A stretch of 64,000 nucleotides of DNA from Maridesulfovibrio hydrothermalis AM13 = DSM 14728 (GTDB lineage Bacteria; Desulfobacterota; Desulfovibrionia; Desulfovibrionales; Desulfovibrionaceae), in NCBI RefSeq assembly GCF_000331025.1, contig NC_020055.1, positions 2,310,870 through 2,374,869 on the forward strand. The letters are read 5' to 3'. The position numbers and the translations under genes are program-made. Positions 1 to 64,000 of this stretch are shown here, in pieces. The stretch's first letter is position 1, and every line of letters begins with the position of its first letter. The notes beneath the pieces are model-generated. The model worked only from the letters and a program-made list of their open reading frames with translations, was not told the origin of the DNA and did not search any database.

Positions 1-701
1 CTCCTTTTGTTATGGAGCTTCCTCCGTATCGCATGCCAACATTGCATGGCGTAGCTATTCATACATGGGATCGTGTCTGGCAGTACATTAAAAAAGCCGG
101 TACGGTAATTCTCGCCATTTCTATTCTCATGTGGGCGCTCATGACTTTTCCGAAGCTTCCTGCCGAGCGAGTTGAAGCTTATGAAGCACAGCGCGTGCAG
201 GTGACGGAGCAGAGCAAGTCTTGGGCAGGTACTGCCACAGCAAATCAATCCAGACTTGATGAGGCTCTTAGCAGGATTAGTTACAATGAAGGAGAAGAAG
301 CCCTTAAAAAATCTTATGCTGGACAGATTAGTGAAGCAATTTCGCCCGTGACCGATGTAGCCGGTTTTCCCTGGCAGGCTAATATTGCTTTTATCGGAGC
401 CTTTGCTGCCAAGGAAGTTTTTGTTTCCACCATGTCCACCGCCTATTCACTCGGGGATGAAGATCCGGAGAACCCCACTTCGCTCAGCGAAAAAATTGCT
501 GCTGACAAGGCTTGGACCCCCGCAGTTATCTGGTCGGTATTCCTGTTTATGATGGTTTATGTTCCCTGCATGGTTACCGTTGCGGTTATTATCAGAGAGA
601 CCAATTGGAAATGGGGCTTGTTTTCTGTATTCGGGTCACTCGGGTTCGGCTACTCGCTGTCAGTACTGATTTATCAGGTAGGTAGTTTTCTGGGGTATTA
701 A
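1..701 (+). CDS. feoB: Ferrous iron transport protein B, C-terminal part (5' truncated by window edge)
   Basis: Inner-membrane Fe(II) transporter of the Feo system; only the C-terminal ~233 residues are present. The frame is already open at the window edge and reads PFVMELPPYR, the conserved FeoB gate/core motif, so the first ATG at position 12 is internal and not a start. Hydrophobic segments follow (KKAGTVILAISILMWAL; AFIGAFAAKEVFVSTM, the second Gate-like segment; two more near the C terminus ending GSFLGY). The charged stretch rich in E, Q and S between the first two segments is the usual periplasmic/cytoplasmic loop. It is followed by a bidirectional terminator shared with the convergent clpB. 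Family assignment is secure; the G domain must lie upstream of the window. Confidence 0.95.
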   Translation, partial: PFVMELPPYRMPTLHGVAIHTWDRVWQYIKKAGTVILAISILMWALMTFPKLPAERVEAYEAQRVQVTEQSKSWAGTATANQSRLDEALSRISYNEGEEALKKSYAGQISEAISPVTDVAGFPWQANIAFIGAFAAKEVFVSTMSTAYSLGDEDPENPTSLSEKIAADKAWTPAVIWSVFLFMMVYVPCMVTVAVIIRETNWKWGLFSVFGSLGFGYSLSVLIYQVGSFLGY

Positions 702-762
702 TGCTCTGGTGACTTTATGTGGTTTTGATTTCGGTCTGTTTTTTTAGTAAAAGTTAAACCAA

Positions 763-796
763 AAGGCCGCCTGTTTTATATGAAACAGGCGGCCTT
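763..796. terminator. Bidirectional Rho-independent terminator between feoB and clpB
   Basis: A perfect 14-bp inverted repeat (AAGGCCGCCTGTTT / its complement) with a 6-nt loop lies between the convergent feoB and clpB ends. A-rich and T-rich flanks serve both directions. Confidence 0.9.
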
Positions 797-820
797 ATTA
801 ATTCCGATATATTTACGTTT

Positions 821-3445
821 TTAACTTACAACATTAAAGCTGAGTCCGTCCGCGTCTACATCAATGGTCACGGTCTGATCTTCTCTGAGGTCACCGCCGA
901 TAATCTGTTTTGCGAGCGGAGTTTCAAGGTGCGCCTGTATATAACGGCGCAGCGGTCTGGCTCCATAGACTGGGTCGTAGGATGCATGTGCTATGAAAGC
1001 TTTAGCATTCTCTGTTACTTCCAAGGACATTTTCTGTCCGCCAAGACGTGCGCGCAGTCCTTCAAGCTGGAGATCAACAATTAATTTGAGGTCAGACTCA
1101 AGCAGCGGCTTGAACAGCACTGTTTCATCAACGCGGTTGAGGAATTCCGGTCTGAAGTGTCCGCTAAGGACGTTCATTACATTTTCCTGAACACCGTTTT
1201 TGAATTCACCATCAGGCTCAATTCCTTCCAGCAGCAGTTGTGAACCGAGGTTGGAGGTCATGATAATGATAGTATTTTTACAATCTATAGTGCGCCCCTG
1301 ACTATCCGTGATACGTCCGTCATCAAGGATTTGCAGCAGCACGTTAAAGACATCACTGTGTGCTTTTTCTATTTCATCAAAGAGCACAACAGAGTAAGGT
1401 TTGCGGCGGATGGCCTCGGTCAGTTGACCGCCTTCATCGTAGCCGATGTAGCCCGGAGGCGCTCCGATCAACCGTGCTACCGCATGTTTTTCCATGTATT
1501 CGGACATATCCATACGTACGATATTTTCTTCGCTGTCGAATAGAGCCTCTGCAAGAGCCTTGCATAGTTCCGTTTTACCTACTCCGGTCGGGCCGAGGAA
1601 GATGAACGAACCGATGGGTCTTGAAGGATCTTTAAGGCCTGCACGGGCGCGCAGTACTGCTTCGGATACAGCACGCACAGCCTCATCCTGTCCGATAACC
1701 CTTCCATGCAGGATATCTTCTAAACGGAGCAGTTTTTCACGCTCGCCTTCAACCAGTCTGGTGACCGGAATTCCGGTCCAGCGCGAAATAATTCCGGCTA
1801 TGTCGTCAGGCCCGACAAATTCTTTAAGTAAACGGCTTCCATTTGAAGAGGCTTTATCTTCACCGCCTTCAATGTCGACCTGAATTTCTTCAAGTCGTTT
1901 TTCGAGTCCCAGCAGGGTTGAATATTTAAGTTCCGCAGCGCGGTTGTAATCGAGACTTCTTTCGGCTTCTTCGATTTGAAGTTTTGTCTGTTCTATCTGG
2001 GCTTTGAGGTTTCGGACAGTGTCGATTGATGCCTTTTCTTTTTCCCATTGTTCAACAAGTTCAGACTGTTTAATCTTCATCTCGGTGAGCGAGTCTTCCA
2101 GTTTGGAAAGTCGTTCACGCGAAGCTTGATCCTCTTCGCGTCTGAGTGCTTCACGCTCAATTTCAGTCTGCAAAATCTGACGGTTGATCTTATCCAGCTC
2201 ATAAGGCTGGGAGTCAATCTCGGTTCTGATCATGGCCGCAGCTTCATCAATGAGGTCAATCGCTTTATCAGGCAGCTGACGGTCAGTGATGTAACGCTGT
2301 GAAAGGGTCGCAGCTTCAACTAAAGCCGCATCGCTGATTCGCACGCCGTGGTGCACTTCAAATCTTTCACGCAGTCCGCGCAGGATAGAAATTGTGTCTT
2401 CGGCAGTGGGTTCTTTAACCATAATGGTCTGGAACCTTCTTTCGAGAGCCGGATCTTTTTCAATATACTTGCGGTACTCATCAGTTGTTGTCGCGCCTAT
2501 GCAGTGCAGCTCTCCGCGAGCCAGCATGGGTTTGAGCAGGTTACCGGCATCCATTGCACCATCGGATTTTCCTGCACCTACGATAGTATGGATTTCATCA
2601 ATAAAAATGATAATCTGTCCATCGGATTCCTGAACTTCTTTAAGTACGGCTTTGAGTCGTTCTTCAAATTCACCACGATATTTGGCGCCGGCGATGAGCG
2701 CGCCCATGTCGAGCATAAATACGGTTTTATCTTTAAGCCCCTCGGGCACATCACGTTTGACAATGCGCTGGGCCAGCCCTTCAATTATGGCTGTTTTACC
2801 AACACCTGCCTCGCCGATAAGGATCGGGTTGTTTTTGGTTCTGCGGGACAGAATGCGGATGACGCGGCGGATTTCAGAATCACGTCCGATTACCGGATCA
2901 AGTTTACCTTTGCGTGCTTCCTCTACCAGATCACGTCCGTATTTTTTAAGCGCATCATAGGTTGCTTCCGGATTATCGGTCGTGACCCGCTGGTTGCCGC
3001 GGATTGTGGTCATGGCTTCCAGCACTTTGTCTTTGGTCAAGTTGAAGGACTTATTAACGCGCCCTGCACCAGTAGAGCCGTGTTCATCCATGATGGCAAG
3101 GAACAGATGCTCCACGCTGATAAACTCGTCCTGCATGCGCTGGGCAGCCGCTTCGGCTTCAACAATAATACGGTTAAGACGCTGGGTAACAAGAACCTGT
3201 CCGGGCTGCGCGCCGGGGCCGCTGACACTGGGCAGCTTGCCGATTTCCTTTTGTACGGCAGATTTATATGCCGAAGGATCAATGTCGCTTTTCTGAATAA
3301 TTTTGGAAACAATGCCGTTTTCCTGTTCCACGAGGGCAAGGAGAAGGTGTTCCACTTCAATTTGTTGCTGGCCGTTTTTAACGGCTAAAGACTGGGCCGC
3401 AGCAATTGCATCGTTAGTTTTTTTTGTGAATTTATTCGGATCCAT
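821..3445 (-). CDS. clpB: ATP-dependent disaggregase ClpB
   Basis: Hsp100/ClpB chaperone that, with DnaK/DnaJ, pulls proteins out of aggregates. In order: an N-terminal Clp_N repeat domain (~1-150), NBD1 with Walker A GEAGVGKT and Walker B IIFIDEIH, a long coiled-coil middle domain (~400-520, rich in E/K/R), NBD2 with Walker A GPTGVGKT and [10 protein letters not shown], and the C-terminal D2-small domain. Length of 874 aa fits the family. A longer frame runs to 3484, but ATG at 3445 ([10 protein letters not shown]) has AAGGAG eight or nine bases upstream and matches the family N terminus, so I chose it. No ClpP-binding IGF loop was noticed, consistent with ClpB rather than ClpA. It lies in the same direction as the co-chaperone pair upstream, but about 350 bp of non-coding DNA separates them. 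Confidence 0.97.
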
Positions 3446-3466
3446 ATTAAGAGTCTCCTTTTGTAT

Positions 3467-3495
3467 TAGATAGTTGACTCGCATTTAAGATTCAA
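3467..3495 (-). promoter_or_regulatory. Candidate clpB promoter
   Basis: On the minus strand TTGAAT and TATCTA are separated by 17 bp, ending about 20 bp before the clpB start codon. This is a sigma70-like reading; no convincing sigma32 (CTTGAAA/CCCCAT) or CIRCE motif was seen. Motif match only. Confidence 0.4.
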
Positions 3496-3767
3496 AACTC
3501 ACTTTTGCTGATTATTGTAAAGTAAATCAGCTAAACAAATCCGGACGCACGATTTCTGTTTTTCAAAGGGAGAGGAGAATACCTTTCCATGAAAAATTCC
3601 GGCAAATAAAGCAGGAGTTCGAATCCCCTATCAGGCTCACAAGTCATTTAGTAACGTTTTTAGCCCCATCGGGCGGCTTCATCAAAAGTTGCTGGCAAGC
3701 TTCGCACTTATGCCGTTTGATCGAACTGTTACGCGGTTTTTTTATAGTTTAAACCTATCCTGATTAA
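3496..3767. other. Structured intergenic region with a tRNA 3'-end-like fragment
   Basis: No gene is visible between clpB and the cbpM-like gene. At 3611-3640 a T-arm-like piece (AGGAG, TTCGAAT, CCCCT; one A:C mismatch) is followed by what could be an acceptor 3' strand (ATCAGGC), but no full tRNA can be built upstream. At 3650-3740 several inverted repeats nest: GTAAC with GTTAC, GCCC-CATC-GGGC, and ATCAAA with TTTGAT enclosing GGCA/TGCC, followed by seven Ts. This could be a small RNA or the scar of an element once inserted in a tRNA gene. Confidence 0.4.
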
Positions 3768-3800
3768 GGCGGGCAGAGTGACTTAGTCCTTCTGCCCGTC
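3768..3800 (-). terminator. Terminator of the cbpA-cbpM unit
   Basis: Inverted repeat CGGGCAGA / TCTGCCCG with a 13-nt loop, 30-60 bp beyond the stop of the cbpM-like gene. Confidence 0.65.
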
Positions 3801-3831
3801 TGTGGTATCTTATAACAATTAGCAATTAAAA

Positions 3832-4146
3832 TTAAATAAGTTTACGCATTTCTTCAATGCGTGCTTCAAGCTTTTCTACACGGTCAAGCAGATCCACAAT
3901 AATAGACCCGCCTGTGGGCGTGATATCAAGGTCTTTGCAGAGCCTTGAAAGTTTATTCAGGCGATAGAGATCGCGTGTTTCAAAAAGATAATGACCATCG
4001 CCGGTGGTGACGGGGCTGACCCATTCCAGACTGATAAGTTCAAGGACAGTAGTTTCTTCAAGTCCGGTCATTTCTATAACCTGTGCGATAACCAGCCTTT
4101 TGGAACTGCTGGGAGGCTGAGCCTCGGCTCTTTTTTCCATATCCAT
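3832..4146 (-). CDS. CbpM-like chaperone modulator
   Basis: 104-aa protein directly downstream of a DnaJ/CbpA-type co-chaperone gene with a 14-bp gap. CbpM proteins bind the J-domain of CbpA and damp its activity. The sequence has a short charged N terminus, a helix-turn-helix/MerR-like core (VIAQVIEMTGLEETTVLELISLEW is the recognition-like part; quoted pieces VIAQVIEMTGLEE and LELISLEW), a small strand section (HYLFETRDLYRL), and a C-terminal coiled-coil helix (LLDRVEKLEARIEEMRKLI) as in the family. A second in-frame ATG two codons in (MEKRAE) is an alternative start. Family-level call rests on pattern, size and the neighbouring cbpA; a MerR-type regulator is the alternative. Confidence 0.75.
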   Translation of the reverse strand: MDMEKRAEAQPPSSSKRLVIAQVIEMTGLEETTVLELISLEWVSPVTTGDGHYLFETRDLYRLNKLSRLCKDLDITPTGGSIIVDLLDRVEKLEARIEEMRKLI

Positions 4147-4160
4147 AGCTTTAGCCTCTC

Positions 4161-5153
4161 CTAGAATGTTCTGGGGTTGAAATTGATTTTTTCAGCCATG
4201 TTTTTCCAGAGCTTTTTCATTTCATCAGATTCTGCTTTAGGCACTTGAACCATTATTCTGATGAATTGATCGCCTTTTTTGGCCCCAGTGCCCAGTCCGC
4301 GTCCTTTGACCCTAAGTTTTTTGCCACTTCCAATACCGGCGGGGATGTTCATTTCGATCATTCCGTCAAGGGTGGGCAGCTTGATTTTTGCACCAAGGGC
4401 AGCTTCCCACGGGGCAAGGGCCAGATCGAGGACGACATTGTTCTCTTCAACCTTAAAATGTTCATGCGGGGCGAGTCTGATTTTTAAGTATAGATCGCCG
4501 CGCGGACCATCTTGGGGGCCTGGTGATCCCTGACCGGCCAGACGGATTTTCTGCCCGTCTTTAATTCCAGCCGGGATATTCACGTTCAGTTTTTTGGACT
4601 GGACCATAGGATGTCCACCCGGTCCGGTGGCCTTTTCCTGAACTGTAACTGATTTGGAGCCTCCTTTATAGGCTTCTTCGAGAGTCAGTTGCAGATAAGT
4701 TTCAGAATCCGGGCCTTTTTGTGGGCGTTGCTGATGGAAACCGCCACCGCTGAAGCCCTGCGCACCGCCGAAGCCGCCGCCACCGAAGCTTGCTCCGCCG
4801 CCGCCGAATATGGTTTCAAAGAAATCGCTGAAATCACCGCCGCTGAAGCCCTGCGCACCACCGAAACCCTGTGCGCCGCCAAAGCCGCCGCCATATCCCG
4901 GAGGGGGTCTGAAATTTTGACCGTGCTCCCAGTCCGCGCCGAACTGATCGTACATTTTGCGCTTTTCCGGGTCCTTGAGGACTTCGTAAGCTTCGTTCAC
5001 TTCTTTGAACTTCTTTTCGGCTTCCTCGTTATTGGGATTCAAGTCCGGATGAAATTTGCGGGCCTGTTTTTTAAAGGCTTTGGCAATCTCATCTTGAGGT
5101 GCGGAACGGGCAATGCCCAGAAGTTTGTAATAATCTTTATATTTCACGCTCAT
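4161..5153 (-). CDS. DnaJ-class co-chaperone, CbpA type
   Basis: Hsp40 that stimulates DnaK ATPase. The J-domain (~1-70) carries the HPD triad in KFHPDLNPNN. A Gly/Phe-rich region follows (repeated GGAQGF units, ~75-140), then the two beta-barrel substrate-binding domains (~160-320). The CxxCxGxG zinc-finger repeats of canonical DnaJ are absent, which makes this a class B (CbpA/DjlA-like) protein of 330 aa. The frame is open to 5192, but ATG at 5153 (MSVKYKDYYK) has AAGGAG ten bases upstream and fits the family start. It sits first in a two-gene unit with the CbpM-like modulator, the usual cbpAM arrangement. Confidence 0.93.
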   Translation of the reverse strand: MSVKYKDYYKLLGIARSAPQDEIAKAFKKQARKFHPDLNPNNEEAEKKFKEVNEAYEVLKDPEKRKMYDQFGADWEHGQNFRPPPGYGGGFGGAQGFGGAQGFSGGDFSDFFETIFGGGGASFGGGGFGGAQGFSGGGFHQQRPQKGPDSETYLQLTLEEAYKGGSKSVTVQEKATGPGGHPMVQSKKLNVNIPAGIKDGQKIRLAGQGSPGPQDGPRGDLYLKIRLAPHEHFKVEENNVVLDLALAPWEAALGAKIKLPTLDGMIEMNIPAGIGSGKKLRVKGRGLGTGAKKGDQFIRIMVQVPKAESDEMKKLWKNMAEKINFNPRTF

Positions 5154-5389
5154 CTTTGTATGACTCCTTAGGTGATTCGGCAATTGTCGCATGCGAAAAT
5201 AGCCACCATACCAAAGTATATCGCCATGCGCTCAAGTCAAGCGTAATTATTGAATTTAGGTGAGGTTGGTATGAAATAATATCTTTCTGCGAAAGGCAGG
5301 AATGTATAATTCACCTATAATCAGGAGGGGAATAGGCGTTACGGAAAAATAATTTTTTTTGAAAATGAAGCAAAGAGGGAGGCCGGAAA

Positions 5390-6121
5390 TCAAAAATCAT
5401 CCGGTAATTCATAATCTTTCTTTTCCGCTACATAACAATACACACAGCGATCCTTGCGAACGAAAAAGCGGATAAGAACCAATCCTGCAATGAATCCGCC
5501 TATGTGCGCGGCCCAGGCTACTTTTTGCGCTGATTCAACAAAGTGGTTTGATAGGCCTGACACTATTTGCAGGGCGAACCATAGACCCAGAAACAGACTG
5601 GCCGGGAGTTTGATAAAGATCGGGATAATTATGATTGGAAAAAGAGTCAGCACTTTGCCGTGAGGATAGAGCACTAAATACGCACCCATAATTCCCGCGA
5701 CAGCACCGGAAGCACCTATTACCGGAGAACTTGCGGTCGGGTTGAAAATAACTTGTACTGTAATAGCGATAAGCCCGCATAAAAGATAGAAAAATAGAAA
5801 TCGCATATGCCCTGTGGCATCTTCAATGTTATCGGCAAAAATCCAGAGCATCCAAAGATTGAGGATGATGTGCAGCCAGCCGCTGTGCAGAAACATGTAG
5901 GTCAGTAGAGGAAGCGCGCCGTTCCCGGGGTAGCCAGCGGCTACAGCCCATTCAGGATTGAAGTATCGGGCCGGAACAACACCGAGCAGATGAAAAAGCA
6001 TCAGCTTGCCTTTAGGGGTAAGTGTTTGCTCCAGCAGAAATACCAGCGCATTAATAACGAGTATCCCGCGAAGGATGTATGGAGTGGTGATGCAGGGGAC
6101 GTTATCACGGATCGGGAACAT
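5390..6121 (-). CDS. Rhomboid family intramembrane serine protease
   Basis: Polytopic inner-membrane protease of 243 aa. The catalytic serine lies in GASGAVAGIMG and the partner histidine in AAHIGGFIAGL; six or so hydrophobic segments surround them, with HSGWLHIILNLWML matching the conserved TM2 histidine/asparagine region. The C-terminal tail adds CVYC and a charged end, possibly a small metal or disulfide motif. It is transcribed alone; the next upstream gene is 420 bp away. Substrates cannot be inferred. Confidence 0.92.
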   Translation of the reverse strand: MFPIRDNVPCITTPYILRGILVINALVFLLEQTLTPKGKLMLFHLLGVVPARYFNPEWAVAAGYPGNGALPLLTYMFLHSGWLHIILNLWMLWIFADNIEDATGHMRFLFFYLLCGLIAITVQVIFNPTASSPVIGASGAVAGIMGAYLVLYPHGKVLTLFPIIIIPIFIKLPASLFLGLWFALQIVSGLSNHFVESAQKVAWAAHIGGFIAGLVLIRFFVRKDRCVYCYVAEKKDYELPDDF

Positions 6122-6540
6122 TTATTGTCCGTTTTTTTGGCTGGTTGGTGTCGATTGTGAAGTTGAATGTATGCCTACATTATCAGAAAAGGTTTTTGAA
6201 TTCTATGTTGAAGCGGGGGGAAAAGAAAATCCCCGTCACTTATAAAGCGGCGGGGATCTGATGAGGTTGAGCTGGTAGGTGTACTGCGGGCCATTCACTC
6301 CCGAAACACTTAACCCATAACCTAAAACCTGAAACCTAATCCAAAACCTAAACCTAGAACATGTACCTGATGCCGATAACGGGGTTGAACCTTGCGTAGA
6401 ATTCTCTTTTGTAAAATAGGCACCGGGCGCCTTAACAATTAATTTATGTTCATTCTTCCGTCTGTGGTTCTGACCCTCGTCTCAGGTCTCACTTATAAAA
6501 TAAGGTTGGCATAATATATGTCAACACCTGGAGGTGATAA
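6122..6540. other. Intergenic region with degenerate CCTAAA-like repeats
   Basis: No gene is seen in these ~420 bases. At 6311-6358 a run of imperfect units (CCATAA, CCTAAAA, CCTGAAA, CCTAAT, CCAAAA, CCTAAA, CCTAG) forms a degenerate tandem repeat. A G-run/C-run hairpin lies near 6218-6236, and AGGCACCGGGCGCCT at 6419-6433 may terminate the rluD-coaE gene on the minus strand. A TTGACA reads toward the rhomboid gene at 6524-6519, but its -10 partner is poor. Confidence 0.4.
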
Positions 6541-8190
6541 TTATATTTTTTCTGTCTTAAAAAGTTCTCTCAGGAATTTTTTAAAGCGAATTTCTTTGTT
6601 CTTGCGAAGTGTTGCAAGCTTATCAAGAGCCTTTGATGTTTCATTTTCTAATTTATCCATATCAGCATCGTTTTCGATCACTGTGGTGCAGCAATCCATC
6701 TTTGCCTTTTCGTCCCACTGCCATGAATCAAATACAGCCAGAATTTCAGGAGAAAGATTTCTTTTATCCCTCAATTCTCCTGTACGTTTATCCGTCGGGC
6801 AGCGGACTCCGATAACTGCATCAACGGCTTTTTCGCAATGCCAACCAGCTTCCAGAAGAAGGGGAACTTCCGCCACAGCCAGAGGGGCGGTTGCATTGGC
6901 TTTAAAGAATTCTTCAGCCTCATGCCGGACAATCGGATGAACAATATTCATGATTTCTCGGCGTAGAGATTCATCGTCACGCATGGTGGCAAACAGGGCT
7001 TTTTTATCAATGTCGCCTGTTTCTGAATCAATGAACCTGTTTCCGAATCTCTGGCGGATCATTTCCCAGCCTGAGCCGTCTTTCAGATATGAATTTGCAA
7101 CAGATTCATCTGCGCTGAATACGGGAATTCCTTGTCTGGTCAGTATATCAAGTACCGCAGATTTGCCGCTGCACGGCATACCGATCAAGCCGACACGCTG
7201 AACAGACCTGTTGAGTTCTTCCAGCAGATTAACAAAATCTCTGGGTGGCTCAAGTGTGAAACTAAGTTTTTCACCTGAACCGGGATGGTTGAATGACAGG
7301 CTGTAGGCATGCAGCATTTGCCGCTGCGCAAGATCAGCCAGTGGCTTACCTTGTTTTTGCCAGATGTGATGCTGCTGTGCACCGTAAGTCTGATCGCCTA
7401 CAAGCGGGTGGCCGATATGGGCCATGTGAACTCTGATCTGATGGGTACGTCCTGTGAAGATTTTTACTTTAACAAGGCTGGCCCGTTTTGCAGGGTCACA
7501 CCAAAGCACTTCGTAGCTGGAACGAGCGTCGCGCCCGCCTTTTTGAACGATAGCCATCTTGGTTTTGTGGATAGGATGTCTGCCCATCGGCTGGTCAATC
7601 TCATCAAAATCACGATGCGGAACACCATGTACAATTGCGAGGTAGGTTTTACTCACATCGCGCTCAGAAAAAGCAGCAGACAGGGCGAGGCGGTCATGAT
7701 CATTTTGCGCGATGGCAATCAGTCCGGAAGTAAATTTATCTAAACGATGCACAATGCCGGGCCGCCACTGGTCCATTTCCCTGATTTCAGGAAAATGATG
7801 GATAAGGCGATGCACAAGTGTATCATCCGGGCAGCTCGGGGCCGGATGGGTAGTGAGTCCTGCCGGTTTATTGATGATAGCAATTCGCCCGTCATTAAAT
7901 ATAATATCAAGCGGTTTGTCTTCGGGGGTGAGAAAAGTTATTTCAGATTCGCCTTTAAGGCTGAGTTCTTCAGTGCCCATCAATTTCTGGTTTGGTTTTT
8001 TGCAGACTTTACCGTTAATTTCGGCTAACCCTGCCTTGATCCAGTCTTTTACTTTGCCGCGGGAGATTCCTTCCGCCTCAAGTGCTGTTCCCCAGAATTT
8101 ATCAAGTCTGACATTAAAATCAGCTGTTTTGGCATTTATATTCCAGCTAAGTTCAGCTTCATTTTTGAGAAGGTCTTCATTATTGCTCAT
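6541..8190 (-). CDS. Fusion: RluA-family pseudouridine synthase + dephospho-CoA kinase (CoaE)
   Basis: 549 aa joining two unrelated housekeeping enzymes. The N-terminal part (~15-320) has an S4-like RNA-binding segment (RLDKFWGTALEAEGISRGKV), then the RluA/RluD catalytic motif HRLDKFTSGLIAIA with the catalytic aspartate and the TGRTHQIRVHMA motif; it should isomerise uridines in rRNA or tRNA. The C-terminal part (~330-520) carries a P-loop GMPCSGKSAVLDIL, an FSADES segment at the DAD position and AEVPLLLEAGW, all typical of CoaE, which phosphorylates dephospho-CoA as the last step of CoA synthesis. No stop or frameshift interrupts the junction. Fusions of this kind are annotated in Desulfovibrio relatives to my knowledge. 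The C-terminal ~25 residues are lysine-rich and unexplained. Confidence 0.93.
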   Translation of the reverse strand: MSNNEDLLKNEAELSWNINAKTADFNVRLDKFWGTALEAEGISRGKVKDWIKAGLAEINGKVCKKPNQKLMGTEELSLKGESEITFLTPEDKPLDIIFNDGRIAIINKPAGLTTHPAPSCPDDTLVHRLIHHFPEIREMDQWRPGIVHRLDKFTSGLIAIAQNDHDRLALSAAFSERDVSKTYLAIVHGVPHRDFDEIDQPMGRHPIHKTKMAIVQKGGRDARSSYEVLWCDPAKRASLVKVKIFTGRTHQIRVHMAHIGHPLVGDQTYGAQQHHIWQKQGKPLADLAQRQMLHAYSLSFNHPGSGEKLSFTLEPPRDFVNLLEELNRSVQRVGLIGMPCSGKSAVLDILTRQGIPVFSADESVANSYLKDGSGWEMIRQRFGNRFIDSETGDIDKKALFATMRDDESLRREIMNIVHPIVRHEAEEFFKANATAPLAVAEVPLLLEAGWHCEKAVDAVIGVRCPTDKRTGELRDKRNLSPEILAVFDSWQWDEKAKMDCCTTVIENDADMDKLENETSKALDKLATLRKNKEIRFKKFLRELFKTEKI

Positions 8191-8301
8191 GTCATTTGTT
8201 CCGTATTTCAGTTATGTTCTTGTTCGGTATGTTTTTGATGATACTAATTGGCAGTAAAACCAGATAGATATGATTTAACTGGAAAATAATTTAAAAAGGC
8301 C

Positions 8302-8328
8302 TTGACCGTCAGTCTTGTGTCTTATAAA
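8302..8328 (+). promoter_or_regulatory. Candidate upp promoter
   Basis: TTGACC and TATAAA with a 15-bp spacer (short), about 60 bp before the upp start. Motif match only. Confidence 0.4.
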
Positions 8329-8389
8329 AACACGAAGTTTTGACTTTTCGGATTTTATAACAAAGTAACATGAGATCAAGGAGGCCACC

Positions 8390-9016
8390 GTGGCGGTACA
8401 TGTGGTAGACCATCCATTGGTAAGACACAAGCTCGGCATTCTCCGTGAAGACGGCATCAGCACCAGCCGTTTTCGCGCACTGGCTCAGGAAATATCCAGA
8501 CTCCTCACTTATGAGGCGACAAAAGACCTTATCACTGAACCTAAAACTATCCAAGGCTGGGCCGGGGAAGTTGAAGTTGAGATGATCAAGGGTAAAAAAA
8601 TTACCGTTGTTCCTATCCTGAGAGCAGGACTCGGTATGATGGACGGTGTCCTTGACATGGTTCCCGGTGCTCGCGTGAGCGTTGTCGGTTTTTACCGCGA
8701 CGAAGAAACCTTGCAGCCTGTAGAGTATTACGTCAAGCTTGCAAAGAACATTGACGAGCGCATTGCGCTTATCCTTGATCCTATGCTTGCAACCGGTGGA
8801 ACTCTGCTTGCAACAATCGACCTGCTTAAAAAGGCCGGATGTACCAATATCAAGGGACTTTTTCTAGTAGCGGCTCCGGAAGGAGTTGAGAAAATTGTCA
8901 AGGCTCATCCTGATGTGGATATCTACACTGCGTCAATTGATGAGAAACTTAATGACGTCGGATACATCCTCCCCGGTCTCGGAGATGCAGGGGATAAGAT
9001 TTTCGGCACTAAATAA
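8390..9016 (+). CDS. upp: Uracil phosphoribosyltransferase
   Basis: Converts uracil and PRPP to UMP (pyrimidine salvage, cytosol). 208 aa, the usual length. The PRPP-binding loop [14 protein letters not shown] is clear, and the uracil-binding C terminus [17 protein letters not shown] is intact. Start is GTG at 8390 (MAVHVVDHP), preceded by AAGGAGG five bases upstream. The uracil permease gene follows 60 bp downstream, so uptake and salvage are adjacent; a terminator hairpin lies between them. Confidence 0.97.
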
Positions 9017-9029
9017 AATTTATTTTTTA

Positions 9030-9055
9030 GGCACCCCGCAAGGTGCCTTTTTTTT
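9030..9055 (+). terminator. Terminator between upp and uraA
   Basis: GGCACC/GGTGCC stem with a 6-nt loop and eight Ts. It may only partly stop transcription, since uraA follows within 25 bp without a separate clear promoter. Confidence 0.8.
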
Positions 9056-9079
9056 GCCAGATTTTTGAGGGAGAAAATT

Positions 9080-10336
9080 ATGAGCACATCCAGTACTGAA
9101 TACAATTTCCGGGCAAGAGATTTTGTCCTTGGCGCGCAGATGTTATTTGTCGCCTTTGGCGCACTTGTCCTTGTTCCGCTTCTGACCGGCCTTGACCCCA
9201 ACGTGGCTCTTTTCACGGCCGGGGCTGGTACACTTGTTTTCCAGATTGTTACAAAAGGAAAGATACCGGTATTTCTGGCATCCTCTTTTGCTTTTATCGC
9301 ACCTATTATATATGGTGTGCAGACTTGGGGCATCCCGTCTACTATGTGCGGCCTTGTTGCGGCCGGGGTGTTTTATATCTTTCTCAGCTTTTTGATCCGC
9401 TGGCGCGGCACGGATATATTGAGAAGAATCCTGCCTCCTGTTGTTACAGGGCCGGTCATTATGGTTATCGGTCTGATTCTGGCTCCTGTGGCGGTATTTA
9501 TGGCTGTTGGTAAAACAGGTGACGGCTCAGTCGTTTTGGTTCCTGAAAAAACCGCCCTGATTGTTTCCATGGTTTCCCTTTCTGTGACTGTAGCAGTTTC
9601 CCTGCTTGGTAAAGGCTGGTTGAAACTGGTCCCGATCCTTTGCGGTATTGCTGCCGGTTACATTACATCCCTTTTTATGGGGCTGGTTAATTTTGATGCC
9701 GTTGCCGCCGCTCCGTGGATTGCAATGCCTCAGTTTGTTTACCCTGAATGGAACCTTGAAGCGATTCTGTTCATTGTGCCCGTTGCCATCGCTCCTGCTA
9801 TTGAACACTTTGGCGATGTTCTGGCGATCGGTTCTGTTTCCGGCAAGGATTACGTGAAAGAGCCGGGTATTCAGAACACCATGCTCGGCGACGGCCTTGC
9901 AACATCTCTGGCTGCAATGCTTGGCGGACCTCCCAACACAACTTATTCTGAAGTGACCGGAGCAGTAGCCCTGATCAAAGTGTTCAACCCTGCAATTATG
10001 ACCTGGGCCGCAATTGTTGCCATGGCTTTGGCATTTTGCGGTAAGGTCGGCGCATTTTTGTCCACTATCCCCGTACCTGTAATGGGCGGCATCATGGTTC
10101 TGCTTTTCGGAGCGATCATGGTTGTCGGTATGAATACTCTGGTTCGGGCCGGTGAAGACCTTCTCGAAGCGCGTAACCTCGCTATTGTGGCTCTTATTGT
10201 TATATTCGGTGTTGGCGGTATGTCGTTGCCCACACCTTTTAGCGATGAATTCAGACTGGGCGGAATCGGACTTGCCGGTATCCTCGGGGTATTTCTGAAC
10301 CTTGTCCTGCCGCAGCAAAAGAAGACCGAAGAATAG
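9080..10336 (+). CDS. uraA: Uracil-xanthine permease (NCS2 family)
   Basis: Inner-membrane proton-coupled uracil uptake protein, 418 aa with about 14 hydrophobic segments. NCS2 landmarks are visible: the substrate-site region PVAIAPAIEHFGDVLAIG with its glutamate-histidine, and GLATSLAAMLGGPPNTTYSE. Start ATG at 9080 (MSTSSTEYNF) has GAGGGAG about six bases upstream; an in-frame TTG at 9065 is less likely. It follows upp, which supports uracil over xanthine as substrate. Confidence 0.93.
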   Translation: MSTSSTEYNFRARDFVLGAQMLFVAFGALVLVPLLTGLDPNVALFTAGAGTLVFQIVTKGKIPVFLASSFAFIAPIIYGVQTWGIPSTMCGLVAAGVFYIFLSFLIRWRGTDILRRILPPVVTGPVIMVIGLILAPVAVFMAVGKTGDGSVVLVPEKTALIVSMVSLSVTVAVSLLGKGWLKLVPILCGIAAGYITSLFMGLVNFDAVAAAPWIAMPQFVYPEWNLEAILFIVPVAIAPAIEHFGDVLAIGSVSGKDYVKEPGIQNTMLGDGLATSLAAMLGGPPNTTYSEVTGAVALIKVFNPAIMTWAAIVAMALAFCGKVGAFLSTIPVPVMGGIMVLLFGAIMVVGMNTLVRAGEDLLEARNLAIVALIVIFGVGGMSLPTPFSDEFRLGGIGLAGILGVFLNLVLPQQKKTEE

Positions 10337-10390
10337 AAGTCCTGTCAGCCGGGTTGTCCGGTTGATTTTCTATAGAGACTTGTGAGAGAT

Positions 10391-10430
10391 ATATACCCGG
10401 ACGGTTTGAAAAGACTGTCCGGGTATATTT
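10391..10430 (+). terminator. Terminator after uraA
   Basis: ATATACCCGGACGGT pairs with ACTGTCCGGGTATAT (one G:T) around an 8-nt loop, followed by a T-rich run. Confidence 0.85.
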
Positions 10431-10493
10431 TGTGATTAAAAAGACTCAACTTTTTTCAGTTGCAATATTGATCGTATAAATTGTGGAGAAAAC

Positions 10494-11582
10494 ATGGAAT
10501 CTGGTTTTAGGTATCCTGAGCTGAAAGAACTGGTCGCCGGCCGTAAAGCCGCTATGGCAGTCAGTGGCGGCGCAGACAGTTTGCTTTCGCTGGTCCTTCT
10601 TAAGGAAAGCGGGGCAGATGTTATTGCTGTTCACGGCTGCTTTCTCGGACAGGAGAATGCAAAGCCTGCTGTTGCAGGGCTGGAAAAGCGGTGTGCAGAA
10701 CTTGATGTTCCGTTGCATGTTTTCGATTTTACTGCTGAATTTGATAAACTGGTGGTGGAGCCGTTTGTTCAGGAATATTTGAAAGGAAACACCCCTAATC
10801 CGTGTGCTCTCTGCAATCCTGAGATCAAATTCGGGATACTTAATAATGCCGCCCGTGAACTTGGAGCACAGCTGCTTGGGACAGGACATTATGTGCGGCT
10901 TGCAGAGCATCCTGAATACGGAATGATGCTTGCGCGCGGTGCTGATATCGGCAAAGATCAAAGTTATTTTTTGTCACTTGTACCGAAGATGGCAGTGCTT
11001 AACGCTGTTTTTCCGCTTGGGGGACATAGCAAGGAAAAGACTTACGCAGAACTTGCAAAGCGCAATGTTGAAATTCCGCTTCCTTCTGAAAGTCAGGAAA
11101 TATGTTTTGTTCCTGATGACGATTACAGGCAGTTTTTGATGGATCGTGATGTGAAGTTGTCCGGCCCCGGAGACGTTATGCTGACCTGCGGGACCAAAAT
11201 TGGCAGGCATAAAGGATTGTGGCGATACACGCAGGGACAGCGGAGGGGGCTGGGCATTGCGTGGAAATGTCCTATTTATGTACTCGATAAAGATATGAAA
11301 CGTAATATTTTAATTGTCGGGACAAGTGACGAACTGGACGCCGCAGGGTGCGTAGCCGGGGCAATGAATTATCATATTGAATTTGAAAAGTGGCCTGAAA
11401 CAGTGTTTATTCAGACTCGTTACCGGCAGCGGTCCAAGCCTTCCAAGGCACGTAAAGAAGGTAACCAGATGTTTTTTGATTTTATTGAGCCTCATTCACG
11501 CCCGACACCGGGGCAGATTGTAGCGGTTTACACAGAAGACGGAGCCGTGCTCGCAGGAGGGCTTATTCTGGGACCTCTTTAG
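10494..11582 (+). CDS. mnmA: tRNA-specific 2-thiouridylase MnmA
   Basis: Adds sulfur to U34 of tRNA(Lys, Glu, Gln) using ATP and a relayed persulfide. The PP-loop AVSGGADSLLSL is at ~20-32. TPNPCALCNPEIKFG holds the first catalytic cysteine, TGHYVRL and KDQSYFL follow, and SQEICFVPDDDY holds the second. GLWRYTQGQRRGLGI marks the tRNA-binding middle, and a C-terminal beta-barrel ends the 362-aa protein. The PP-loop differs from the usual GMSGGVDSS, and an extra cysteine gives CALC, but all catalytic residues are present. A very short reading frame follows directly, then psd. Confidence 0.92.
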   Translation: MESGFRYPELKELVAGRKAAMAVSGGADSLLSLVLLKESGADVIAVHGCFLGQENAKPAVAGLEKRCAELDVPLHVFDFTAEFDKLVVEPFVQEYLKGNTPNPCALCNPEIKFGILNNAARELGAQLLGTGHYVRLAEHPEYGMMLARGADIGKDQSYFLSLVPKMAVLNAVFPLGGHSKEKTYAELAKRNVEIPLPSESQEICFVPDDDYRQFLMDRDVKLSGPGDVMLTCGTKIGRHKGLWRYTQGQRRGLGIAWKCPIYVLDKDMKRNILIVGTSDELDAAGCVAGAMNYHIEFEKWPETVFIQTRYRQRSKPSKARKEGNQMFFDFIEPHSRPTPGQIVAVYTEDGAVLAGGLILGPL

Positions 11583-11747
11583 TTGGATACAGTCTTGATG
11601 GTTGAAACAGAAAGATTTTTTTTGCATACATTAAGGGAAAGGTCAGTTGACCAAAATGCATCTGCCGGATATATTGTTCCTTTAGTCGGCTTAAGTAATC
11701 CTTTTTTATTAGCGGATTATCCAGATAAACCAAATCGCCAAAGGTAG
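11583..11747 (+). CDS. Possible small ORF between mnmA and psd (54 aa)
   Basis: A TTG codon directly follows the mnmA stop and opens a frame of 54 codons ending at 11747, six bases before the psd start; an internal ATG at 11598 would give 49 aa. The predicted peptide looks protein-like (…FFLHTLRERSVDQ…, …GYIVPLVGLSNPFLLADYP…). No ribosome-binding site is convincing, although stop-start coupling is possible. No function is recognised; it could equally be chance. Confidence 0.3.
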   Translation: MDTVLMVETERFFLHTLRERSVDQNASAGYIVPLVGLSNPFLLADYPDKPNRQR

Positions 11748-11752
11748 AAAAT

Positions 11753-12400
11753 ATGCGTCAACCTTCCATCGGTGTCAGCCTTGAAGGGCTTCCTTATATT
11801 TATTTGAGTGCGTTTACCACACTCTGTTTTGCTTTGCTTGACTGCTGGTTCATGACTCTGGTCCTTTTGGGGCTGACAGCTTTTATCGGTCACTTTTTCC
11901 GTGATCCTGAAAGAGTTGCTCCCGAAGATATTGACGCAGTTGTCTCACCTGCTGATGGAAAAGTTATTAAAGTTGAATACATTGAAGATCCGCTGTCCGG
12001 TGAAATGCGTCAGTGCATCGCAATTTTCATGAATGTTTTTAATGTTCACGTTAACCGCATGCCTGTTTCTGGTAAAATAGAGCGAGTTCGTTACATTCCC
12101 GGTAAATTTTTCAATGCTGATTTTGATAAAGCCAGCACCGATAATGAGCGCAATATTGTTGAAATAGTTGGTAAAGGTAACCAGCGGTTCACTATAGTTC
12201 AGATTGCCGGACTGATTGCCCGCCGCATCGTCTGCTGGGCCGAAAAAGGTGATAAGCTTAAGCGCGGTGATCGTTATGGTTTGATCAAGTTCGGTTCCCG
12301 GGTTGACCTTTATCTTCCGGACGGGTATGACTCTCTCGTCAGCGTCGGTGACAAGGTTGTTGCAGGCGAGACAGCAATAGCTCGAAAGGGCAACGCTTAA
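11753..12400 (+). CDS. psd: Phosphatidylserine decarboxylase, short form (proenzyme)
   Basis: Makes phosphatidylethanolamine from phosphatidylserine at the inner membrane. 215 aa, the short type that is common outside enterobacteria. An N-terminal hydrophobic hairpin (~10-45) is followed by SPADGKV and NVFNVHVNRMPV. IKFGSRVDLYLP near residues 178-189 contains the Gly-Ser self-cleavage site, with the serine (about 182) becoming the pyruvoyl group. It lies 60 bp before pssA, which makes its substrate, so the two form one lipid unit. Confidence 0.95.
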   Translation: MRQPSIGVSLEGLPYIYLSAFTTLCFALLDCWFMTLVLLGLTAFIGHFFRDPERVAPEDIDAVVSPADGKVIKVEYIEDPLSGEMRQCIAIFMNVFNVHVNRMPVSGKIERVRYIPGKFFNADFDKASTDNERNIVEIVGKGNQRFTIVQIAGLIARRIVCWAEKGDKLKRGDRYGLIKFGSRVDLYLPDGYDSLVSVGDKVVAGETAIARKGNA

Positions 12401-12460
12401 TTTGATAAAAAAGTTAAAAAAATAATAGTATTTAATTCGAAGTACAGTTAAGTAGATTTA

Positions 12461-13228
12461 ATGACTAAGGAAAAAAGAATACCAAAGCACAAGGGCGTAT
12501 ACATCCTGCCCAACCTCGTTACCGTGTCAAGCCTGTTTTGCGGCTTTCTCGCGATGAACTGGGTTGTTGAAGGACAATACGAGATGAGTGCTGTCGCTAT
12601 ACTTGTCAGCTGTCTTCTGGACGGGCTTGACGGTAAAGTGGCAAGGTTGACCGGGACCAGCAGTGAGTTCGGCGTACAGCTTGATTCACTTGCGGACGTG
12701 GTTGCCTTTGGTGTTACTCCTGCTTTCATGGTCTATCACTGGCAGCTTCAACAGTTCGGCAGACTGGGCATGCTTGCAGCTTTCTTATTGATTGCCTGCG
12801 GAGCACTCAGGCTCGCCCGCTTTAATGTGCAGACAGCTACAACACCAAAGGCCCATTTTATAGGACTGCCTATTCCTGCGGCAGGCTGTACTTTGGCGAC
12901 TTTGATCCTGTTTGCCCCTTACATTCCAGAAAATATAGCCCAGAGTGTTCTGCCAATGTTCACTCTGGTGCTTGTATATTGCCTTTCTTTCTTAATGGTA
13001 AGCTCTGTCCGTTACAATTCTTTCAAAGAAATTGGAATGTTCAAAGCTCATCCCTTCAGCTCTATGGTGACCGTAATAGCACTCTTTGCTATGGTTGCTT
13101 CACAGCCCAAATTTTTGGGTTTCATTATTTTTGCCGGTTATATTATTTCCGGTCCTATTTACACTGTTTTTATTCTATCCCGCAGAAGCAATAAGCTACT
13201 AGGAAAGTCCTCCAAAGAATTGTCATAG
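12461..13228 (+). CDS. pssA: CDP-diacylglycerol-serine O-phosphatidyltransferase
   Basis: Integral membrane CDP-alcohol phosphotransferase that joins serine to CDP-diacylglycerol, feeding Psd encoded just upstream. The catalytic signature D-G-x2-D-G-x2-A-R-x8-G-x3-D-x3-D is complete in DGLDGKVARLTG…FGVQLDSLAD (~48-74). 255 aa with about seven hydrophobic segments, in line with the Bacillus-type PssA. The ATG at 12461 lacks a strong ribosome-binding site. Confidence 0.95.
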   Translation: MTKEKRIPKHKGVYILPNLVTVSSLFCGFLAMNWVVEGQYEMSAVAILVSCLLDGLDGKVARLTGTSSEFGVQLDSLADVVAFGVTPAFMVYHWQLQQFGRLGMLAAFLLIACGALRLARFNVQTATTPKAHFIGLPIPAAGCTLATLILFAPYIPENIAQSVLPMFTLVLVYCLSFLMVSSVRYNSFKEIGMFKAHPFSSMVTVIALFAMVASQPKFLGFIIFAGYIISGPIYTVFILSRRSNKLLGKSSKELS

Positions 13229-13331
13229 CGTCCTGAGTGGGTTTAACCTCCAGCTTGCTTTCGTAAATAACAATTCTTTTGGGGACGGTAATAATCCGGT
13301 CGCTTAAAGTAAATTCCAGTTACATTCTGTG

Positions 13332-13337
13332 TATAAT
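13332..13337 (+). promoter_or_regulatory. Candidate -10 box upstream of leuA
   Basis: A perfect TATAAT about 55 bp before leuA in the 160-bp gap after pssA. No clear -35 lies at the right distance, and no leucine-rich leader peptide or attenuator hairpin was found. Confidence 0.3.
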
Positions 13338-13390
13338 ATTATAGTCTGTTAAGGATTTATTTCTTCACAGCTATTAAGGAGAATAGAACA

Positions 13391-14938
13391 ATGTCTGATA
13401 AAGTCTATATTTTCGATACAACTTTGCGTGATGGCGAACAGTCCCCCGGTGCAACCATGAACATGGCTGAGAAAATCACCATGGCCCGTCAACTTGAAAA
13501 ACTTGGTGTAGATATTATCGAAGCAGGTTTTCCAGCTGCCAGTCAGGGTGACTTTGATGCTGTCACAAAAATTGCTGAATCTGTCGGTGATATTCAGGTT
13601 GCAGGACTTTGCCGCGCGTTGATTTCCGACATTGATCGCGCCTACGATGCTGTAAAGCATGCCAGAAACCCCAGAATTCACACCTTTATTGCTACTTCCG
13701 ATATCCATATGAAACATAAGTTTAATAAGGAACCGGAACAGATTCTGGAAATGGCTCGAAAGGCTGTGCGGCATGCAGCATCACTGACTCCCAATGTTGA
13801 ATTTTCTGCCGAAGATGCCTCCCGTTCGCGCTGGGATTTTTTGGCGCAGGTTGTTGAAGCAGCAATCGAAGAGGGGGCAACAACAATTAATATTCCTGAT
13901 ACAGTTGGTTATGCCCAGCCTGAAGAGTTCGGTAAATTGATAACCTACCTGCTCGAAACTGTACCTAACAGTGATAAGGCTGTTTTCAGCGTACATTGCC
14001 ATAATGATCTCGGATTGGGCGTTGCCAATACTTTAGCGGCAATCAAGGCCGGGGCCAGACAGGCAGAAGTTACACTGTCCGGCATCGGTGAACGCGCGGG
14101 TAATGCGGCTCTTGAAGAAGTTATTATGGCCCTGCACACACGCAAAGACTACTATGATGTGGAAACTTCTATCGTTACGGAACATCTGTTTCCTTCCTGC
14201 CGCAGGCTGGCAACCACTATAGGGCAGCCGATTTCGCCTTATAAGGCTATTGTAGGGGCCAATGCTTTTGCTCATGAATCCGGCATCCATCAGGATGGTA
14301 TGTTGAAAAACCGTCAGACCTACGAGATTATGACTCCTGAGTCTATTGGTAAAAAAGGCACGTCAATTGTTATCGGCAAACATTCCGGTAGAAATGCACT
14401 GGGTTCTAAGCTCACTGAAATGGGTTATCATCTGGATGATACTCAGATTGCAGCCGTATTTAAAGCAATCAAAACTTTGGCTGATAAGAAAGAAGAGATT
14501 TTTGATGAAGACGTTGAAGCATTGGTGCTGGAAGAAGCTTACCGCATCCACGATTTGTATCGAGTAAAAGAACTTTCTGTCTTTTCCGGAACTGCAGGGG
14601 TTTCACCTCATGCAGCAATAGTTTTGGAAGATTTCAGCAAAGGAAGTGAAGATCCGGTGCAGATTCAGGAAGTGGGCTTTGGTGGAGGGCCAATCAACGC
14701 GGTGTTTTCCACTATTAATAAGATGGTAGGCAGAGATCCTAAATTGGAACTCTATTCCGTAAACGCAGTTACCGGCGGAACAGATGCGCAGGGTGCGGTT
14801 ATGGTTCATATTACTGATAACGGTGTAAAATCCATCGGGCGCGGTTCTGACGAGGACATTATTGTCGCCAGTGCCAAAGCTTATATCAATGCCATTAACA
14901 GGATTGAACGCATGAAACAGGAGAAACAGAATGCCTAA
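13391..14938 (+). CDS. leuA: 2-isopropylmalate synthase
   Basis: First committed enzyme of leucine synthesis: acetyl-CoA plus 2-oxoisovalerate to 2-isopropylmalate. 515 aa. The TIM barrel starts with [25 protein letters not shown] carries the metal-binding histidines, and [12 protein letters not shown] follows. The C-terminal regulatory domain (~395-510, with [13 protein letters not shown] and GGGPINAVF) is complete, so feedback inhibition by leucine is expected. AAGGAG lies before the ATG. The stop overlaps the leuC start by 8 bp. Confidence 0.97.
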
Positions 14939-16190
14939 GACTTTAGCTGAAAAAATTTTACAAGCACATACCGAAGAAACCGTCAAAGAAGCCGGACAGA
15001 TTGTGCGATGTAATGTTTCGATGGTTCTGGCTAATGACATTACCGCCCCCCTCGCCATTAAATCCTTTAGGGCTATGGGCGCGGAGCAGGTCTTTGATAA
15101 AGATAAAGTTGCCCTTGTCTGTGATCACTTCACACCGAATAAGGATATTGATTCGGCCGAACAGGTTAAACTTGTGCGCGAATTTGCTCACGAAAAAAAT
15201 GTTACCCATTATTATGAGGGCGGAGAAGTCGGCGTAGAACACGCGCTGCTTCCTGAAATGGGCCTTGTCGGACCATCTGACATTGTTATCGGAGCTGACA
15301 GTCATACCTGTACCTACGGTGGGCTTGGCGCATTTGCCACTGGCATGGGGTCTACCGATATCGCCGGAGCAATGGCGCTTGGTGAAACATGGTTCAAAGT
15401 GCCTCCGTCCATCAAAGTGGAAATCGAAGGAACTCCAGATCAGCATGTAGGAGCTAAAGACTATATTCTTAATTTGATCGGAAACATCGGTGTTTCCGGT
15501 GCTCTTTACAAAGCGCTTGAATTCAGCGGCTCCGTTGTGGATGATCTTTCTATCGAAGGGCGTATGACTATTGCCAATATGGCCATTGAAGCAGGCGGCA
15601 AAGTCGGTCTGTTTCCGGTAGACGCTAAGACTCTTGAGTATTGCACGGCTGCCGGCAGAACTGGTGATGTTGAACTTCGCGCAGACGAAGGAGCAGTTTA
15701 CGAAAGAGTTGTAAGTATCAATGTAACAGGCATGAAGCCTCAGATTGCCTGTCCGCATCTTCCCGATAATGTGAAGCCTGTTGATGAAGTTAAAAATATG
15801 AAAATTCATCAGTCTGTCATCGGCTCGTGCACCAACGGGCGTATTTCCGATCTGCGTGAAGCAGCTGCGATTCTTAAAGGACGCAAGGCCGATAAAAATG
15901 TTCGCCTGATCATTCTTCCTGCAACTCCTTCTATCTGGAAGCAGGCACTTAAAGAGGGGCTTCTTGAAATTTTCATGGATGCCGGAGCAATAGTCGGACC
16001 TGCAACCTGCGGCCCCTGTCTTGGCGGCCATATGGGCATTTTGGCTGGCGGGGAAAGGTCGATCGCTACTACCAACCGCAATTTCAAGGGACGTATGGGC
16101 AGCCTTCAGAGTGAAGTTTTTCTCTCCAATCCTGCGGTTGCGGCAGCCAGTGCCATTGCCGGTGAGATTATAGATCCTTCGGCTCTTTAG
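14931..16190 (+). CDS. leuC: 3-isopropylmalate dehydratase large subunit
   Basis: Aconitase-family subunit holding the 4Fe-4S cluster; with LeuD it isomerises 2- to 3-isopropylmalate. 419 aa, the compact LeuC2/HacA-like type found in archaea and many anaerobes rather than the ~465-aa E. coli type. Cluster cysteines are visible in SHTCTYG-like GADSHTCTYGGLG, GSCTNGR and GPATCGPCLGGH. The ATG overlaps the end of leuA, indicating translational coupling. Confidence 0.96.
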   Translation: MPKTLAEKILQAHTEETVKEAGQIVRCNVSMVLANDITAPLAIKSFRAMGAEQVFDKDKVALVCDHFTPNKDIDSAEQVKLVREFAHEKNVTHYYEGGEVGVEHALLPEMGLVGPSDIVIGADSHTCTYGGLGAFATGMGSTDIAGAMALGETWFKVPPSIKVEIEGTPDQHVGAKDYILNLIGNIGVSGALYKALEFSGSVVDDLSIEGRMTIANMAIEAGGKVGLFPVDAKTLEYCTAAGRTGDVELRADEGAVYERVVSINVTGMKPQIACPHLPDNVKPVDEVKNMKIHQSVIGSCTNGRISDLREAAAILKGRKADKNVRLIILPATPSIWKQALKEGLLEIFMDAGAIVGPATCGPCLGGHMGILAGGERSIATTNRNFKGRMGSLQSEVFLSNPAVAAASAIAGEIIDPSAL

Positions 16191-16293
16191 CAGCAGTTTA
16201 TTGAAAAGCAGTGGTTTCGGACTGTGGTAATAATATAATTGATATAAATTTCTAAGACAGAGCTAAACTGCTCTTCTAAGGAGAGATAAATAT

Positions 16294-16788
16294 ATGACTA
16301 TTAAAGGTACTGCTCATAGAGTCGGGGCACATATTGATACTGATGCAATTATCCCTGCCCGTTTTCTGGTCACAACCGACCCTGACGAGCTTGGTGCAAA
16401 TTGTATGGAAGGTCTCGAAGCAGGATGGATTAAACGTGTTAAGCAAAATGATATCATGGTTGCCGATGAAAATTTCGGTTGCGGATCATCTCGCGAGCAC
16501 GCACCGATTTCCTTGTTAGGGGCGGGAATCCCGGTTGTTGTTGCCAAAAGTTTTGCCCGCATTTTTTATCGTAACGGCTTTAATATGGGCCTTGTTCTCC
16601 TTGAAGTTGGTGATGATTTTAAAAAACTCGGTGATGGTGATCAGCTTGAAGTTGATGCCGACAAAGGTGAAATCAAGAATCTGACCACCGGTGAAACAAT
16701 CACCTGTGCACCTGTTCCTCCGTTCATGAAGAGTATTTTAGACTGCGGCGGACTTGTGGAGTACGTTAAAAACCGTCTCGCTTCTTAG
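16294..16788 (+). CDS. leuD: 3-isopropylmalate dehydratase small subunit
   Basis: Partner of LeuC. 164 aa, matching the short small-subunit form that pairs with the compact LeuC. The swivelling-domain signature [11 protein letters not shown] is present, as is [11 protein letters not shown] near the N terminus. AAGGAG sits nine bases before the ATG. Confidence 0.96.
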
Positions 16789-16802
16789 TCATAACTTAAG
16801 CT

Positions 16803-17111
16803 ATGAAGCTGTTACTTCCGGTAATTGCACTCCTGATCTGTACGGCAACATTTTCTTTTGCCGAGGATGTTTACGGATGTATTATCAATGAAAGGTCGTC
16901 TCCGGTGGCGGGAACCATTTCTTCTGGTATTTATAGTATCCGTTTTAATGTGCAGGGAGAGTACGTCTGGTGTTATAAACTACCGGAAGGACAGTATTCA
17001 ATACTTACTGATAATGGGAAGATAAACGAAACTTTTTCCGCCTTATGGCAGCGAAGTATAGGTCATGTCGGCGATGAAACACTTCACTGGTTAGTGAAGA
17101 TAAAAGAGTAG
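16803..17111 (+). CDS. Small secreted protein within the leu operon, unknown function
   Basis: 102 aa with a clear signal peptide ([20 protein letters not shown], cleavage after FA) and a mature part of ~80 residues with two cysteines (VYGCI, YVWCYK) that could form a disulfide. Strands predominate by eye ([18 protein letters not shown]). It sits 14 bp after leuD and 8 bp before leuB in the same direction, so it is co-transcribed with leucine genes although nothing suggests a leucine role. No family is recognised. A ribosome-binding site is weak. Confidence 0.75.
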
Positions 17112-17119
17112 GGATCAAA

Positions 17120-18187
17120 ATGAAAATATGTATAATGCCCGGAGACGGAATCGGGCCGGAGATAATGGCTCAAGGTAAAAAAGTCCTTGAAGTGATCGGA
17201 AAAAAATTTGGTCATCAATTTGATACAACAGAAGCACTTATCGGCGGAGTCGCAATTGATGAAACAGGTGTGCCGCTGCCTGATGAAACAGTCAAAGCCT
17301 GCAAAGAGTCAGATGCTGTTCTTCTCGGCGCAGTAGGCGGGCCGAAGTGGGATACAATTGATCCCTCCATCCGTCCGGAGAAAGGTCTGCTCGGAATCCG
17401 CAAGGAATTGTCCCTGTTTGCCAATCTGCGTCCGGCAGCACTTTTCCCGCAGCTTAAAGATGCTTGTTTTCTGCGTCCTGATATCGTTGAAAAAGGTATC
17501 GATGTTATGGTTGTCCGCGAGCTTACCGGAGGAATTTATTTCGGTGAACCGCGCGGAACTAAAACCGAAAACGGCGAACGCATGGGCTATAACACCATGA
17601 TATACTATGAGCATGAAGTAAAACGCATTGCCAAAGTTGCTTTCGAAGCTGCTCGTAAACGTGACAAACGTCTCTGCTCTGTTGATAAAGCAAATGTACT
17701 GGATGTTTCCCGTGTATGGCGTGAAATTGTCACTGAAGTTGCCGCTGACTATCCTGACGTTGAACTTAGCCATATGTATGTTGATAACGCTGCCATGCAG
17801 CTTGTCCGCGATCCTTCACAGTTTGATGTTATTGTGACCGGCAACCTGTTCGGAGACATCCTTTCCGACGAAGCCGCTGTGATTACCGGATCAATCGGAA
17901 TGCTGCCTTCGGCATCTCTGGGTGAATCCAACCCCGGGCTTTATGAGCCTATCCACGGCTCCGCTCCTGATATAGCTGGACAGGATAAAGCCAATCCGCT
18001 GGCAACTATTCTTTCTATAGCAATGATGCTGCGTTATTCATTCAATCTTACTGAAGAGGCCGAATGCATTGAAGTCGCAGTTGAGAAAACCCTCAGTCAG
18101 GGGTTACGCACAGGTGACATTATGGACGAAGGTGGAACCCTCGTCGGATGTACTGAAATGGGCGCAGCTGTTTTGCAGAATATTTAA
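17120..18187 (+). CDS. leuB: 3-isopropylmalate dehydrogenase
   Basis: NAD-dependent oxidative decarboxylation of 3-isopropylmalate, the third leucine step. 355 aa. Family motifs: [11 protein letters not shown] at the N terminus, the substrate-binding RxxxR region around [28 protein letters not shown] with the catalytic tyrosine, [14 protein letters not shown], and the metal-binding aspartates in [14 protein letters not shown] with [14 protein letters not shown] after it. Last gene of the leu unit; an imperfect terminator follows. Confidence 0.97.
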
Positions 18188-18204
18188 GCGTCCGATGATT
18201 ATCA

Positions 18205-18257
18205 GGGGGGTCGGAGTGGAGGATATTTTATAAAAATTTTCCCCCTCTGACCTCCTT
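18205..18257 (+). terminator. Probable terminator after leuB
   Basis: A long imperfect inverted repeat (GGGGGGTCGGAG arm with CTCTGACCTCC arm) encloses an AT-rich loop; it ends in a T-rich stretch. Confidence 0.55.
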
Positions 18258-18552
18258 ATCTTATGGAATTATTTATGAAGCTCTGCGTTTTTATGCGAGA
18301 GCTTCATTTAAGCTTCGGGCGTTTGGCTTGCCTAGGTGTTATTGTAAAATTTCTGCGAGAGATGTTGTCTCCTGACGGGCAACTCCCTCGCTTTTGTTTT
18401 TTGGTATAGTAAGTTGCAAATAGTTTTTCTCTGGTAAGATACCTGATTAAATGTTTCAGGGCTGCTGGCTGTGAAATTTATATTTACGCGCAGCGCATTC
18501 TAACCGTGAAGCAACAAAACCTCAGCATATGCTTGTATGAACCGGACAAAAA
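18258..18552. other. Intergenic region before the MATE gene
   Basis: No gene seen. A hairpin GAAGCTCT / AGAGCTTC lies at about 18277-18305. TTGCAA near 18413 could be part of a promoter for the MATE gene but has no good -10. Confidence 0.3.
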
Positions 18553-19911
18553 ATGACAGACACTCACAATAATCAACCACATCCTTTCGAACTCAACCCT
18601 AATAAGACGTTGCTGACACTGGCGGTTCCTGTGCTTTTTTCTATGATAGCAGAACCGCTTACCGGACTGGTTGATACGGCTTTTGTAGCAAGACTGGGGC
18701 CTGAGGCTTTGGCCTCGCTAGGTATTGGAACTATGGTTTTTTCGTCTGTTTTTTGGGTGTTTGGTTTTCTGGGGATAGGAACTCAGACCGAGGTTGCGCA
18801 GTCACTGGGTAAAGGTGATTTAGATAGAGCTTCTTCGCTATGCTGGCTGGCTGTGGCCATTTCGGTTGTGCTGGGGCTGGTGCTTGGATTTGGTGTGCTG
18901 CCGTTGCTTGGACAAATTGCGGGGTGGATGGGCGGTAGCGGCGAAGTAAGTAAGCTGGCTGTTGACTATATGAGCTATCGGTTGCTGGGTGCTCCGGCAA
19001 TGCTGGTTGTGCTCTCTTGTTTTGGGTCATTGCGCGGTTATCAGGATATGCGCTCGCCGCTGTGGATAGCGGTGGGGATGAATTTAATTAATGTTGTGCT
19101 GGATTGGGTGCTGGTGTTCGGGGTCGGGCCATTTCCTGAAATGGGTGTAGCCGGAGCTGCTCTTGCCAGTGCTGTAAGCCAGTGGATAGGGGCGGTATGG
19201 GCTGTTCTGATTGTACGAAAACACTACGGCTTCAATACGGGATTTAGTCTGGCTGATGCACGGAGACTGTTCAGCATCGGTGGGGATATGTTTGTGCGCA
19301 CCGGCTGTGTGTGTTTGTTTTTGCTGCTCTGTACCCGGTTTGCAACGAAGGCCGGTGCTGATTCAGGTGCGGCGCATCAGGCTATCAGGCAATTTTTCGT
19401 TTTTTTGGCATTGTTTCTGGATGCATTTGCGATCAGCGGCCATTCTCTTGTAGGATATTTTGTTGGGCGTGCTGACCGGATTAATGGGCGCAAAGTCGCT
19501 GCGCTGGTTTGTAAATGGAGCTTTGCTACCGGGATTGTTTTGACTGTGGCTATGTATCTGGGCCAGCAGCCGGTTGCGTGGATGCTGGTCCCTCCGGAAG
19601 CGGCAATGGAATTCGCTCCGGCATGGCTTGCGGTAACCTTTTTGCAGCCGATTAATGCGTTGTCTTTTGCAACTGACGGTATCCATCTTGGAACCGGTGA
19701 TTTCAGGTACTTGCGTAATGCCATGCTGATTGCGGTAAGCAGCAGCACGGTGGTTCTTTTTGCTGTTGATTATTTTCAGCCGCAAAATATGCTGCTGTGG
19801 ATTTGGATTGTAGCGGGCTTGTGGACTTCGCTCAGGGCTTTGCTTGGAGTGATCCGTATCTGGCCCGGAATTGGTGACGGGCCGTTATCTGTTTCAAATG
19901 AGCACGCCTGA
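18553..19911 (+). CDS. MATE family efflux transporter
   Basis: Multidrug/toxic compound extrusion antiporter of the inner membrane, 452 aa with about 12 hydrophobic segments in two similar halves. The first half starts LTLAVPVLFSMIAEPLTGLVDTAFVARLG, recognised from pieces such as PLTGLVDTAFVARLG, the DinF-like signature in TM1-TM2. GTQTEVAQSLGKGD follows in loop 2-3. Substrate unknown. It lies 100 bp before the cobalamin riboswitch, but the riboswitch points downstream, so the gene is probably separate from the cobalt operon. Confidence 0.93.
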   Translation: MTDTHNNQPHPFELNPNKTLLTLAVPVLFSMIAEPLTGLVDTAFVARLGPEALASLGIGTMVFSSVFWVFGFLGIGTQTEVAQSLGKGDLDRASSLCWLAVAISVVLGLVLGFGVLPLLGQIAGWMGGSGEVSKLAVDYMSYRLLGAPAMLVVLSCFGSLRGYQDMRSPLWIAVGMNLINVVLDWVLVFGVGPFPEMGVAGAALASAVSQWIGAVWAVLIVRKHYGFNTGFSLADARRLFSIGGDMFVRTGCVCLFLLLCTRFATKAGADSGAAHQAIRQFFVFLALFLDAFAISGHSLVGYFVGRADRINGRKVAALVCKWSFATGIVLTVAMYLGQQPVAWMLVPPEAAMEFAPAWLAVTFLQPINALSFATDGIHLGTGDFRYLRNAMLIAVSSSTVVLFAVDYFQPQNMLLWIWIVAGLWTSLRALLGVIRIWPGIGDGPLSVSNEHA

Positions 19912-20029
19912 GTTTACGAATGTATCCCTCTTGCCGCCTTGTATGCGTTGATTCAAATGAGTTGGTACATCGCCCCTGTTCCTTACTCTACTTTCATTGA
20001 CAGGATAATGGAAGAGTAATATCAAGTCG

Positions 20030-20210
20030 ATGCCTGTGGTGCTCTCATGAGCTTAATAGGGAATCCCGTTAAAATCGGGAACGGACCCGCCGCCGTGAGT
20101 CCTTTATAGTTTTGCCCCCGAGGCTGGAGTTTTTCCGGCTTGAGTGTGTCACTGAATTTATTTCGGGAAGGCCGGGCAAAACAGGACAAGTCGGAAGACC
20201 TGCCAAGGTG
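20030..20210 (+). promoter_or_regulatory. Cobalamin (B12) riboswitch
   Basis: Conserved blocks appear in order: TGCCTGTGGTGCTC with ATGAGC (P2/P3 start), AATAGGGAATCCCGTT with AATCGGGAACGGACCCGCC (P3-P5 core), CCGCCGTGA, then GGGAAGGCCGGGCAAAA and the B12 box variant AGTCGGAAGACCTGCC at 20189-20204. It lies 115 bp before the cobaltochelatase gene, so adenosylcobalamin should switch off this operon. A hairpin near 20250-20310 (ACAACAGGAAGC with GCTTTCGTGTTGT) may be part of the expression platform. Confidence 0.93.
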
Positions 20211-20326
20211 CAAATCACGACCATTTTGACGGATGACGGGGCTTTTATCTGTCAAAACTACAACAGGAAGCTTTTGGGCTTTCGTGTTGTTCTATTCTCA
20301 AGCCCCCCAAATTCAAGGAGACTGTT

Positions 20327-21229
20327 ATGCAGTATCGTTTTGGGGACAAAGTTAAAGTTCTCCCCGCACTAATCCTGGTATGTGTTTTGATGTTTCCCGC
20401 TTTTGCTCTGGCAGGGCATGGCGATGCAAAGCCTGTTAAAAAAGGTATTATGCTTGCTGCTTTCGGTTCAAGCATGCCTGAAACTCAGGTGGCTTTTGAC
20501 AGCATTGAAAAAGCAGTCAAAAAAGCTTTCCCCGGTGTCCCTGTGCGCTGGTCATACTCTTCCGCGATTATCCGTAATATTCTGGCAAAAGAAGGCCGTG
20601 CAGTAGACTCTCCGGTTACAGCAATGGCTAAAATGATGGATGAAGGATTCACCCATGTGGCAGTGCAGTCCCTGCATACCATTCCCGGCGAAGAATACTT
20701 CGGCATTGTTAAAACAGTGGAAGCTTTTGAAGGCATGCCTAAAGGGATGAGCAAGGTTACTGTAGGTAAACCACTGCTTTATTCTGATGATGATATGCAG
20801 AGAACTGTCAAAGCGATTATCGCTAATATTCCTAAAGACCGTAAAGCTGAAGATGCTGTAGTGCTCATGGGGCATGGTACACATCACGGTGCTAATATTT
20901 ATTACCCCGGATCTCAGTACTATTTTTCACAGGCCGATCCCAAAATCTTCGTGGGAACTGTTGAAGGAGCACCAACTCTTGATGCTGTGAAAGAGCTTCT
21001 TGCTAAGAGTAAAGTTAAGAAAGTTTATCTCATGCCTTACATGTCTGTTGCCGGCGACCACGCCCGTAATGATATGGCTGGTCCTGAGTCCGATTCCTGG
21101 AAATCAGAGCTGACCAAAGATGGATATAAGTGTGTTTCCGTGCTTAAGGGAACTGCTGAATTTCCACAGGTTGTAGATATCTGGGTTGATCATCTGAAAG
21201 TTGCTTTTAAGCACCTTGGCGATCATTAA
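20327..21229 (+). CDS. cbiK: Periplasmic sirohydrochlorin cobaltochelatase CbiK (CbiK-P type)
   Basis: Class II chelatase inserting Co(II) (or Fe(II)) into sirohydrochlorin. 300 aa. It has a signal peptide (LPALILVCVLMFPAFALA, cleaved before GHGDAKP), unlike the cytosolic enzyme. The mature chain has GIMLAAFGSSMPETQ at the N terminus, HTIPGEEYFG, the metal-site histidine region MGHGTHHGANIYYPG, and YLMPYMSVAGDHARNDMAG. A periplasmic CbiK-P that binds heme is described from Desulfovibrio vulgaris; the same gene order (chelatase, permease, ATPase, binding protein, CbiL) occurs here. First gene under the B12 riboswitch, with AAGGAG before the ATG. Confidence 0.93.
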   Translation: MQYRFGDKVKVLPALILVCVLMFPAFALAGHGDAKPVKKGIMLAAFGSSMPETQVAFDSIEKAVKKAFPGVPVRWSYSSAIIRNILAKEGRAVDSPVTAMAKMMDEGFTHVAVQSLHTIPGEEYFGIVKTVEAFEGMPKGMSKVTVGKPLLYSDDDMQRTVKAIIANIPKDRKAEDAVVLMGHGTHHGANIYYPGSQYYFSQADPKIFVGTVEGAPTLDAVKELLAKSKVKKVYLMPYMSVAGDHARNDMAGPESDSWKSELTKDGYKCVSVLKGTAEFPQVVDIWVDHLKVAFKHLGDH

Positions 21230-21255
21230 TCAGATTAATTAAGAAGGCGGTGAAG

Positions 21256-22311
21256 ATGGATATTACAGGTAAAAGAAGAGCGCAGGCGGTTATTGTCCTG
21301 TCATTGCTGGTTCCTGTCTCCATCTTTGCCGCCTGTCTTTTTGGTGCATACAGCACTGATTCCGGTCAAGTTCTGGCAGTTTTTAAGTCTTTTATCGGAC
21401 TTGGTACTGAAAAAGTAGATTCCGCATTATCTTTTATTGTGATTGATCTGCGTCTGAGCCGGGTCTGTCTGTCTTTTCTGGTAGGTATGTCCTTAGCTGT
21501 TGCGGGTACAGTTTATCAGGGAATACTGCGTAATCCGCTGGCTGATCCTTTTACTTTAGGAGTAAGCAGCGGGGCGGCATTCGGAGCCAGTCTGGCCATT
21601 TTTTCAGGATCAACCATGCTCGGAGCGGGGTTGTGGGAGAAGTTCGGAACCCTTTTTCTACCGCTTGCAGCTCTTGCCGGAGCTATGGCGGCTCTAAGTG
21701 CTGTGCTGGTTCTGGGCAGAATAGGTGGACGGCTGCGGCGTGAAACTATGGTTCTGGCCGGAATTGTTGTTGCTACGTTTCTCTCTGCGTTGATTTCTTT
21801 GCTGAAATCCCTTGATGAAGAATCCGTAACCAGCATTGTTTTTTGGATTATGGGAAGTTTTCAGGGACGCGGATGGGATCATTTGAATCTGTTTTTGCCC
21901 TATTTTATTGCCGGGATGATACCCCTTATTTATTATTCGCGGGAATTAGATATTCTTTCACTTGGTGAAACGCAGGCCCGCCATCTGGGTATGGACGTTT
22001 CGCGGGTACGTATGTTTCTTTTGATCGGTTCTGGATTATTAACCGGAGCGGCGGTTGCTGTTTCTGGTATCATCGGATTTGTCGGGCTGATTGTTCCACA
22101 TCTGGTGAGGATGTTTCAGGGAGCGGAGCACCGGCCGCTGCTGCTTTCCTCTTCACTTCTCGGTGGGTTATTGCTGGTCTGGTCTGATGTTATTGCCCGT
22201 TCGCTGCTTTCCGGCGGGGAGGAACTGCCTGTAGGGGTGGTGACTGCTCTCTTGGGTGGACCTTTTTTCTGCATAGTTTTGCGCTCCGGTTTTGGCGGAG
22301 GCAGATCATGA
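21256..22311 (+). CDS. ABC transporter permease, FecCD/BtuC family
   Basis: Inner-membrane permease of the siderophore/heme/B12 importer family. 351 aa with about nine or ten hydrophobic segments and family motifs GTVYQGILRNPLADPFTLG and SGIIGFVGLIVPHLVR. Start ATG at 21256 is eight bases after AGAAGG; the GTG at 21250 is too close to it. Its stop overlaps the next gene by ATGA. Control by the B12 riboswitch and the chelatase neighbour suggest corrinoid or a tetrapyrrole/cobalt chelate as cargo; siderophore uptake is the alternative. Confidence 0.9.
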   Translation: MDITGKRRAQAVIVLSLLVPVSIFAACLFGAYSTDSGQVLAVFKSFIGLGTEKVDSALSFIVIDLRLSRVCLSFLVGMSLAVAGTVYQGILRNPLADPFTLGVSSGAAFGASLAIFSGSTMLGAGLWEKFGTLFLPLAALAGAMAALSAVLVLGRIGGRLRRETMVLAGIVVATFLSALISLLKSLDEESVTSIVFWIMGSFQGRGWDHLNLFLPYFIAGMIPLIYYSRELDILSLGETQARHLGMDVSRVRMFLLIGSGLLTGAAVAVSGIIGFVGLIVPHLVRMFQGAEHRPLLLSSSLLGGLLLVWSDVIARSLLSGGEELPVGVVTALLGGPFFCIVLRSGFGGGRS

Positions 22312-23087
22312 TCAGGGTTCAAAATTTAAGTGCCGGATACGCAGGGCGCAAGGTTCTGAGCGGTATGAATCTGGATTTTAGGTCCGGTTCTATGACCGCC
22401 GTACTTGGTCCAAATGGGAGTGGCAAGACCACGCTGGTATCATCCATATCAGGTGTGCTGAAAGCTATGGCTGGAAGCATCAGCGTAAATGGTTGCAATG
22501 TTCGGGATTATCATCCCCGTAAGCTTGCAGAGATTATGGCTGTGCTGCCTCAGAAAGTGGAACCCGCTTTTGGGCTGACTGTAAAATCTATGGTCATGAT
22601 GGGCCGGTATGCTCATGGTTCAGGCTTTTTCGGCTATGATAGTGAAGATGAAAAAATATGTGCCGATGCTATCGAAACTGTAGGAATAAGCCATTTAGCA
22701 GAACGATCTGTCTCTGAGCTGTCAGGCGGTGAATTTCAGCGTGTGCTCATGGCCCGCACTGTTGCGCAGCAGGCCGATATTATGGTTTTGGATGAGGCTG
22801 CCTCGGGGATAGATATTGCTGGGAAAATTGAACTTTTTGATCTGCTCCGTAAAATGAACCGCAACGGCGCAACCATTGTTTGTGTTATACATGATTTGAA
22901 TCTTGCGGCTCTGTATTTTGACCGTTTAGTTTTTTTGTCTTCGGGCAAAGTAAAGCTTGATGGCTCACCTGAAGAAGTTATTACAAGGGAAAATATTTCA
23001 AGTGTATACAATACCTCTGTGGCAATTGTGGAGCATCCTGAGCTTGGTGTTCCGCAGGTGCTTTTTTCTCCTTGCTGCGGTCATTAG
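22308..23087 (+). CDS. ABC transporter ATP-binding protein, BtuD/FepC type
   Basis: Energises the importer whose permease is encoded upstream. 259 aa with Walker A GPNGSGKTT, signature LSGGEFQRVLMA, Walker B IMVLDEAASG and the switch histidine in CVIHDLN. ATGA overlap with the permease shows coupling. The last ~44 bp overlap the likely start of the binding-protein gene. Confidence 0.94.
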   Translation: MIRVQNLSAGYAGRKVLSGMNLDFRSGSMTAVLGPNGSGKTTLVSSISGVLKAMAGSISVNGCNVRDYHPRKLAEIMAVLPQKVEPAFGLTVKSMVMMGRYAHGSGFFGYDSEDEKICADAIETVGISHLAERSVSELSGGEFQRVLMARTVAQQADIMVLDEAASGIDIAGKIELFDLLRKMNRNGATIVCVIHDLNLAALYFDRLVFLSSGKVKLDGSPEEVITRENISSVYNTSVAIVEHPELGVPQVLFSPCCGH

Positions 23088-23949
23088 CGTCTGCACATTT
23101 TGCGGCGTCAGCACTGCGCAGGCTGAAATTTCCATAATCGACGATTTTGGGAATAAAGTTGTGATGCGTGCTCCTGCCAAGCGGATTGTGGCTTTATATG
23201 GTTCTTTTAACGAAGTCCTTTATGCTATGAATTTAGGTCACAGGCTTGTCGGACGCACTGCGGCTGACCACTATCCTCCGCAGATAGTGACCCTGCCGTC
23301 TATCGGTACGCATATGCGCCCGAATCCTGAGCTTATCGTGGCTTTGAAACCGGATTTGGTTTTGCAGATGGCCGGCCGCTTGCAAGCGGCAACAGCTCTT
23401 GATCCCATTAAGGCCAGAGGAATTCCGGCTGCAATGTTTAAAGTTGCTTCTTTTGATGAACTGTTTTCAATGATTTATCGGATTGGAGTTCTGACCGGTG
23501 AAGTAGACAGTGCTGAGAATTTAGTGGATTCCATGACCCGAAGACTTGAGAAAGTCACTGAAAAGTGCAGCACTGTTTCGGGGAAACGGTTTGTTTTTTT
23601 TGAAGTGCGTTACCCGAATCTTCTCGCCGCCGGTCAGGGATCGATTGTGGCAGATATTATCCGCAAAGCGGGCGGTATTAATTGTGTAGTCAATTCTAAA
23701 AAAATTGTGCGCATGGGGGAAGAAGAGCTTTTGCGTATTGATCCTGAATATTATGTATACCAGACCGGTCGTATGAATCAGTCACCGGTTAAACCCAATG
23801 AGCGCGCTCATTTTAAAATGATTAAAGCCGTCAGAACAAATAAAATTCTACAAGTAGACGAGTCCGTTTTTTCCCGGCCCGGTCCGCGTAATGTGGAAGC
23901 CGTTGAAATTCTGGCAGATTTTCTATTAAATAGTAATAAAGAGAAATAA
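23044..23949 (+). CDS. Periplasmic substrate-binding protein (BtuF/FepB family)
   Basis: Class III binding protein for the ABC importer encoded upstream. The frame is open from 22957, but a signal peptide (FRRCFFLLAAVISV… ending STAQA) begins just after TTG at 23044, which has GGAG ten bases upstream; GTG at 23047 is an alternative. The mature protein (301 aa in all) starts EISIIDDFGNKVVMRAPAKRIVAL, the usual BtuF-like opening, seen as DDFGNKVVMRAPAKRIVAL. HMRPNPELIVALKPDLVL follows. The ligand is inferred from the riboswitch to be a corrinoid or related tetrapyrrole. The stop abuts the cbiL start. Confidence 0.88.
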   Translation: MVFRRCFFLLAAVISVCTFCGVSTAQAEISIIDDFGNKVVMRAPAKRIVALYGSFNEVLYAMNLGHRLVGRTAADHYPPQIVTLPSIGTHMRPNPELIVALKPDLVLQMAGRLQAATALDPIKARGIPAAMFKVASFDELFSMIYRIGVLTGEVDSAENLVDSMTRRLEKVTEKCSTVSGKRFVFFEVRYPNLLAAGQGSIVADIIRKAGGINCVVNSKKIVRMGEEELLRIDPEYYVYQTGRMNQSPVKPNERAHFKMIKAVRTNKILQVDESVFSRPGPRNVEAVEILADFLLNSNKEK

Positions 23950-24663
23950 ATGAGTAAGTTAGGAAAAATATACGGTATCGGAGTAGGTCCCGGAGATTCA
24001 GATTTGCTGACCGTGAGAGCTGTTAAGATACTTGAAAAAGTAGATGTGGTCTTTGCTGCATCATCGACAAAAAATGATTATTCCAATTCCCTTGCAATCG
24101 CCTCTGAATATATCAACGAAACTTGTGAAGTTGTAAAACTCGGTTATCCCATGACGCGCGATAAGGATATTTTACAACAGGCATGGGAAGATAACTGTCA
24201 TACTGCCGTTAAATATATATCGCAGGGAAAAAATGCCGCTTTTCTAACTCTGGGTGATCCGCTGATTTACTCAACTTTCGGTTATATGATGCAAACTATG
24301 AACAGGATTCATCCTGAAGTTGAGTTTGAAGTTGTACCGGGTATCACTTCTTATCAAGCCGCAGCTGCAAAATCAAAACAGGTTTTGGTCGAATCCGGTC
24401 AAAATCTGCTTTTAACATCAGGTGTTGCCGATCCTGAAAAGTTTTCGCAGACACTTGAAGCTGTAGACAATGCCGTGATTTTAAAAGCCTACCGCAATTT
24501 TCCAGAGCTGCGAGAAATTGTAGGCGGCATGAAAAAAATGAATGTCAAATTTTATACCCGCTTAGGCATGGATGGCGAAGCTATTTATCTGGACATAAAT
24601 GAAGTTCCGGAAAAAACGCATTATCTGTCACTTATGCTTTTGACTGCCGCCTGCGGGGACTAG
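23950..24663 (+). CDS. cbiL: Precorrin-2 / cobalt-factor II C20-methyltransferase
   Basis: SAM-dependent methyltransferase of corrin ring synthesis, acting directly after CbiK. 237 aa with the tetrapyrrole methylase hallmarks GIGVGPGDSDLLTVRAVKIL, LTLGDPLIYSTFGYM and VVPGITSYQAAAA. The ATG directly follows the stop of the binding protein. CbiK inserts cobalt early, so the anaerobic pathway (cobalt-factor II) is the likely substrate. Confidence 0.94.
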   Translation: MSKLGKIYGIGVGPGDSDLLTVRAVKILEKVDVVFAASSTKNDYSNSLAIASEYINETCEVVKLGYPMTRDKDILQQAWEDNCHTAVKYISQGKNAAFLTLGDPLIYSTFGYMMQTMNRIHPEVEFEVVPGITSYQAAAAKSKQVLVESGQNLLLTSGVADPEKFSQTLEAVDNAVILKAYRNFPELREIVGGMKKMNVKFYTRLGMDGEAIYLDINEVPEKTHYLSLMLLTAACGD

Positions 24664-24835
24664 TCCTGCGTAACCGCTGCGGAACTTGAAGGCGGCAAGA
24701 CTGCTTAGATAAGTAGTTCCTTTCAGGATATCTTCTAGGGGCGGCCAGACTTTTGAGGACAAATTCATTTGGATTTTCCAAAGCTGTTGTTGCTTATGTG
24801 TTGTTTTAGAATGGTTTTTAAATTTGAATAAAAGT

Positions 24836-24880
24836 AACCGGGAGACTTTGACACATCGGTCAGAGTCTCCCGGTTTTTAT
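24836..24880. terminator. Bidirectional terminator between cbiL and the aminotransferase gene
   Basis: A perfect 17-bp inverted repeat (AACCGGGAGACTTTGAC arm) with a 6-nt loop, flanked by As and five Ts. It serves cbiL and the convergent aminotransferase gene. Confidence 0.9.
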
Positions 24881-24938
24881 ATTTTAAAGCTGGTTCGGGG
24901 CGGGAAAGAGTCCTGAGCAGAAGGGGATCTGCCGATCC

Positions 24939-25901
24939 CTAATTCTTAATAATAGGAGTTCCGGTTTCCTGAAGATCTTTTTGCAGTAATTCACGCATAC
25001 GCTTGCAGACCGGACCGGGGCGGACATCGTGGATGGGCTTTTTGTTATAGCGCACCACGCCTACTGTATCGATAGATGTTCCGCAGACAATGACTTCTTT
25101 TGCCATCAGAATATCGTCTTCGGATATTGCCACATAGTCAACCTCCACCTCATCTGCGATTAGCTGGATGGCCCGGGTCAGTGTTGTCCCTGCTAATGCA
25201 TTGGTGAATTGCGGAACCAGAATTGTTCCTGCTGTATTTACAATACAGACATTTTCCGTTGCTCCTTCAGCCAGAAAGCTCATGCTGTCAAAGCAGAATG
25301 GTAAATTAAAGCCTTTTTCAGTAGCCTCGCGTTTCATGAGAACGTTGGGCAGGTAGTCGATGGATTTGATTGTTGCAAGGTAAGGCTGTTTTGCCGGAAT
25401 GGACGTTTTGAAGGCGGTTAATCCTTTTTCGTACCATTCTTCCGGCTTCGGCTCGTATTTGTAAATGACTATGTACAGTGACGGAACAGGGCATTCATTC
25501 AGATCAATACCGAATCCGCCTCCCCCTCTGCCTAGCAGAACGCGCACCATGCCGGAATCACAGCCGGAGGCGCCTGCTACTTCAAGGATTATGTCAGCCA
25601 TTTCTTTCCATGAACAAGGTGGTTCTAAGTGGATAGAACGCGCTGAACGTTTCATTCTGCGCAGGTGCGGGTCAAGCTGGTACATTTTCCCGTCAACGAA
25701 TTTCATGCTTTCAAATACGCCGTCACCGCGGTGAACCAGATGGTCATCCCAGGGCATAAGCATCAGTTTCGGATCTGTGCAGACCAGCCCGATACGATGT
25801 TCATAAAAAGCGCAGACTTTTTCGGTTCCCGCACGCATGGCGGAAAGCATGGCATCAATATATTCTTCACTGTCAACTTTTTTAATCAATTCCGACTCCA
25901 T
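24939..25901 (-). CDS. Class IV (fold type IV) PLP aminotransferase
   Basis: Member of the branched-chain/D-amino acid aminotransferase and aminodeoxychorismate lyase family. 320 aa. The N-terminal part has VHRGDGVFESMKF and HLRRMKRSA (phosphate contacts). The PLP lysine is in ATIKSIDYLPNVLMKREA, and EGATENVCIV, GTTLTRAI and VIVCGTSIDTVGVV follow. IKSxxYLPNVLMKREA is closest by eye to D-amino acid transaminase-like and BCAT-like enzymes; substrate cannot be fixed. A possible small secreted ORF overlaps its start. It is transcribed toward the shared terminator. Confidence 0.88.
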   Translation of the reverse strand: MESELIKKVDSEEYIDAMLSAMRAGTEKVCAFYEHRIGLVCTDPKLMLMPWDDHLVHRGDGVFESMKFVDGKMYQLDPHLRRMKRSARSIHLEPPCSWKEMADIILEVAGASGCDSGMVRVLLGRGGGGFGIDLNECPVPSLYIVIYKYEPKPEEWYEKGLTAFKTSIPAKQPYLATIKSIDYLPNVLMKREATEKGFNLPFCFDSMSFLAEGATENVCIVNTAGTILVPQFTNALAGTTLTRAIQLIADEVEVDYVAISEDDILMAKEVIVCGTSIDTVGVVRYNKKPIHDVRPGPVCKRMRELLQKDLQETGTPIIKN

Positions 25902-26085
25902 AAATTATTTGAACCCTTGTCAGGTACATACCGCCATTGGTCTCGGGAGCAATCAGTCCCAAATTATTGATTACACTTACAGTCAAATTATCAGATTCTG
26001 CAAGCAGAAGATTGCTGCCCGGTAATGAAAAGAGCAAGCAGTTGATGCATATGAATGTAAATAAAAGATTATAACCGTTGATCAT
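25882..26085 (-). CDS. Possible small secreted ORF overlapping the aminotransferase start (67 aa)
   Basis: A frame of 67 codons with a convincing signal peptide (LLFTFICINCLLFSLPGS then LLLAES) and a 38-residue mature part (DNLTVSVINNLGLIAPETNG). It ends 20 bp inside the aminotransferase gene, in the same direction, so coupling is possible. No ribosome-binding site is seen and no family is recognised. It may be chance. Confidence 0.3.
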   Translation of the reverse strand: MINGYNLLFTFICINCLLFSLPGSNLLLAESDNLTVSVINNLGLIAPETNGGMYLTRVQIIYGVGID

Positions 26086-26168
26086 GTTTTTACTGTATTG
26101 TATGTGTTAGTTAGCTGAAAGTAGATTTAAAAACTATGTTATTCAATATTAAGCTGGCGGGAAAAACA

Positions 26169-28214
26169 ATGCGTACAATGCTTTTGACGTTTATTATGTT
26201 GCTAATTTCTACTGTTCCCGCATCCGCAACAGGCATACCACTGGTTTTTAAAGTTAAATCAGGCGTCGACCTTAGTGAAGTTTTCATTACATTTTATAAT
26301 TGTATAAGCCATTCCAGCTCAATTACCGGAACATACAATAAAGGATCTGCCAAAGGTCAGGTTCTAGATACAAAGCATTCATACTCTCTGTCTGATCTGG
26401 TCGGCACCGAGTCTATTGCAACAGGAGTTCCGGCAGGAGTACCTGCCGTCTTAATCAATAATTTTGATTCCGGTAGAATTTTTATTTCATATAAGTCCGG
26501 AATGAAGACTTTTGGCTGCACTCAGCCATCTGTAGAGCCTTCTTCAAATGATAAAAGTTTATCAATCCGCTATCAGCCTATGGAGCTTGATATTGAATCA
26601 GGGATTGTAGGTAAGAATAGTACTCCGATAATTAATACCAATCTTACTTATATAGATTATGCTGCGATTGCCTTATCTCTTACTGTAGTCAATGCGACAA
26701 CTTCCATTACCAACAATCCGCTTTTAACGACGGTTTCGAGTGAAACACTTACAGATATACTCGGGAAGACAACTAAAGTTGCATATACTGCGGTGCAGCC
26801 ATCGTCTGCTGACAGGTTGCCCAGCTCCAGCTTTACACGAGTTCTTTCTCCTACATCAGCTGATGAAAGTGCCCAGTATAGTGACTGGACTAATTATTTA
26901 AAAACGTTCCTTCAAGGTAAAACTGTTAAGATAGCGGGACTTTTTGGCGGAGTGGGCGGGCAGCCTGCTAATGCTGCCGGAGGGCCGGGGGCAGCAACTG
27001 CTAGAAATCAAACGCAAAGCTATGACTATCTCGTAACTTTTGATGCTACCGGTAAAGCAACAATGACAGCACAAGCCGGCTCCGGTGACGGCACTGTAGC
27101 CGGTATAGCGGCAGTTAATCGGGGGGATGGAGTAGGGCTGGTTGATATCACAATTGAGTTTGCTGATCTTAATGCTGCAACGGGGATTTACGGAAACAAT
27201 CCGGCATACACAATTGTCGGTGTTGAGACCACTGCCGGAGTTCAAAATGACTATTATGGCTGGGTTGTAGGTGATCTCCTTGCCGGTCTGAGTTGGGGGC
27301 TTCCTGGCAGTACAGTGCTTTTTAACAGCACTACGGCAACCAATGTTCAAATCGGATCTCTCACCAGTGTTGAATGGTGGGGAGGTGTCAAGGCCGATGG
27401 TACAGGTGTAAGTGTCCCGCTTTCTCCTGTTGGTAAAGGATATGTTTACAGCAAGGCCCAGCCTGCCGGCCCGTTAAATTATCATACTTACGCAGCAGGG
27501 CTTGTCGGGATAACAGGTGCTTATGGTTTTGGATTGCAGGATAGGGCAGGGCAGACTCTTATTAATTTTAATCGTATTCAACAGCCTAATGCTTATCTTG
27601 AAGTGGGGATTGATACAAAAGGGAAGTCTGCTGTTGTAGCAAGTTCTATGCAGGCTTCCGGCATAGTTGTGACTATCGATGAGTTTACACCTAAAAAAAA
27701 GACATCAACCGAGCTTGAATCCACTTACTCTTTAGGTGATTTTAACGCATTTTCGTCTGTTTGCTCATTTAACGCGACAATTAACACCAATGGTGGTCAC
27801 GCAACTTTTATGATGGATTCAAATGAAATTCCCACCGGTTCTCCCACCACTCTTCGTTTGATGAAATTATACTCTAATGGCACTTCAATGGAATATGCTG
27901 ATTATGCCCCTACGGGACCGATTTTCAGTGACGGTTCATGGTGGCTGACAGATTTAGCCGGTAACCATATACTTCCAAGCGATAAGATCACTCTGGGGAC
28001 CCACTATTATATTCATTTCGTCATAAAAGATAATGGTCTCTATGACGAAAATGGCGCGCTTGGCCAGATTACAGATCCAGTTGTGCTGGGGATATCAACA
28101 AGTGGAACAGGGTGCGTTTTAAATCCGAATGCAGGATTTTCTCTTGAGCTTGCCTCCTTATTTATTTTGGGGATGATTGGGATAGTTTTGCGCAAATATT
28201 TGAATAAATCTTAG
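26169..28214 (+). CDS. Large exported protein with a C-terminal sorting-signal-like tail
   Basis: 681 aa, function unknown. It has an N-terminal signal peptide (MRTMLLTFIMLLIST…PASA) and a long Ser/Thr/Gly-rich body. The middle carries INTNLTYIDYAAIALSL and, later, YYGWVVGDLLAGLSWGLPG, which recall GH64/thaumatin-like glucanase segments, but the match is weak. The C terminus is tripartite: GTGCVLNPNAGFSLE, a hydrophobic segment LASLFILGMIGIVL, then RKYLNKS. Such Cys/NP + transmembrane + basic tails mark envelope proteins processed by rhombosortase- or exosortase-like enzymes. Start at 26169 has GGCGGG upstream; ATG 26136 is an alternative. It stands alone between two convergent units. Confidence 0.7.
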   Translation: MRTMLLTFIMLLISTVPASATGIPLVFKVKSGVDLSEVFITFYNCISHSSSITGTYNKGSAKGQVLDTKHSYSLSDLVGTESIATGVPAGVPAVLINNFDSGRIFISYKSGMKTFGCTQPSVEPSSNDKSLSIRYQPMELDIESGIVGKNSTPIINTNLTYIDYAAIALSLTVVNATTSITNNPLLTTVSSETLTDILGKTTKVAYTAVQPSSADRLPSSSFTRVLSPTSADESAQYSDWTNYLKTFLQGKTVKIAGLFGGVGGQPANAAGGPGAATARNQTQSYDYLVTFDATGKATMTAQAGSGDGTVAGIAAVNRGDGVGLVDITIEFADLNAATGIYGNNPAYTIVGVETTAGVQNDYYGWVVGDLLAGLSWGLPGSTVLFNSTTATNVQIGSLTSVEWWGGVKADGTGVSVPLSPVGKGYVYSKAQPAGPLNYHTYAAGLVGITGAYGFGLQDRAGQTLINFNRIQQPNAYLEVGIDTKGKSAVVASSMQASGIVVTIDEFTPKKKTSTELESTYSLGDFNAFSSVCSFNATINTNGGHATFMMDSNEIPTGSPTTLRLMKLYSNGTSMEYADYAPTGPIFSDGSWWLTDLAGNHILPSDKITLGTHYYIHFVIKDNGLYDENGALGQITDPVVLGISTSGTGCVLNPNAGFSLELASLFILGMIGIVLRKYLNKS

Positions 28215-28247
28215 TATCTTAAGCGCAGAGATAAATTCATAAAACAA

Positions 28248-28290
28248 AAATGCGGCGAAGTTAAACTGATAACTTCGCCGCATTTATTCT
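28248..28290. terminator. Bidirectional terminator between the exported protein and asd
   Basis: Perfect 15-bp stem (AAATGCGGCGAAGTT arm) with an 8-nt loop between two convergent genes. Confidence 0.9.
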
Positions 28291-28372
28291 TTCTAAGTTT
28301 TCCCTGAAAGGGGACACTTTCACAGAGAGTTCTCTAAAAGTGCTAAAAAGGGAGCCGGAGGTTAAGTCTCAG

Positions 28373-29401
28373 CTATTTTACCCGTACCAGATCACGTTTG
28401 ATGAGAGTTTCAGCTATCTGCACGGTGTTGAGTGCTGCGCCTTTGCGGATGTTGTCAGACACGATCCACATGTTTATGCCGTTGTCGATGGTTTCATCTT
28501 CGCGGATACGTCCTACGAAAACATCATCTTCGCCCGCACAGTCGATAGCCATGGGATAGTGCGTCTTCTCAGGGTAATCGATAACGGTGATGCCGGGGAA
28601 GTTGGCAAGCATGTTTCTGCAATCAACAGCAGTAAGCTTTTCTTCAGTCTCAATGTTCACAGACTCGGAATGACCGTAGAAGACAGGCACGCGTACTGCG
28701 GTGGCTGTGAGTTTGATGGAATCATCACCCATAATTTTTTTGGTCTCATTGACCATTTTCATCTCTTCTTTGGTGTAGCCGTTGTCTTCAAATACATCGA
28801 TGTGCGGCAGGCAGTTGAAAGCAATCTGATGCGGGTAGACATCAGATACAACATCTTTGCCGTTGAAAAGTCTGCTGACCTGAGTTTCAAGCTCGGTGAT
28901 GGCTTTCTGGCCGGTTCCGGATACAGCCTGATAAGTTGAAACGACGATACGTTTGATTTTGGCTTCGTCATGAATGGGCTTGAGCGCAACAACCATTTGA
29001 ATTGTTGAGCAGTTGGGGTTGGCGATGATGCCGGGATGCCATTCGAGGTCTTCAGGGTTTACTTCGGGAACAACGAGGGGGACCTTAGGGTCCATTCTCC
29101 ATGCGCTGGAGTTATCGACAACAACGCAACCTGCTTTGGCAGCAATGGGAGCAAATTTTGTGGAGGTTCCGCCGCCAGCGGAGAAAAGTGCTATATCAAA
29201 GCCTTCAAACGAGTCTTCTTTAAGCTCGATAACGGTAAGTTCTTCACCTTTATAAGGCACTTTGGTTCCTGCGGAACGGGCAGAAGAAAAGGGAACAATT
29301 TCGGATGCAGGAAAATCTCTCTGCTCAAGAACTTTGAGCATTTCACGTCCGACTGCACCTGTTGCACCAACAACAGCAACTCTGGGATTCTTGGTACTCA
29401 T
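28373..29401 (-). CDS. asd: Aspartate-semialdehyde dehydrogenase
   Basis: Reduces aspartyl phosphate to aspartate semialdehyde for lysine/DAP, methionine and threonine synthesis. 342 aa. The NADP site GATGAVGREMLKVL is at the N terminus, the catalytic cysteine in IIANPNCSTIQMV, and the active-site QAVSGTGQ and GHSESVNIE segments are present. metF, which serves methionine synthesis, lies 95 bp upstream in the same direction. Confidence 0.97.
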   Translation of the reverse strand: MSTKNPRVAVVGATGAVGREMLKVLEQRDFPASEIVPFSSARSAGTKVPYKGEELTVIELKEDSFEGFDIALFSAGGGTSTKFAPIAAKAGCVVVDNSSAWRMDPKVPLVVPEVNPEDLEWHPGIIANPNCSTIQMVVALKPIHDEAKIKRIVVSTYQAVSGTGQKAITELETQVSRLFNGKDVVSDVYPHQIAFNCLPHIDVFEDNGYTKEEMKMVNETKKIMGDDSIKLTATAVRVPVFYGHSESVNIETEEKLTAVDCRNMLANFPGITVIDYPEKTHYPMAIDCAGEDDVFVGRIREDETIDNGINMWIVSDNIRKGAALNTVQIAETLIKRDLVRVK

Positions 29402-29495
29402 GGCTAAACCTCCGTATGCTTAATCTGAACCGGGGAGTTCAGTTTTCGTTATTTATAACTATCGGCAACCAGACTAATTACCGCACCATCAAGTT

Positions 29496-30371
29496 TTATT
29501 TAAATCTTAAAGCGTGACCTATTTCAAGGCAGGCTTTAGCTCTGTTTAGTGTATAAAGATGAACTCCGGGCGCTCCGCCGTCCAGAAGTTCCTGTGCCTG
29601 TTTAGTTGCGAAATTAATTCCGAGTTTATAAACAGCTTCATCGCCGCCTTCGCTATGCGCTTTTTCAAGTGCGCTGAGAAATTTACCGGGAATTGCTGCA
29701 CCGCACAGGGAAAGAATAAACTTTGCAGACTTGAGGCTCATGATAGGCAGAACTCCGGGGACAATCGGAACATTGACACCCATAGCTTTCATTCTTTCAC
29801 AAAAGTCAAAATATATCCGGTTATCGAAAAAGAGCTGGGTGATGATAAATTCACCGCCCTCGTCTATTTTGTATTTCATCCACTTAAAATCTTCCTTAAT
29901 AGAAGGAGATTCAAGGTGTGCTTCAGGATAGCCCGCTACGGCGATACCCATGTCTGGGTGTGTCTTCTGCACATAGGTGACCAGATCTGATCCGTGTTTG
30001 AAAGTCTGGGTATTAAAATCAAAATTTTCATCGTCCTGAGGAGCATCGCCGCGAAGGGCAAGGATGTTGTCAACACCGGCTTGCTGAAGAGCATTGACGA
30101 ACTCGCTGATATTTTCAGGGCTTGCGCCGACGCAGGTTAGGTGCGCAATAGGCTCAATGCCTGCATCCTGCTTCATTCTTTTAACTATTTCAAGAGAATT
30201 ATCCTGCGTTCCTCCTCCTGCGCCATAGGTTACGGAAGCAAAAAGGGGATTTAATACTTTGAGTTTTTCAACTACCTCAAAAAATTTGGGCCAGGAGTCC
30301 CGGTTTTTAGGAGGAAAGAATTCCAGAGACAGAAATGGTTTGTTCTTTTTAATCAAATCAACAATTTTCAT
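29496..30371 (-). CDS. metF: Methylenetetrahydrofolate reductase
   Basis: FAD enzyme reducing 5,10-methylene-THF to 5-methyl-THF for methionine synthesis and one-carbon flow. 291 aa TIM barrel: FLSLEFFPPKNRD at the N terminus, SVTYGAGGGTQD, HLTCVGAS, DNILALRGDAPQDD (FAD/folate site) and EFIITQLFFDN. Overlaps the upstream NUDIX gene by 4 bp (ATGA), so the two are coupled. Confidence 0.96.
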   Translation of the reverse strand: MKIVDLIKKNKPFLSLEFFPPKNRDSWPKFFEVVEKLKVLNPLFASVTYGAGGGTQDNSLEIVKRMKQDAGIEPIAHLTCVGASPENISEFVNALQQAGVDNILALRGDAPQDDENFDFNTQTFKHGSDLVTYVQKTHPDMGIAVAGYPEAHLESPSIKEDFKWMKYKIDEGGEFIITQLFFDNRIYFDFCERMKAMGVNVPIVPGVLPIMSLKSAKFILSLCGAAIPGKFLSALEKAHSEGGDEAVYKLGINFATKQAQELLDGGAPGVHLYTLNRAKACLEIGHALRFK

Positions 30372-30781
30372 GTATTGCTCCTGAGTTCTCTCGTTTGCAG
30401 CATTTCGAGTATTTTGTAATTTACGGGCAGGAATTTGACATTAACCAAAGCCGTCAGATTAAACCAGTCAAAACGCTGATTTTCCAGAGAAGTTACCTCA
30501 CCCGTGAATTCCCATATATCAAAAAAATGTAATTTTACCGTGTATTCTGGATAATCGACAATCTTTTCTATCCAGAAATCGAATCTAGTGGGGGTTATTC
30601 CAAGTTCTTCCTGCAACTCTCGCACTAAGGCGTTGCCCAGAGATTCGTTTTTTTCGACCTTACCGCCGGGGAACTCCCACCAGCCTGCGTAGTCTTTGCC
30701 TTGCGGACGTTCAGCGCAAAGAAACTGCCCTTCTTTCCATATTATTCCGGCAACTACTGGGATCGGAATCCGTCTGGTCAT
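30368..30781 (-). CDS. NUDIX hydrolase, MutT-like
   Basis: 137 aa. The NUDIX box is complete: GGKVEKNESLGNALVRELQE followed by ELGI. Preceded by WWEFP as in MutT/NudG. It probably hydrolyses oxidised or modified nucleoside triphosphates, though substrate specificity cannot be read. It lies two bp after the ABC-F gene and overlaps metF, forming abcF-nudix-metF. Confidence 0.92.
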   Translation of the reverse strand: MTRRIPIPVVAGIIWKEGQFLCAERPQGKDYAGWWEFPGGKVEKNESLGNALVRELQEELGITPTRFDFWIEKIVDYPEYTVKLHFFDIWEFTGEVTSLENQRFDWFNLTALVNVKFLPVNYKILEMLQTRELRSNT

Positions 30782-30783
30782 GA

Positions 30784-32778
30784 TCAGGCCTCTTCAAGAA
30801 GCTGTTTTTTGCGTTCGTCAAGCTCAGCAATTTCTTCTTCGAGCACGGCCATTTTTTCCATGAGTTCATCGGCCCAGTTGCAAGTTTCGGTATACTTGGA
30901 GTTAAGCTCGACCGCTGCTCCGCTATCATTATATAAAGCGGGATCATTAAGCTTTTCTTCCATAGTGGATTGCTCTTCAAGGATTGCTTCCAATTCCTTT
31001 TCGAGCTTTGCATATTCGGCAAGGCGGGGTTTGAGGTCTTTATACAGAGAGTTGCGAATCTCTGCCTGACGTCTTTTATCTTCCTTGCTGAGCTTGCGTT
31101 TTGCCGGTTTGTAGCTGTCTCCGGTTTCACTTGCTGAAGAGTTGCTTCCGGTTGCTGCTAGGTTTTCTTTACGATAATTATCGTATTCTTCAAAAGAAAA
31201 AAATGTTTCGATTCCTGAATCAGTTATGGCCCAGATCTCCTGAGCTATTTCGCCCAGCAGATAACGGTCATGGGCAACAAAGAAAAGAGTTCCGTCATAA
31301 TCCCTTAAAGCTTTGACCAAACCTTCACGGCTTTCAAGATCAAGGTGGTTGGTAGGCTCATCAAGAATGAGCAGGTTTGCCCTTGAAAGAAACAGACTGG
31401 CAAGAATAAGTCTATTTTTTTCTCCTCCTGAAAGAGCTGATACCGAGCGGTCAAAATACGCTGCGCCAAGCAGAAATAAGCCCAGCACGCTTTTGAGTTG
31501 CTCTTCGGTCGTATCAGGGTCGCATAGCCTTCTTATCTCAGAGAGGGCGGTGGCATCGTCATGTAGAATTTCGCTCTGATGCTGGCTGAAATAGGCCAGA
31601 GATGTATTTGGGCCGAGCTTTGCGTAGCCTGAATTAGGTTCGAGCATCCCCATAATAACCTTAAGCAGAGTCGATTTACCAGCTCCGTTCGGTGCGGCAA
31701 GTGCAACTTTTTTGCCGCGGAAAAGCTGAAAATTAAGAGTAGGCCAGATAGAAGGGGGCTTGCCGTCATATGAAAATTCAAGATCTACTACACTGATTGG
31801 GGCTTTGTCGCCTCTTTTGGTCGGTGGTAAACGAAAATTTAAAGTTTTACCTGAACGGTTGATATTTGTTTCTTCTTTGATCTTTGAAAGTTCTTTTTCG
31901 AGTTTATTAACTTTTTTGATTTTAGACTGGGCTTGCGCAGCTTTATTAGCTTTAACCCGGAATCTGCGGATGTATGAGTTTTCACTTTCGATGAGCGCGG
32001 AAAGTTTGGCAGCCTCGCGGCTCCGTTGCAGACCGTTCTCAGCCTGCCACTCAAGGAACTGAGTAAAAGAACCGCGTCTGACAACAGGCCGGCCTGCTCC
32101 CAGAAAAAGAACGTGTGTTCCGACCCGATCCAGAAAAATGCGGTCATGGGCTACGTAAACCACAGCTCCTCTGAATGAAAGAAGGTAATTTTCCAACCAT
32201 TCAACAGCTTCAAGGTCAAGGTGGTTGGTCGGTTCATCAAGCAGAAGCAGGTCAGCACCTTGCAGGAGAACCCGACCAAGCTTTGCGCGTTCACGCCATC
32301 CTCCGCTCAGTTCTTTAATTTTGCTAAGCATGCTGTGCTCTGAAAAACCGAGTCCGGTGAGGATGGTACGCGCTTTATGTTCAGGATTGTAGCCGAACTG
32401 GTGTTCAAGCTCGGCTTGTTTTTCTGATAATCTTTCGATTAACCCCTGATCTTTTTTATGCGCGGCTTCCTCCCACTGTTTCCAAAGGTTGTTCCATGAC
32501 GGAAGGGCTGAAAGAACCCAGCTGAGCAATGAATTTTGCAGATCTTCATCGGAAAGTTCCTGTGCCACGTAACCTATTCGCGCACCCTTTGATATGGAGA
32601 GCACTCCGCCGTCCGGTTCAATTTTACCTGCAATAAGTTTAAGCAGGGTGGACTTACCGCATCCGTTAGGACCGGTAACAGCAAGGCGCATTCCGGCAGT
32701 GGCTTCAAAAGAAAGGTCAGAAAAAAGGTCTTCCCCGTTGTATGATTTTTCGAGGGAAGAAATAGTAACTCTAGGCAT
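30784..32778 (-). CDS. ABC-F family ATPase (Uup/EttA-like ribosome-associated)
   Basis: 664 aa with two ATP-binding domains and no membrane segments, typical of ABC-F translation factors or antibiotic-resistance proteins. Domain 1: GPNGCGKST, LSGGWRERAKLGRVLL, LLLDEPTNHLDLEAVEWLE. A linker of lysine-rich helix (~250-310) is the P-site interaction motif region. Domain 2: APNGAGKST, LSGGEKNRLILASLF, LLILDEPTNHLDLESRE. The C-terminal ~110 residues form a coiled coil (RRQAEIRNSLYKDLK…, LEKELEAILEEQ), as in Uup. Uup-like is favoured by this tail. Confidence 0.93.
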   Translation of the reverse strand: MPRVTISSLEKSYNGEDLFSDLSFEATAGMRLAVTGPNGCGKSTLLKLIAGKIEPDGGVLSISKGARIGYVAQELSDEDLQNSLLSWVLSALPSWNNLWKQWEEAAHKKDQGLIERLSEKQAELEHQFGYNPEHKARTILTGLGFSEHSMLSKIKELSGGWRERAKLGRVLLQGADLLLLDEPTNHLDLEAVEWLENYLLSFRGAVVYVAHDRIFLDRVGTHVLFLGAGRPVVRRGSFTQFLEWQAENGLQRSREAAKLSALIESENSYIRRFRVKANKAAQAQSKIKKVNKLEKELSKIKEETNINRSGKTLNFRLPPTKRGDKAPISVVDLEFSYDGKPPSIWPTLNFQLFRGKKVALAAPNGAGKSTLLKVIMGMLEPNSGYAKLGPNTSLAYFSQHQSEILHDDATALSEIRRLCDPDTTEEQLKSVLGLFLLGAAYFDRSVSALSGGEKNRLILASLFLSRANLLILDEPTNHLDLESREGLVKALRDYDGTLFFVAHDRYLLGEIAQEIWAITDSGIETFFSFEEYDNYRKENLAATGSNSSASETGDSYKPAKRKLSKEDKRRQAEIRNSLYKDLKPRLAEYAKLEKELEAILEEQSTMEEKLNDPALYNDSGAAVELNSKYTETCNWADELMEKMAVLEEEIAELDERKKQLLEEA

Positions 32779-33008
32779 TAATTCTCCGGCTGTAAGAGCC
32801 GTCTGAGGAAAGCTCTTCTGAAAAGAAAATCGTTAAATAAAAAAGATATATAAATAATCGCCGCAGTATGGAGCGAGCAGCAAATGGGGCCAATCAAAGT
32901 AAGCAGATTAAAATATATGCATGAGTCGTAGAAAGCAAGTAAAATGAGATGAGATTCATGCCCGCACAGTTTTTTGACCAAACCTCGGCTTCCGGTTATT
33001 TGGTACAC

Positions 33009-33305
33009 ATGAGCACATGGTATGTATATTTACTTCGCTGTAAAGATAATTCGTTATATTGCGGAGTTACAACTGATCCCGGGCGCAGGCTCCAAGAACA
33101 CAATGCCGGTGATGGAAAAGGAGCCAGGTATACCCGTGCGCGGCTGCCAGTTACTTTGGAAGCTGTAGAAAGTTTTCCAGACAAAGTCTCCGCTTATAAA
33201 GCCGAATATGCTGTGAAGCAAAAAAAGGCCGATCGGAAGGTGGAATTTCTGAGGCGGATTTCCGTGGAAGTAAATGAGGAGCACTGTCTCCATTCAGAGT
33301 TCTAG
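33009..33305 (+). CDS. GIY-YIG nuclease domain protein (YhbQ-like)
   Basis: 98 aa single-domain protein. WYVYLLRCKDNSLYCGVT holds the GIY-YIG strands (YVY…YCG), followed by GRRLQEHN and GAKYTRARLP-like KGARYTRARLP, EAVESFPDKVSAYKAEYAVK with the metal-binding glutamate. Small stand-alone members such as YhbQ are linked to DNA repair but poorly known. I chose MSTWYVYLL at 33009, the common family start; a longer frame opens at 32949, and neither has a strong ribosome-binding site. Confidence 0.9.
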   Translation: MSTWYVYLLRCKDNSLYCGVTTDPGRRLQEHNAGDGKGARYTRARLPVTLEAVESFPDKVSAYKAEYAVKQKKADRKVEFLRRISVEVNEEHCLHSEF

Positions 33306-33342
33306 GTAACCTTGCTGGCTTTTAATCATGCACATTTAAAAA

Positions 33343-33380
33343 CAGGGATTCACCGACTTGTTTGAGTCAATGAATCCCTG
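33343..33380 (-). terminator. Terminator of the CAT-like gene
   Basis: CAGGGATTCA pairs with TGAATCCCTG, with an inner GACT/AGTC extension; T-rich run on the minus-strand side. Confidence 0.7.
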
Positions 33381-33483
33381 ATTGCTTATTATAACAATTG
33401 GATGGTAATCGGACTTAAAAGTTGCAATTTACTAAAAAACAGAATTATTGTGATAGGAAGGCTCTATCTGAGGTTTCCGGATA

Positions 33484-34185
33484 TTATACTAAATATTTCT
33501 CAGGCTCCATGCACATTTCATTAAACAGTTTGAAAAATTCAGCTATATGTTTTCCATCTGCAAGGCAATGCAGCAGCTCAATTGCAATCGGCAGGCTGGC
33601 CTTGCCTGATTCTGTTTTAGTCATCTCCCCGAACAGGATTCTAGGAACTGAATCGTAGCTGCAATCACCCCACGGAGTGGTTGTTGAAGTAAATGCAACG
33701 CCGGCTACTATGCTGAAATAAATTAAGTTCTGTTTATCTCCCCCTTCAGGCATGAGCGTGGGGCTTTGATCAGAATTTTCCCGTGCGGCATCGAAATATG
33801 CGGTCTGCTCGCTGAATTTCTCAGCGTATCGGGCCAGCACATTTGCATGCAGATTGCGGCCTTTTGGTACATAGGTGAAAGAGGGGTGGACTACGTCAAA
33901 AAGTACCGGCTTTCCATCCACAATGCGGGTGCGCAGTTCCGGAATAGCGTTAGCTGCTCTGGTGGCGAAATAGTAGAGAATGTCGGAGAAGCGCCGCTTG
34001 CAACCATTTCCATTAATTTTTTTCCGAAAGTTGCAGAGTGCGGTTACGTCTTGCTGGACAGTCATCCCGTAGTTGTTGGATTTTATGGATTGGAAGAAAT
34101 TGAAATGCTCTGTTCTTTCCCATATTTCCATGTCGATAATTTGCATTTCGCTATCTGTGAGCAGTGCTTTTTTCTGGTTGCTCAT
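33484..34185 (-). CDS. Chloramphenicol acetyltransferase-like protein (CAT fold)
   Basis: 233 aa acyl-CoA dependent acyltransferase. The catalytic HxxxDG motif is present as LLHCLADGKH near the C terminus, and the family features PELRTRI, HPSFTYV and TSTTTPWGDCSYDS are visible. AAAGGAAAT lies before the ATG. CAT-fold proteins of this type include real resistance enzymes and others of unknown substrate; no mobile element surrounds it, so it may be a chromosomal homologue rather than an acquired resistance gene. Confidence 0.85.
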   Translation of the reverse strand: MSNQKKALLTDSEMQIIDMEIWERTEHFNFFQSIKSNNYGMTVQQDVTALCNFRKKINGNGCKRRFSDILYYFATRAANAIPELRTRIVDGKPVLFDVVHPSFTYVPKGRNLHANVLARYAEKFSEQTAYFDAARENSDQSPTLMPEGGDKQNLIYFSIVAGVAFTSTTTPWGDCSYDSVPRILFGEMTKTESGKASLPIAIELLHCLADGKHIAEFFKLFNEMCMEPEKYLV

Positions 34186-34349
34186 GATTATTTCCTTTTG
34201 GATTATTAATTTTTTTTAAAAGAATGTTTATGGCTGGGGTTTCTATATCTATAGTTAGGGCTGCAAGTAAACTCCCGTGTGAGGATTTTTTTACAGTGCA
34301 TTTACAGGGTTAAAAAAAAGCATTTCAACCATTGTCACAGGGAGTTGAA

Positions 34350-36041
34350 ATGACATACATAATTAATATGACAAAACGTGATTATACAGTTGAACCTGTT
34401 TCAGGATGCGAGGGTGTTTCAGACGTACGCATCTTTATCGAGGGCAAAAAATGGCACCTCTGGGGGCGGATGGGCGTAGAACGTGAGACCGTGCTTGCTG
34501 AAAATATTTCTGCCGGAAGATTACCTGTTCTTTTTGGGGCCGGGCTGGGTATCTGCCTTGAAAAAATGCTTGAGTCCGGACCTGTAGCAGTAGTGGATAA
34601 TGATCCACTTATTTCGCAGGCGGGCGGGGCTGACCGGCTTCGTGATCATCCCGATGTTACATGGGTCAGCGGTGATCCCGCCAGTGTACTGGAACGAGTC
34701 CGGTTGTGGAGGAGTGAAAACGGCGGCAGTCCTCTGGAGATTGTTAAAATACCACTTTATTTACGCCTTGATCGGCAGTGGTATGCTGCCATTGCTGATA
34801 CGCTTGAGGCTGAAAAGGATGGTTCTCCTGTGGATTTCTGGGGACAGGTTAAATATCCGAAGTTCAGAAATGAAAAACCGAGAGTTCTTTTTTTTAACCG
34901 TCCCTATTTTTTAACAGGGGAGATTAAAGCGGCAATGGAGCGGATTGGACTCAGTTATTGCAGTATTGATATCGGAACAGGTGATACGGTCCGTGAAGGT
35001 TTTGTTGAGGATCTGCTTAAATCTGTGGTCGATTTTAAACCTGATTTTGTCCTGACGGTGAACCATTTCGGTGTGGATCGGGAAGGAAAGCTTACCGATT
35101 TGCTGCTGAAACTTAAGCTGCCGCTGGCTTCATGGTTCGTGGATAACCCGCAATTAATTCTCTATCGTTATAAAAATGTATCTCCGGAACTTTCTGCAAT
35201 TTTCACTTATGATGCAGGAAATCTCGATATTATGAGGGAGAAAGGTTTCCAGAATATTTTTTATCTGCCCCTTGCAACTGATCCTCAGCGTTTCAAACCG
35301 GGGGTTGCCGGTAAAGATAAGTGGCGTTCAGAGGTTTCATTTGTTGGTAACTCTATGGTCGATGCTGTTGAGAAAACTATCAGGGAATCTGGGGTTGACG
35401 GGGGACTTAGAGAGCAGATTTTTAACATTGCAGCGGAATTTGGCGAGGCTGATGAGCTTTCTGTGGAGAAATTTTTGAAAAATTCTCATCCTGATTTGCT
35501 GAATGAAATGGAAAAGTTCCCCACGGATGAGCACCGACTTTCATTTGAAGCGTTGATTACATGGGAAGCAACGAGGCAGTATCGTTTGTCTTGCGTAAAA
35601 GAAGTTTTGCAATTTAATCCGCTTATTGTGGGTGATTCGGGATGGCACACTTTGCTTCAACCCGGGGGATGGCGGTATCTTTCTTCAGTTGATTATTACG
35701 AAGATTTGCCTGCCTTTTACCCTATGTCCAAGGTTAGCTTCAATTGTACCAGCAGGCAGATGAAGGGAGCGGTTAATCAGCGTGTTTTTGATGTACCCGC
35801 TTGCGGCGGTTTCGTTTTAACTGATTATCGAGAGCAGATGGATAATTTGTTTGATCCGGATACTGAAATTATTTCATATAAAGATGTTGCTGAGATTCCT
35901 CAGATGACGGAAAAATGGCTTGCTGATGAAGGCGGCAGAAAAAAAGTAAGTGATGCTGCCCGTAAACGCATTATCAGCGAGCATACTTACGAACACAGAC
36001 TTATAAATTTAATGGATAAGATGAGAAAGACCTTCGGGTAG
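34350..36041 (+). CDS. CgeB-type glycosyltransferase
   Basis: 563 aa. The first ~170 residues are an unrecognised domain (possible nucleotide/sugar-binding fold: [17 protein letters not shown]). A DUF3880-like GT-B N-lobe follows ([31 protein letters not shown]), and then a C-lobe with [34 protein letters not shown] and the signature [19 protein letters not shown] with [11 protein letters not shown]. Such proteins probably transfer a sugar in surface or flagellin glycosylation. ATG at 34350 has AGGGAG eight bases before it; a TTG at 34332 is rejected. The GT2 gene follows after 9 bp, so the pair acts together. Confidence 0.85.
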
Positions 36042-36050
36042 GGAGTGATT

Positions 36051-37703
36051 ATGAACGGTTCATTCTGGGGATTACTTGATTCTGCCTCCCGGTACAGGCT
36101 TCTTGTTTCCGGTCATGGCAAGCCGCATCTTATGGAAACGGCAAACATAATTATCAATAGTGCCGAAGGCAGCAATGATAAGGGAGCCTTGATTGATGTA
36201 GGGGTTGATATGTTTCTTGCCGCCTGGGAATCAAGTCCTCTTGATGGACAACTTGCTTCCAACCTTCTCGCTATCAATCAGCAGTTGAACTTTTTACCTG
36301 AGCAACTTGCCGAAACTCTTTCTCTGGTCGCTTCAAACAGTTCTATTCCAGAAAATATCAGTTATTTGCAAAGGCTGGTAGCTAAAGATGATAAAGCTAA
36401 GCTGCTTGAATATTTATCCAGCCAGACTGAACGGCAGCCTGAGAACCTTTTCTGGCTTTCACATTTGATCGATCTGGCCTTTTTCATGGGGCGGCATGAT
36501 GTTGCAAGTGTTGCGCTGGCCAGAGGGTGGCCTTCCGGGATGAATACTGTCCTTAACAAATATGCCGGGGACATTGCTTTTTGCTCCGGTGATTATGAGC
36601 AGGCCGAATTGATCTATTCCGATACTTCCGGCGGGGCACTCATACTGGGTGAAAATTTATTGCGTCTGGCGGAGTCCGTTGACCGTATGGGGCGCAGGGA
36701 TGAGGCTCTTGTTTTGTGGAGGGATCGTATGACCGCCCGCCCCTGGCAGGTCAACACATGGCTTAAAGTCTATGATCGGCTTTTGGGCAATGACGGATTA
36801 AAGAGATTAAAGGGCAGGGTTGCGGTTTGTCTTTATACTTACGGTAAAGGCCATGATTTTAATGAAACAATGAAGGCGCTCGCGGCCTCTCGATTAGACA
36901 ATGTGCATGTTTTTGCTTTGAATAACGGGAGCAGCGATATCACCGGACAGGTGTTGAAAAGCTGGAAAGACAAACTCGGTGATTCTTTTACAGCCATAGA
37001 GCTGCCAGTCAATATTGGTGCACCCGCTGCGCGCAACTGGCTTAAGAATCTGGATGAGATAAAAGCATATGACTATGTGGCATACCTTGATGACGATGCT
37101 CTTATTCCTGTAGACTGGCAGGAACATTTTAGTGCGGCTGTTGATGCATATCCAGATGCCGGAGTATGGGGATGCAAGGTTGTAAATGAAGGTCAGGAGG
37201 AGGTTATCCAGCATGCTGATCTGCATTTGAAGGAAACTTCTCACAATTTTGAAGACATAGTGCGCAGTTTCGAGTTCGCTTACCTTGATCCTTACAATCA
37301 GGATCTTGATTACGGTCAATTTGATTATTGCCGTCCCTGCGTGTCCGTAACCGGATGTTTTCATCTTTTCAAGCAGTCGGTATTGCATGAAATTGGTGAT
37401 TTTGATTTGCGCTATTCCCCAACGCAGTATGATGACGTTGATCATGATTTGATGCTGTCTTCTATTGGAAAGACGGCAGTATATCAGGGCAGTTTAAAAG
37501 TTTTGCATAAGCGTAAATCCGGTTCGGCAACATCTGTGAGCAGGTCGGCCAGAGGCAGCGGGGCCGGCAACGTTCTTAAGCTTGAAAGCAAATATGAAGC
37601 CTCGGATATTGCTGAGATTATCGGACGCGACGCTCAGCGGCTGGAAAATGATTTTACTGAAAAGTCTCTTAAGTTGGGGCAGGTGATGAAAGAAATGGAG
37701 TAA
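36051..37703 (+). CDS. TPR-like + GT2 family glycosyltransferase
   Basis: 550 aa. The N-terminal ~250 residues are helical with tetratricopeptide-like character (LSHLIDLAFFMGRHDVASVA, DYEQAELIYS). From ~265 a GT-A fold begins (GRVAVCLYTYGKGHDFNETM); NIGAPAARNW, the DxD-like YLDDDALIPVDW and VSVTGCFHLFKQSVL with EIGDFDLRYSP are typical GT2 features. The ATG at 36051 has GGGAG five bases before; the GTG at 36045 overlaps that site. It is likely to work with the CgeB-type enzyme upstream on a protein or surface glycan; the acceptor is unknown. Confidence 0.87.
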   Translation: MNGSFWGLLDSASRYRLLVSGHGKPHLMETANIIINSAEGSNDKGALIDVGVDMFLAAWESSPLDGQLASNLLAINQQLNFLPEQLAETLSLVASNSSIPENISYLQRLVAKDDKAKLLEYLSSQTERQPENLFWLSHLIDLAFFMGRHDVASVALARGWPSGMNTVLNKYAGDIAFCSGDYEQAELIYSDTSGGALILGENLLRLAESVDRMGRRDEALVLWRDRMTARPWQVNTWLKVYDRLLGNDGLKRLKGRVAVCLYTYGKGHDFNETMKALAASRLDNVHVFALNNGSSDITGQVLKSWKDKLGDSFTAIELPVNIGAPAARNWLKNLDEIKAYDYVAYLDDDALIPVDWQEHFSAAVDAYPDAGVWGCKVVNEGQEEVIQHADLHLKETSHNFEDIVRSFEFAYLDPYNQDLDYGQFDYCRPCVSVTGCFHLFKQSVLHEIGDFDLRYSPTQYDDVDHDLMLSSIGKTAVYQGSLKVLHKRKSGSATSVSRSARGSGAGNVLKLESKYEASDIAEIIGRDAQRLENDFTEKSLKLGQVMKEME

Positions 37704-37754
37704 TTGTTATAGCGTCAGTAGTTTGCTATGGTTGAGAAAAATAAGGAGTACAAA

Positions 37755-37982
37755 ATGAAAAAAGTTTTGATTTCAGCTTTTTTATGCACTTTTTTATTTG
37801 CCGCAACCGGATGTGGAAGCAAACATTACACTATCACCAAAAATGACGGCTCAACCGCTGTAAGTGTCGGTGAACCTAAGTTTTCTAAAGATTCCAGTTC
37901 TTATAAATTTGAAAATCTTGATGGACAGGAAGTAATTATCAAGCGTGAAGATGTGAAAGAAATCAGGCAGAATGATAAGTAG
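37755..37982 (+). CDS. Small YgdI/YgdR-like (DUF903) lipoprotein
   Basis: 75 aa. The signal peptide ends with a lipobox-like FAATGC, so Cys21 or thereabouts would be lipidated. The mature domain, YTITKNDGSTAVS, KFSKDSSSYKFENLDGQE and IIKREDVKEI, matches the small SH3-like YgdI/YgdR fold. AAGGAG precedes the ATG at 37755; the frame opens earlier at 37728. Function in the family is unknown, apart from envelope location. Confidence 0.85.
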   Translation: MKKVLISAFLCTFLFAATGCGSKHYTITKNDGSTAVSVGEPKFSKDSSSYKFENLDGQEVIIKREDVKEIRQNDK

Positions 37983-38013
37983 GCTGGTCAAGTCAAAACT
38001 AATACAAGTAACA

Positions 38014-38054
38014 GTAAAAAAGGGAGGAAGTGTGCAGCTTCCTCCCTTTTTTAC
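38014..38054. terminator. Bidirectional terminator
   Basis: Perfect 17-bp stem (GTAAAAAAGGGAGGAAG arm) with a 7-nt loop between the lipoprotein gene and the convergent secreted-protein gene. Confidence 0.92.
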
Positions 38055-38593
38055 TACATATCTTCTGAAAGACGGTCATAGTATGGCTTTACTGCCTCAA
38101 TATCAGCCTTAGAGGCTCCCATCATGGATTTGGCGGCTGATAATGCAGACTGCATATGCTGCTTCAGCATTTCTTTTTGTTGCGGACTCATACTTGGGTC
38201 AGCCTCAATTTGAGCTAAAGCTTTTTCCATTTCATGCACGCCTGTGTTAGCATTATCTGTCATTCCAATAGCTGTAATGGCTTTAAAAACTCTACCTGCC
38301 GTTTCTGGCCATGTTTTATGGGTGAATCCATTTGCTTCAATGATTTTCTTTGTCTGGGCATTGTGGCTGTATATTAATTCACATTCTTTATTAAACATAT
38401 CGGGGCCGAACATTTGACCTGCATATGCGCCCGTCTGATCTCTTTTGGCATCTATCTGGTCCATATAAGGGTCAAGTTGTTCAAGTGTGTTTATGACACG
38501 CTCGATTTGATCGTTTGTAAGCGGGCTTTCGGCACTTACTGCAGAAGCCAGAATGAAAGTAAGGATAAGTGCCGGAATAATTTTTTTTAACAT
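38054..38593 (-). CDS. Secreted helical protein, unknown function
   Basis: 179 aa with a signal peptide (ALILTFILASAVSA) and a mature, almost wholly helical, Met/Gln/Lys-rich chain (INTLEQLDPYMDQIDAKRDQ; QQKEMLKQHMQSALSAAKSM). Only one cysteine is present. No family is recognised. It is transcribed alone, between the two terminators at 38.0 and 38.7 kb. Could be a periplasmic adaptor or chaperone-like protein, but this is a guess from composition. Confidence 0.75.
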   Translation of the reverse strand: MLKKIIPALILTFILASAVSAESPLTNDQIERVINTLEQLDPYMDQIDAKRDQTGAYAGQMFGPDMFNKECELIYSHNAQTKKIIEANGFTHKTWPETAGRVFKAITAIGMTDNANTGVHEMEKALAQIEADPSMSPQQKEMLKQHMQSALSAAKSMMGASKADIEAVKPYYDRLSEDM

Positions 38594-38726
38594 TGATTCC
38601 TCCGTTGAATCTGAATTGATACTTTATTTTGCAAATCAATTTATATTGATTATTCTGGAATTGTCCACGTAAAATACATTATATTTTAATTGTTCATTAA
38701 GATTTGCTGTTCTGTACTCCAAAAAG

Positions 38727-38758
38727 AAATAGCCCTGCTTTTGCAAGCAGGGCTATTT
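38727..38758 (-). terminator. Terminator of the glutamine synthetase gene
   Basis: AAATAGCCCTGCTT pairs with AAGCAGGGCTATTT around TTGC; A-rich flank on one side, T-rich on the other. Confidence 0.9.
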
Positions 38759-38789
38759 TTGTTTTCTGTATGTATGGTGCTGTTTTTGA

Positions 38790-40976
38790 TTATTTGATGA
38801 AAAGCATTTCAGAGTAGCTGGGCAGACACCAGAGGTCGTCTGCAACGACATCTTCAAGGAGGTCAGCGTATTTACGTACTTCAAGCATGGCGGGAAGTGC
38901 TTTGCTGCAGAGATATTTAGCTTCTTCTGCCGGGTCTTCAGCCGTGTTGCCTTCCATTACTTTTTTCAGTTCAACAGTAGCAGCCTGCATGGCTCTAAGT
39001 TTCTCGGTAACATCTTCAAGTACATCCGTTGTGAAAGGAATGCCGATTGCTTTCATGTTTGCACATGTTTCAGCCAGTTCTTTTTGATAACGCACTGCAC
39101 CGGGGAAGATATGAGTCTTGGCAAGTTTCTCAACCAGAGCTGCCTCTGTGACGATAGCCTGATTGTATTGCTCAAGGTAGATCTCTTTGCGGCTTTCAAG
39201 TTCTTCCTTAGTGAAGACGTTGTACTTGGTAAACATTTCAACAACTTCAGGAGAAGCTATTTCAGGGATAGCATCAGCAGATGTGCGAAGGTTCGGCAGG
39301 CCGCGTTCTTCGACTGCTTCTTTGTGCCATTCCTTAGAGTAGCCGTCGCCATTAAAAACAACCTGACCATGAGCATCCATGATGTCTTTAATTACTTTGT
39401 TGACTGCATCGTTAAGTTTAGATTCGTCTCCGTCCATGAAAGCTTCAAGCTCGTCTGCAATAAAATCAAGAGATTCAGCCATTATGCTGTTGATTGCAAC
39501 CTGAGGTCCGGCGATGGAAGCATTAGATCCTACTGCGCGGAATTCAAAGCGGTTGCCTGTGAAAGCAAACGGGCTGGTACGGTTACGGTCTCCTGCATCT
39601 CTTGGAAGCGGGGGAAGTGTATCAACGCCGGCTTTAAGGAAACCTGTGCTTGTGGGGGTTGGAGAGTCGCCTTCCTGAATTTTGTTGAAGATTTCAGAGA
39701 GGTGATCACCTAGGAAAATTGATATAATTGCCGGAGGAGCTTCGTTTGCACCAAGGCGGTGGTCATTGGATGCGGAAGCGACAACTGCACGCAGAAGTTT
39801 GCTGTATTTGTGTACAGAGCGGATAACTGCGGCGCAGAAAATCAGGAACTGAGCATTTTTGTGCGGGTTTTCGCCCGGATCAAAAAGGCTGCCGTGACCT
39901 GCGCAGCTCAAAGAGTAGTTGAGATGCTTGCCGGAGCCGTTGATTCCTGCAAATGGTTTTTCGTGCAGCAGGCAAGTCATGCCGTGTCTTTTGGCCACGC
40001 TTTTAAGAGTGGTCATGATCATCTGGTTGTGGTCGGTTGCGATGTTGGCCTGCTCGTAAACCGGTGCAATTTCGAACTGTCCGGGGGCAACCTCGTTGTG
40101 ACGGGTTTTTACCGGCACTCCGAGTTTGTAGAGTTCGTGTTCAGCATCCATCATGAATGACAGTACACGGCGGGGGACTGCGCCGAAGTAATGATCGTCG
40201 AGTTCCTGTCCTTTAGCCGGCTTTGCGCCGAACAGAGTTCTGCCTGCCATCTGGAGGTCCGGACGGGCGAAGAAAAAGTTTCTGTCGATGAGGAAGTATT
40301 CCTGCTCGGGGCCGGCATTGGAGACTACACGGTTACCTGATTTATCGCCGAAAATTCTAAGGATGCGCTGCGCAGGACCGTTAACAGCCTGATTTGCTCT
40401 GAGCAAAGGAGTCTTCTTGTCGAGAGCTTCCCCTGTCCATGAGATGAACGCGGTGGGGATGCACAGTAAAGTTCCGTTAGGATTTTCAATGATGTATGCA
40501 GGACTTGTTACGTCCCAGGCTGTGTATCCACGTGCTTCAAAGGTTGCACGCAGGCCGCCGTTAGGAAAGCTGGATGCGTCAGGCTCTCCCTGAATAAGCA
40601 GTTTTCCTTCAAATTCGGCAATTGCATTGCCGTTAGCCGCCGGGCTGAGGAATCCATCATGTTTTTCAGCAGTAAGTCCGGTCAGAGGATAGAAAACATG
40701 AGTGTAATGAGTCGCACCTTTTTCAAGTGCCCATTCCTTCATTGCATTTGCGACGGTATCAGCAATGGAAGGATCAAGCTTTGCGCCTTCTTCAATAGTT
40801 TTATGTAATGATTTGTAGACATCTTTTGGCAGTCTGTCTTTCATTACATTATCATTGAAAACGTTGCATCCGAAAATGTCGGTGGGTTTAGTGTCTGCAA
40901 AGCTGAAAGATGCTTTGGGCGCAGTGTAGTTTGTAACGGTGGCGATTGCGCTCTGGCGGGACATGTTGGCACTCAT
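38790..40976 (-). CDS. glnN: Type III glutamine synthetase
   Basis: ATP-dependent synthesis of glutamine from glutamate and ammonia. 728 aa, the length of the large GSIII class, far longer than GSI (~450). Conserved parts include [55 protein letters not shown] and the catalytic-base region [13 protein letters not shown]. Start ATG at 40976 (MSANMSRQ) has AAGGAG nine bases upstream; the frame opens at 41045. A glutamine/polar amino acid importer is divergently encoded across 0.9 kb of AT-rich DNA, which carries a candidate palindromic operator. Confidence 0.95.
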
Positions 40977-41045
40977 GTGTAAAAGCTCCTTGAGTCTAAT
41001 TTTATAGTGATCTCCGACCCGGCGGAGAGTAAGGCATGTTGGCAA

Positions 41046-41869
41046 AACTGATTTTTATAAGCATGAAATGGTCCAATTATGTAATCATCAATTATAACCG
41101 CATGTTAATTGTATTTGACTCGTTTCAGACTTGCTGTGTTTTAACAAAAAAGTGAAAAAGGTGTTGAATTCGACGATTAGAGATTACAATTATGTAATTT
41201 TTCTTTTGATCACAGTGGTCGACAGGGAAAAGGTGTAACAAAATTGTAGTTTTTTGGTTTTATAAGTTGGATGAGGTTTGAATGTGTGACTGAATTGGAT
41301 ATTTTGAGCTTTCGTAAGAGTTTTTGTTTAAAGGGTGGGCATACATTAATATATAGGAACCTCAAATTGCTTTTAACGTATAAGGCTAAGCTGCTGCTTT
41401 GTTAAGCCTGTAATATTCTCTACAGGTAGTTTCATAGCAGTTTTGTTTATGAAGTTACATAGTTTTGTGTATGGTAATTATTATCGACTTTTTAATGGAT
41501 TATATTTGCTTAATGGTGGATAATAGGCGTTTTTATTCTGCTAATCAGTGTAGGAGGTGAAGGTTATTGTTTCATATTTTTTTTAGAAATGGCGCGCAAA
41601 CTTATGAAAAATTGTGTGGATGATTGAAAAAACAATCGCATTTAATTTCATAAAAAGACAAATATTATCCAAATGTTATTCTGGCGAAGTTATTGATTGA
41701 TTCATTAATTCTTTTTGTTAAAATCGAAAATCTTGAAATAGAGAGAAAAAAATGCTAATTTTTCAAAGTTCCGTAAATAATAGATAGTCAAACTTCTCAG
41801 TTGAGCGGTGAATCTTCATATGTCCATATGGAGAAAATATAAAAATAAGATGTTAGTCTTGGAGGATTC
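41046..41869. other. AT-rich divergent intergenic region between glnN and glnH
   Basis: About 820 bases with no gene. CAATTATGTAAT occurs twice exactly (41074-41085 and 41187-41198); the second copy lies in a palindrome ATTACA-ATTA-TGTAAT at 41183-41198. CCTGTA/TACAGG forms a small hairpin at about 41407-41426. CATATG occurs twice two bases apart at about 41818-41831, just before glnH. No convincing sigma54 promoter (GG-N10-GC) was seen. Confidence 0.5.
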
Positions 41870-42613
41870 ATGAAAAAATTGTTGTCACTCGTTGTTGCTG
41901 CGCTCATGACCGTAGCTATGGTCGGAACTGCTTTTGCCGGTAAACTTACAGTAGCTTGTGATACAAGCTTCCCTCCTTTTGAATTTAAAGATCCCGCAAC
42001 TGGAAAACATACTGGTTTTGACGTTGAACTCTGGGAAGCCATCGCTAAGAAAATCGGAGCCGATTACACTCTCCAGCCTATGGATTTCAACGGAATCATC
42101 CCCGGTCTTCAGTCTAATCAGGTTGATGTAGGCATCGCAGGCATCACTATTAAGCCTGAACGTGCTAAAGTTGTCGATTTTTCTGATGGTTATTACAACT
42201 CCGGTCTACTCATTCTCGTTAAAAAAGATGATAATTCTGTAAACGATATCAAAGACCTTAAAGGTAAGATTATCGCTACTAAGCTGAACACCACTTCCGC
42301 GGAATTTGCAAAAAAAGCCGGTGCTAAAGAAGTAAAACTGTACCCCAACAGCGATGCAATGTTCATGGAACTCATGGCTGGCGGTGCTGATGCGGTTATC
42401 TTTGACTCCCCCGTTATCGCAGACTTCATGCGCAAGGCCGGTAAAGGTCAGGTTAAAGTTGTTGGTCCTCTTTACAATGGCCAGCAGTACGGTATTGCCT
42501 TTCCTAAAGGAAGCAAGCTTGTTGCAAAAGTAAACGCTGCTCTTAAAGAACTGCGTAAAAGTGGCGAATACCGCGAACTGTACATCAAATGGTTTGGTAC
42601 CGAGCCTAAATAA
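41870..42613 (+). CDS. glnH: Glutamine/polar amino acid ABC transporter, binding protein
   Basis: Periplasmic family 3 solute-binding protein, 247 aa. Signal peptide MKKLLSLVVAALMTVAMVGT…AFA, then KLTVACDTSFPPFEFKDPATG (seen as ACDTSFPPFEFKD), FDVELWEAIAKKIGADY, GLQSNQVDVGIAGITIKPER and TKLNTTSAEFAKK, as in GlnH. GGAGG is five bases before the ATG. First gene of a three-gene importer, encoded opposite type III glutamine synthetase, which supports glutamine or glutamate as ligand. Confidence 0.92.
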   Translation: MKKLLSLVVAALMTVAMVGTAFAGKLTVACDTSFPPFEFKDPATGKHTGFDVELWEAIAKKIGADYTLQPMDFNGIIPGLQSNQVDVGIAGITIKPERAKVVDFSDGYYNSGLLILVKKDDNSVNDIKDLKGKIIATKLNTTSAEFAKKAGAKEVKLYPNSDAMFMELMAGGADAVIFDSPVIADFMRKAGKGQVKVVGPLYNGQQYGIAFPKGSKLVAKVNAALKELRKSGEYRELYIKWFGTEPK

Positions 42614-42694
42614 TTTAGACGATATTCTCTGACGTTATTATAAAGGGCGGCTGTTAAGTCGCCCTAATTCTTTATTTCAAGGATAGGGGTCGCA

Positions 42695-43363
42695 ATGGCA
42701 TTTGCATTCGATACTTCAGTTTTCTGGGAAACATTCCCCATGCTTGTGCGTGGTCTCAAGTTGACAATTGAGATTACAATCGGTGGATTACTTTTCGGTT
42801 TTATTCTCGGAAGCGGCGCAGGGCTGATGAAACTGGCCCGTTCATTTATGATCAGGAAGATTGCCGGACTTTATGTTGAGGCTATCAGAGGAACGCCCAT
42901 GCTGGTGCAGGCAATGTTCCTTTATTACGGCATTCCTATGGCAATGGGAATACGGATTCCTCCCATAACTGCCGGTATTATTATTATCGCCGTCAACTCC
43001 GGTGCTTATATAGCAGAAATTGTTCGCGGTGCTGTGCAGTCCATTAATCCCGGGCAGGTTGAGGCAGGGCGTTCTATCGGCCTTACCCGTACTCAGACCA
43101 TGCTTTATATTATCTGGCCGCAGGCTTTGAAAAGAATGATTCCGCCCCTTGGCAATCAGTTTATTATCAGCCTCAAAGATACTTCGCTTTTGATGGTCAT
43201 CGGTGTTGGCGAGCTTATGCGGACAGGGCAGGAGATTACTTCCGTAAACTTCAGGGCTTTTGAAGTTTACCTTGCTGTTGCCTGTGTTTATCTTGTTATG
43301 ACTCTTTCCATTGCAAACGTTATGAGCATGATTGAGAGAAAGCTCAATACCACCCAGAGGTAG
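42695..43363 (+). CDS. glnP: Glutamine/polar amino acid ABC transporter, permease
   Basis: Inner-membrane permease of the HisMQ/GlnP type, 222 aa with five hydrophobic segments. Family opening [20 protein letters not shown] and the EAA loop region [23 protein letters not shown] with the downstream G are clear. Preceded by AAGGATAGGGG; the ATPase gene begins 4 bp after the stop. Confidence 0.95.
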
Positions 43364-43367
43364 TGTA

Positions 43368-44099
43368 GTGATTAATATTAAGAATCTCCATAAAAGTTTT
43401 GGAAAGCTTGAAGTCATCAAAGGCATTGATCTGCATGTGAAATCCGGTGAAGTTGTCTGTATAATCGGGCCTTCAGGGTCCGGTAAATCAACCGTTTTGC
43501 GCTGCATTAATAAACTTGAAGAGCCTACTTTCGGTACTATTGTTGTCGATGGTCATGATATTATGGCAAAGGACACCAATATTAATCAGGTGCGCGCTGA
43601 GGCTGGAATGGTTTTTCAGCAGTTCAACCTTTTTCCACACATGACAATCTTGCAGAATGTTACGCTCGGTCCGGTCAAGGTCCGTAAAATGGGCAAAAGT
43701 GATGCGGATGAGCTTGGGCTTAAGCTTCTTGAAAAAGTTGGTCTGAAAGACAAGGCCCGCAATTATCCTGATCAGCTTTCCGGTGGACAGAAGCAGCGTG
43801 TTGCCATTGCCCGCTCTCTGGCATTGCAGCCTAAAGTTATCCTTTTTGACGAACCCACATCAGCCCTTGACCCCGAACTTGTGGGTGAGGTGCTTGAAGT
43901 TATGCAGAAATTAGCCAAAGAGGGGATGACCATGATTGTGGTTACCCATGAAATGGGCTTTGCCAAGGAAGTAGCTGATCGTCTTATTTTTATTGATGAA
44001 GGAATTATTCAGGAAGAGGGAGTGCCGTCAGAGGTGTTCGCTAATCCGAAGAATCCCAGATTAAAAGACTTTTTAGGGAAGGTTGTTTCCCATTTATAG
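43368..44099 (+). CDS. glnQ: Glutamine/polar amino acid ABC transporter, ATP-binding protein
   Basis: ATPase of the importer, 243 aa. Walker [11 protein letters not shown]-loop [13 protein letters not shown], signature [16 protein letters not shown], Walker [15 protein letters not shown] and switch [10 protein letters not shown] longer frame opens at 43332 inside glnP, but GTG at 43368 ([12 protein letters not shown]) has GAGG seven bases upstream and is the family start. Last gene of glnHPQ; a terminator follows. Confidence 0.96.
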
Positions 44100-44123
44100 A
44101 GAAAGTAAAATTGATTGTTTTTC

Positions 44124-44155
44124 AGGCGGCTTCTGTCACAGGGGCCGCCTTTTTA
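44124..44155 (+). terminator. Terminator of glnHPQ
   Basis: AGGCGGC/GCCGCCT stem, with inner CTGT/ACAG pairing, then TTTTT. Confidence 0.88.
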
Positions 44156-44240
44156 TTTGTATATGAAAGAGGTTGACGACATCTGACATTTACTAAATAA
44201 ACTATAGGATAATAAAAATCTTTAATCGGGAGCGGATGGT

Positions 44241-44816
44241 ATGAAAAGAGTTTTGAGTTGCAGCCTGGTTGTTCTTGTTTTGGTAATGATGAGTTCACTG
44301 TCTTTTGCCGCAGATTACCCTGAAGTGCGCGGTTCATGGGTCGGTTTTGTTAAGATGATTAAGAAAGACGGTTCAACTAAAGACAGCAAAGCAATGTTTG
44401 TTATCAACAAACAGGATGGTCCTTTGTTCGCCGGGTATAAGGCATGGTTCAGCGATAAGAGTGATTATGCTATTACCGAAGGATTCAGCGGTATAATCGG
44501 TGCTGATGGGGTAAGCCTTTACTTTGCTGAGCACGAAGACGGTTACACTCAGGGCAGACTTACTGGAAAGGAGAACATGTCTCTGTACTATCTGGAAAGC
44601 GGCCGTAAGGCGAAAGCCATTTATTATGATATGGAAAGAATCCGTTTCTCACGCGCTTTTGTCGATATCGATAAAGATGGCAGCAAAACCATTATTCGTT
44701 CTGAAATAGTGAATGTTTATCCTTTAAATGCCGAGCGCATCATGCGCGAAGCTGATGTGAATAAAGATGGGAAGCTGAGCAAGAAAGAATGGGAAGAGTG
44801 GAAAAAAAACAAATAA
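44241..44816 (+). CDS. Secreted protein with C-terminal EF-hand pair
   Basis: 191 aa with a signal peptide (LSCSLVVLVLVMMSSLSFA) and a beta-rich body of ~100 residues (EVRGSWVGFVKMIKKDGST…, FSGIIGADGVSLYF). The C terminus holds calcium-binding loops: DIDKDGSKTIIRSE and the canonical DVNKDGKLSKKEW. Probably periplasmic and calcium binding; the body resembles no family I recognise. RBS GGGAGCGG precedes the ATG. Own terminator follows. Confidence 0.85.
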   Translation: MKRVLSCSLVVLVLVMMSSLSFAADYPEVRGSWVGFVKMIKKDGSTKDSKAMFVINKQDGPLFAGYKAWFSDKSDYAITEGFSGIIGADGVSLYFAEHEDGYTQGRLTGKENMSLYYLESGRKAKAIYYDMERIRFSRAFVDIDKDGSKTIIRSEIVNVYPLNAERIMREADVNKDGKLSKKEWEEWKKNK

Positions 44817-44830
44817 GCGGTTGTTTTTAT

Positions 44831-44862
44831 AAAAAAGCGCGGTCAAATATGGCCGCGCTATT
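44831..44862 (+). terminator. Terminator after the EF-hand gene
   Basis: AGCGCGGTC pairs with GGCCGCGCT (one G:T) after six As, followed by an A/T-rich run. Confidence 0.8.
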
Positions 44863-44942
44863 ATTTGCCATGATTATCAAAGTTTAAGTTCTGCAAGTGA
44901 TGTTTTCCCCTCTCCGAGGAGAATATTTATTTCAACAGAGCA

Positions 44943-45131
44943 TCACCTTCCACGCGGGTTAAGTTCTTTGCAGCGGCCATCCATGCAGGCTCCTATTGTA
45001 CTCTTAATATCTGCAAGAGAGCTGGCCCCGTTATTTATTGCCGCAGTAATTTGTTTTTTGGTCACTTTGGAGCAGTAGCAGACGTATTCGTTATCTGCTG
45101 CGGTCAGAATATTTTTTGAAAATGCAGTCAC
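44943..45131 (-). CDS. BFD-like (2Fe-2S)-binding domain protein
   Basis: 62-aa single domain similar to bacterioferritin-associated ferredoxin. Cysteines are spaced YVCYCSKVTK…GACMDGRC, i.e. CxC near the start and CxxxxC near the end, the ligand set of the Fer2_BFD fold. I chose GTG at 45131, which has AAGGAG six bases upstream. The frame opens at 45218, but the extra 29 residues lack a family match and a ribosome-binding site. No bacterioferritin or nitrite reductase is adjacent, so it is an orphan BFD domain. Confidence 0.8.
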   Translation of the reverse strand: MTAFSKNILTAADNEYVCYCSKVTKKQITAAINNGASSLADIKSTIGACMDGRCKELNPRGR

Positions 45132-45497
45132 TCCGGTCTCCTTGATATGGTGCACGATACATGCAAAATTTTGGCAGGAAATAGCAGCGTCTGTCAAATG
45201 GCGGTGAGTCCTTTTCATGAAAACAGAGCAAAATCTGCTTTAAAATTTCTGGAAAGTTATTAAAAATAAGCTTTATCTTGACTTTTACTGGTTATTGGCA
45301 AATGTAATCTTAGTTAAATCGTGACTCTTGTCATCAATAAGTAGGCGACTTTTAGTAGAATACTTTATTTAGGCAGCAGTTGAGAGTAGTTGCGGAGGGG
45401 GAGGGAGTCCACTCTCTTTGTAAGTATATAAATTTTGTCCATTCGGGTGGTGATCTTTTATTGCCATCCCTGCTTGACCATTAAATTAGGAGGATTT

Positions 45498-45710
45498 TTG
45501 TCCAATAGAAACTATAAATTTGAAAAGCGTCAGAAAGATCTAGCCAAGAAGAAAAAGAAAGAAGAGAAAAAGCAACGTCAGTTGGCTCGCAAGCAGGCCA
45601 GTCAGGAAAACTCTGATGGCGACACTCCAGAAGAGGGTGCGCAGGACAATGATGCTGTAGAAGAAAGTGCACCGGAAGAGAGTGCGGCAGAAGAAAAGAC
45701 TTCTGCTTAA
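45498..45710 (+). CDS. Small charged protein, basic N half and acidic C half
   Basis: 70 aa from a TTG start at 45498 that has AGGAGG four bases upstream; the longest frame (45435) is unlikely. Residues 1-40 are strongly basic (FEKRQKDLAKKKKKEEKKQ), and residues 45-70 strongly acidic (Glu/Asp/Ala/Ser). Such bipolar low-complexity proteins may bind nucleic acid or ribosomes, but nothing proves it. A strong terminator follows, supporting a real transcript. Confidence 0.65.
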   Translation: MSNRNYKFEKRQKDLAKKKKKEEKKQRQLARKQASQENSDGDTPEEGAQDNDAVEESAPEESAAEEKTSA

Positions 45711-45744
45711 TAAATTTTCAGTCTTTATTTGCATCAAAGCATTT

Positions 45745-45776
45745 AAAAAAAGGTCACCCGAAGGGCGACCTTTTTT
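45745..45776. terminator. Terminator after the small charged protein gene
   Basis: AAAAAAGGTC…GACCTTTTTT with inner CCC/GGG pairing. Confidence 0.9.
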
Positions 45777-45988
45777 ATTGTCAATGATTGAGAAACTTCT
45801 TGACTGAATTCGCTATATAAATTGAACTCCTCAACAAATGGCCGTACCGTATTATTTGATTGGCAATCAGGTCCGGCTTTTGTTAATTGCAGTATCTTTT
45901 TTACAGCTTTCCGTGCGCTGTTTATAGTAAGTGAAGAAAAACTGATTAAATTTCTGGTTGCATTCAGCTAGGCTGAATTTTGTATTAG

Positions 45989-46033
45989 AAACACAAATCC
46001 TCAGTTCTGAAACAGGGCGGAGGATTTGTGTTT
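45989..46033. terminator. Terminator of the SDR gene
   Basis: AAACACAAATCCTC pairs perfectly with GAGGATTTGTGTTT, with a 17-nt loop; T-rich on both outer sides. It lies just downstream of the minus-strand SDR stop. Confidence 0.8.
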
Positions 46034-46051
46034 TTTAGATTGATCAAACCT

Positions 46052-46756
46052 TTATACTGAACGGGTGATCCCTCCGTCCACGCGCAGATTTTGGCCTGTT
46101 ATGTAGCTGGATTTACCGGAAGCCAGAAAATATATTGCTTCAGCAATTTCTTCAACTTTGCCGTAGCGTTTCATGGGGATACGATTGCGGCGTTCATCTT
46201 TTTCCGGCAGACTGTCGATAAAGCCGGGTAGAATGTTGTTTATACGGATTCCTTTTGCTGCGTACTGGTCGGAAAAAAGTTTGACAAACGCAGCCAGACC
46301 GGAACGGAAAACTCCTGATGTGGGAAACAGTGCTTCGGGTTCAAAGCAGGCATAGGTGGAGATATTTACGATAGAACCGCTGCCCTGCTTAAGCATCACA
46401 GGAGTTACCAGACGGGCGATGCGGATTACATTAAGAAGATAAACTTCCATACCTTTAGTCCAGTCTTCGTCGGTCATTTCCAGAATATCACCTTTGGGAC
46501 CGTGTCCTGCGCTGTTAACCACGACATCAATGCGTCCCCATTTTTCAATTACCCCGTTGACCAGTTTCGACAGATCGTCAGGGTTGAGATTGGAGCCTGT
46601 CACGCCGAATCCGCCCAGCTCTTCAGCAAGGGCCTCTCCTTTACCAGATGAGGACAGGATTGCCACTTTGTATCCTTCTGCTGCCAGTTTACGCGCAGCT
46701 CCTGCGCCCATTCCACTTCCACCTGCGGTTATGATTGCTACTTTATCCTGAGTCAT
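46052..46756 (-). CDS. SDR family protein with a non-canonical active site
   Basis: 234-aa Rossmann-fold protein. NAD(P) site GGSGMGAGAARKLAAEG (TGxxxGxG type) and NSAGHGP are intact, and the C terminus IYFLASGKSSYITGQNLRVDGG is usual. The catalytic serine is present (IVNISTYACFEPE), but the YxxxK dyad is replaced: the aligned stretch reads PTSGVFRSGLAAF. Homologues with the same PTSxVFR segment are known to me in other proteobacteria, so it looks like a conserved subfamily and not a decayed gene. Whether it is an oxidoreductase is open. It is followed (minus strand) by a terminator; ubiD lies 100 bp downstream-left in coordinates above it, same strand. Confidence 0.88.
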   Translation of the reverse strand: MTQDKVAIITAGGSGMGAGAARKLAAEGYKVAILSSSGKGEALAEELGGFGVTGSNLNPDDLSKLVNGVIEKWGRIDVVVNSAGHGPKGDILEMTDEDWTKGMEVYLLNVIRIARLVTPVMLKQGSGSIVNISTYACFEPEALFPTSGVFRSGLAAFVKLFSDQYAAKGIRINNILPGFIDSLPEKDERRNRIPMKRYGKVEEIAEAIYFLASGKSSYITGQNLRVDGGITRSV

Positions 46757-46856
46757 TGTGATCGCTCCCTGTTTAAAAATATGAAGTCAGTTTTGATGTT
46801 GGTCTAAGTAGTATTTGAAATAAAGTGAGGTCAGGTTTTTATCGGCCTGACAGATT

Positions 46857-48698
46857 CTAAATAATGCCGTACAACGGCCCTCCGGCGGCCCCCAGTGCGT
46901 CTACGCGTTTCTCTACTTCGGGATCTGGCTCAAGCGCCGGAGCGTGGTAGGTTTTCAGCCTTGCATCAATGATGATTGCTTTTTCCGCGCCCCAGTGTTT
47001 GGCGTGGGTGAAGCCTCCTACCCCGTACATATCCGTTGCCGGATCGGAGCGGGTGAAGGTTACCCAGAGAAAATTATCCCAGTTTTGCGCAGTGAAATCG
47101 GCATCATCTGCGACAACGATCATGGGGAATCCTTCAATGCCTTTGGCTGATTTTAACATTTCGCCCAGTCTGTCCAGACGGCTGTCGGGGTGATCTCGTT
47201 TTTCCTGATGTTTCGGTCCTTTGAGGATCAGGATGCCCGGTGCAAAAACTTGCATGTCGCAAAATCCGTCGGGCAGGGTTGTTTCTGTGGGCAGTGTGCT
47301 GGACAGTTCCCGCTTTTTAGATCCTGCGGCGGCGAAGACCAGCTTTGATCCCTGATTCAGACTGATGCCGGAATAGTCGAGTGTATCAATGGTGGTTCTT
47401 GTTATAAAATGAAGATCACGGGTCAGGTCGGCGCGTTGCAGCATATGGTGGAAGAAGGAAGGAATGTTATGGCATGATTCGCCATCGCGCATATCTTCTT
47501 TTGCTGCGATGAATACATATTTTGACAGTGAGGTCTGGGTGTTGCCGAGCAGCCCCATTGCGTTGGTCAGCAGTTCCTGCGGCTGACGCTCTTCGGCATA
47601 TGGAACATAACGTTCACTTCCGACAGCCAGCAGCAGGGGATGTACTCCGGCTGCGTCCACGGCGTGCACTTCATGAACTCCTGAGAAGACTGACGGAACG
47701 AGGTCAGCCGTCAGTTCGTGGATGAATTCGCCGAACATGGTATCTTCCTGCGGCGGGCGGCCTACCGTGGTGAACGGCCAGATGGCATCGTTACGATGGT
47801 ACACATGGTCGACTTTGAGAACCGGAAAATTGTGCGCAAGACTGTAGTAGCCGAGGTGATCTCCGAACGGACCTTCAGGTTTTTCAATATTTGTGATGGA
47901 CCCGCTGATGCAGAAATCAGCCTCAGCCGGAATGGGCAGCCCGTTCTGACGTGTAACCATAGGAATGCGGTGTCCGCCTATGGCGCCGGCGAAGAAGATT
48001 TCAGCCAGTCCTTCCGGCAGTGGCATTACTGCTGCCATCGTCATGGCAGGTGCACCGCCAACGAAAATATTTACTTTAAGCTGTTCACCTTTTTTGAGAG
48101 CCTGTGCATGGTGATGTCCTATACCCCGATGAATCTGGTAATGCAGTCCAACTTCTTCATCGCAGGTAAAGTCGTTACCGGAAAGCTGTACCCGGTACAT
48201 GCCTATGTTCGAACCGTTAAAACCCGGGGCTTCAGGGCTTTCTGAATAAACCTGCGGCAGTGTTACATAACCGCCGCCGTCCATTGGCCATGATATTAAT
48301 TGCGGCAGTTTGGAGACGGTGGTTTCATTTTCCATGACAGGTCCGGTTGAGACTTTTCTGGGCATGGTATGGTAGGCAGTACGCGGCGCTCCGAGATATT
48401 TCCACGGCTTTTTGAGAGCTTCCATCGGACTGAGTTTTAACTTCATGAGCCGTTCGACCATTTCAATAGTGTCGCGGAAAATGAAGCGTACGCGCTCTTT
48501 GGTTCCGTAAATGTTTGCAGCCATAGGGAACTGGCAGCCTTTTACGTTGGTGAAAAGCAGCGCCGGCCCACCTGCTTGAAAAACTCTGCGCTGGATAGCG
48601 CCGATTTCAATATTGGCATCGATTTCAGTGTCGATGCGGAGAAGTTCGCCGCGCGCGTCCAGTGCGTCAAGGCAATCTTTTGTATTTTTGTATCCCAT
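46857..48698 (-). CDS. UbiD family decarboxylase (probably menaquinone pathway)
   Basis: 613 aa prenylated-FMN dependent decarboxylase. Family features: QRRVFQAGGPALLFTNVKG near the N terminus, GMYRVQLSGNDF, GHHHAQALKKGE, EGLAEIFFAGAIGGHRIPMV, EGPFGDHLGYYS (the E…R/E catalytic region) and VGGFTHAKHWGAEKAIIIDA. In organisms making menaquinone by the futalosine route a UbiD homologue (MqnL-like) removes the carboxylate; Desulfovibrio use this route, so this role is inferred. UbiX is not in the window. Confidence 0.87.
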   Translation of the reverse strand: MGYKNTKDCLDALDARGELLRIDTEIDANIEIGAIQRRVFQAGGPALLFTNVKGCQFPMAANIYGTKERVRFIFRDTIEMVERLMKLKLSPMEALKKPWKYLGAPRTAYHTMPRKVSTGPVMENETTVSKLPQLISWPMDGGGYVTLPQVYSESPEAPGFNGSNIGMYRVQLSGNDFTCDEEVGLHYQIHRGIGHHHAQALKKGEQLKVNIFVGGAPAMTMAAVMPLPEGLAEIFFAGAIGGHRIPMVTRQNGLPIPAEADFCISGSITNIEKPEGPFGDHLGYYSLAHNFPVLKVDHVYHRNDAIWPFTTVGRPPQEDTMFGEFIHELTADLVPSVFSGVHEVHAVDAAGVHPLLLAVGSERYVPYAEERQPQELLTNAMGLLGNTQTSLSKYVFIAAKEDMRDGESCHNIPSFFHHMLQRADLTRDLHFITRTTIDTLDYSGISLNQGSKLVFAAAGSKKRELSSTLPTETTLPDGFCDMQVFAPGILILKGPKHQEKRDHPDSRLDRLGEMLKSAKGIEGFPMIVVADDADFTAQNWDNFLWVTFTRSDPATDMYGVGGFTHAKHWGAEKAIIIDARLKTYHAPALEPDPEVEKRVDALGAAGGPLYGII

Positions 48699-48830
48699 TA
48701 ATATTTCCTTATCGTTATCGTGGATCAGTGCCGCTGATTGTAGGGATTACCTTAAGGCTAATCAAGCTCTTACGGATGAAAAATATACAAAATGGCTGGT
48801 GTGGAAAAGTGGGGCTGACTATAAATTAAA

Positions 48831-48855
48831 AAAGCCTGCTTTAAAACGCAGGCTT
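48831..48855 (-). terminator. Terminator of the PH-domain gene
   Basis: AAGCCTGC/GCAGGCTT stem, with six Ts on the minus-strand exit side. Confidence 0.88.
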
Positions 48856-48882
48856 GGGGTTTGTTAGCAGGAAATTTAATGG

Positions 48883-49260
48883 TCAGCGCAGGATTTTATT
48901 TGCCAGAAGCTTCTGGATACCTACAACATCGCTGCCTTTTTTGAGTTCTTTTTTTACGGGGTCACGGCGGCCGGAAATCCACATGGTCAATTCAGAATCC
49001 AAGTCAAAATGACCGGCAGTTTCAACTGAGAAGGTGGAGATAGATTTGTAGGGAATGGAAAGGTATTCTACCTTTTTTCCGGTCAGTCCTTGCTTATCTA
49101 TCAAGATGAGGCGGCCGGATGTGAAGACATACATGTCGCGCACAACCTTAAAAGCGCGTTCTACTTTTTCAGAGTCGGCCATGATCGGTGAAAGTTCTTC
49201 TTGTACATCTTCAATATTTACTTCAGAGGCATTGCCCATCAGGCCGTCTAAAAGTCCCAT
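48883..49260 (-). CDS. Bacterial PH-domain protein (bPH_1 type)
   Basis: 125 aa. After a short leader (MGLLDGLMGNASEVNIED) comes a compact pleckstrin-like fold: KVVRDMYVFTSGRLILIDKQ, GKKVEYLSIPYKSISTFSVE, DLDSELTMWISGRRDPVKKE, and a final helix. This is the PF08000 pattern known from YvbH-like proteins of unknown function; probably oligomeric and cytosolic. Single gene. Confidence 0.88.
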   Translation of the reverse strand: MGLLDGLMGNASEVNIEDVQEELSPIMADSEKVERAFKVVRDMYVFTSGRLILIDKQGLTGKKVEYLSIPYKSISTFSVETAGHFDLDSELTMWISGRRDPVKKELKKGSDVVGIQKLLANKILR

Positions 49261-49367
49261 GATATCTCCTGTGTTCTGTGGTGTTTTTTATGAATACTAT
49301 GACTGAATAATTTTGCCATTTGCCAAAAACATAAAATGGTTAATTTAAAACTCCTATGGAAATGACC

Positions 49368-50225
49368 CTATGGAAAGACTTCACGCACATACTTGTTGTG
49401 AAGCTTAACAGCTTCATGAGGGAGGAAGTTTTGATAGCTGGCTTTGTATGGTTCATAGTATGTGCCTTTAAGGACTTTGTTGATTTTTGATATGATTTTC
49501 TTTCCCCATTTATTTTTGGTGCATCCTACGTATGAAAGAACATATCTGGGTTCTTCTTTAATGGGGATGAAGGTGAAATTATCTTTTACAATTCCTCGAA
49601 ATATCAGCCATTTCATTTCTTGAGGATAGCCTATGACGTAATCAATTCCGTGTTCGATCTGTAGCACTTTTATCAAGCGGGCGAAGACTTCACCTTTATA
49701 TTGTATAACAATGTTATCTGAATCAGGATGACCTGTAATAATCTTGTCTATTGCAGAGCCGTAGCGGCGGCCGTTGGATATACCCATTTTCAGCTTTGAT
49801 TTATTGAAAAGGGCGTCTATTGAAATAAAACCGTCATCATCGATGAATGGTTTGAATTCATTTATTCTCTTTTTTAATATATGGATTCCGTTCATCATAC
49901 CGACCATTGTCGGATTGCTGAATTCAACATATTTTTCACGGCTGGCAGTTTTCAGCAAAGCGATACTGCATGCATTGCTTATTTGAATTTGCCGGAGAAT
50001 GCGGCGGAAGTTTGCAGTCCGGTATACGTGTTTGTATTCAGGAAGGGAGGCTTTTATATGTCTTTCCAGAATGTTGTGATACCCTTTGTCCCAAAAATGG
50101 CCTTTTTCATTAATTATTCCGGGGGCGAAGTCGGCATGATACCAGTTAATGGTATTGTCATTGCATTTGGCTGCTTGGGGAAATAAAAAAATAATCATCA
50201 AGATTATGGGATATATGTATCTCAT
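49368..50225 (-). CDS. Periplasmic solute-binding-like protein (SBP family 3 fold)
   Basis: 285 aa with a signal peptide (IYPIILMIIFLFPQAAKC). The mature chain resembles the amino-acid-binding-protein fold used by many orphan periplasmic proteins in Desulfovibrio: INWYHADFAPG, ACSIALLKTASREKYVEFSN, IDYVIGYPQEMKWL and a C-terminal INKVLKGTYYEPYKASYQNF. No permease is adjacent, so it may be a sensor or orphan binding protein. An exact 9-bp arm palindrome lies 25 bp upstream of the start. Confidence 0.75.
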   Translation of the reverse strand: MRYIYPIILMIIFLFPQAAKCNDNTINWYHADFAPGIINEKGHFWDKGYHNILERHIKASLPEYKHVYRTANFRRILRQIQISNACSIALLKTASREKYVEFSNPTMVGMMNGIHILKKRINEFKPFIDDDGFISIDALFNKSKLKMGISNGRRYGSAIDKIITGHPDSDNIVIQYKGEVFARLIKVLQIEHGIDYVIGYPQEMKWLIFRGIVKDNFTFIPIKEEPRYVLSYVGCTKNKWGKKIISKINKVLKGTYYEPYKASYQNFLPHEAVKLHNKYVREVFP

Positions 50226-50249
50226 AAGTACCTGTTGTACTAAGTTGAT

Positions 50250-50269
50250 GTATTATTGTGCAATAATAC
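50250..50269. promoter_or_regulatory. Candidate operator palindrome
   Basis: GTATTATTG-TG-CAATAATAC: perfect 9-bp arms with a 2-bp centre, 25 bp before the solute-binding-like gene. A 2-nt loop is too tight for a good hairpin, so a dimeric repressor site is the more likely reading. Confidence 0.35.
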
Positions 50270-50472
50270 TTTTTTGCAGTATAAAACGGCTCTGTTTTTT
50301 TTACAAGCCAGTTCTGTTATTTTCTTGAGGTTTGTAGAGTTTCTCCGGGTATTTCCCTCTTTCAATCAAATCGAATCAGTGCTAATTATCCGCTGTTAAT
50401 TTTTGATAAATCTGATGCACAGAACTCTGGTGAGTAATTTGATCTAACTATTAAGAACTAAAGGTGAAAGCA

Positions 50473-50862
50473 TTGTCTCAGCCGACTGAAAAGAGTGTAA
50501 TGCTCATTAATAACTACGTAAAAAAGAACTGTAAACGTACAGGACTGAACCTTCATCCTATGGCGGATGTTTCTGATGCGGTTACTACTGGCCTTGCAAT
50601 GCATATGGACCAGCTCAAAAGGCCTCTTTGCCCCTGCCGTTTTTATCCCGACAAGCAGGAAGCTGTGCAGGAACGTGACTGGCTGTGTCCTTGCGGGGAT
50701 ATGAAGAACTATAAGTATTGTCACTGCATGCTTTTTGTAAATGCTGAGGGAATGCCGATAACTGAGCATCTGCCGGAAGGGCATGAAGGACGTGAGACAT
50801 ATGGCGAAATTGCTGATCCTGCTCCGGAAAGAGGGCGCAGAGGGCAGCATCTACCTAAGTAA
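50473..50862 (+). CDS. Ferredoxin:thioredoxin reductase, catalytic subunit
   Basis: 129 aa. It passes electrons from ferredoxin through a 4Fe-4S cluster and an adjacent disulfide to thioredoxin. The exact family signature CPC-x16-CPC-x8-CHC is seen (RPLCPCRFY … WLCPCGDMKNYKYCHC). A TTG at 50473 has AAGGTG six bases upstream; GTG at 50464 overlaps that site. The plant-type variable subunit is absent here; non-photosynthetic anaerobes use the catalytic subunit with other partners. No thioredoxin gene is adjacent. Confidence 0.93.
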   Translation: MSQPTEKSVMLINNYVKKNCKRTGLNLHPMADVSDAVTTGLAMHMDQLKRPLCPCRFYPDKQEAVQERDWLCPCGDMKNYKYCHCMLFVNAEGMPITEHLPEGHEGRETYGEIADPAPERGRRGQHLPK

Positions 50863-50936
50863 AGTCAATCTTTGAAGGGATCGACATGTCGCTGTTTATA
50901 TGAATTTGTTGACGCGTTATATCAGGAGAATTGAAA

Positions 50937-51605
50937 ATGAAGATAGCTGAGTTTGATTCTGAAAAACGTTTTTTTTATGAAAATGGATACTATCTTACTT
51001 CTGACAAAACGCGAATCCCTAAGCTGCTTGCTCACTATGAATTATATAAAATGGTGCTTGATTTGCCTGGACACATTGTTGAATGCGGCGTGTTCAAAGG
51101 AGCATCTTTTATGCAGTGGGTCACCTTTCGCGAAGCGTTTGAGCATCCATTTTCCCGTAAGGTGATTGGTTTTGATATATTTGGTCCTTTTCCCGAGACT
51201 GAATTTGAGGCTGACGAGAGCAAACGTCAGTTTTTTATAGATGAGACGGGAGGTGGAGTAGGCTTGAGCGTGGATGAAATCGAAGCGAGCTTGAAGTTTA
51301 AGGGTATCAGCAATTGTGAATTGATCAAAGGAGATATAACCAGAACCGTCCCCGACTACATGAAAGCTCATCCAGAGCTTAAGATCTCTCTTCTTCATAT
51401 TGATACAGATATTTATGAACCAGCGGTCACGATCCTTGAAAACATGTACAACAGCATTGTTCGGGGGGGGATTTTGGTTCTTGATGATTATGGAATTTTT
51501 CCGGGTGAAACTAAGGCGGTTGACGATTTTTTCGCAGATAAGGATGTTGTAATTAATAAATTACCTTTTTCTCATCAGATTCCAGCGTATATTGTTAAAA
51601 AATAA
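50937..51605 (+). CDS. TylF-like SAM-dependent methyltransferase
   Basis: 222 aa, related to macrocin O-methyltransferase TylF and to glycan-modifying methyltransferases. HIVECGVFKGASFMQWV is the SAM-binding region, VIGFDIFGPFPE follows, then LLHIDTDIYEPAVTILE with metal-binding aspartates and GGILVLDDYGIFPGETKAVDDF. ATG at 50937 has CAGGAGA before it. It lies 29 bp before the radical SAM gene in the same direction, so they form a two-gene unit. Acceptor probably a sugar hydroxyl; unknown. Confidence 0.87.
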   Translation: MKIAEFDSEKRFFYENGYYLTSDKTRIPKLLAHYELYKMVLDLPGHIVECGVFKGASFMQWVTFREAFEHPFSRKVIGFDIFGPFPETEFEADESKRQFFIDETGGGVGLSVDEIEASLKFKGISNCELIKGDITRTVPDYMKAHPELKISLLHIDTDIYEPAVTILENMYNSIVRGGILVLDDYGIFPGETKAVDDFFADKDVVINKLPFSHQIPAYIVKK

Positions 51606-51633
51606 TCAATATATGAAATAGATAGGATGCGTT

Positions 51634-52989
51634 ATGGATAGAATATTCTCTGCACCGACTGTTTGCAATGTTGAAATTACCCAGAGCTGTAATCAGAAAT
51701 GCCGTCATTGTTACAACTACTGGCGTCAGAGTGATATTCCTACCCGGACAATGACGATGGGGGATATGGATCGCCTTATTGCTCGTATCGTTGAAGCGGG
51801 GATTTTTCATGTCATCCTATCCGGTGGTGAGCCTTTTTTGAACTTTGAGGTTCTCGAATACGGTTTTAAAAAGTTGGCTGAAAATAACATATCTTTCAGC
51901 TGTAATAGCAACTTGGTGCTGGCAAGTGAAGACAAGATCAAGCGGCTGGTTGATGTCGGTCTGGATCATATTTTAACCAGCCTCAACTCTCATGTTCCTG
52001 AAGTTAATGACTACATGGTGAACATGAACGGTGCACATGAACGCATCTTGCGGGGGATCAAACTAGCCCGTAAACACGGCATCCGTGTCAGTGCAAATAT
52101 GATTATTGCTGAAAATAATCTTGATCATGTATATGAGACTGGTCTGCTTGCTCATAACCTTGGCTGTCAGAAGCTGTTCGCCACGAGAACTGTTCCGCCT
52201 GTTAAAGTTGATGATCCTTCCATGACTGAATTTCATTTGGATAAAGATATGGCCCTCAAGGCCTTAGATGAAATGCTTCGCATTAAGGCTGATACAGGCA
52301 TAATGATAGGAACTTTGGTGAGCTACCCTCTGTGTCTGCTCGGTGATTTGGAAAAATATGCAGATTTTGTAGGTCGTGGATGCCCGTCTCAATCAGGTCA
52401 CCTCATGAATATCGGGGTCACAGGTGAGGTCACCGCCTGCGTCCATCAGGCCGATTCTTACGGCAATATTTTCGAACATGGTATCAAGGATGTCTACAAA
52501 AACATGCGCAAGTGGGTTTCTGGAGATTTTCACTACAAAGAATGTCTCGATTGTGATTACCTTGATATATGTCGTTCTGGCTGCCGGACTTCCGCCCATG
52601 CATACTCTGACAGTTTTTCAGGTAAGGATCAGCTCATGACGGGCAGGGAGAATATCACCATTTCTTTCAAATTAGGACGCAATGAAGCCATTATTGAGGC
52701 CATTAAGTCCGGCGCGAAACTCACAGCTCCATCCAGACTCCGTTTTCGTGAGGAAGACGGTTTTTACCTTGTGAATATCAGATGGGCCAATTCCATCACT
52801 GTACCAACTAACATCGCTCTTAAGCTTAAGGAATTCAGCCGGTCTGGTGAAATGTTCACTTTGACTGATCTGGGGATTGAAAATCTTAATCTGGCAGTCC
52901 AGCTATTTGAAAAGGATGCGCTTGAATCAAAGGAGATCAATCTTGATGATCAGCGTAATATGGCGGGATTAAGTATCAATATCAGATAA
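51634..52989 (+). CDS. Radical SAM/SPASM protein with a PqqD-like C-terminal domain
   Basis: 451 aa. Radical SAM cluster motif CNQKCRHCYNYW is near residue 18, with GGEPFL after it. A SPASM domain (~265-330) has many cysteines: GRGCPSQSGH, CVHQADSYGN, YKECLDCDYLDICRSGCR, typical of two auxiliary 4Fe-4S clusters. The last ~85 residues (LRFREEDGFYLVNIRW…, ALKLKEFSRSGEMFTLTDLG) look by eye like a PqqD/RRE peptide-binding fold. That suggests a peptide maturase, but no precursor peptide is seen nearby. Alternatives are sugar or protein-modifying SPASM enzymes. Preceded by a weak GATAGGATG site. Confidence 0.85.
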   Translation: MDRIFSAPTVCNVEITQSCNQKCRHCYNYWRQSDIPTRTMTMGDMDRLIARIVEAGIFHVILSGGEPFLNFEVLEYGFKKLAENNISFSCNSNLVLASEDKIKRLVDVGLDHILTSLNSHVPEVNDYMVNMNGAHERILRGIKLARKHGIRVSANMIIAENNLDHVYETGLLAHNLGCQKLFATRTVPPVKVDDPSMTEFHLDKDMALKALDEMLRIKADTGIMIGTLVSYPLCLLGDLEKYADFVGRGCPSQSGHLMNIGVTGEVTACVHQADSYGNIFEHGIKDVYKNMRKWVSGDFHYKECLDCDYLDICRSGCRTSAHAYSDSFSGKDQLMTGRENITISFKLGRNEAIIEAIKSGAKLTAPSRLRFREEDGFYLVNIRWANSITVPTNIALKLKEFSRSGEMFTLTDLGIENLNLAVQLFEKDALESKEINLDDQRNMAGLSINIR

Positions 52990-53110
52990 GCACACATCTA
53001 AATTCAATGTAAAAAAGTCCAGAGTTCTCTAAATTTGACCGATACTGGATAAGGGGAAACTTCATCCCCCGGGAAGGTTCTGCTTACGGATGGTATTAAT
53101 TGGGGAGGAC

Positions 53111-53197
53111 TTACCTTCCTCGTCTATTCAGGTATAGGGATTCCAGCGCACTGATGGAATCTTCGTGAAAGTGTGGGAGGGGGCATGTAGCTGGCAT
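53111..53197 (-). CDS. Possible micro-ORF after the formyltransferase gene (28 aa)
   Basis: On the minus strand an ATG 10 bp past the formyltransferase stop opens 28 codons (MPATCPLPHFHEDS…LESLYLNRRGR). No ribosome-binding site is clear. It could be a remnant of another gene or chance; it lies in the only gap of the cluster. Confidence 0.2.
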   Translation of the reverse strand: MPATCPLPHFHEDSISALESLYLNRRGR

Positions 53198-53206
53198 TGT
53201 TTTCAG

Positions 53207-54016
53207 CTAATCATCCGCTAGTCTATAATACGGTTTGTACAACTCAATGGAATCCTTATTTTTGCTCAAACCTTCCTCAATTTCTTCAATGCTGAGGTTG
53301 CGTTCAAGGAATGATTTTGCGATATCATCTGTAAAGTCTGCATTCCTTGTGTATCTGATCGCTTGAGATTTATTTTGCGTGACTGGCCTGAAAGAAAAAA
53401 TGCTTTTATCAGCAATTCGTGAGACAAGGCTTTCATGGGCAGATTTCACCGTCATCATAGTAAAATCAAAAGAAGTGCTGCATCCTTTTGTCGTAGGAGC
53501 TACGTGATAGAGCATATCTCCACTGTCCAGTCCTTTGCTGAGCATGTGAATTGTTGCGCCGGTCAGGTGAAAGTTGTTGTCATAAACTGACCAGAAGTTA
53601 CATGAAGATCCCCGATAATACGGAGACATTCCCATATGAATGTTGATAGCTTTTCTTTTGACAAGAAAATCTATCAGCCATCCTTTGATAAAAGATGCTC
53701 CAAATATAACATAGACGTCGGAGTCAAGGGCAGGCTCAAGTATTTTTCGCGACAACGAGTTCAGATCACCGCTTTTGATCACCAGTTCCCTTGCACAAGA
53801 TGAAAAACTTATATCTCCAAAGATGTTTTTTTCGGAAGCTGTCACATGTGAAAAGTATTCTTGAAAAATGTCAGATTTTTTAAAGAAATCTGGATGTTGT
53901 CCCGGAAAGACTGTGTTTACCTCCATGACCGCATAACACTCGTCTGCAATCGCTGAAAGTCTTTTTATTAAATGGAGGTGTCGCGGTTGATTGCTTGTGA
54001 ATACAGTGATTTTCAT
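53207..54016 (-). CDS. Formyltransferase family protein
   Basis: 269 aa, similar to the N-terminal catalytic domain of methionyl-tRNA and sugar formyltransferases. INIHMGMSPYYRGSSCNFW carries the catalytic Asn-His and SPxYRG loop; GATIHMLSKGLDSGDMLYH carries the catalytic aspartate. It lacks the OB-fold domain of Fmt, so a UDP-amino-sugar or other amine is the more likely acceptor. It overlaps the upstream deacetylase gene by 4 bp, which suits a sugar N-formylation route: deacetylate, then formylate. Confidence 0.87.
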   Translation of the reverse strand: MKITVFTSNQPRHLHLIKRLSAIADECYAVMEVNTVFPGQHPDFFKKSDIFQEYFSHVTASEKNIFGDISFSSCARELVIKSGDLNSLSRKILEPALDSDVYVIFGASFIKGWLIDFLVKRKAINIHMGMSPYYRGSSCNFWSVYDNNFHLTGATIHMLSKGLDSGDMLYHVAPTTKGCSTSFDFTMMTVKSAHESLVSRIADKSIFSFRPVTQNKSQAIRYTRNADFTDDIAKSFLERNLSIEEIEEGLSKNKDSIELYKPYYRLADD

Positions 54017-54945
54017 TGTGTACGGCTCTTGACTTTTTTTATCAGGTTTGCGTGATCTTCTCTAGGAATTTCCAAGTTGGATTTAATGTCAGGGATAGAA
54101 AGTGAGGATCTAAATCCAACCTTGATTCCTATTTTTTCCAAAATAGAGAGTGTGGTTTTATTATAGTTTCCACATGGATGTGACATTGCCCAAACATCCT
54201 TTTGCGTGATGTCGGCAACAAATTCTTTGTTTTGTGTATATTCTGATAATTGTTGTTCTTCAGTCAAAGTTGAGATTTGTGTCGGGTGAGAATGCGAATG
54301 TAGCCCGATGGTATGTCCGAGATTTGAAATTTGTTTTAAATCTTCAACGCTCATAAACAAAAATTTTCTACGCTTGCTTTTTGAATAACCTTTAATTGCG
54401 AGCAGTTCATCCATGACATACTCGTATTCATCGGAGGTTAATATTTGGTCTCGCATGAACCGAAACCTTTTGTCGTTTTCTGTATAATAGGGAAAATCAG
54501 CAAGGTAATTCTCGTGGTATTTGTTTTGATATTCCTCATACAGCTGTGAACTGTTTTGTTTCATGTGCTGAAAGTAAAAATCGTAAAATTCATCAATATC
54601 ATCAAAATACGTATTACGAAAATCCCTATAAAATTCTAATGAGTCGGGCGAATTTGAAAAAGCATTGCTATATACAAAATAAAAAGCTTTGATGTTTCTT
54701 GTTTCGAGTTCTGGCAATGCAATATCATATTGAGATTTTAAGGAGTCGTCAAAAGTCAAGCAAACATCTGTCGGCAACAATGTTTTATTTTTAATTTTAC
54801 TATAGTAGTTATCTGGGGATAAGATGGTGTAATTGTCATCAAGCCAATCAAGAAGCATTTGAAAGTCGAGTAAAGATAACGCGCCTTGTCCATTATGGTG
54901 TTTTCTGTTGTCATAAAAATGATGAAACATGACGCAATATAACAT
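54013..54945 (-). CDS. Polysaccharide deacetylase (NodB homology) family protein
   Basis: 310 aa, carbohydrate esterase 4 type. DVCLTFDDSLKSQYDIALPE carries the TFDD motif (metal and base), HSHSHPTQISTL the metal-binding H(S/T)xxHP motif, and AMSHPCGNYN the next conserved block. A central insertion of ~80 polar residues (Asp/Tyr rich: FYRDFRNTYFDDIDEFYDFY) is unusual. Coupled with the formyltransferase; AGAGG lies before the ATG. Base composition is clearly AT-rich compared with the 57-64 kb genes, a sign of acquisition. Confidence 0.88.
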   Translation of the reverse strand: MLYCVMFHHFYDNRKHHNGQGALSLLDFQMLLDWLDDNYTILSPDNYYSKIKNKTLLPTDVCLTFDDSLKSQYDIALPELETRNIKAFYFVYSNAFSNSPDSLEFYRDFRNTYFDDIDEFYDFYFQHMKQNSSQLYEEYQNKYHENYLADFPYYTENDKRFRFMRDQILTSDEYEYVMDELLAIKGYSKSKRRKFLFMSVEDLKQISNLGHTIGLHSHSHPTQISTLTEEQQLSEYTQNKEFVADITQKDVWAMSHPCGNYNKTTLSILEKIGIKVGFRSSLSIPDIKSNLEIPREDHANLIKKVKSRTQ

Positions 54946-54963
54946 TGTTTTTCAGACCTCTTT

Positions 54964-55131
54964 TTATGACCCGCTGATATAGCTAGGAAAAATAGTTTGA
55001 ATGCTTGCTTGGATAGTAAAGCAGCCCATAACAGGATTTAAATTAACTTGTCCTGCAGATATATTAACAATCGTTGTTGCAGTGCTGTTTAAAGTTGGTT
55101 GTAATGAGCTTTGAAGTAAAGTGTATACCAA
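54964..55131 (-). CDS. Possible small ORF or gene remnant upstream of the deacetylase (55 aa)
   Basis: Minus-strand frame from TTG at 55131 to a stop 18 bp before the deacetylase ATG. The peptide looks like the beta-rich end of a protein (LNSTATTIVNISAGQ, NPVMGCFTIQASIQ). No ribosome-binding site is seen. It may be the tail of a degraded gene of the island. Confidence 0.25.
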   Translation of the reverse strand: MVYTLLQSSLQPTLNSTATTIVNISAGQVNLNPVMGCFTIQASIQTIFPSYISGS

Positions 55132-55694
55132 GATTATACAATGAAAGTTGTGATGGAATCGTTAAACAAAGCTAAACAACACTAAATAATTTCAGGAAAA
55201 GCGGCATCTTGGAATGGAAATCCTATATTTCAAAAAAACTAAATCTCGATTGCTTAATGTTGTCAAGCCGTAATTCCGAGTAAGGTAATATCTTCGAGAA
55301 TTAATTATTCCAAAATTAGTTGTCCTCTCCGTTGCCCCGCAGCAATTCATTCTTAAAGTGAACTTTAACGCTAGCTTTAAGGGCTTCTCAAATTTTTGAG
55401 GAGGTCGTAAGCGTTGCAAAATATATTTAACCTTTCATACAAATATTTATTTAGAAGGTAATTCAAAAATAAAACTGAGTAACCCCTCAACTTTATTTTG
55501 GCCTTTGTCCTGTGGAAAACTTTTTTTGTCATTTTATGGCGTTTTATAAATTATTAAAATAACGGACAAAAAAATACAAAACCCAAAATGTTTTGCTATG
55601 TATCAAAAAAGCCTGTGGAAAAGTGATGATTTTTCGGACATAGCTGAAAACAGCTTTGCAAGTACTTGGAAATAGGGTAGATAAAACCCATAGC
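55132..55694. other. AT-rich gene-poor stretch before the CRISPR-like array
   Basis: No convincing gene. A 75-codon minus frame at 55192-55419 has unlikely composition. CCTGTGGAAAA occurs at 55510-55521 and again at about 55612-55622. If the array is read on the plus strand, this is where its leader would lie. Confidence 0.35.
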
Positions 55695-55868
55695 CTCAAA
55701 AGAGGTATCCATATCGGTATGGGTTTTGACTGAAACTTCCTTCCGAACGCAGGAGCAGGAGCAACTCAAAAGAGGTATCCATATCGGTATGGGTTTTGAC
55801 TTGCAGCCGAAAGAGATCTGTACAGTCTTTTTCTCAAAAGAGGTATCCATATCGGTATGGGTTTTGAC
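55695..55868 (+). CRISPR. Orphan mini-CRISPR array: 3 identical 36-bp repeats, 2 spacers
   Basis: Three exact copies of a 36-bp repeat at 55695-55730, 55765-55800 and 55833-55868, starting CTCAAAAGAGGTATCC and ending TCGGTATGGGTTTTGAC. Spacers of 34 bp (55731-55764) and 32 bp (55801-55832) are unrelated to each other. The repeat holds an internal stem CCATA/TATGG with TCGG loop and near-inverted ends (TCAAAA…TTTTGA). Strand is inferred from the AT-rich side on the left and the hairpin on the right. No cas gene is in the window, so it is an orphan or remnant array. Confidence 0.8.
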
Positions 55869-55912
55869 GCAATAAAGCCGCAACTCTTTATTTGAGATTG
55901 CGGCTTTATTGC
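55869..55912. terminator. Strong hairpin directly after the last CRISPR repeat
   Basis: Perfect 15-bp stem GCAATAAAGCCGCAA with its complement and a 14-nt loop. Pairing extends by an A:T and a C:G into the last two bases of the final repeat. The GCCGCAA…TTGCGGCTTTATT core looks like a terminator, in which case the array would be transcribed on the plus strand. Confidence 0.65.
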
Positions 55913-56339
55913 GTTGGAAATTTATTACAAACTTAAAATTACTAAATACTTGCTATTTTTATTCGCAAGTATCCTCGTCCAGAGTGCCACCCATCAAGAA
56001 TACCTGAAAATAATGCAACGTCCATTTCACGCCCCTTATATCCGAAGGTCTAAAACTTAATTTATGTATTTGGAAAATTTCACTTCATAGTTTCTGAACA
56101 TGACCTTGAAGCGTTGCTTTCATGGGGAATGGCAAAAGACAACGCAATATAGCAACTTTATATTGGTGTAAGGTGCAGGGGGTTGGACGGTTACGAACCT
56201 TTAAGTGTCATGATCTCTTTTTCGCTTAACATGTGGGGGGCAACTCCTATTTTTTTTTAAAATTTTGCCCCCACTTTTGCCCCAAGAATTATGAGTTATC
56301 AATAATTAGGGTTGGATAAGCTGAAATAAGAAATCGTAA
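55913..56339. other. Gene-poor stretch with integrase-arm-like repeats
   Basis: No gene of normal size. TTTTGCCCCCA (56263-56273) and TTTTGCCCCA (56275-56284) form a direct repeat, and GTGGGGGGCAA (56233-56243) is their inverted partner. Such TTTTGCCCC repeats commonly flank tyrosine-integrase attachment regions next to tRNA genes. ATACTTGC/GCAAGTAT pairs at 55946-55972. A minus-strand micro-ORF of 27 codons (56025-55942, after AGGGGCG) is possible but unsupported. Confidence 0.45.
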
Positions 56340-56382
56340 AAAAAACAGAAGCCCCACAAGGGTTTTGAACCTTTGCGGGGCT
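56340..56382 (-). terminator. Terminator of tRNA-Ser
   Basis: GCCCC-x-CAA…GG arms around TTCAAAA, then a long T run on the minus strand, about 20 bp beyond the tRNA CCA. Confidence 0.85.
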
Positions 56383-56398
56383 TACTGAATTTTTGGCT

Positions 56399-56491
56399 TG
56401 GCGGAAAGGGTGGGATTCGAACCCACGTATGGTTTGACCCATAACTCGATTTCGAGTCGAGCGCGTTACGGCCGGACTTCGCTACCTTTCC
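56399..56491 (-). tRNA. tRNA-Ser (anticodon CGA)
   Basis: 93 nt with encoded CCA. The acceptor stem GGAAAGG pairs with CCTTTCC, discriminator G. The anticodon stem CTCGA/TCGAG encloses loop CTCGAAA, giving anticodon CGA (reads UCG). A long variable arm (TTATGGGTCAAACCATA) marks the serine class, and the T-arm GTGGG-TTCGAAT-CCCAC is perfect. Confidence 0.97.
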
Positions 56492-56654
56492 TTATAATAT
56501 ATGTGATGGCCGAAAAAGGACTTCCGGCCTCGGGGAAGTGTTTTGTATAGCGATTCTCTTTCAGATTCGCAAGCTGAAATGATTCATATTTTAGGAATAC
56601 AAGGGGAAACAGATCAAAAAAGGGACAGTTGCTGGTTCAGGAAAGAAAATAATT

Positions 56655-57167
56655 CTACTTTCTGCGTTGCAGAAAAAAACTTTGCAGCATGGTTTTGCAT
56701 TCTTCCTCACAAACTCCGCCTATGGTCCAGAATCTGTGATTTACAAAAGGTAAATCCGTTCCTTCAAGGTTTGATACTATTGCACCCGCCCGCAGGTCCG
56801 GTGCTCCGAATATCACCCCTCCCACCCGGGCATGAATTATCGCTCCGAGGCACATGATGCACGGTTCCAGTGTTACCGCTAAAACAGTTCCCTGCGGCAG
56901 TCTGTAGTTATTTAATGATTCACAGGCATTGCGGATGCATATTACTTCGGCATGGGCGGTGGGATCGTTATCAATAACAGGGCTGTTGTTTCCTGTGGCT
57001 AGCAGCTCACCCTGTGCGGTGAACAGGGCCGCTCCGATCGGCACTTCATCATTCTGACGGGCTTTAAAGCCGGCACGCATGGCGATATCCATCATAGACC
57101 GCCATGTATGGCCTTCCGGCGGCTCCGTAGGTGGATTGCCTCTGGTTATTATTTTGCTGCTGTGCAT
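56655..57167 (-). CDS. tadA: tRNA-specific adenosine deaminase
   Basis: Converts A34 to inosine in tRNA-Arg(ACG). 170 aa. Zinc/catalytic motif TAHAEVICI (His and proton-shuttle Glu) and EPCIMCLGAIIHARVG (two zinc cysteines) are intact; DEVPIGAALF is the conserved start of the fold. The N-terminal ~20 residues are an extension rich in Pro/Thr/Gly; MMDIAMRAGF could be a later start. Confidence 0.94.
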   Translation of the reverse strand: MHSSKIITRGNPPTEPPEGHTWRSMMDIAMRAGFKARQNDEVPIGAALFTAQGELLATGNNSPVIDNDPTAHAEVICIRNACESLNNYRLPQGTVLAVTLEPCIMCLGAIIHARVGGVIFGAPDLRAGAIVSNLEGTDLPFVNHRFWTIGGVCEEECKTMLQSFFLQRRK

Positions 57168-57300
57168 ATTAAATGTGCCTTATATTGCCTGTTCAGTCTT
57201 GCCGGGACGTAGAGAGAAGACTCTATTGCTTTTTGTCGGGAGATTACGTCTCCGATAGCCAATGGGTAGGTGAATTATAAAATATTTTAGTAATAAAAAA

Positions 57301-57327
57301 TGGAGGAGAAAGTTATTTCCTCCTCCA
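57301..57327 (-). terminator. Terminator of the PurQ-like gene
   Basis: TGGAGGAG/CTCCTCCA stem; the minus-strand exit side has TTTTTTATT. Confidence 0.88.
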
Positions 57328-57364
57328 TTAAAAAAGCCTGATTAAGCCTTTCGGATACGTAGAT

Positions 57365-58174
57365 TTATAGAGACTTAATATATTTTACGCCGCCTTCCAG
57401 TAGAGCGAGACCTAGAACCGGGACATCGCCTCTGGTCCATTTGGGATGGTTGGTGGGGTGGTTGAATGCTTCAGGGTGAGGCATGAGACCTAGAATTCTT
57501 CCGCTTGGATCGGTAAGCCCTGCGATTCCGAGAGGGGAGCCGTTGGGGTTGGCGGGGTAATCCTGAGTAGTTTCTCCAGATTCCTCGTCAATGTATTGCA
57601 GTGCAATTAGATTGTTTTCCACAATCTTTTCCATCATTTCATCATCAGCGGGAACGATTTTGCCTTCACCGTGACGTACCGGGACGTTGAGGGTGTCTAT
57701 TTCCTTGGTGAAAACACAAGGTGAATCGGGGTTGGCTTTAAGGTGCACCCAGCGATCTTCGTATTTTGCAGAGTCATTATGGCTGAGGGAAACCTGACGG
57801 GTGAAATAGTCACCGCCTACAGCAGGAAGCAGACCCAGTTTAACCAGAAGCTGGAATCCGTTGCAGATGCCTAGGATAATTCCGCCGTCATCAAAGAATT
57901 TTTTGATCTGTTCTACCAGCGGATGACCGTCAGCAGTCTGGGCATGTTTCCAGCGAAGAGCGGCGGCTTGCGCTGCTCCGAGGTCGTCTCCATCGAGAAA
58001 ACCGCCGGGGAAGATCAGGTAATTGTAACCATCAAGAGTTTTTTTACCTGCTGCAAGGTCAGAGAAGTAGGCGATGTCAACGATGTCTGCCCCCGCTTTC
58101 TTAGCGGCATGAGCTGATTCGTGTTCACAGTTGGTTCCGTAGCCAGTAATGACCAAAACTTTAACGCTAGCCAT
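57365..58174 (-). CDS. purQ: Phosphoribosylformylglycinamidine synthase, glutamine amidotransferase subunit
   Basis: Supplies ammonia from glutamine for FGAM synthesis in purine biosynthesis. 269 aa class I amidotransferase: nucleophile in GICNGFQLL, His-Glu in LMPHPEAFNHP; YLIFPGGFLDGDDLGAA near the N terminus. It is longer than small PurQ (~225 aa) because of inserts around 145-210, resembling the C-terminal glutaminase part of large PurL proteins. The synthetase subunit is outside the window. ATG at 58174 (MASVKVLVITG) has GGAGG eleven bases upstream; the frame opens at 58213. Confidence 0.9.
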   Translation of the reverse strand: MASVKVLVITGYGTNCEHESAHAAKKAGADIVDIAYFSDLAAGKKTLDGYNYLIFPGGFLDGDDLGAAQAAALRWKHAQTADGHPLVEQIKKFFDDGGIILGICNGFQLLVKLGLLPAVGGDYFTRQVSLSHNDSAKYEDRWVHLKANPDSPCVFTKEIDTLNVPVRHGEGKIVPADDEMMEKIVENNLIALQYIDEESGETTQDYPANPNGSPLGIAGLTDPSGRILGLMPHPEAFNHPTNHPKWTRGDVPVLGLALLEGGVKYIKSL

Positions 58175-58413
58175 ATATTTTTGTCCTCCAGAGTTGACAA
58201 TAGAAATGTTCAAAGACTATCTAGTCCGTGTTTGAAGAGAGGAACATAATTGCGGGTCAGCTTTCCGTCAACAGTCTATATTCCTCAGGATACACCGCTA
58301 ACACATATTTTTTAAGTGGGATACGCCTGAATACAGATTGTTAACGGGGTGGTCCTTTTTTGTGTTTTTTCTATGATACACACTTTATTCGTTGTACATT
58401 TTGTTTTATGTAA

Positions 58414-60093
<1,680 letters not shown>

Positions 60094-60163
60094 TTAATTC
60101 ACAGACTGTCCGGAAGCATATATGATTGTGCTTCCGGATAGTTTCTATCTGGAGGGAACTTAT

Positions 60164-60976
60164 TTGACCCCCGATGAATTATATCAGAAATGCGCACAGA
60201 GGCCGTTTATTCTGGCTGGCCCTTGCGCTCTCGAAACAATTGATGTCGCCTTAAGCGCTGCCGGTGTGCTGGCTGAAATTGCGTCCCGCCTTGATGTTAC
60301 CATAATCTTTAAAAGCTCTTTCGATAAGGCTAACAGAACTTCTGTTACTTCTTTCAGAGGTCCGGGCATGGAGGAAGGGCTGCGTTGGTTACAGCGCGTC
60401 AAGGATGAGACCGGACTGCCTGTGGTGACCGATATTCATACCCCAGAGCAGGCTGCTCCCGTTGCGGAAGTTGCTGATGTTATTCAGATTCCGGCATTTT
60501 TATGCAGGCAGACCGATTTGCTGGTTGCCGCTGGAAATACCGGAAGGGTGATTAATGTTAAAAAAGGGCAGTTTCTTGCGCCGCAGGATATGCGTCATGT
60601 TGTTGGTAAACTGCGTTCTACAGGCAACGACCGTATCTGGCTGACCGAGCGCGGTTCAAGTTTCGGCTACCATAATCTGGTGGTTGATATGCGTTCCATG
60701 TCTATTATGAAAGAACTGGGCTGTCCGGTTGTTTTTGATGCAACGCATTCAGTGCAGCTTCCCGGAGGACTGGATGGCAAATCCGGCGGTCAGCGTGAAT
60801 ATGTTCCGCTTCTGGCCCGTTCTGCGGTTGCAGCAGGTGCTTCAGGGGTGTTTATGGAAGTTCATCCTGATCCCGATTGTGCACTTTGCGACGGTCCTAA
60901 CAGCTGGCCTCTTGAGCGTACTGAGGATTTAATTAAAGATCTGCTTGCCGGCTGGAGTATTAATTATGTCTGCTAA
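60164..60976 (+). CDS. kdsA: 3-deoxy-D-manno-octulosonate 8-phosphate synthase
   Basis: Condenses arabinose 5-phosphate with PEP to Kdo8P for LPS inner core. 270 aa from TTG at 60164, which has GGAGG eight bases upstream; ATG at 60122 (14 codons earlier) lacks one. Motifs: [46 protein letters not shown] as [32 protein letters not shown] and [17 protein letters not shown]. The cysteine in the last block is seen in the metal-dependent class. Overlaps kdsC by 11 bp. Confidence 0.95.
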
Positions 60977-61487
60977 AGAATTGGCTGCCAATATCAAGTT
61001 GCTTATTTTGGATGTGGATGGCGTTCTTACTGATGGCGGTCTTTATTATGACAGCGAAGGAAATGTGACCAAGCGGTTTAATGTTCAGGATGGTCTGGGG
61101 ATTAAGTTTGCTCAGCAGGCCGGTATTGAGCTGGCAGTTATTACCGGACTCAATCATGGCGCGGTTGAAAAACGGGTCACTGAACTTGGTATCACCGAAT
61201 ATTATCCCGGTCAGCGTGAGAAGCTTCCTTTTTACGAGAAGTTGCTGGCAGATAAAGGGCTGACCGACGATGAAGTCGCCTACATCGGTGATGACTGGAT
61301 TGATGCTCCGGTGATGGTTCGTGTCGGCTTGCCTATGGCGGTAAAAAATGCCCAGCCGGAAATTTTCGGGATATGCAAGTGGATCTCCAGCAAAAAGGGC
61401 GGAGATGGTGCGGTGCGTGAAGCCATTTCATTTATCCTTGATGCTCAGGGCAAGCTGAATAAAATCTGGAAAAAGTGGGCAGGCTAA
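60966..61487 (+). CDS. kdsC: 3-deoxy-D-manno-octulosonate 8-phosphate phosphatase
   Basis: HAD phosphatase that yields free Kdo, following KdsA. 173 aa. Nucleophile motif [29 protein letters not shown], and [13 protein letters not shown] (HAD motif III). The ATG at 60966 overlaps the kdsA end; the earlier in-frame start at 60945 is unlikely. Next gene starts immediately after the stop. Confidence 0.96.
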
Positions 61488-62078
61488 ATGGCCCGTACCG
61501 GCTTTGTTCTATATTGCATTTCAGCCATTTGTGCCGGACTTATTGCCGGGACTTTGTTTGGTAAAAAATATGCCCCTTTTCCGCATATGGCTCGTGATTT
61601 TGTTAAAATTCCACTTGTTGCCGATGATAATAAATCGGGGATTTCAGCCGAAGAGATTGAGCTGATTCAAGGGACAGGTGGTGATGTTGAGTGGATTTTG
61701 CGGGCCGGAAGTGCTGATTATGATCAGGATAATGGTCTGGTCAAAGCTGATAAGCCTAGAGTTACATATTATCTGGGGAGAGACCGTAAAGAGGTTTTCG
61801 TCCGGGCGTTGCATGGCGAAGTCAGTCAGAAAGGTGAGGGGCTTAAGCTTTGGGATACTGTCGAGGGACATTATGGAGACATGAAGCTTAAGGCGGATCG
61901 GCTCGATTTTAAACCCAAAGACAGTCTGCTTTTTCTGGAAGGAAATGTGAAAATTCAGAGTCCTTCTCTATATTTAAGTTCAAACAGGGTGAAGGTTGAT
62001 CTGGTCACCCGTGAAATAATGATCGAAGACGGAATGGAAGCCCTGATAGCACCTGGTATGGTGGTAATGCCTCAATAG
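61488..62078 (+). CDS. lptC: LPS export protein LptC
   Basis: Bitopic inner-membrane component of the Lpt bridge. 196 aa: an N-terminal membrane anchor (GFVLYCISAICAGLIAGTLF), then a periplasmic beta-jellyroll domain (VEWILRAGSADYDQDNGLVKA; MKLKADRLDFKPKDSLLFLEG). The ATG follows the kdsC stop directly. Order kdsC-lptC-lptA-lptB is the classical LPS transport arrangement. Confidence 0.9.
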   Translation: MARTGFVLYCISAICAGLIAGTLFGKKYAPFPHMARDFVKIPLVADDNKSGISAEEIELIQGTGGDVEWILRAGSADYDQDNGLVKADKPRVTYYLGRDRKEVFVRALHGEVSQKGEGLKLWDTVEGHYGDMKLKADRLDFKPKDSLLFLEGNVKIQSPSLYLSSNRVKVDLVTREIMIEDGMEALIAPGMVVMPQ

Positions 62079-62092
62079 AAGCGAGCATTCAT

Positions 62093-63721
62093 TTGATTAG
62101 CATATTTGAAAAAAGTTCATTGTTGCGCAGTAATTCATTATCTGCCGTTATTCTGCCTGCATTTATCTGCATGGTGTTTTTTCTTGTCCTTGTCAGCACA
62201 AGCCCTGTTGCTCATGCTTATGACAGATCAGAACTCAAGATCGCCAAAACCATTGCTAATATCAGGGAAAATCCCAACCTGAAAGCACCGGTTGTCTGGG
62301 TGCTTTCTCCTGCGGAAAGCTTTCTGGTAGGCAGGGAAAAGAACGGGTGGTACGCCGTTTATCCTGCCAGCGCAGAACAGACCGCAGATCCCGTTGGTTA
62401 TATTTCGAAAAAAGTAGTGCTTCCCGCTGCAAATGACAGTCGTCCTGTAGATTGGGGGGATGTGCGCTATGTGGGGAAAGACCTCAAATATCACCTTGAA
62501 AGAACGGTTAAATCCTCTACCGGCGGAATAATCAAATCCGGCGATAAGATCAAAGTCGGCTTTCTCAAAGGCGGCTGGTATGCAATTTTTAAAGCCGATG
62601 CTCCTGTTACTTCCGAGGCTGAGGCGCTCGGTTTTGTTGAAAAGGATTCGGTTGATATCAACGTGGCTGATGCCCGTATCAGGTATGCGGTGCGTAAGAT
62701 TAATGTAATTAAAAAGCCTGTGTCCACCTCGAAAGCTGTAGGCATTCTAAATCCCGGGCATCGCGCTCAGGTCGGGAAGGAAAAGGGCGGCATGTACGCT
62801 CTTTATCGCATTGATACCCTTGTAAAAGAAAATACGCCTGTCTGGGGTTATGCGTGGGGGCCTTTTTTAGCCGCCTACCCCAAAAATCTTGAAGAAAAGA
62901 AAATGGCCGGTATAGATGCCCGTAAAGCTGAACTTGCTGCTGAAAAGAAAAGAAGTGAGCAGGCTGAAAAAGTACGTGCAAACGAGCTTGCAGCCATGGA
63001 AGAGGCTATGGAAGAGGTGCTTAAAACACCTGTTCCTACCAGAACCATGTATTCGCAGGCAGTGCTTAATATCCGCTCCGAACCAAATGCCAAATCACTC
63101 ATTGTGGATAAGCTGGAAGTGGGGCAGTCTGTTGTTGTAGGGCGGCAGGAAGGTAAGTGGTATCCGGTTTTTAAGGCTGTGAAAGGCGCAGATGTAAAAC
63201 GCGTGGGTTATGTTTACGGAGCATATCTGCAGGCAGATGCTCCCGCAGAAAAGAAGCAGCAGGCCGCTCCTGAAAAGAGAGTGCCCGGCGGTCCAGATGA
63301 AGTTCCTATAAAAATAACTTCCACAAAAATGACTTTCAGCGAGAATCGCAACCGCATTATTTTTGCGGGTAATGTTAAAGTGGTCAGACTCGATGTCACT
63401 TTGACATCTGATACTCTCACTGTGCATCTCAGACCGGAAGGTGATTCGCTTACTGATACGCAGGATAAGATTAAGAAAATTATTGCCGGCGGTCATGTCA
63501 AGGTGTCTATGAATAAGCGTAAAGGGAGCTGTGACAAGCTTACTTACGTGGTTGGTGATTCCATTATATTCATGGAAGGAAATGCCCGGCTTAAGGATGG
63601 CCCCAACCTTGTGCAGGGCAGCGTGATTAAGTTTTACCTGAAAGATAACCGCTCAGAGGTTGTCGGTGGCAGCAAGCCTGTAGAAGCAATTTTTTATACT
63701 CCCAAGAATGTTTCTCCTTAA
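62093..63721 (+). CDS. lptA: LptA-type LPS transport protein with N-terminal SH3-like modules
   Basis: 542 aa, about three times normal LptA. A signal peptide (PAFICMVFFLVLVSTSP…AHA) precedes about four bacterial SH3-like modules of ~70-80 residues: IRENPNLKAPVVWVLSPAES, then segments around 130-185, 190-255 (RKINVIKKPVSTSKAV) and 320-380 (LNIRSEPNAKSLIVDKLEVG). A charged coiled-coil linker (~265-310) separates the third and fourth. The last ~150 residues are the LptA/OstA jellyroll (IKITSTKMTFSENRNRIIFA; IAGGHVKVSMNKRKGSCDKL; GDSIIFMEGNARLKDG). TTG at 62093 is the only upstream start and has a weak ribosome-binding site. Between lptC and lptB. Confidence 0.87.
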   Translation: MISIFEKSSLLRSNSLSAVILPAFICMVFFLVLVSTSPVAHAYDRSELKIAKTIANIRENPNLKAPVVWVLSPAESFLVGREKNGWYAVYPASAEQTADPVGYISKKVVLPAANDSRPVDWGDVRYVGKDLKYHLERTVKSSTGGIIKSGDKIKVGFLKGGWYAIFKADAPVTSEAEALGFVEKDSVDINVADARIRYAVRKINVIKKPVSTSKAVGILNPGHRAQVGKEKGGMYALYRIDTLVKENTPVWGYAWGPFLAAYPKNLEEKKMAGIDARKAELAAEKKRSEQAEKVRANELAAMEEAMEEVLKTPVPTRTMYSQAVLNIRSEPNAKSLIVDKLEVGQSVVVGRQEGKWYPVFKAVKGADVKRVGYVYGAYLQADAPAEKKQQAAPEKRVPGGPDEVPIKITSTKMTFSENRNRIIFAGNVKVVRLDVTLTSDTLTVHLRPEGDSLTDTQDKIKKIIAGGHVKVSMNKRKGSCDKLTYVVGDSIIFMEGNARLKDGPNLVQGSVIKFYLKDNRSEVVGGSKPVEAIFYTPKNVSP

Positions 63722-63752
63722 TTGAGAATCATTGTAATTATATAGGAATCGT

Positions 63753-64000
63753 ATGACTTCAATTATCGCCAAGAAACTGGTCAAATGTTACGGGCAGAAA
63801 GAAGTTGTCCGCGGTATCGGTCTGACAGTCAGGGAAGGCGAGGTTGTGGGCTTGCTCGGGCCAAATGGAGCAGGTAAAACTACAACTTTCTATATGCTTG
63901 TCGGCGTTGTTAAGCCTACCTCGGGAGAAGTCTACTACAATAAGAAGCAGATCACCCGGCTTCCTCTGCACGAGCGGGCCAAAATGGGGATCAGCTATTT
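63753..64000 (+). CDS. lptB: LPS export ABC transporter ATPase LptB (3' truncated by window edge)
   Basis: First ~82 residues only. [21 protein letters not shown], seen as [16 protein letters not shown], then Walker [21 protein letters not shown] and [13 protein letters not shown], the LptB-specific Q-loop approach. Encodes the cytosolic ATPase powering LptB2FG. It follows lptA by 31 bp in the same direction. Confidence 0.95.

Follow-up and report, generated by a model that had tools for sequence, protein, structure and literature searches.

The known systems closest to the locus analysed here are type III-B CRISPR systems that use an RT-Cas1 protein. In the type III-B system of Marinomonas the repeat's last 8 nt form the 5' handle. 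A type I-F system paired with a III-B RT-Cas1 system, as in the present genome, is a combination for which crRNA sharing was shown there (PMC5576922). How common is it for several arrays to go together? One array in four has a companion in its genome with the same consensus repeat, about five arrays at a locus are quite frequent, and arrays remote from cas genes have been reported to gain spacers at comparable rates (PMC12814883). Here we describe a small array, array F, in a 64,000-nt stretch of DNA (the window), which is C2:2310870-2374869 of the chromosome, the 3,703,034-bp contig C2; the second contig of the genome has 5,328 bp. Array F is very probably an intact satellite array; it and its five sisters would then all depend on the single type III-B system of this chromosome.

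Anatomy of array F and its genomic site

Array F has three identical 36-bp repeats, CTCAAAAGAGGTATCCATATCGGTATGGGTTTTGAC, and spacers of 34 and 32 nt, with repeat starts 70 and 68 bases apart. Exact 36-mers in such regular spacing are far beyond chance, and the coordinates and lengths of the initial annotation were confirmed. In window positions, the features are:

55302-55694, plus strand: leader, about 393 bp homologous to the upstream sequence of arrays A and D; last ~215 bp common to all six arrays
55695-55730, plus strand: repeat 1, leader-proximal, an exact 36-mer identical to 23 other genomic copies
55731-55764, plus strand: spacer 1, 34 nt, single copy in the genome
55765-55800, plus strand: repeat 2, exact 36-mer
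55801-55832, plus strand: spacer 2, 32 nt, single copy in the genome
55833-55868, plus strand: repeat 3, terminal and of full length, exact 36-mer
55869-55912, plus strand: trailer hairpin abutting the last repeat, MFE -28.9 kcal/mol, z -8.6 against shuffles, no long T run
56399-56491, minus strand: tRNA-Ser(CGA), from ARAGORN; conserved edge of the variable region that holds array F

The trailer hairpin is probably the terminator or the 3' end of array F. Allowing up to 9 substitutions, no degenerate repeat copy was found in the window beyond these three. The locus has the make-up of a CRISPR array: the direct repeats are identical, the spacers are unique and of similar length, and on one side lies a conserved leader, 215-393 bp of which are common to sister arrays. 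The AT-rich island in which the array had been placed is mainly F's own leader (33% GC); the array itself has 44% GC.

Array F sits between a polysaccharide deacetylase gene and the tRNA-Ser. The tRNA, tadA and a purQ-like gene are conserved in relatives, and the DNA 3' of the tRNA differs between species. No leader match was found at F's site in relatives, which together with the variable flank makes F species-specific content of the variable region. This region runs from a conserved short-chain dehydrogenase gene to the tRNA-Ser (46052-56399) and its content differs between congeners; here it holds radical SAM, methyltransferase, formyltransferase and polysaccharide deacetylase genes. Integration at the tRNA-Ser was considered and rejected, as the window has no second copy of the tRNA 3' end and hence no classical att site; neither a tRNA fragment nor an att repeat was found in it. 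In Rfam only the tRNA scored above the gathering score.

Sister arrays and the type III-B locus

Is array F an orphan? Locally this earlier description holds, since the window has no match to Cas1, Cas10 or Cas6 and the nine neighbouring proteins tested are not Cas proteins, but genome-wide it does not: a type III-B locus has arrays with the identical repeat, whereas an orphan array would have no cas locus with a matching repeat in its genome. The genome has 24 exact copies of the 36-mer, every one of them in one of six arrays:

C2:10819-11067: array A
C2:24430-24678: array B
C2:27877-28054: array C
C2:36027-36275: array D
C2:118127-118736: array E
C2:2366564-2366737: array F, the array in the window

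Several copies of a unit in one genome could also come from a dispersed, non-immune repeat, REP- or MITE-like, that stands in tandem here by chance. This has next to no probability, as all 24 exact copies lie in arrays that are preceded by a leader and have unique spacers of 32-37 nt, and none stands alone; the suggestion of a non-immune repeat can thus be set aside. Three of the five arrays besides F lie in or beside the III-B locus, so that a genome search for the repeat does find it beside cas genes. With its homologous leader, this favours service in trans, one of the options that the initial annotation had offered.

The III-B locus is complete (cmr1-6, cas2 and a Cas6-RT-Cas1 fusion) and lies 1.36 Mb from F around the circle, measured from F to array B by the shorter way round and assuming that the contig is circular. 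An open frame of 827-876 aa adjoining array B matches Pfam Cas6, RVT_1 and Cas1, all over the cut-offs, and carries a YADD motif. The cas2 gene (TIGR01573) adjoins array C, and between arrays C and D are cmr6, cmr5, cmr4, cmr3, cmr2/cas10 and cmr1, with D beside cmr1. Cas10 has one GGDD motif and gave no match to an HD-nuclease model. A Cas10/Cmr2 palm match over cut-off and a PF10040 Cas6 match are present at this locus and nowhere else in the genome. Between cmr1 and array D is also a gene for a 225-aa protein with a hydrophobic N-terminus (L029:10187-10864, plus strand), which has no Pfam or NCBIfam match and is conserved (53%) beside cmr1 in the relative G012; it is possibly an accessory or effector of the III-B system.

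Array F might instead be served by the second system of the genome, of type I-F, whose cas1 gene lies at 2.574 Mb, outside the window and about 0.2 Mb from F. The array next to this gene has a different repeat (L002:1342-2352 for cas1 and 3128-3373 for the array), whose translation, VHCRIGSLE, is another unit; in the 19 kb around cas1f no match to the window repeat was found at up to 9 substitutions. As the repeat of F is exactly that of the III-B arrays and its leader is homologous to theirs, service by the I-F system is very improbable.

The leaders of the six arrays are 86-99.5% identical pairwise over the last 215 bp. F's leader, at 86-89% to those of its five sisters, belongs to the most diverged ones; it has 85% identity to the upstream sequence of A and D over 393 bp, reaching 55302. 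The leader-proximal ~60 bp are nearly invariant among all six arrays. Identical repeats behind diverging leaders are to be expected if the repeat is copied anew at acquisition and is kept by selection in the form that suits a single Cas6. On the other side, about 95 bp downstream of F are homologous to the sequence downstream of arrays A and B, and in A, B, D and F related hairpins follow immediately after the last repeat. Close behind the last repeat of array C, and of one array in the relative G005, are unrelated hairpins of similar strength; that of array E is weak. Covariation in the trailer hairpin amounts to two compensated pairs among four sequences, which is not beyond shuffles and suggestive at most. 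With a leader and a trailer hairpin of its own, each array looks like a separate transcription unit; a promoter scan gave nothing above chance. No spacer is common to any two of the six arrays, and F is therefore no recent duplicate of another array.

Array A (L028:4263-9500 and 17000-19900, C2:9.3-24.9 kb, covering A and B) lies between Fic-like and tyrosine-integrase-like genes; behind array B come a duplicate of the C-terminal part of that Fic-like gene and IS3-like transposase ORFs, all these names being assigned by eye. The 400 bp downstream of A and of B are 98% identical, which indicates that array cassettes were copied here with flanking DNA near a mobile element.

With two spacers, a diverged leader and no cas genes found within the window, could F be a silent remnant, an array that once worked, is now untranscribed or unable to gain spacers, and has been kept by chance? 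This is improbable, given a leader, repeats and a trailer that are all intact. All three repeats, the terminal one included, are perfect despite a leader divergence of 11-14%, the leader-proximal stretch is nearly invariant in the six arrays, the trailer hairpin is whole, and the cell also encodes a Cas set that is compatible. Shortness and leader divergence do count against an intact satellite array, which remains the preferred reading, and spacer uptake or expression may be lower in F than in the other arrays.

The genus gives a further view of the pairing of leader and III-B system. Of the 16 genomes for which both results were listed, four (G000, G005, G012 and G001) have the leader family, and exactly these four encode a full-length Cas6-RT-Cas1 (68-100% identity). 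If the two were independent the chance of this coincidence would be 1 in 1820, a rough guide only given shared ancestry. In G005, arrays with a near-identical repeat adjoin the fusion gene. A genome search with the fusion protein found three full-length relatives in the genus, and a scan of GTDB contigs confirmed none. The repeat was not found in viral contigs or GTDB genome contigs, where records near its own genome may be absent.

Processing, targets and a proposed mechanism

The CCATA/TATGG stem and the TCAAAA/TTTTGA ends described for the repeat are both borne out by the fold. The stem-loop, CCATA-TCGG-TATGG, stops at position 28 of 36 and leaves the 8-nt GTTTTGAC. By computed energy this hairpin is weak (-7.3 kcal/mol, z -1.5), and the minimum-energy fold of the whole repeat also pairs the repeat ends. 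A Cas6 cut at the base of the stem is predicted to leave a handle of the 8-nt type III length. In the last repeat of array C and in that of array E, identity stops precisely at the predicted Cas6 site, behind position 28, and one terminal repeat in G005 (L098) is likewise shortened exactly after nt 28. Such shortened repeats would make sense if the hairpin is required behind the last spacer and the handle can be dispensed with there. Those of C and E are at L029:2877-2912 and L030:8128-8163 (approximate positions).

What do the spacers target? The target search covered the two spacers of F. For spacer 1 phages and plasmids gave no convincing match (one plasmid hit of 82% identity at E=3), for spacer 2 no match, and exact 24-25-nt cores of either spacer were not found in viral contigs; the phage and plasmid search proposed in the initial annotation thus yielded no convincing target. 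The spacers are also not conserved sequence of related genomes, the case named there as speaking against a CRISPR array: at up to 3 mismatches neither has a further copy in its own genome or in 16 congeners. The lack of targets is not evidence against function, because the spacer repertoires of RT-using systems are called enigmatic in the title of PMC5513706.

Most likely it is the III-B system that, acting in trans, processes and uses the RNA of array F. In the proposed mechanism the leader would drive a pre-crRNA of F, and the Cas6 domain of Cas6-RT-Cas1 would cleave every repeat at the 3' base of its CCATA/TATGG hairpin, so that GTTTTGAC remains as 5' handle. A Cmr complex with these crRNAs would then detect matching transcripts, and Cas10 would probably signal through its cyclase motif. 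RT-Cas1 and Cas2 would insert spacers at the leader end, possibly from RNA, and F may have undergone recent adaptation in this way. An old duplication of a leader-array-trailer cassette probably brought F to the variable region beside the tRNA-Ser. A bolder version is improbable, though it can be stated: the RT-Cas1 system would use distributed small leader-array-trailer cassettes that spread over the chromosome as units, keeping an RNA-derived memory over six short banks, of which F would be the most far-flung and still gaining spacers.

Array F among known systems

The analysis assigns an apparently orphan array to a complete system elsewhere in the genome. Array F is a natural test of whether RT-Cas1 feeds arrays distant from its locus, and the three relatives that bear RT-Cas1 allow a comparison of leaders. 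Apart from these points, nothing in it goes beyond ordinary CRISPR biology. Several arrays for one cas locus are a well-known situation, and both this and identical repeats in arrays remote from cas genes are common (PMC12814883).

The type III-B Cas6-RT-Cas1 systems of PMC5513706 have, as here, Cas6, RT and Cas1 in one polypeptide beside Cas2 and cmr genes; the name Desulfovibrio does not appear in the main text of that paper. Set against the multi-array loci of PMC12814883, the present case differs in nothing essential, and its six arrays are at the higher end. In gene content and array layout, by which the two were compared, Marinomonas MMB-1 likewise has a type III-B system with an RT-Cas1 fusion, Cas2, six cmr genes and several arrays, together with a co-resident type I-F system; its 5' handle comprises the final 8 nt of the repeat, as predicted here, and an HD nuclease domain of Cas10 is not evident in either. 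The difference lies in the arrays: MMB-1 has two III-B arrays inside the locus, with 58 and 8 spacers, whereas the six arrays here, all short and with one repeat in common, include one at a distance of 1.36 Mb.
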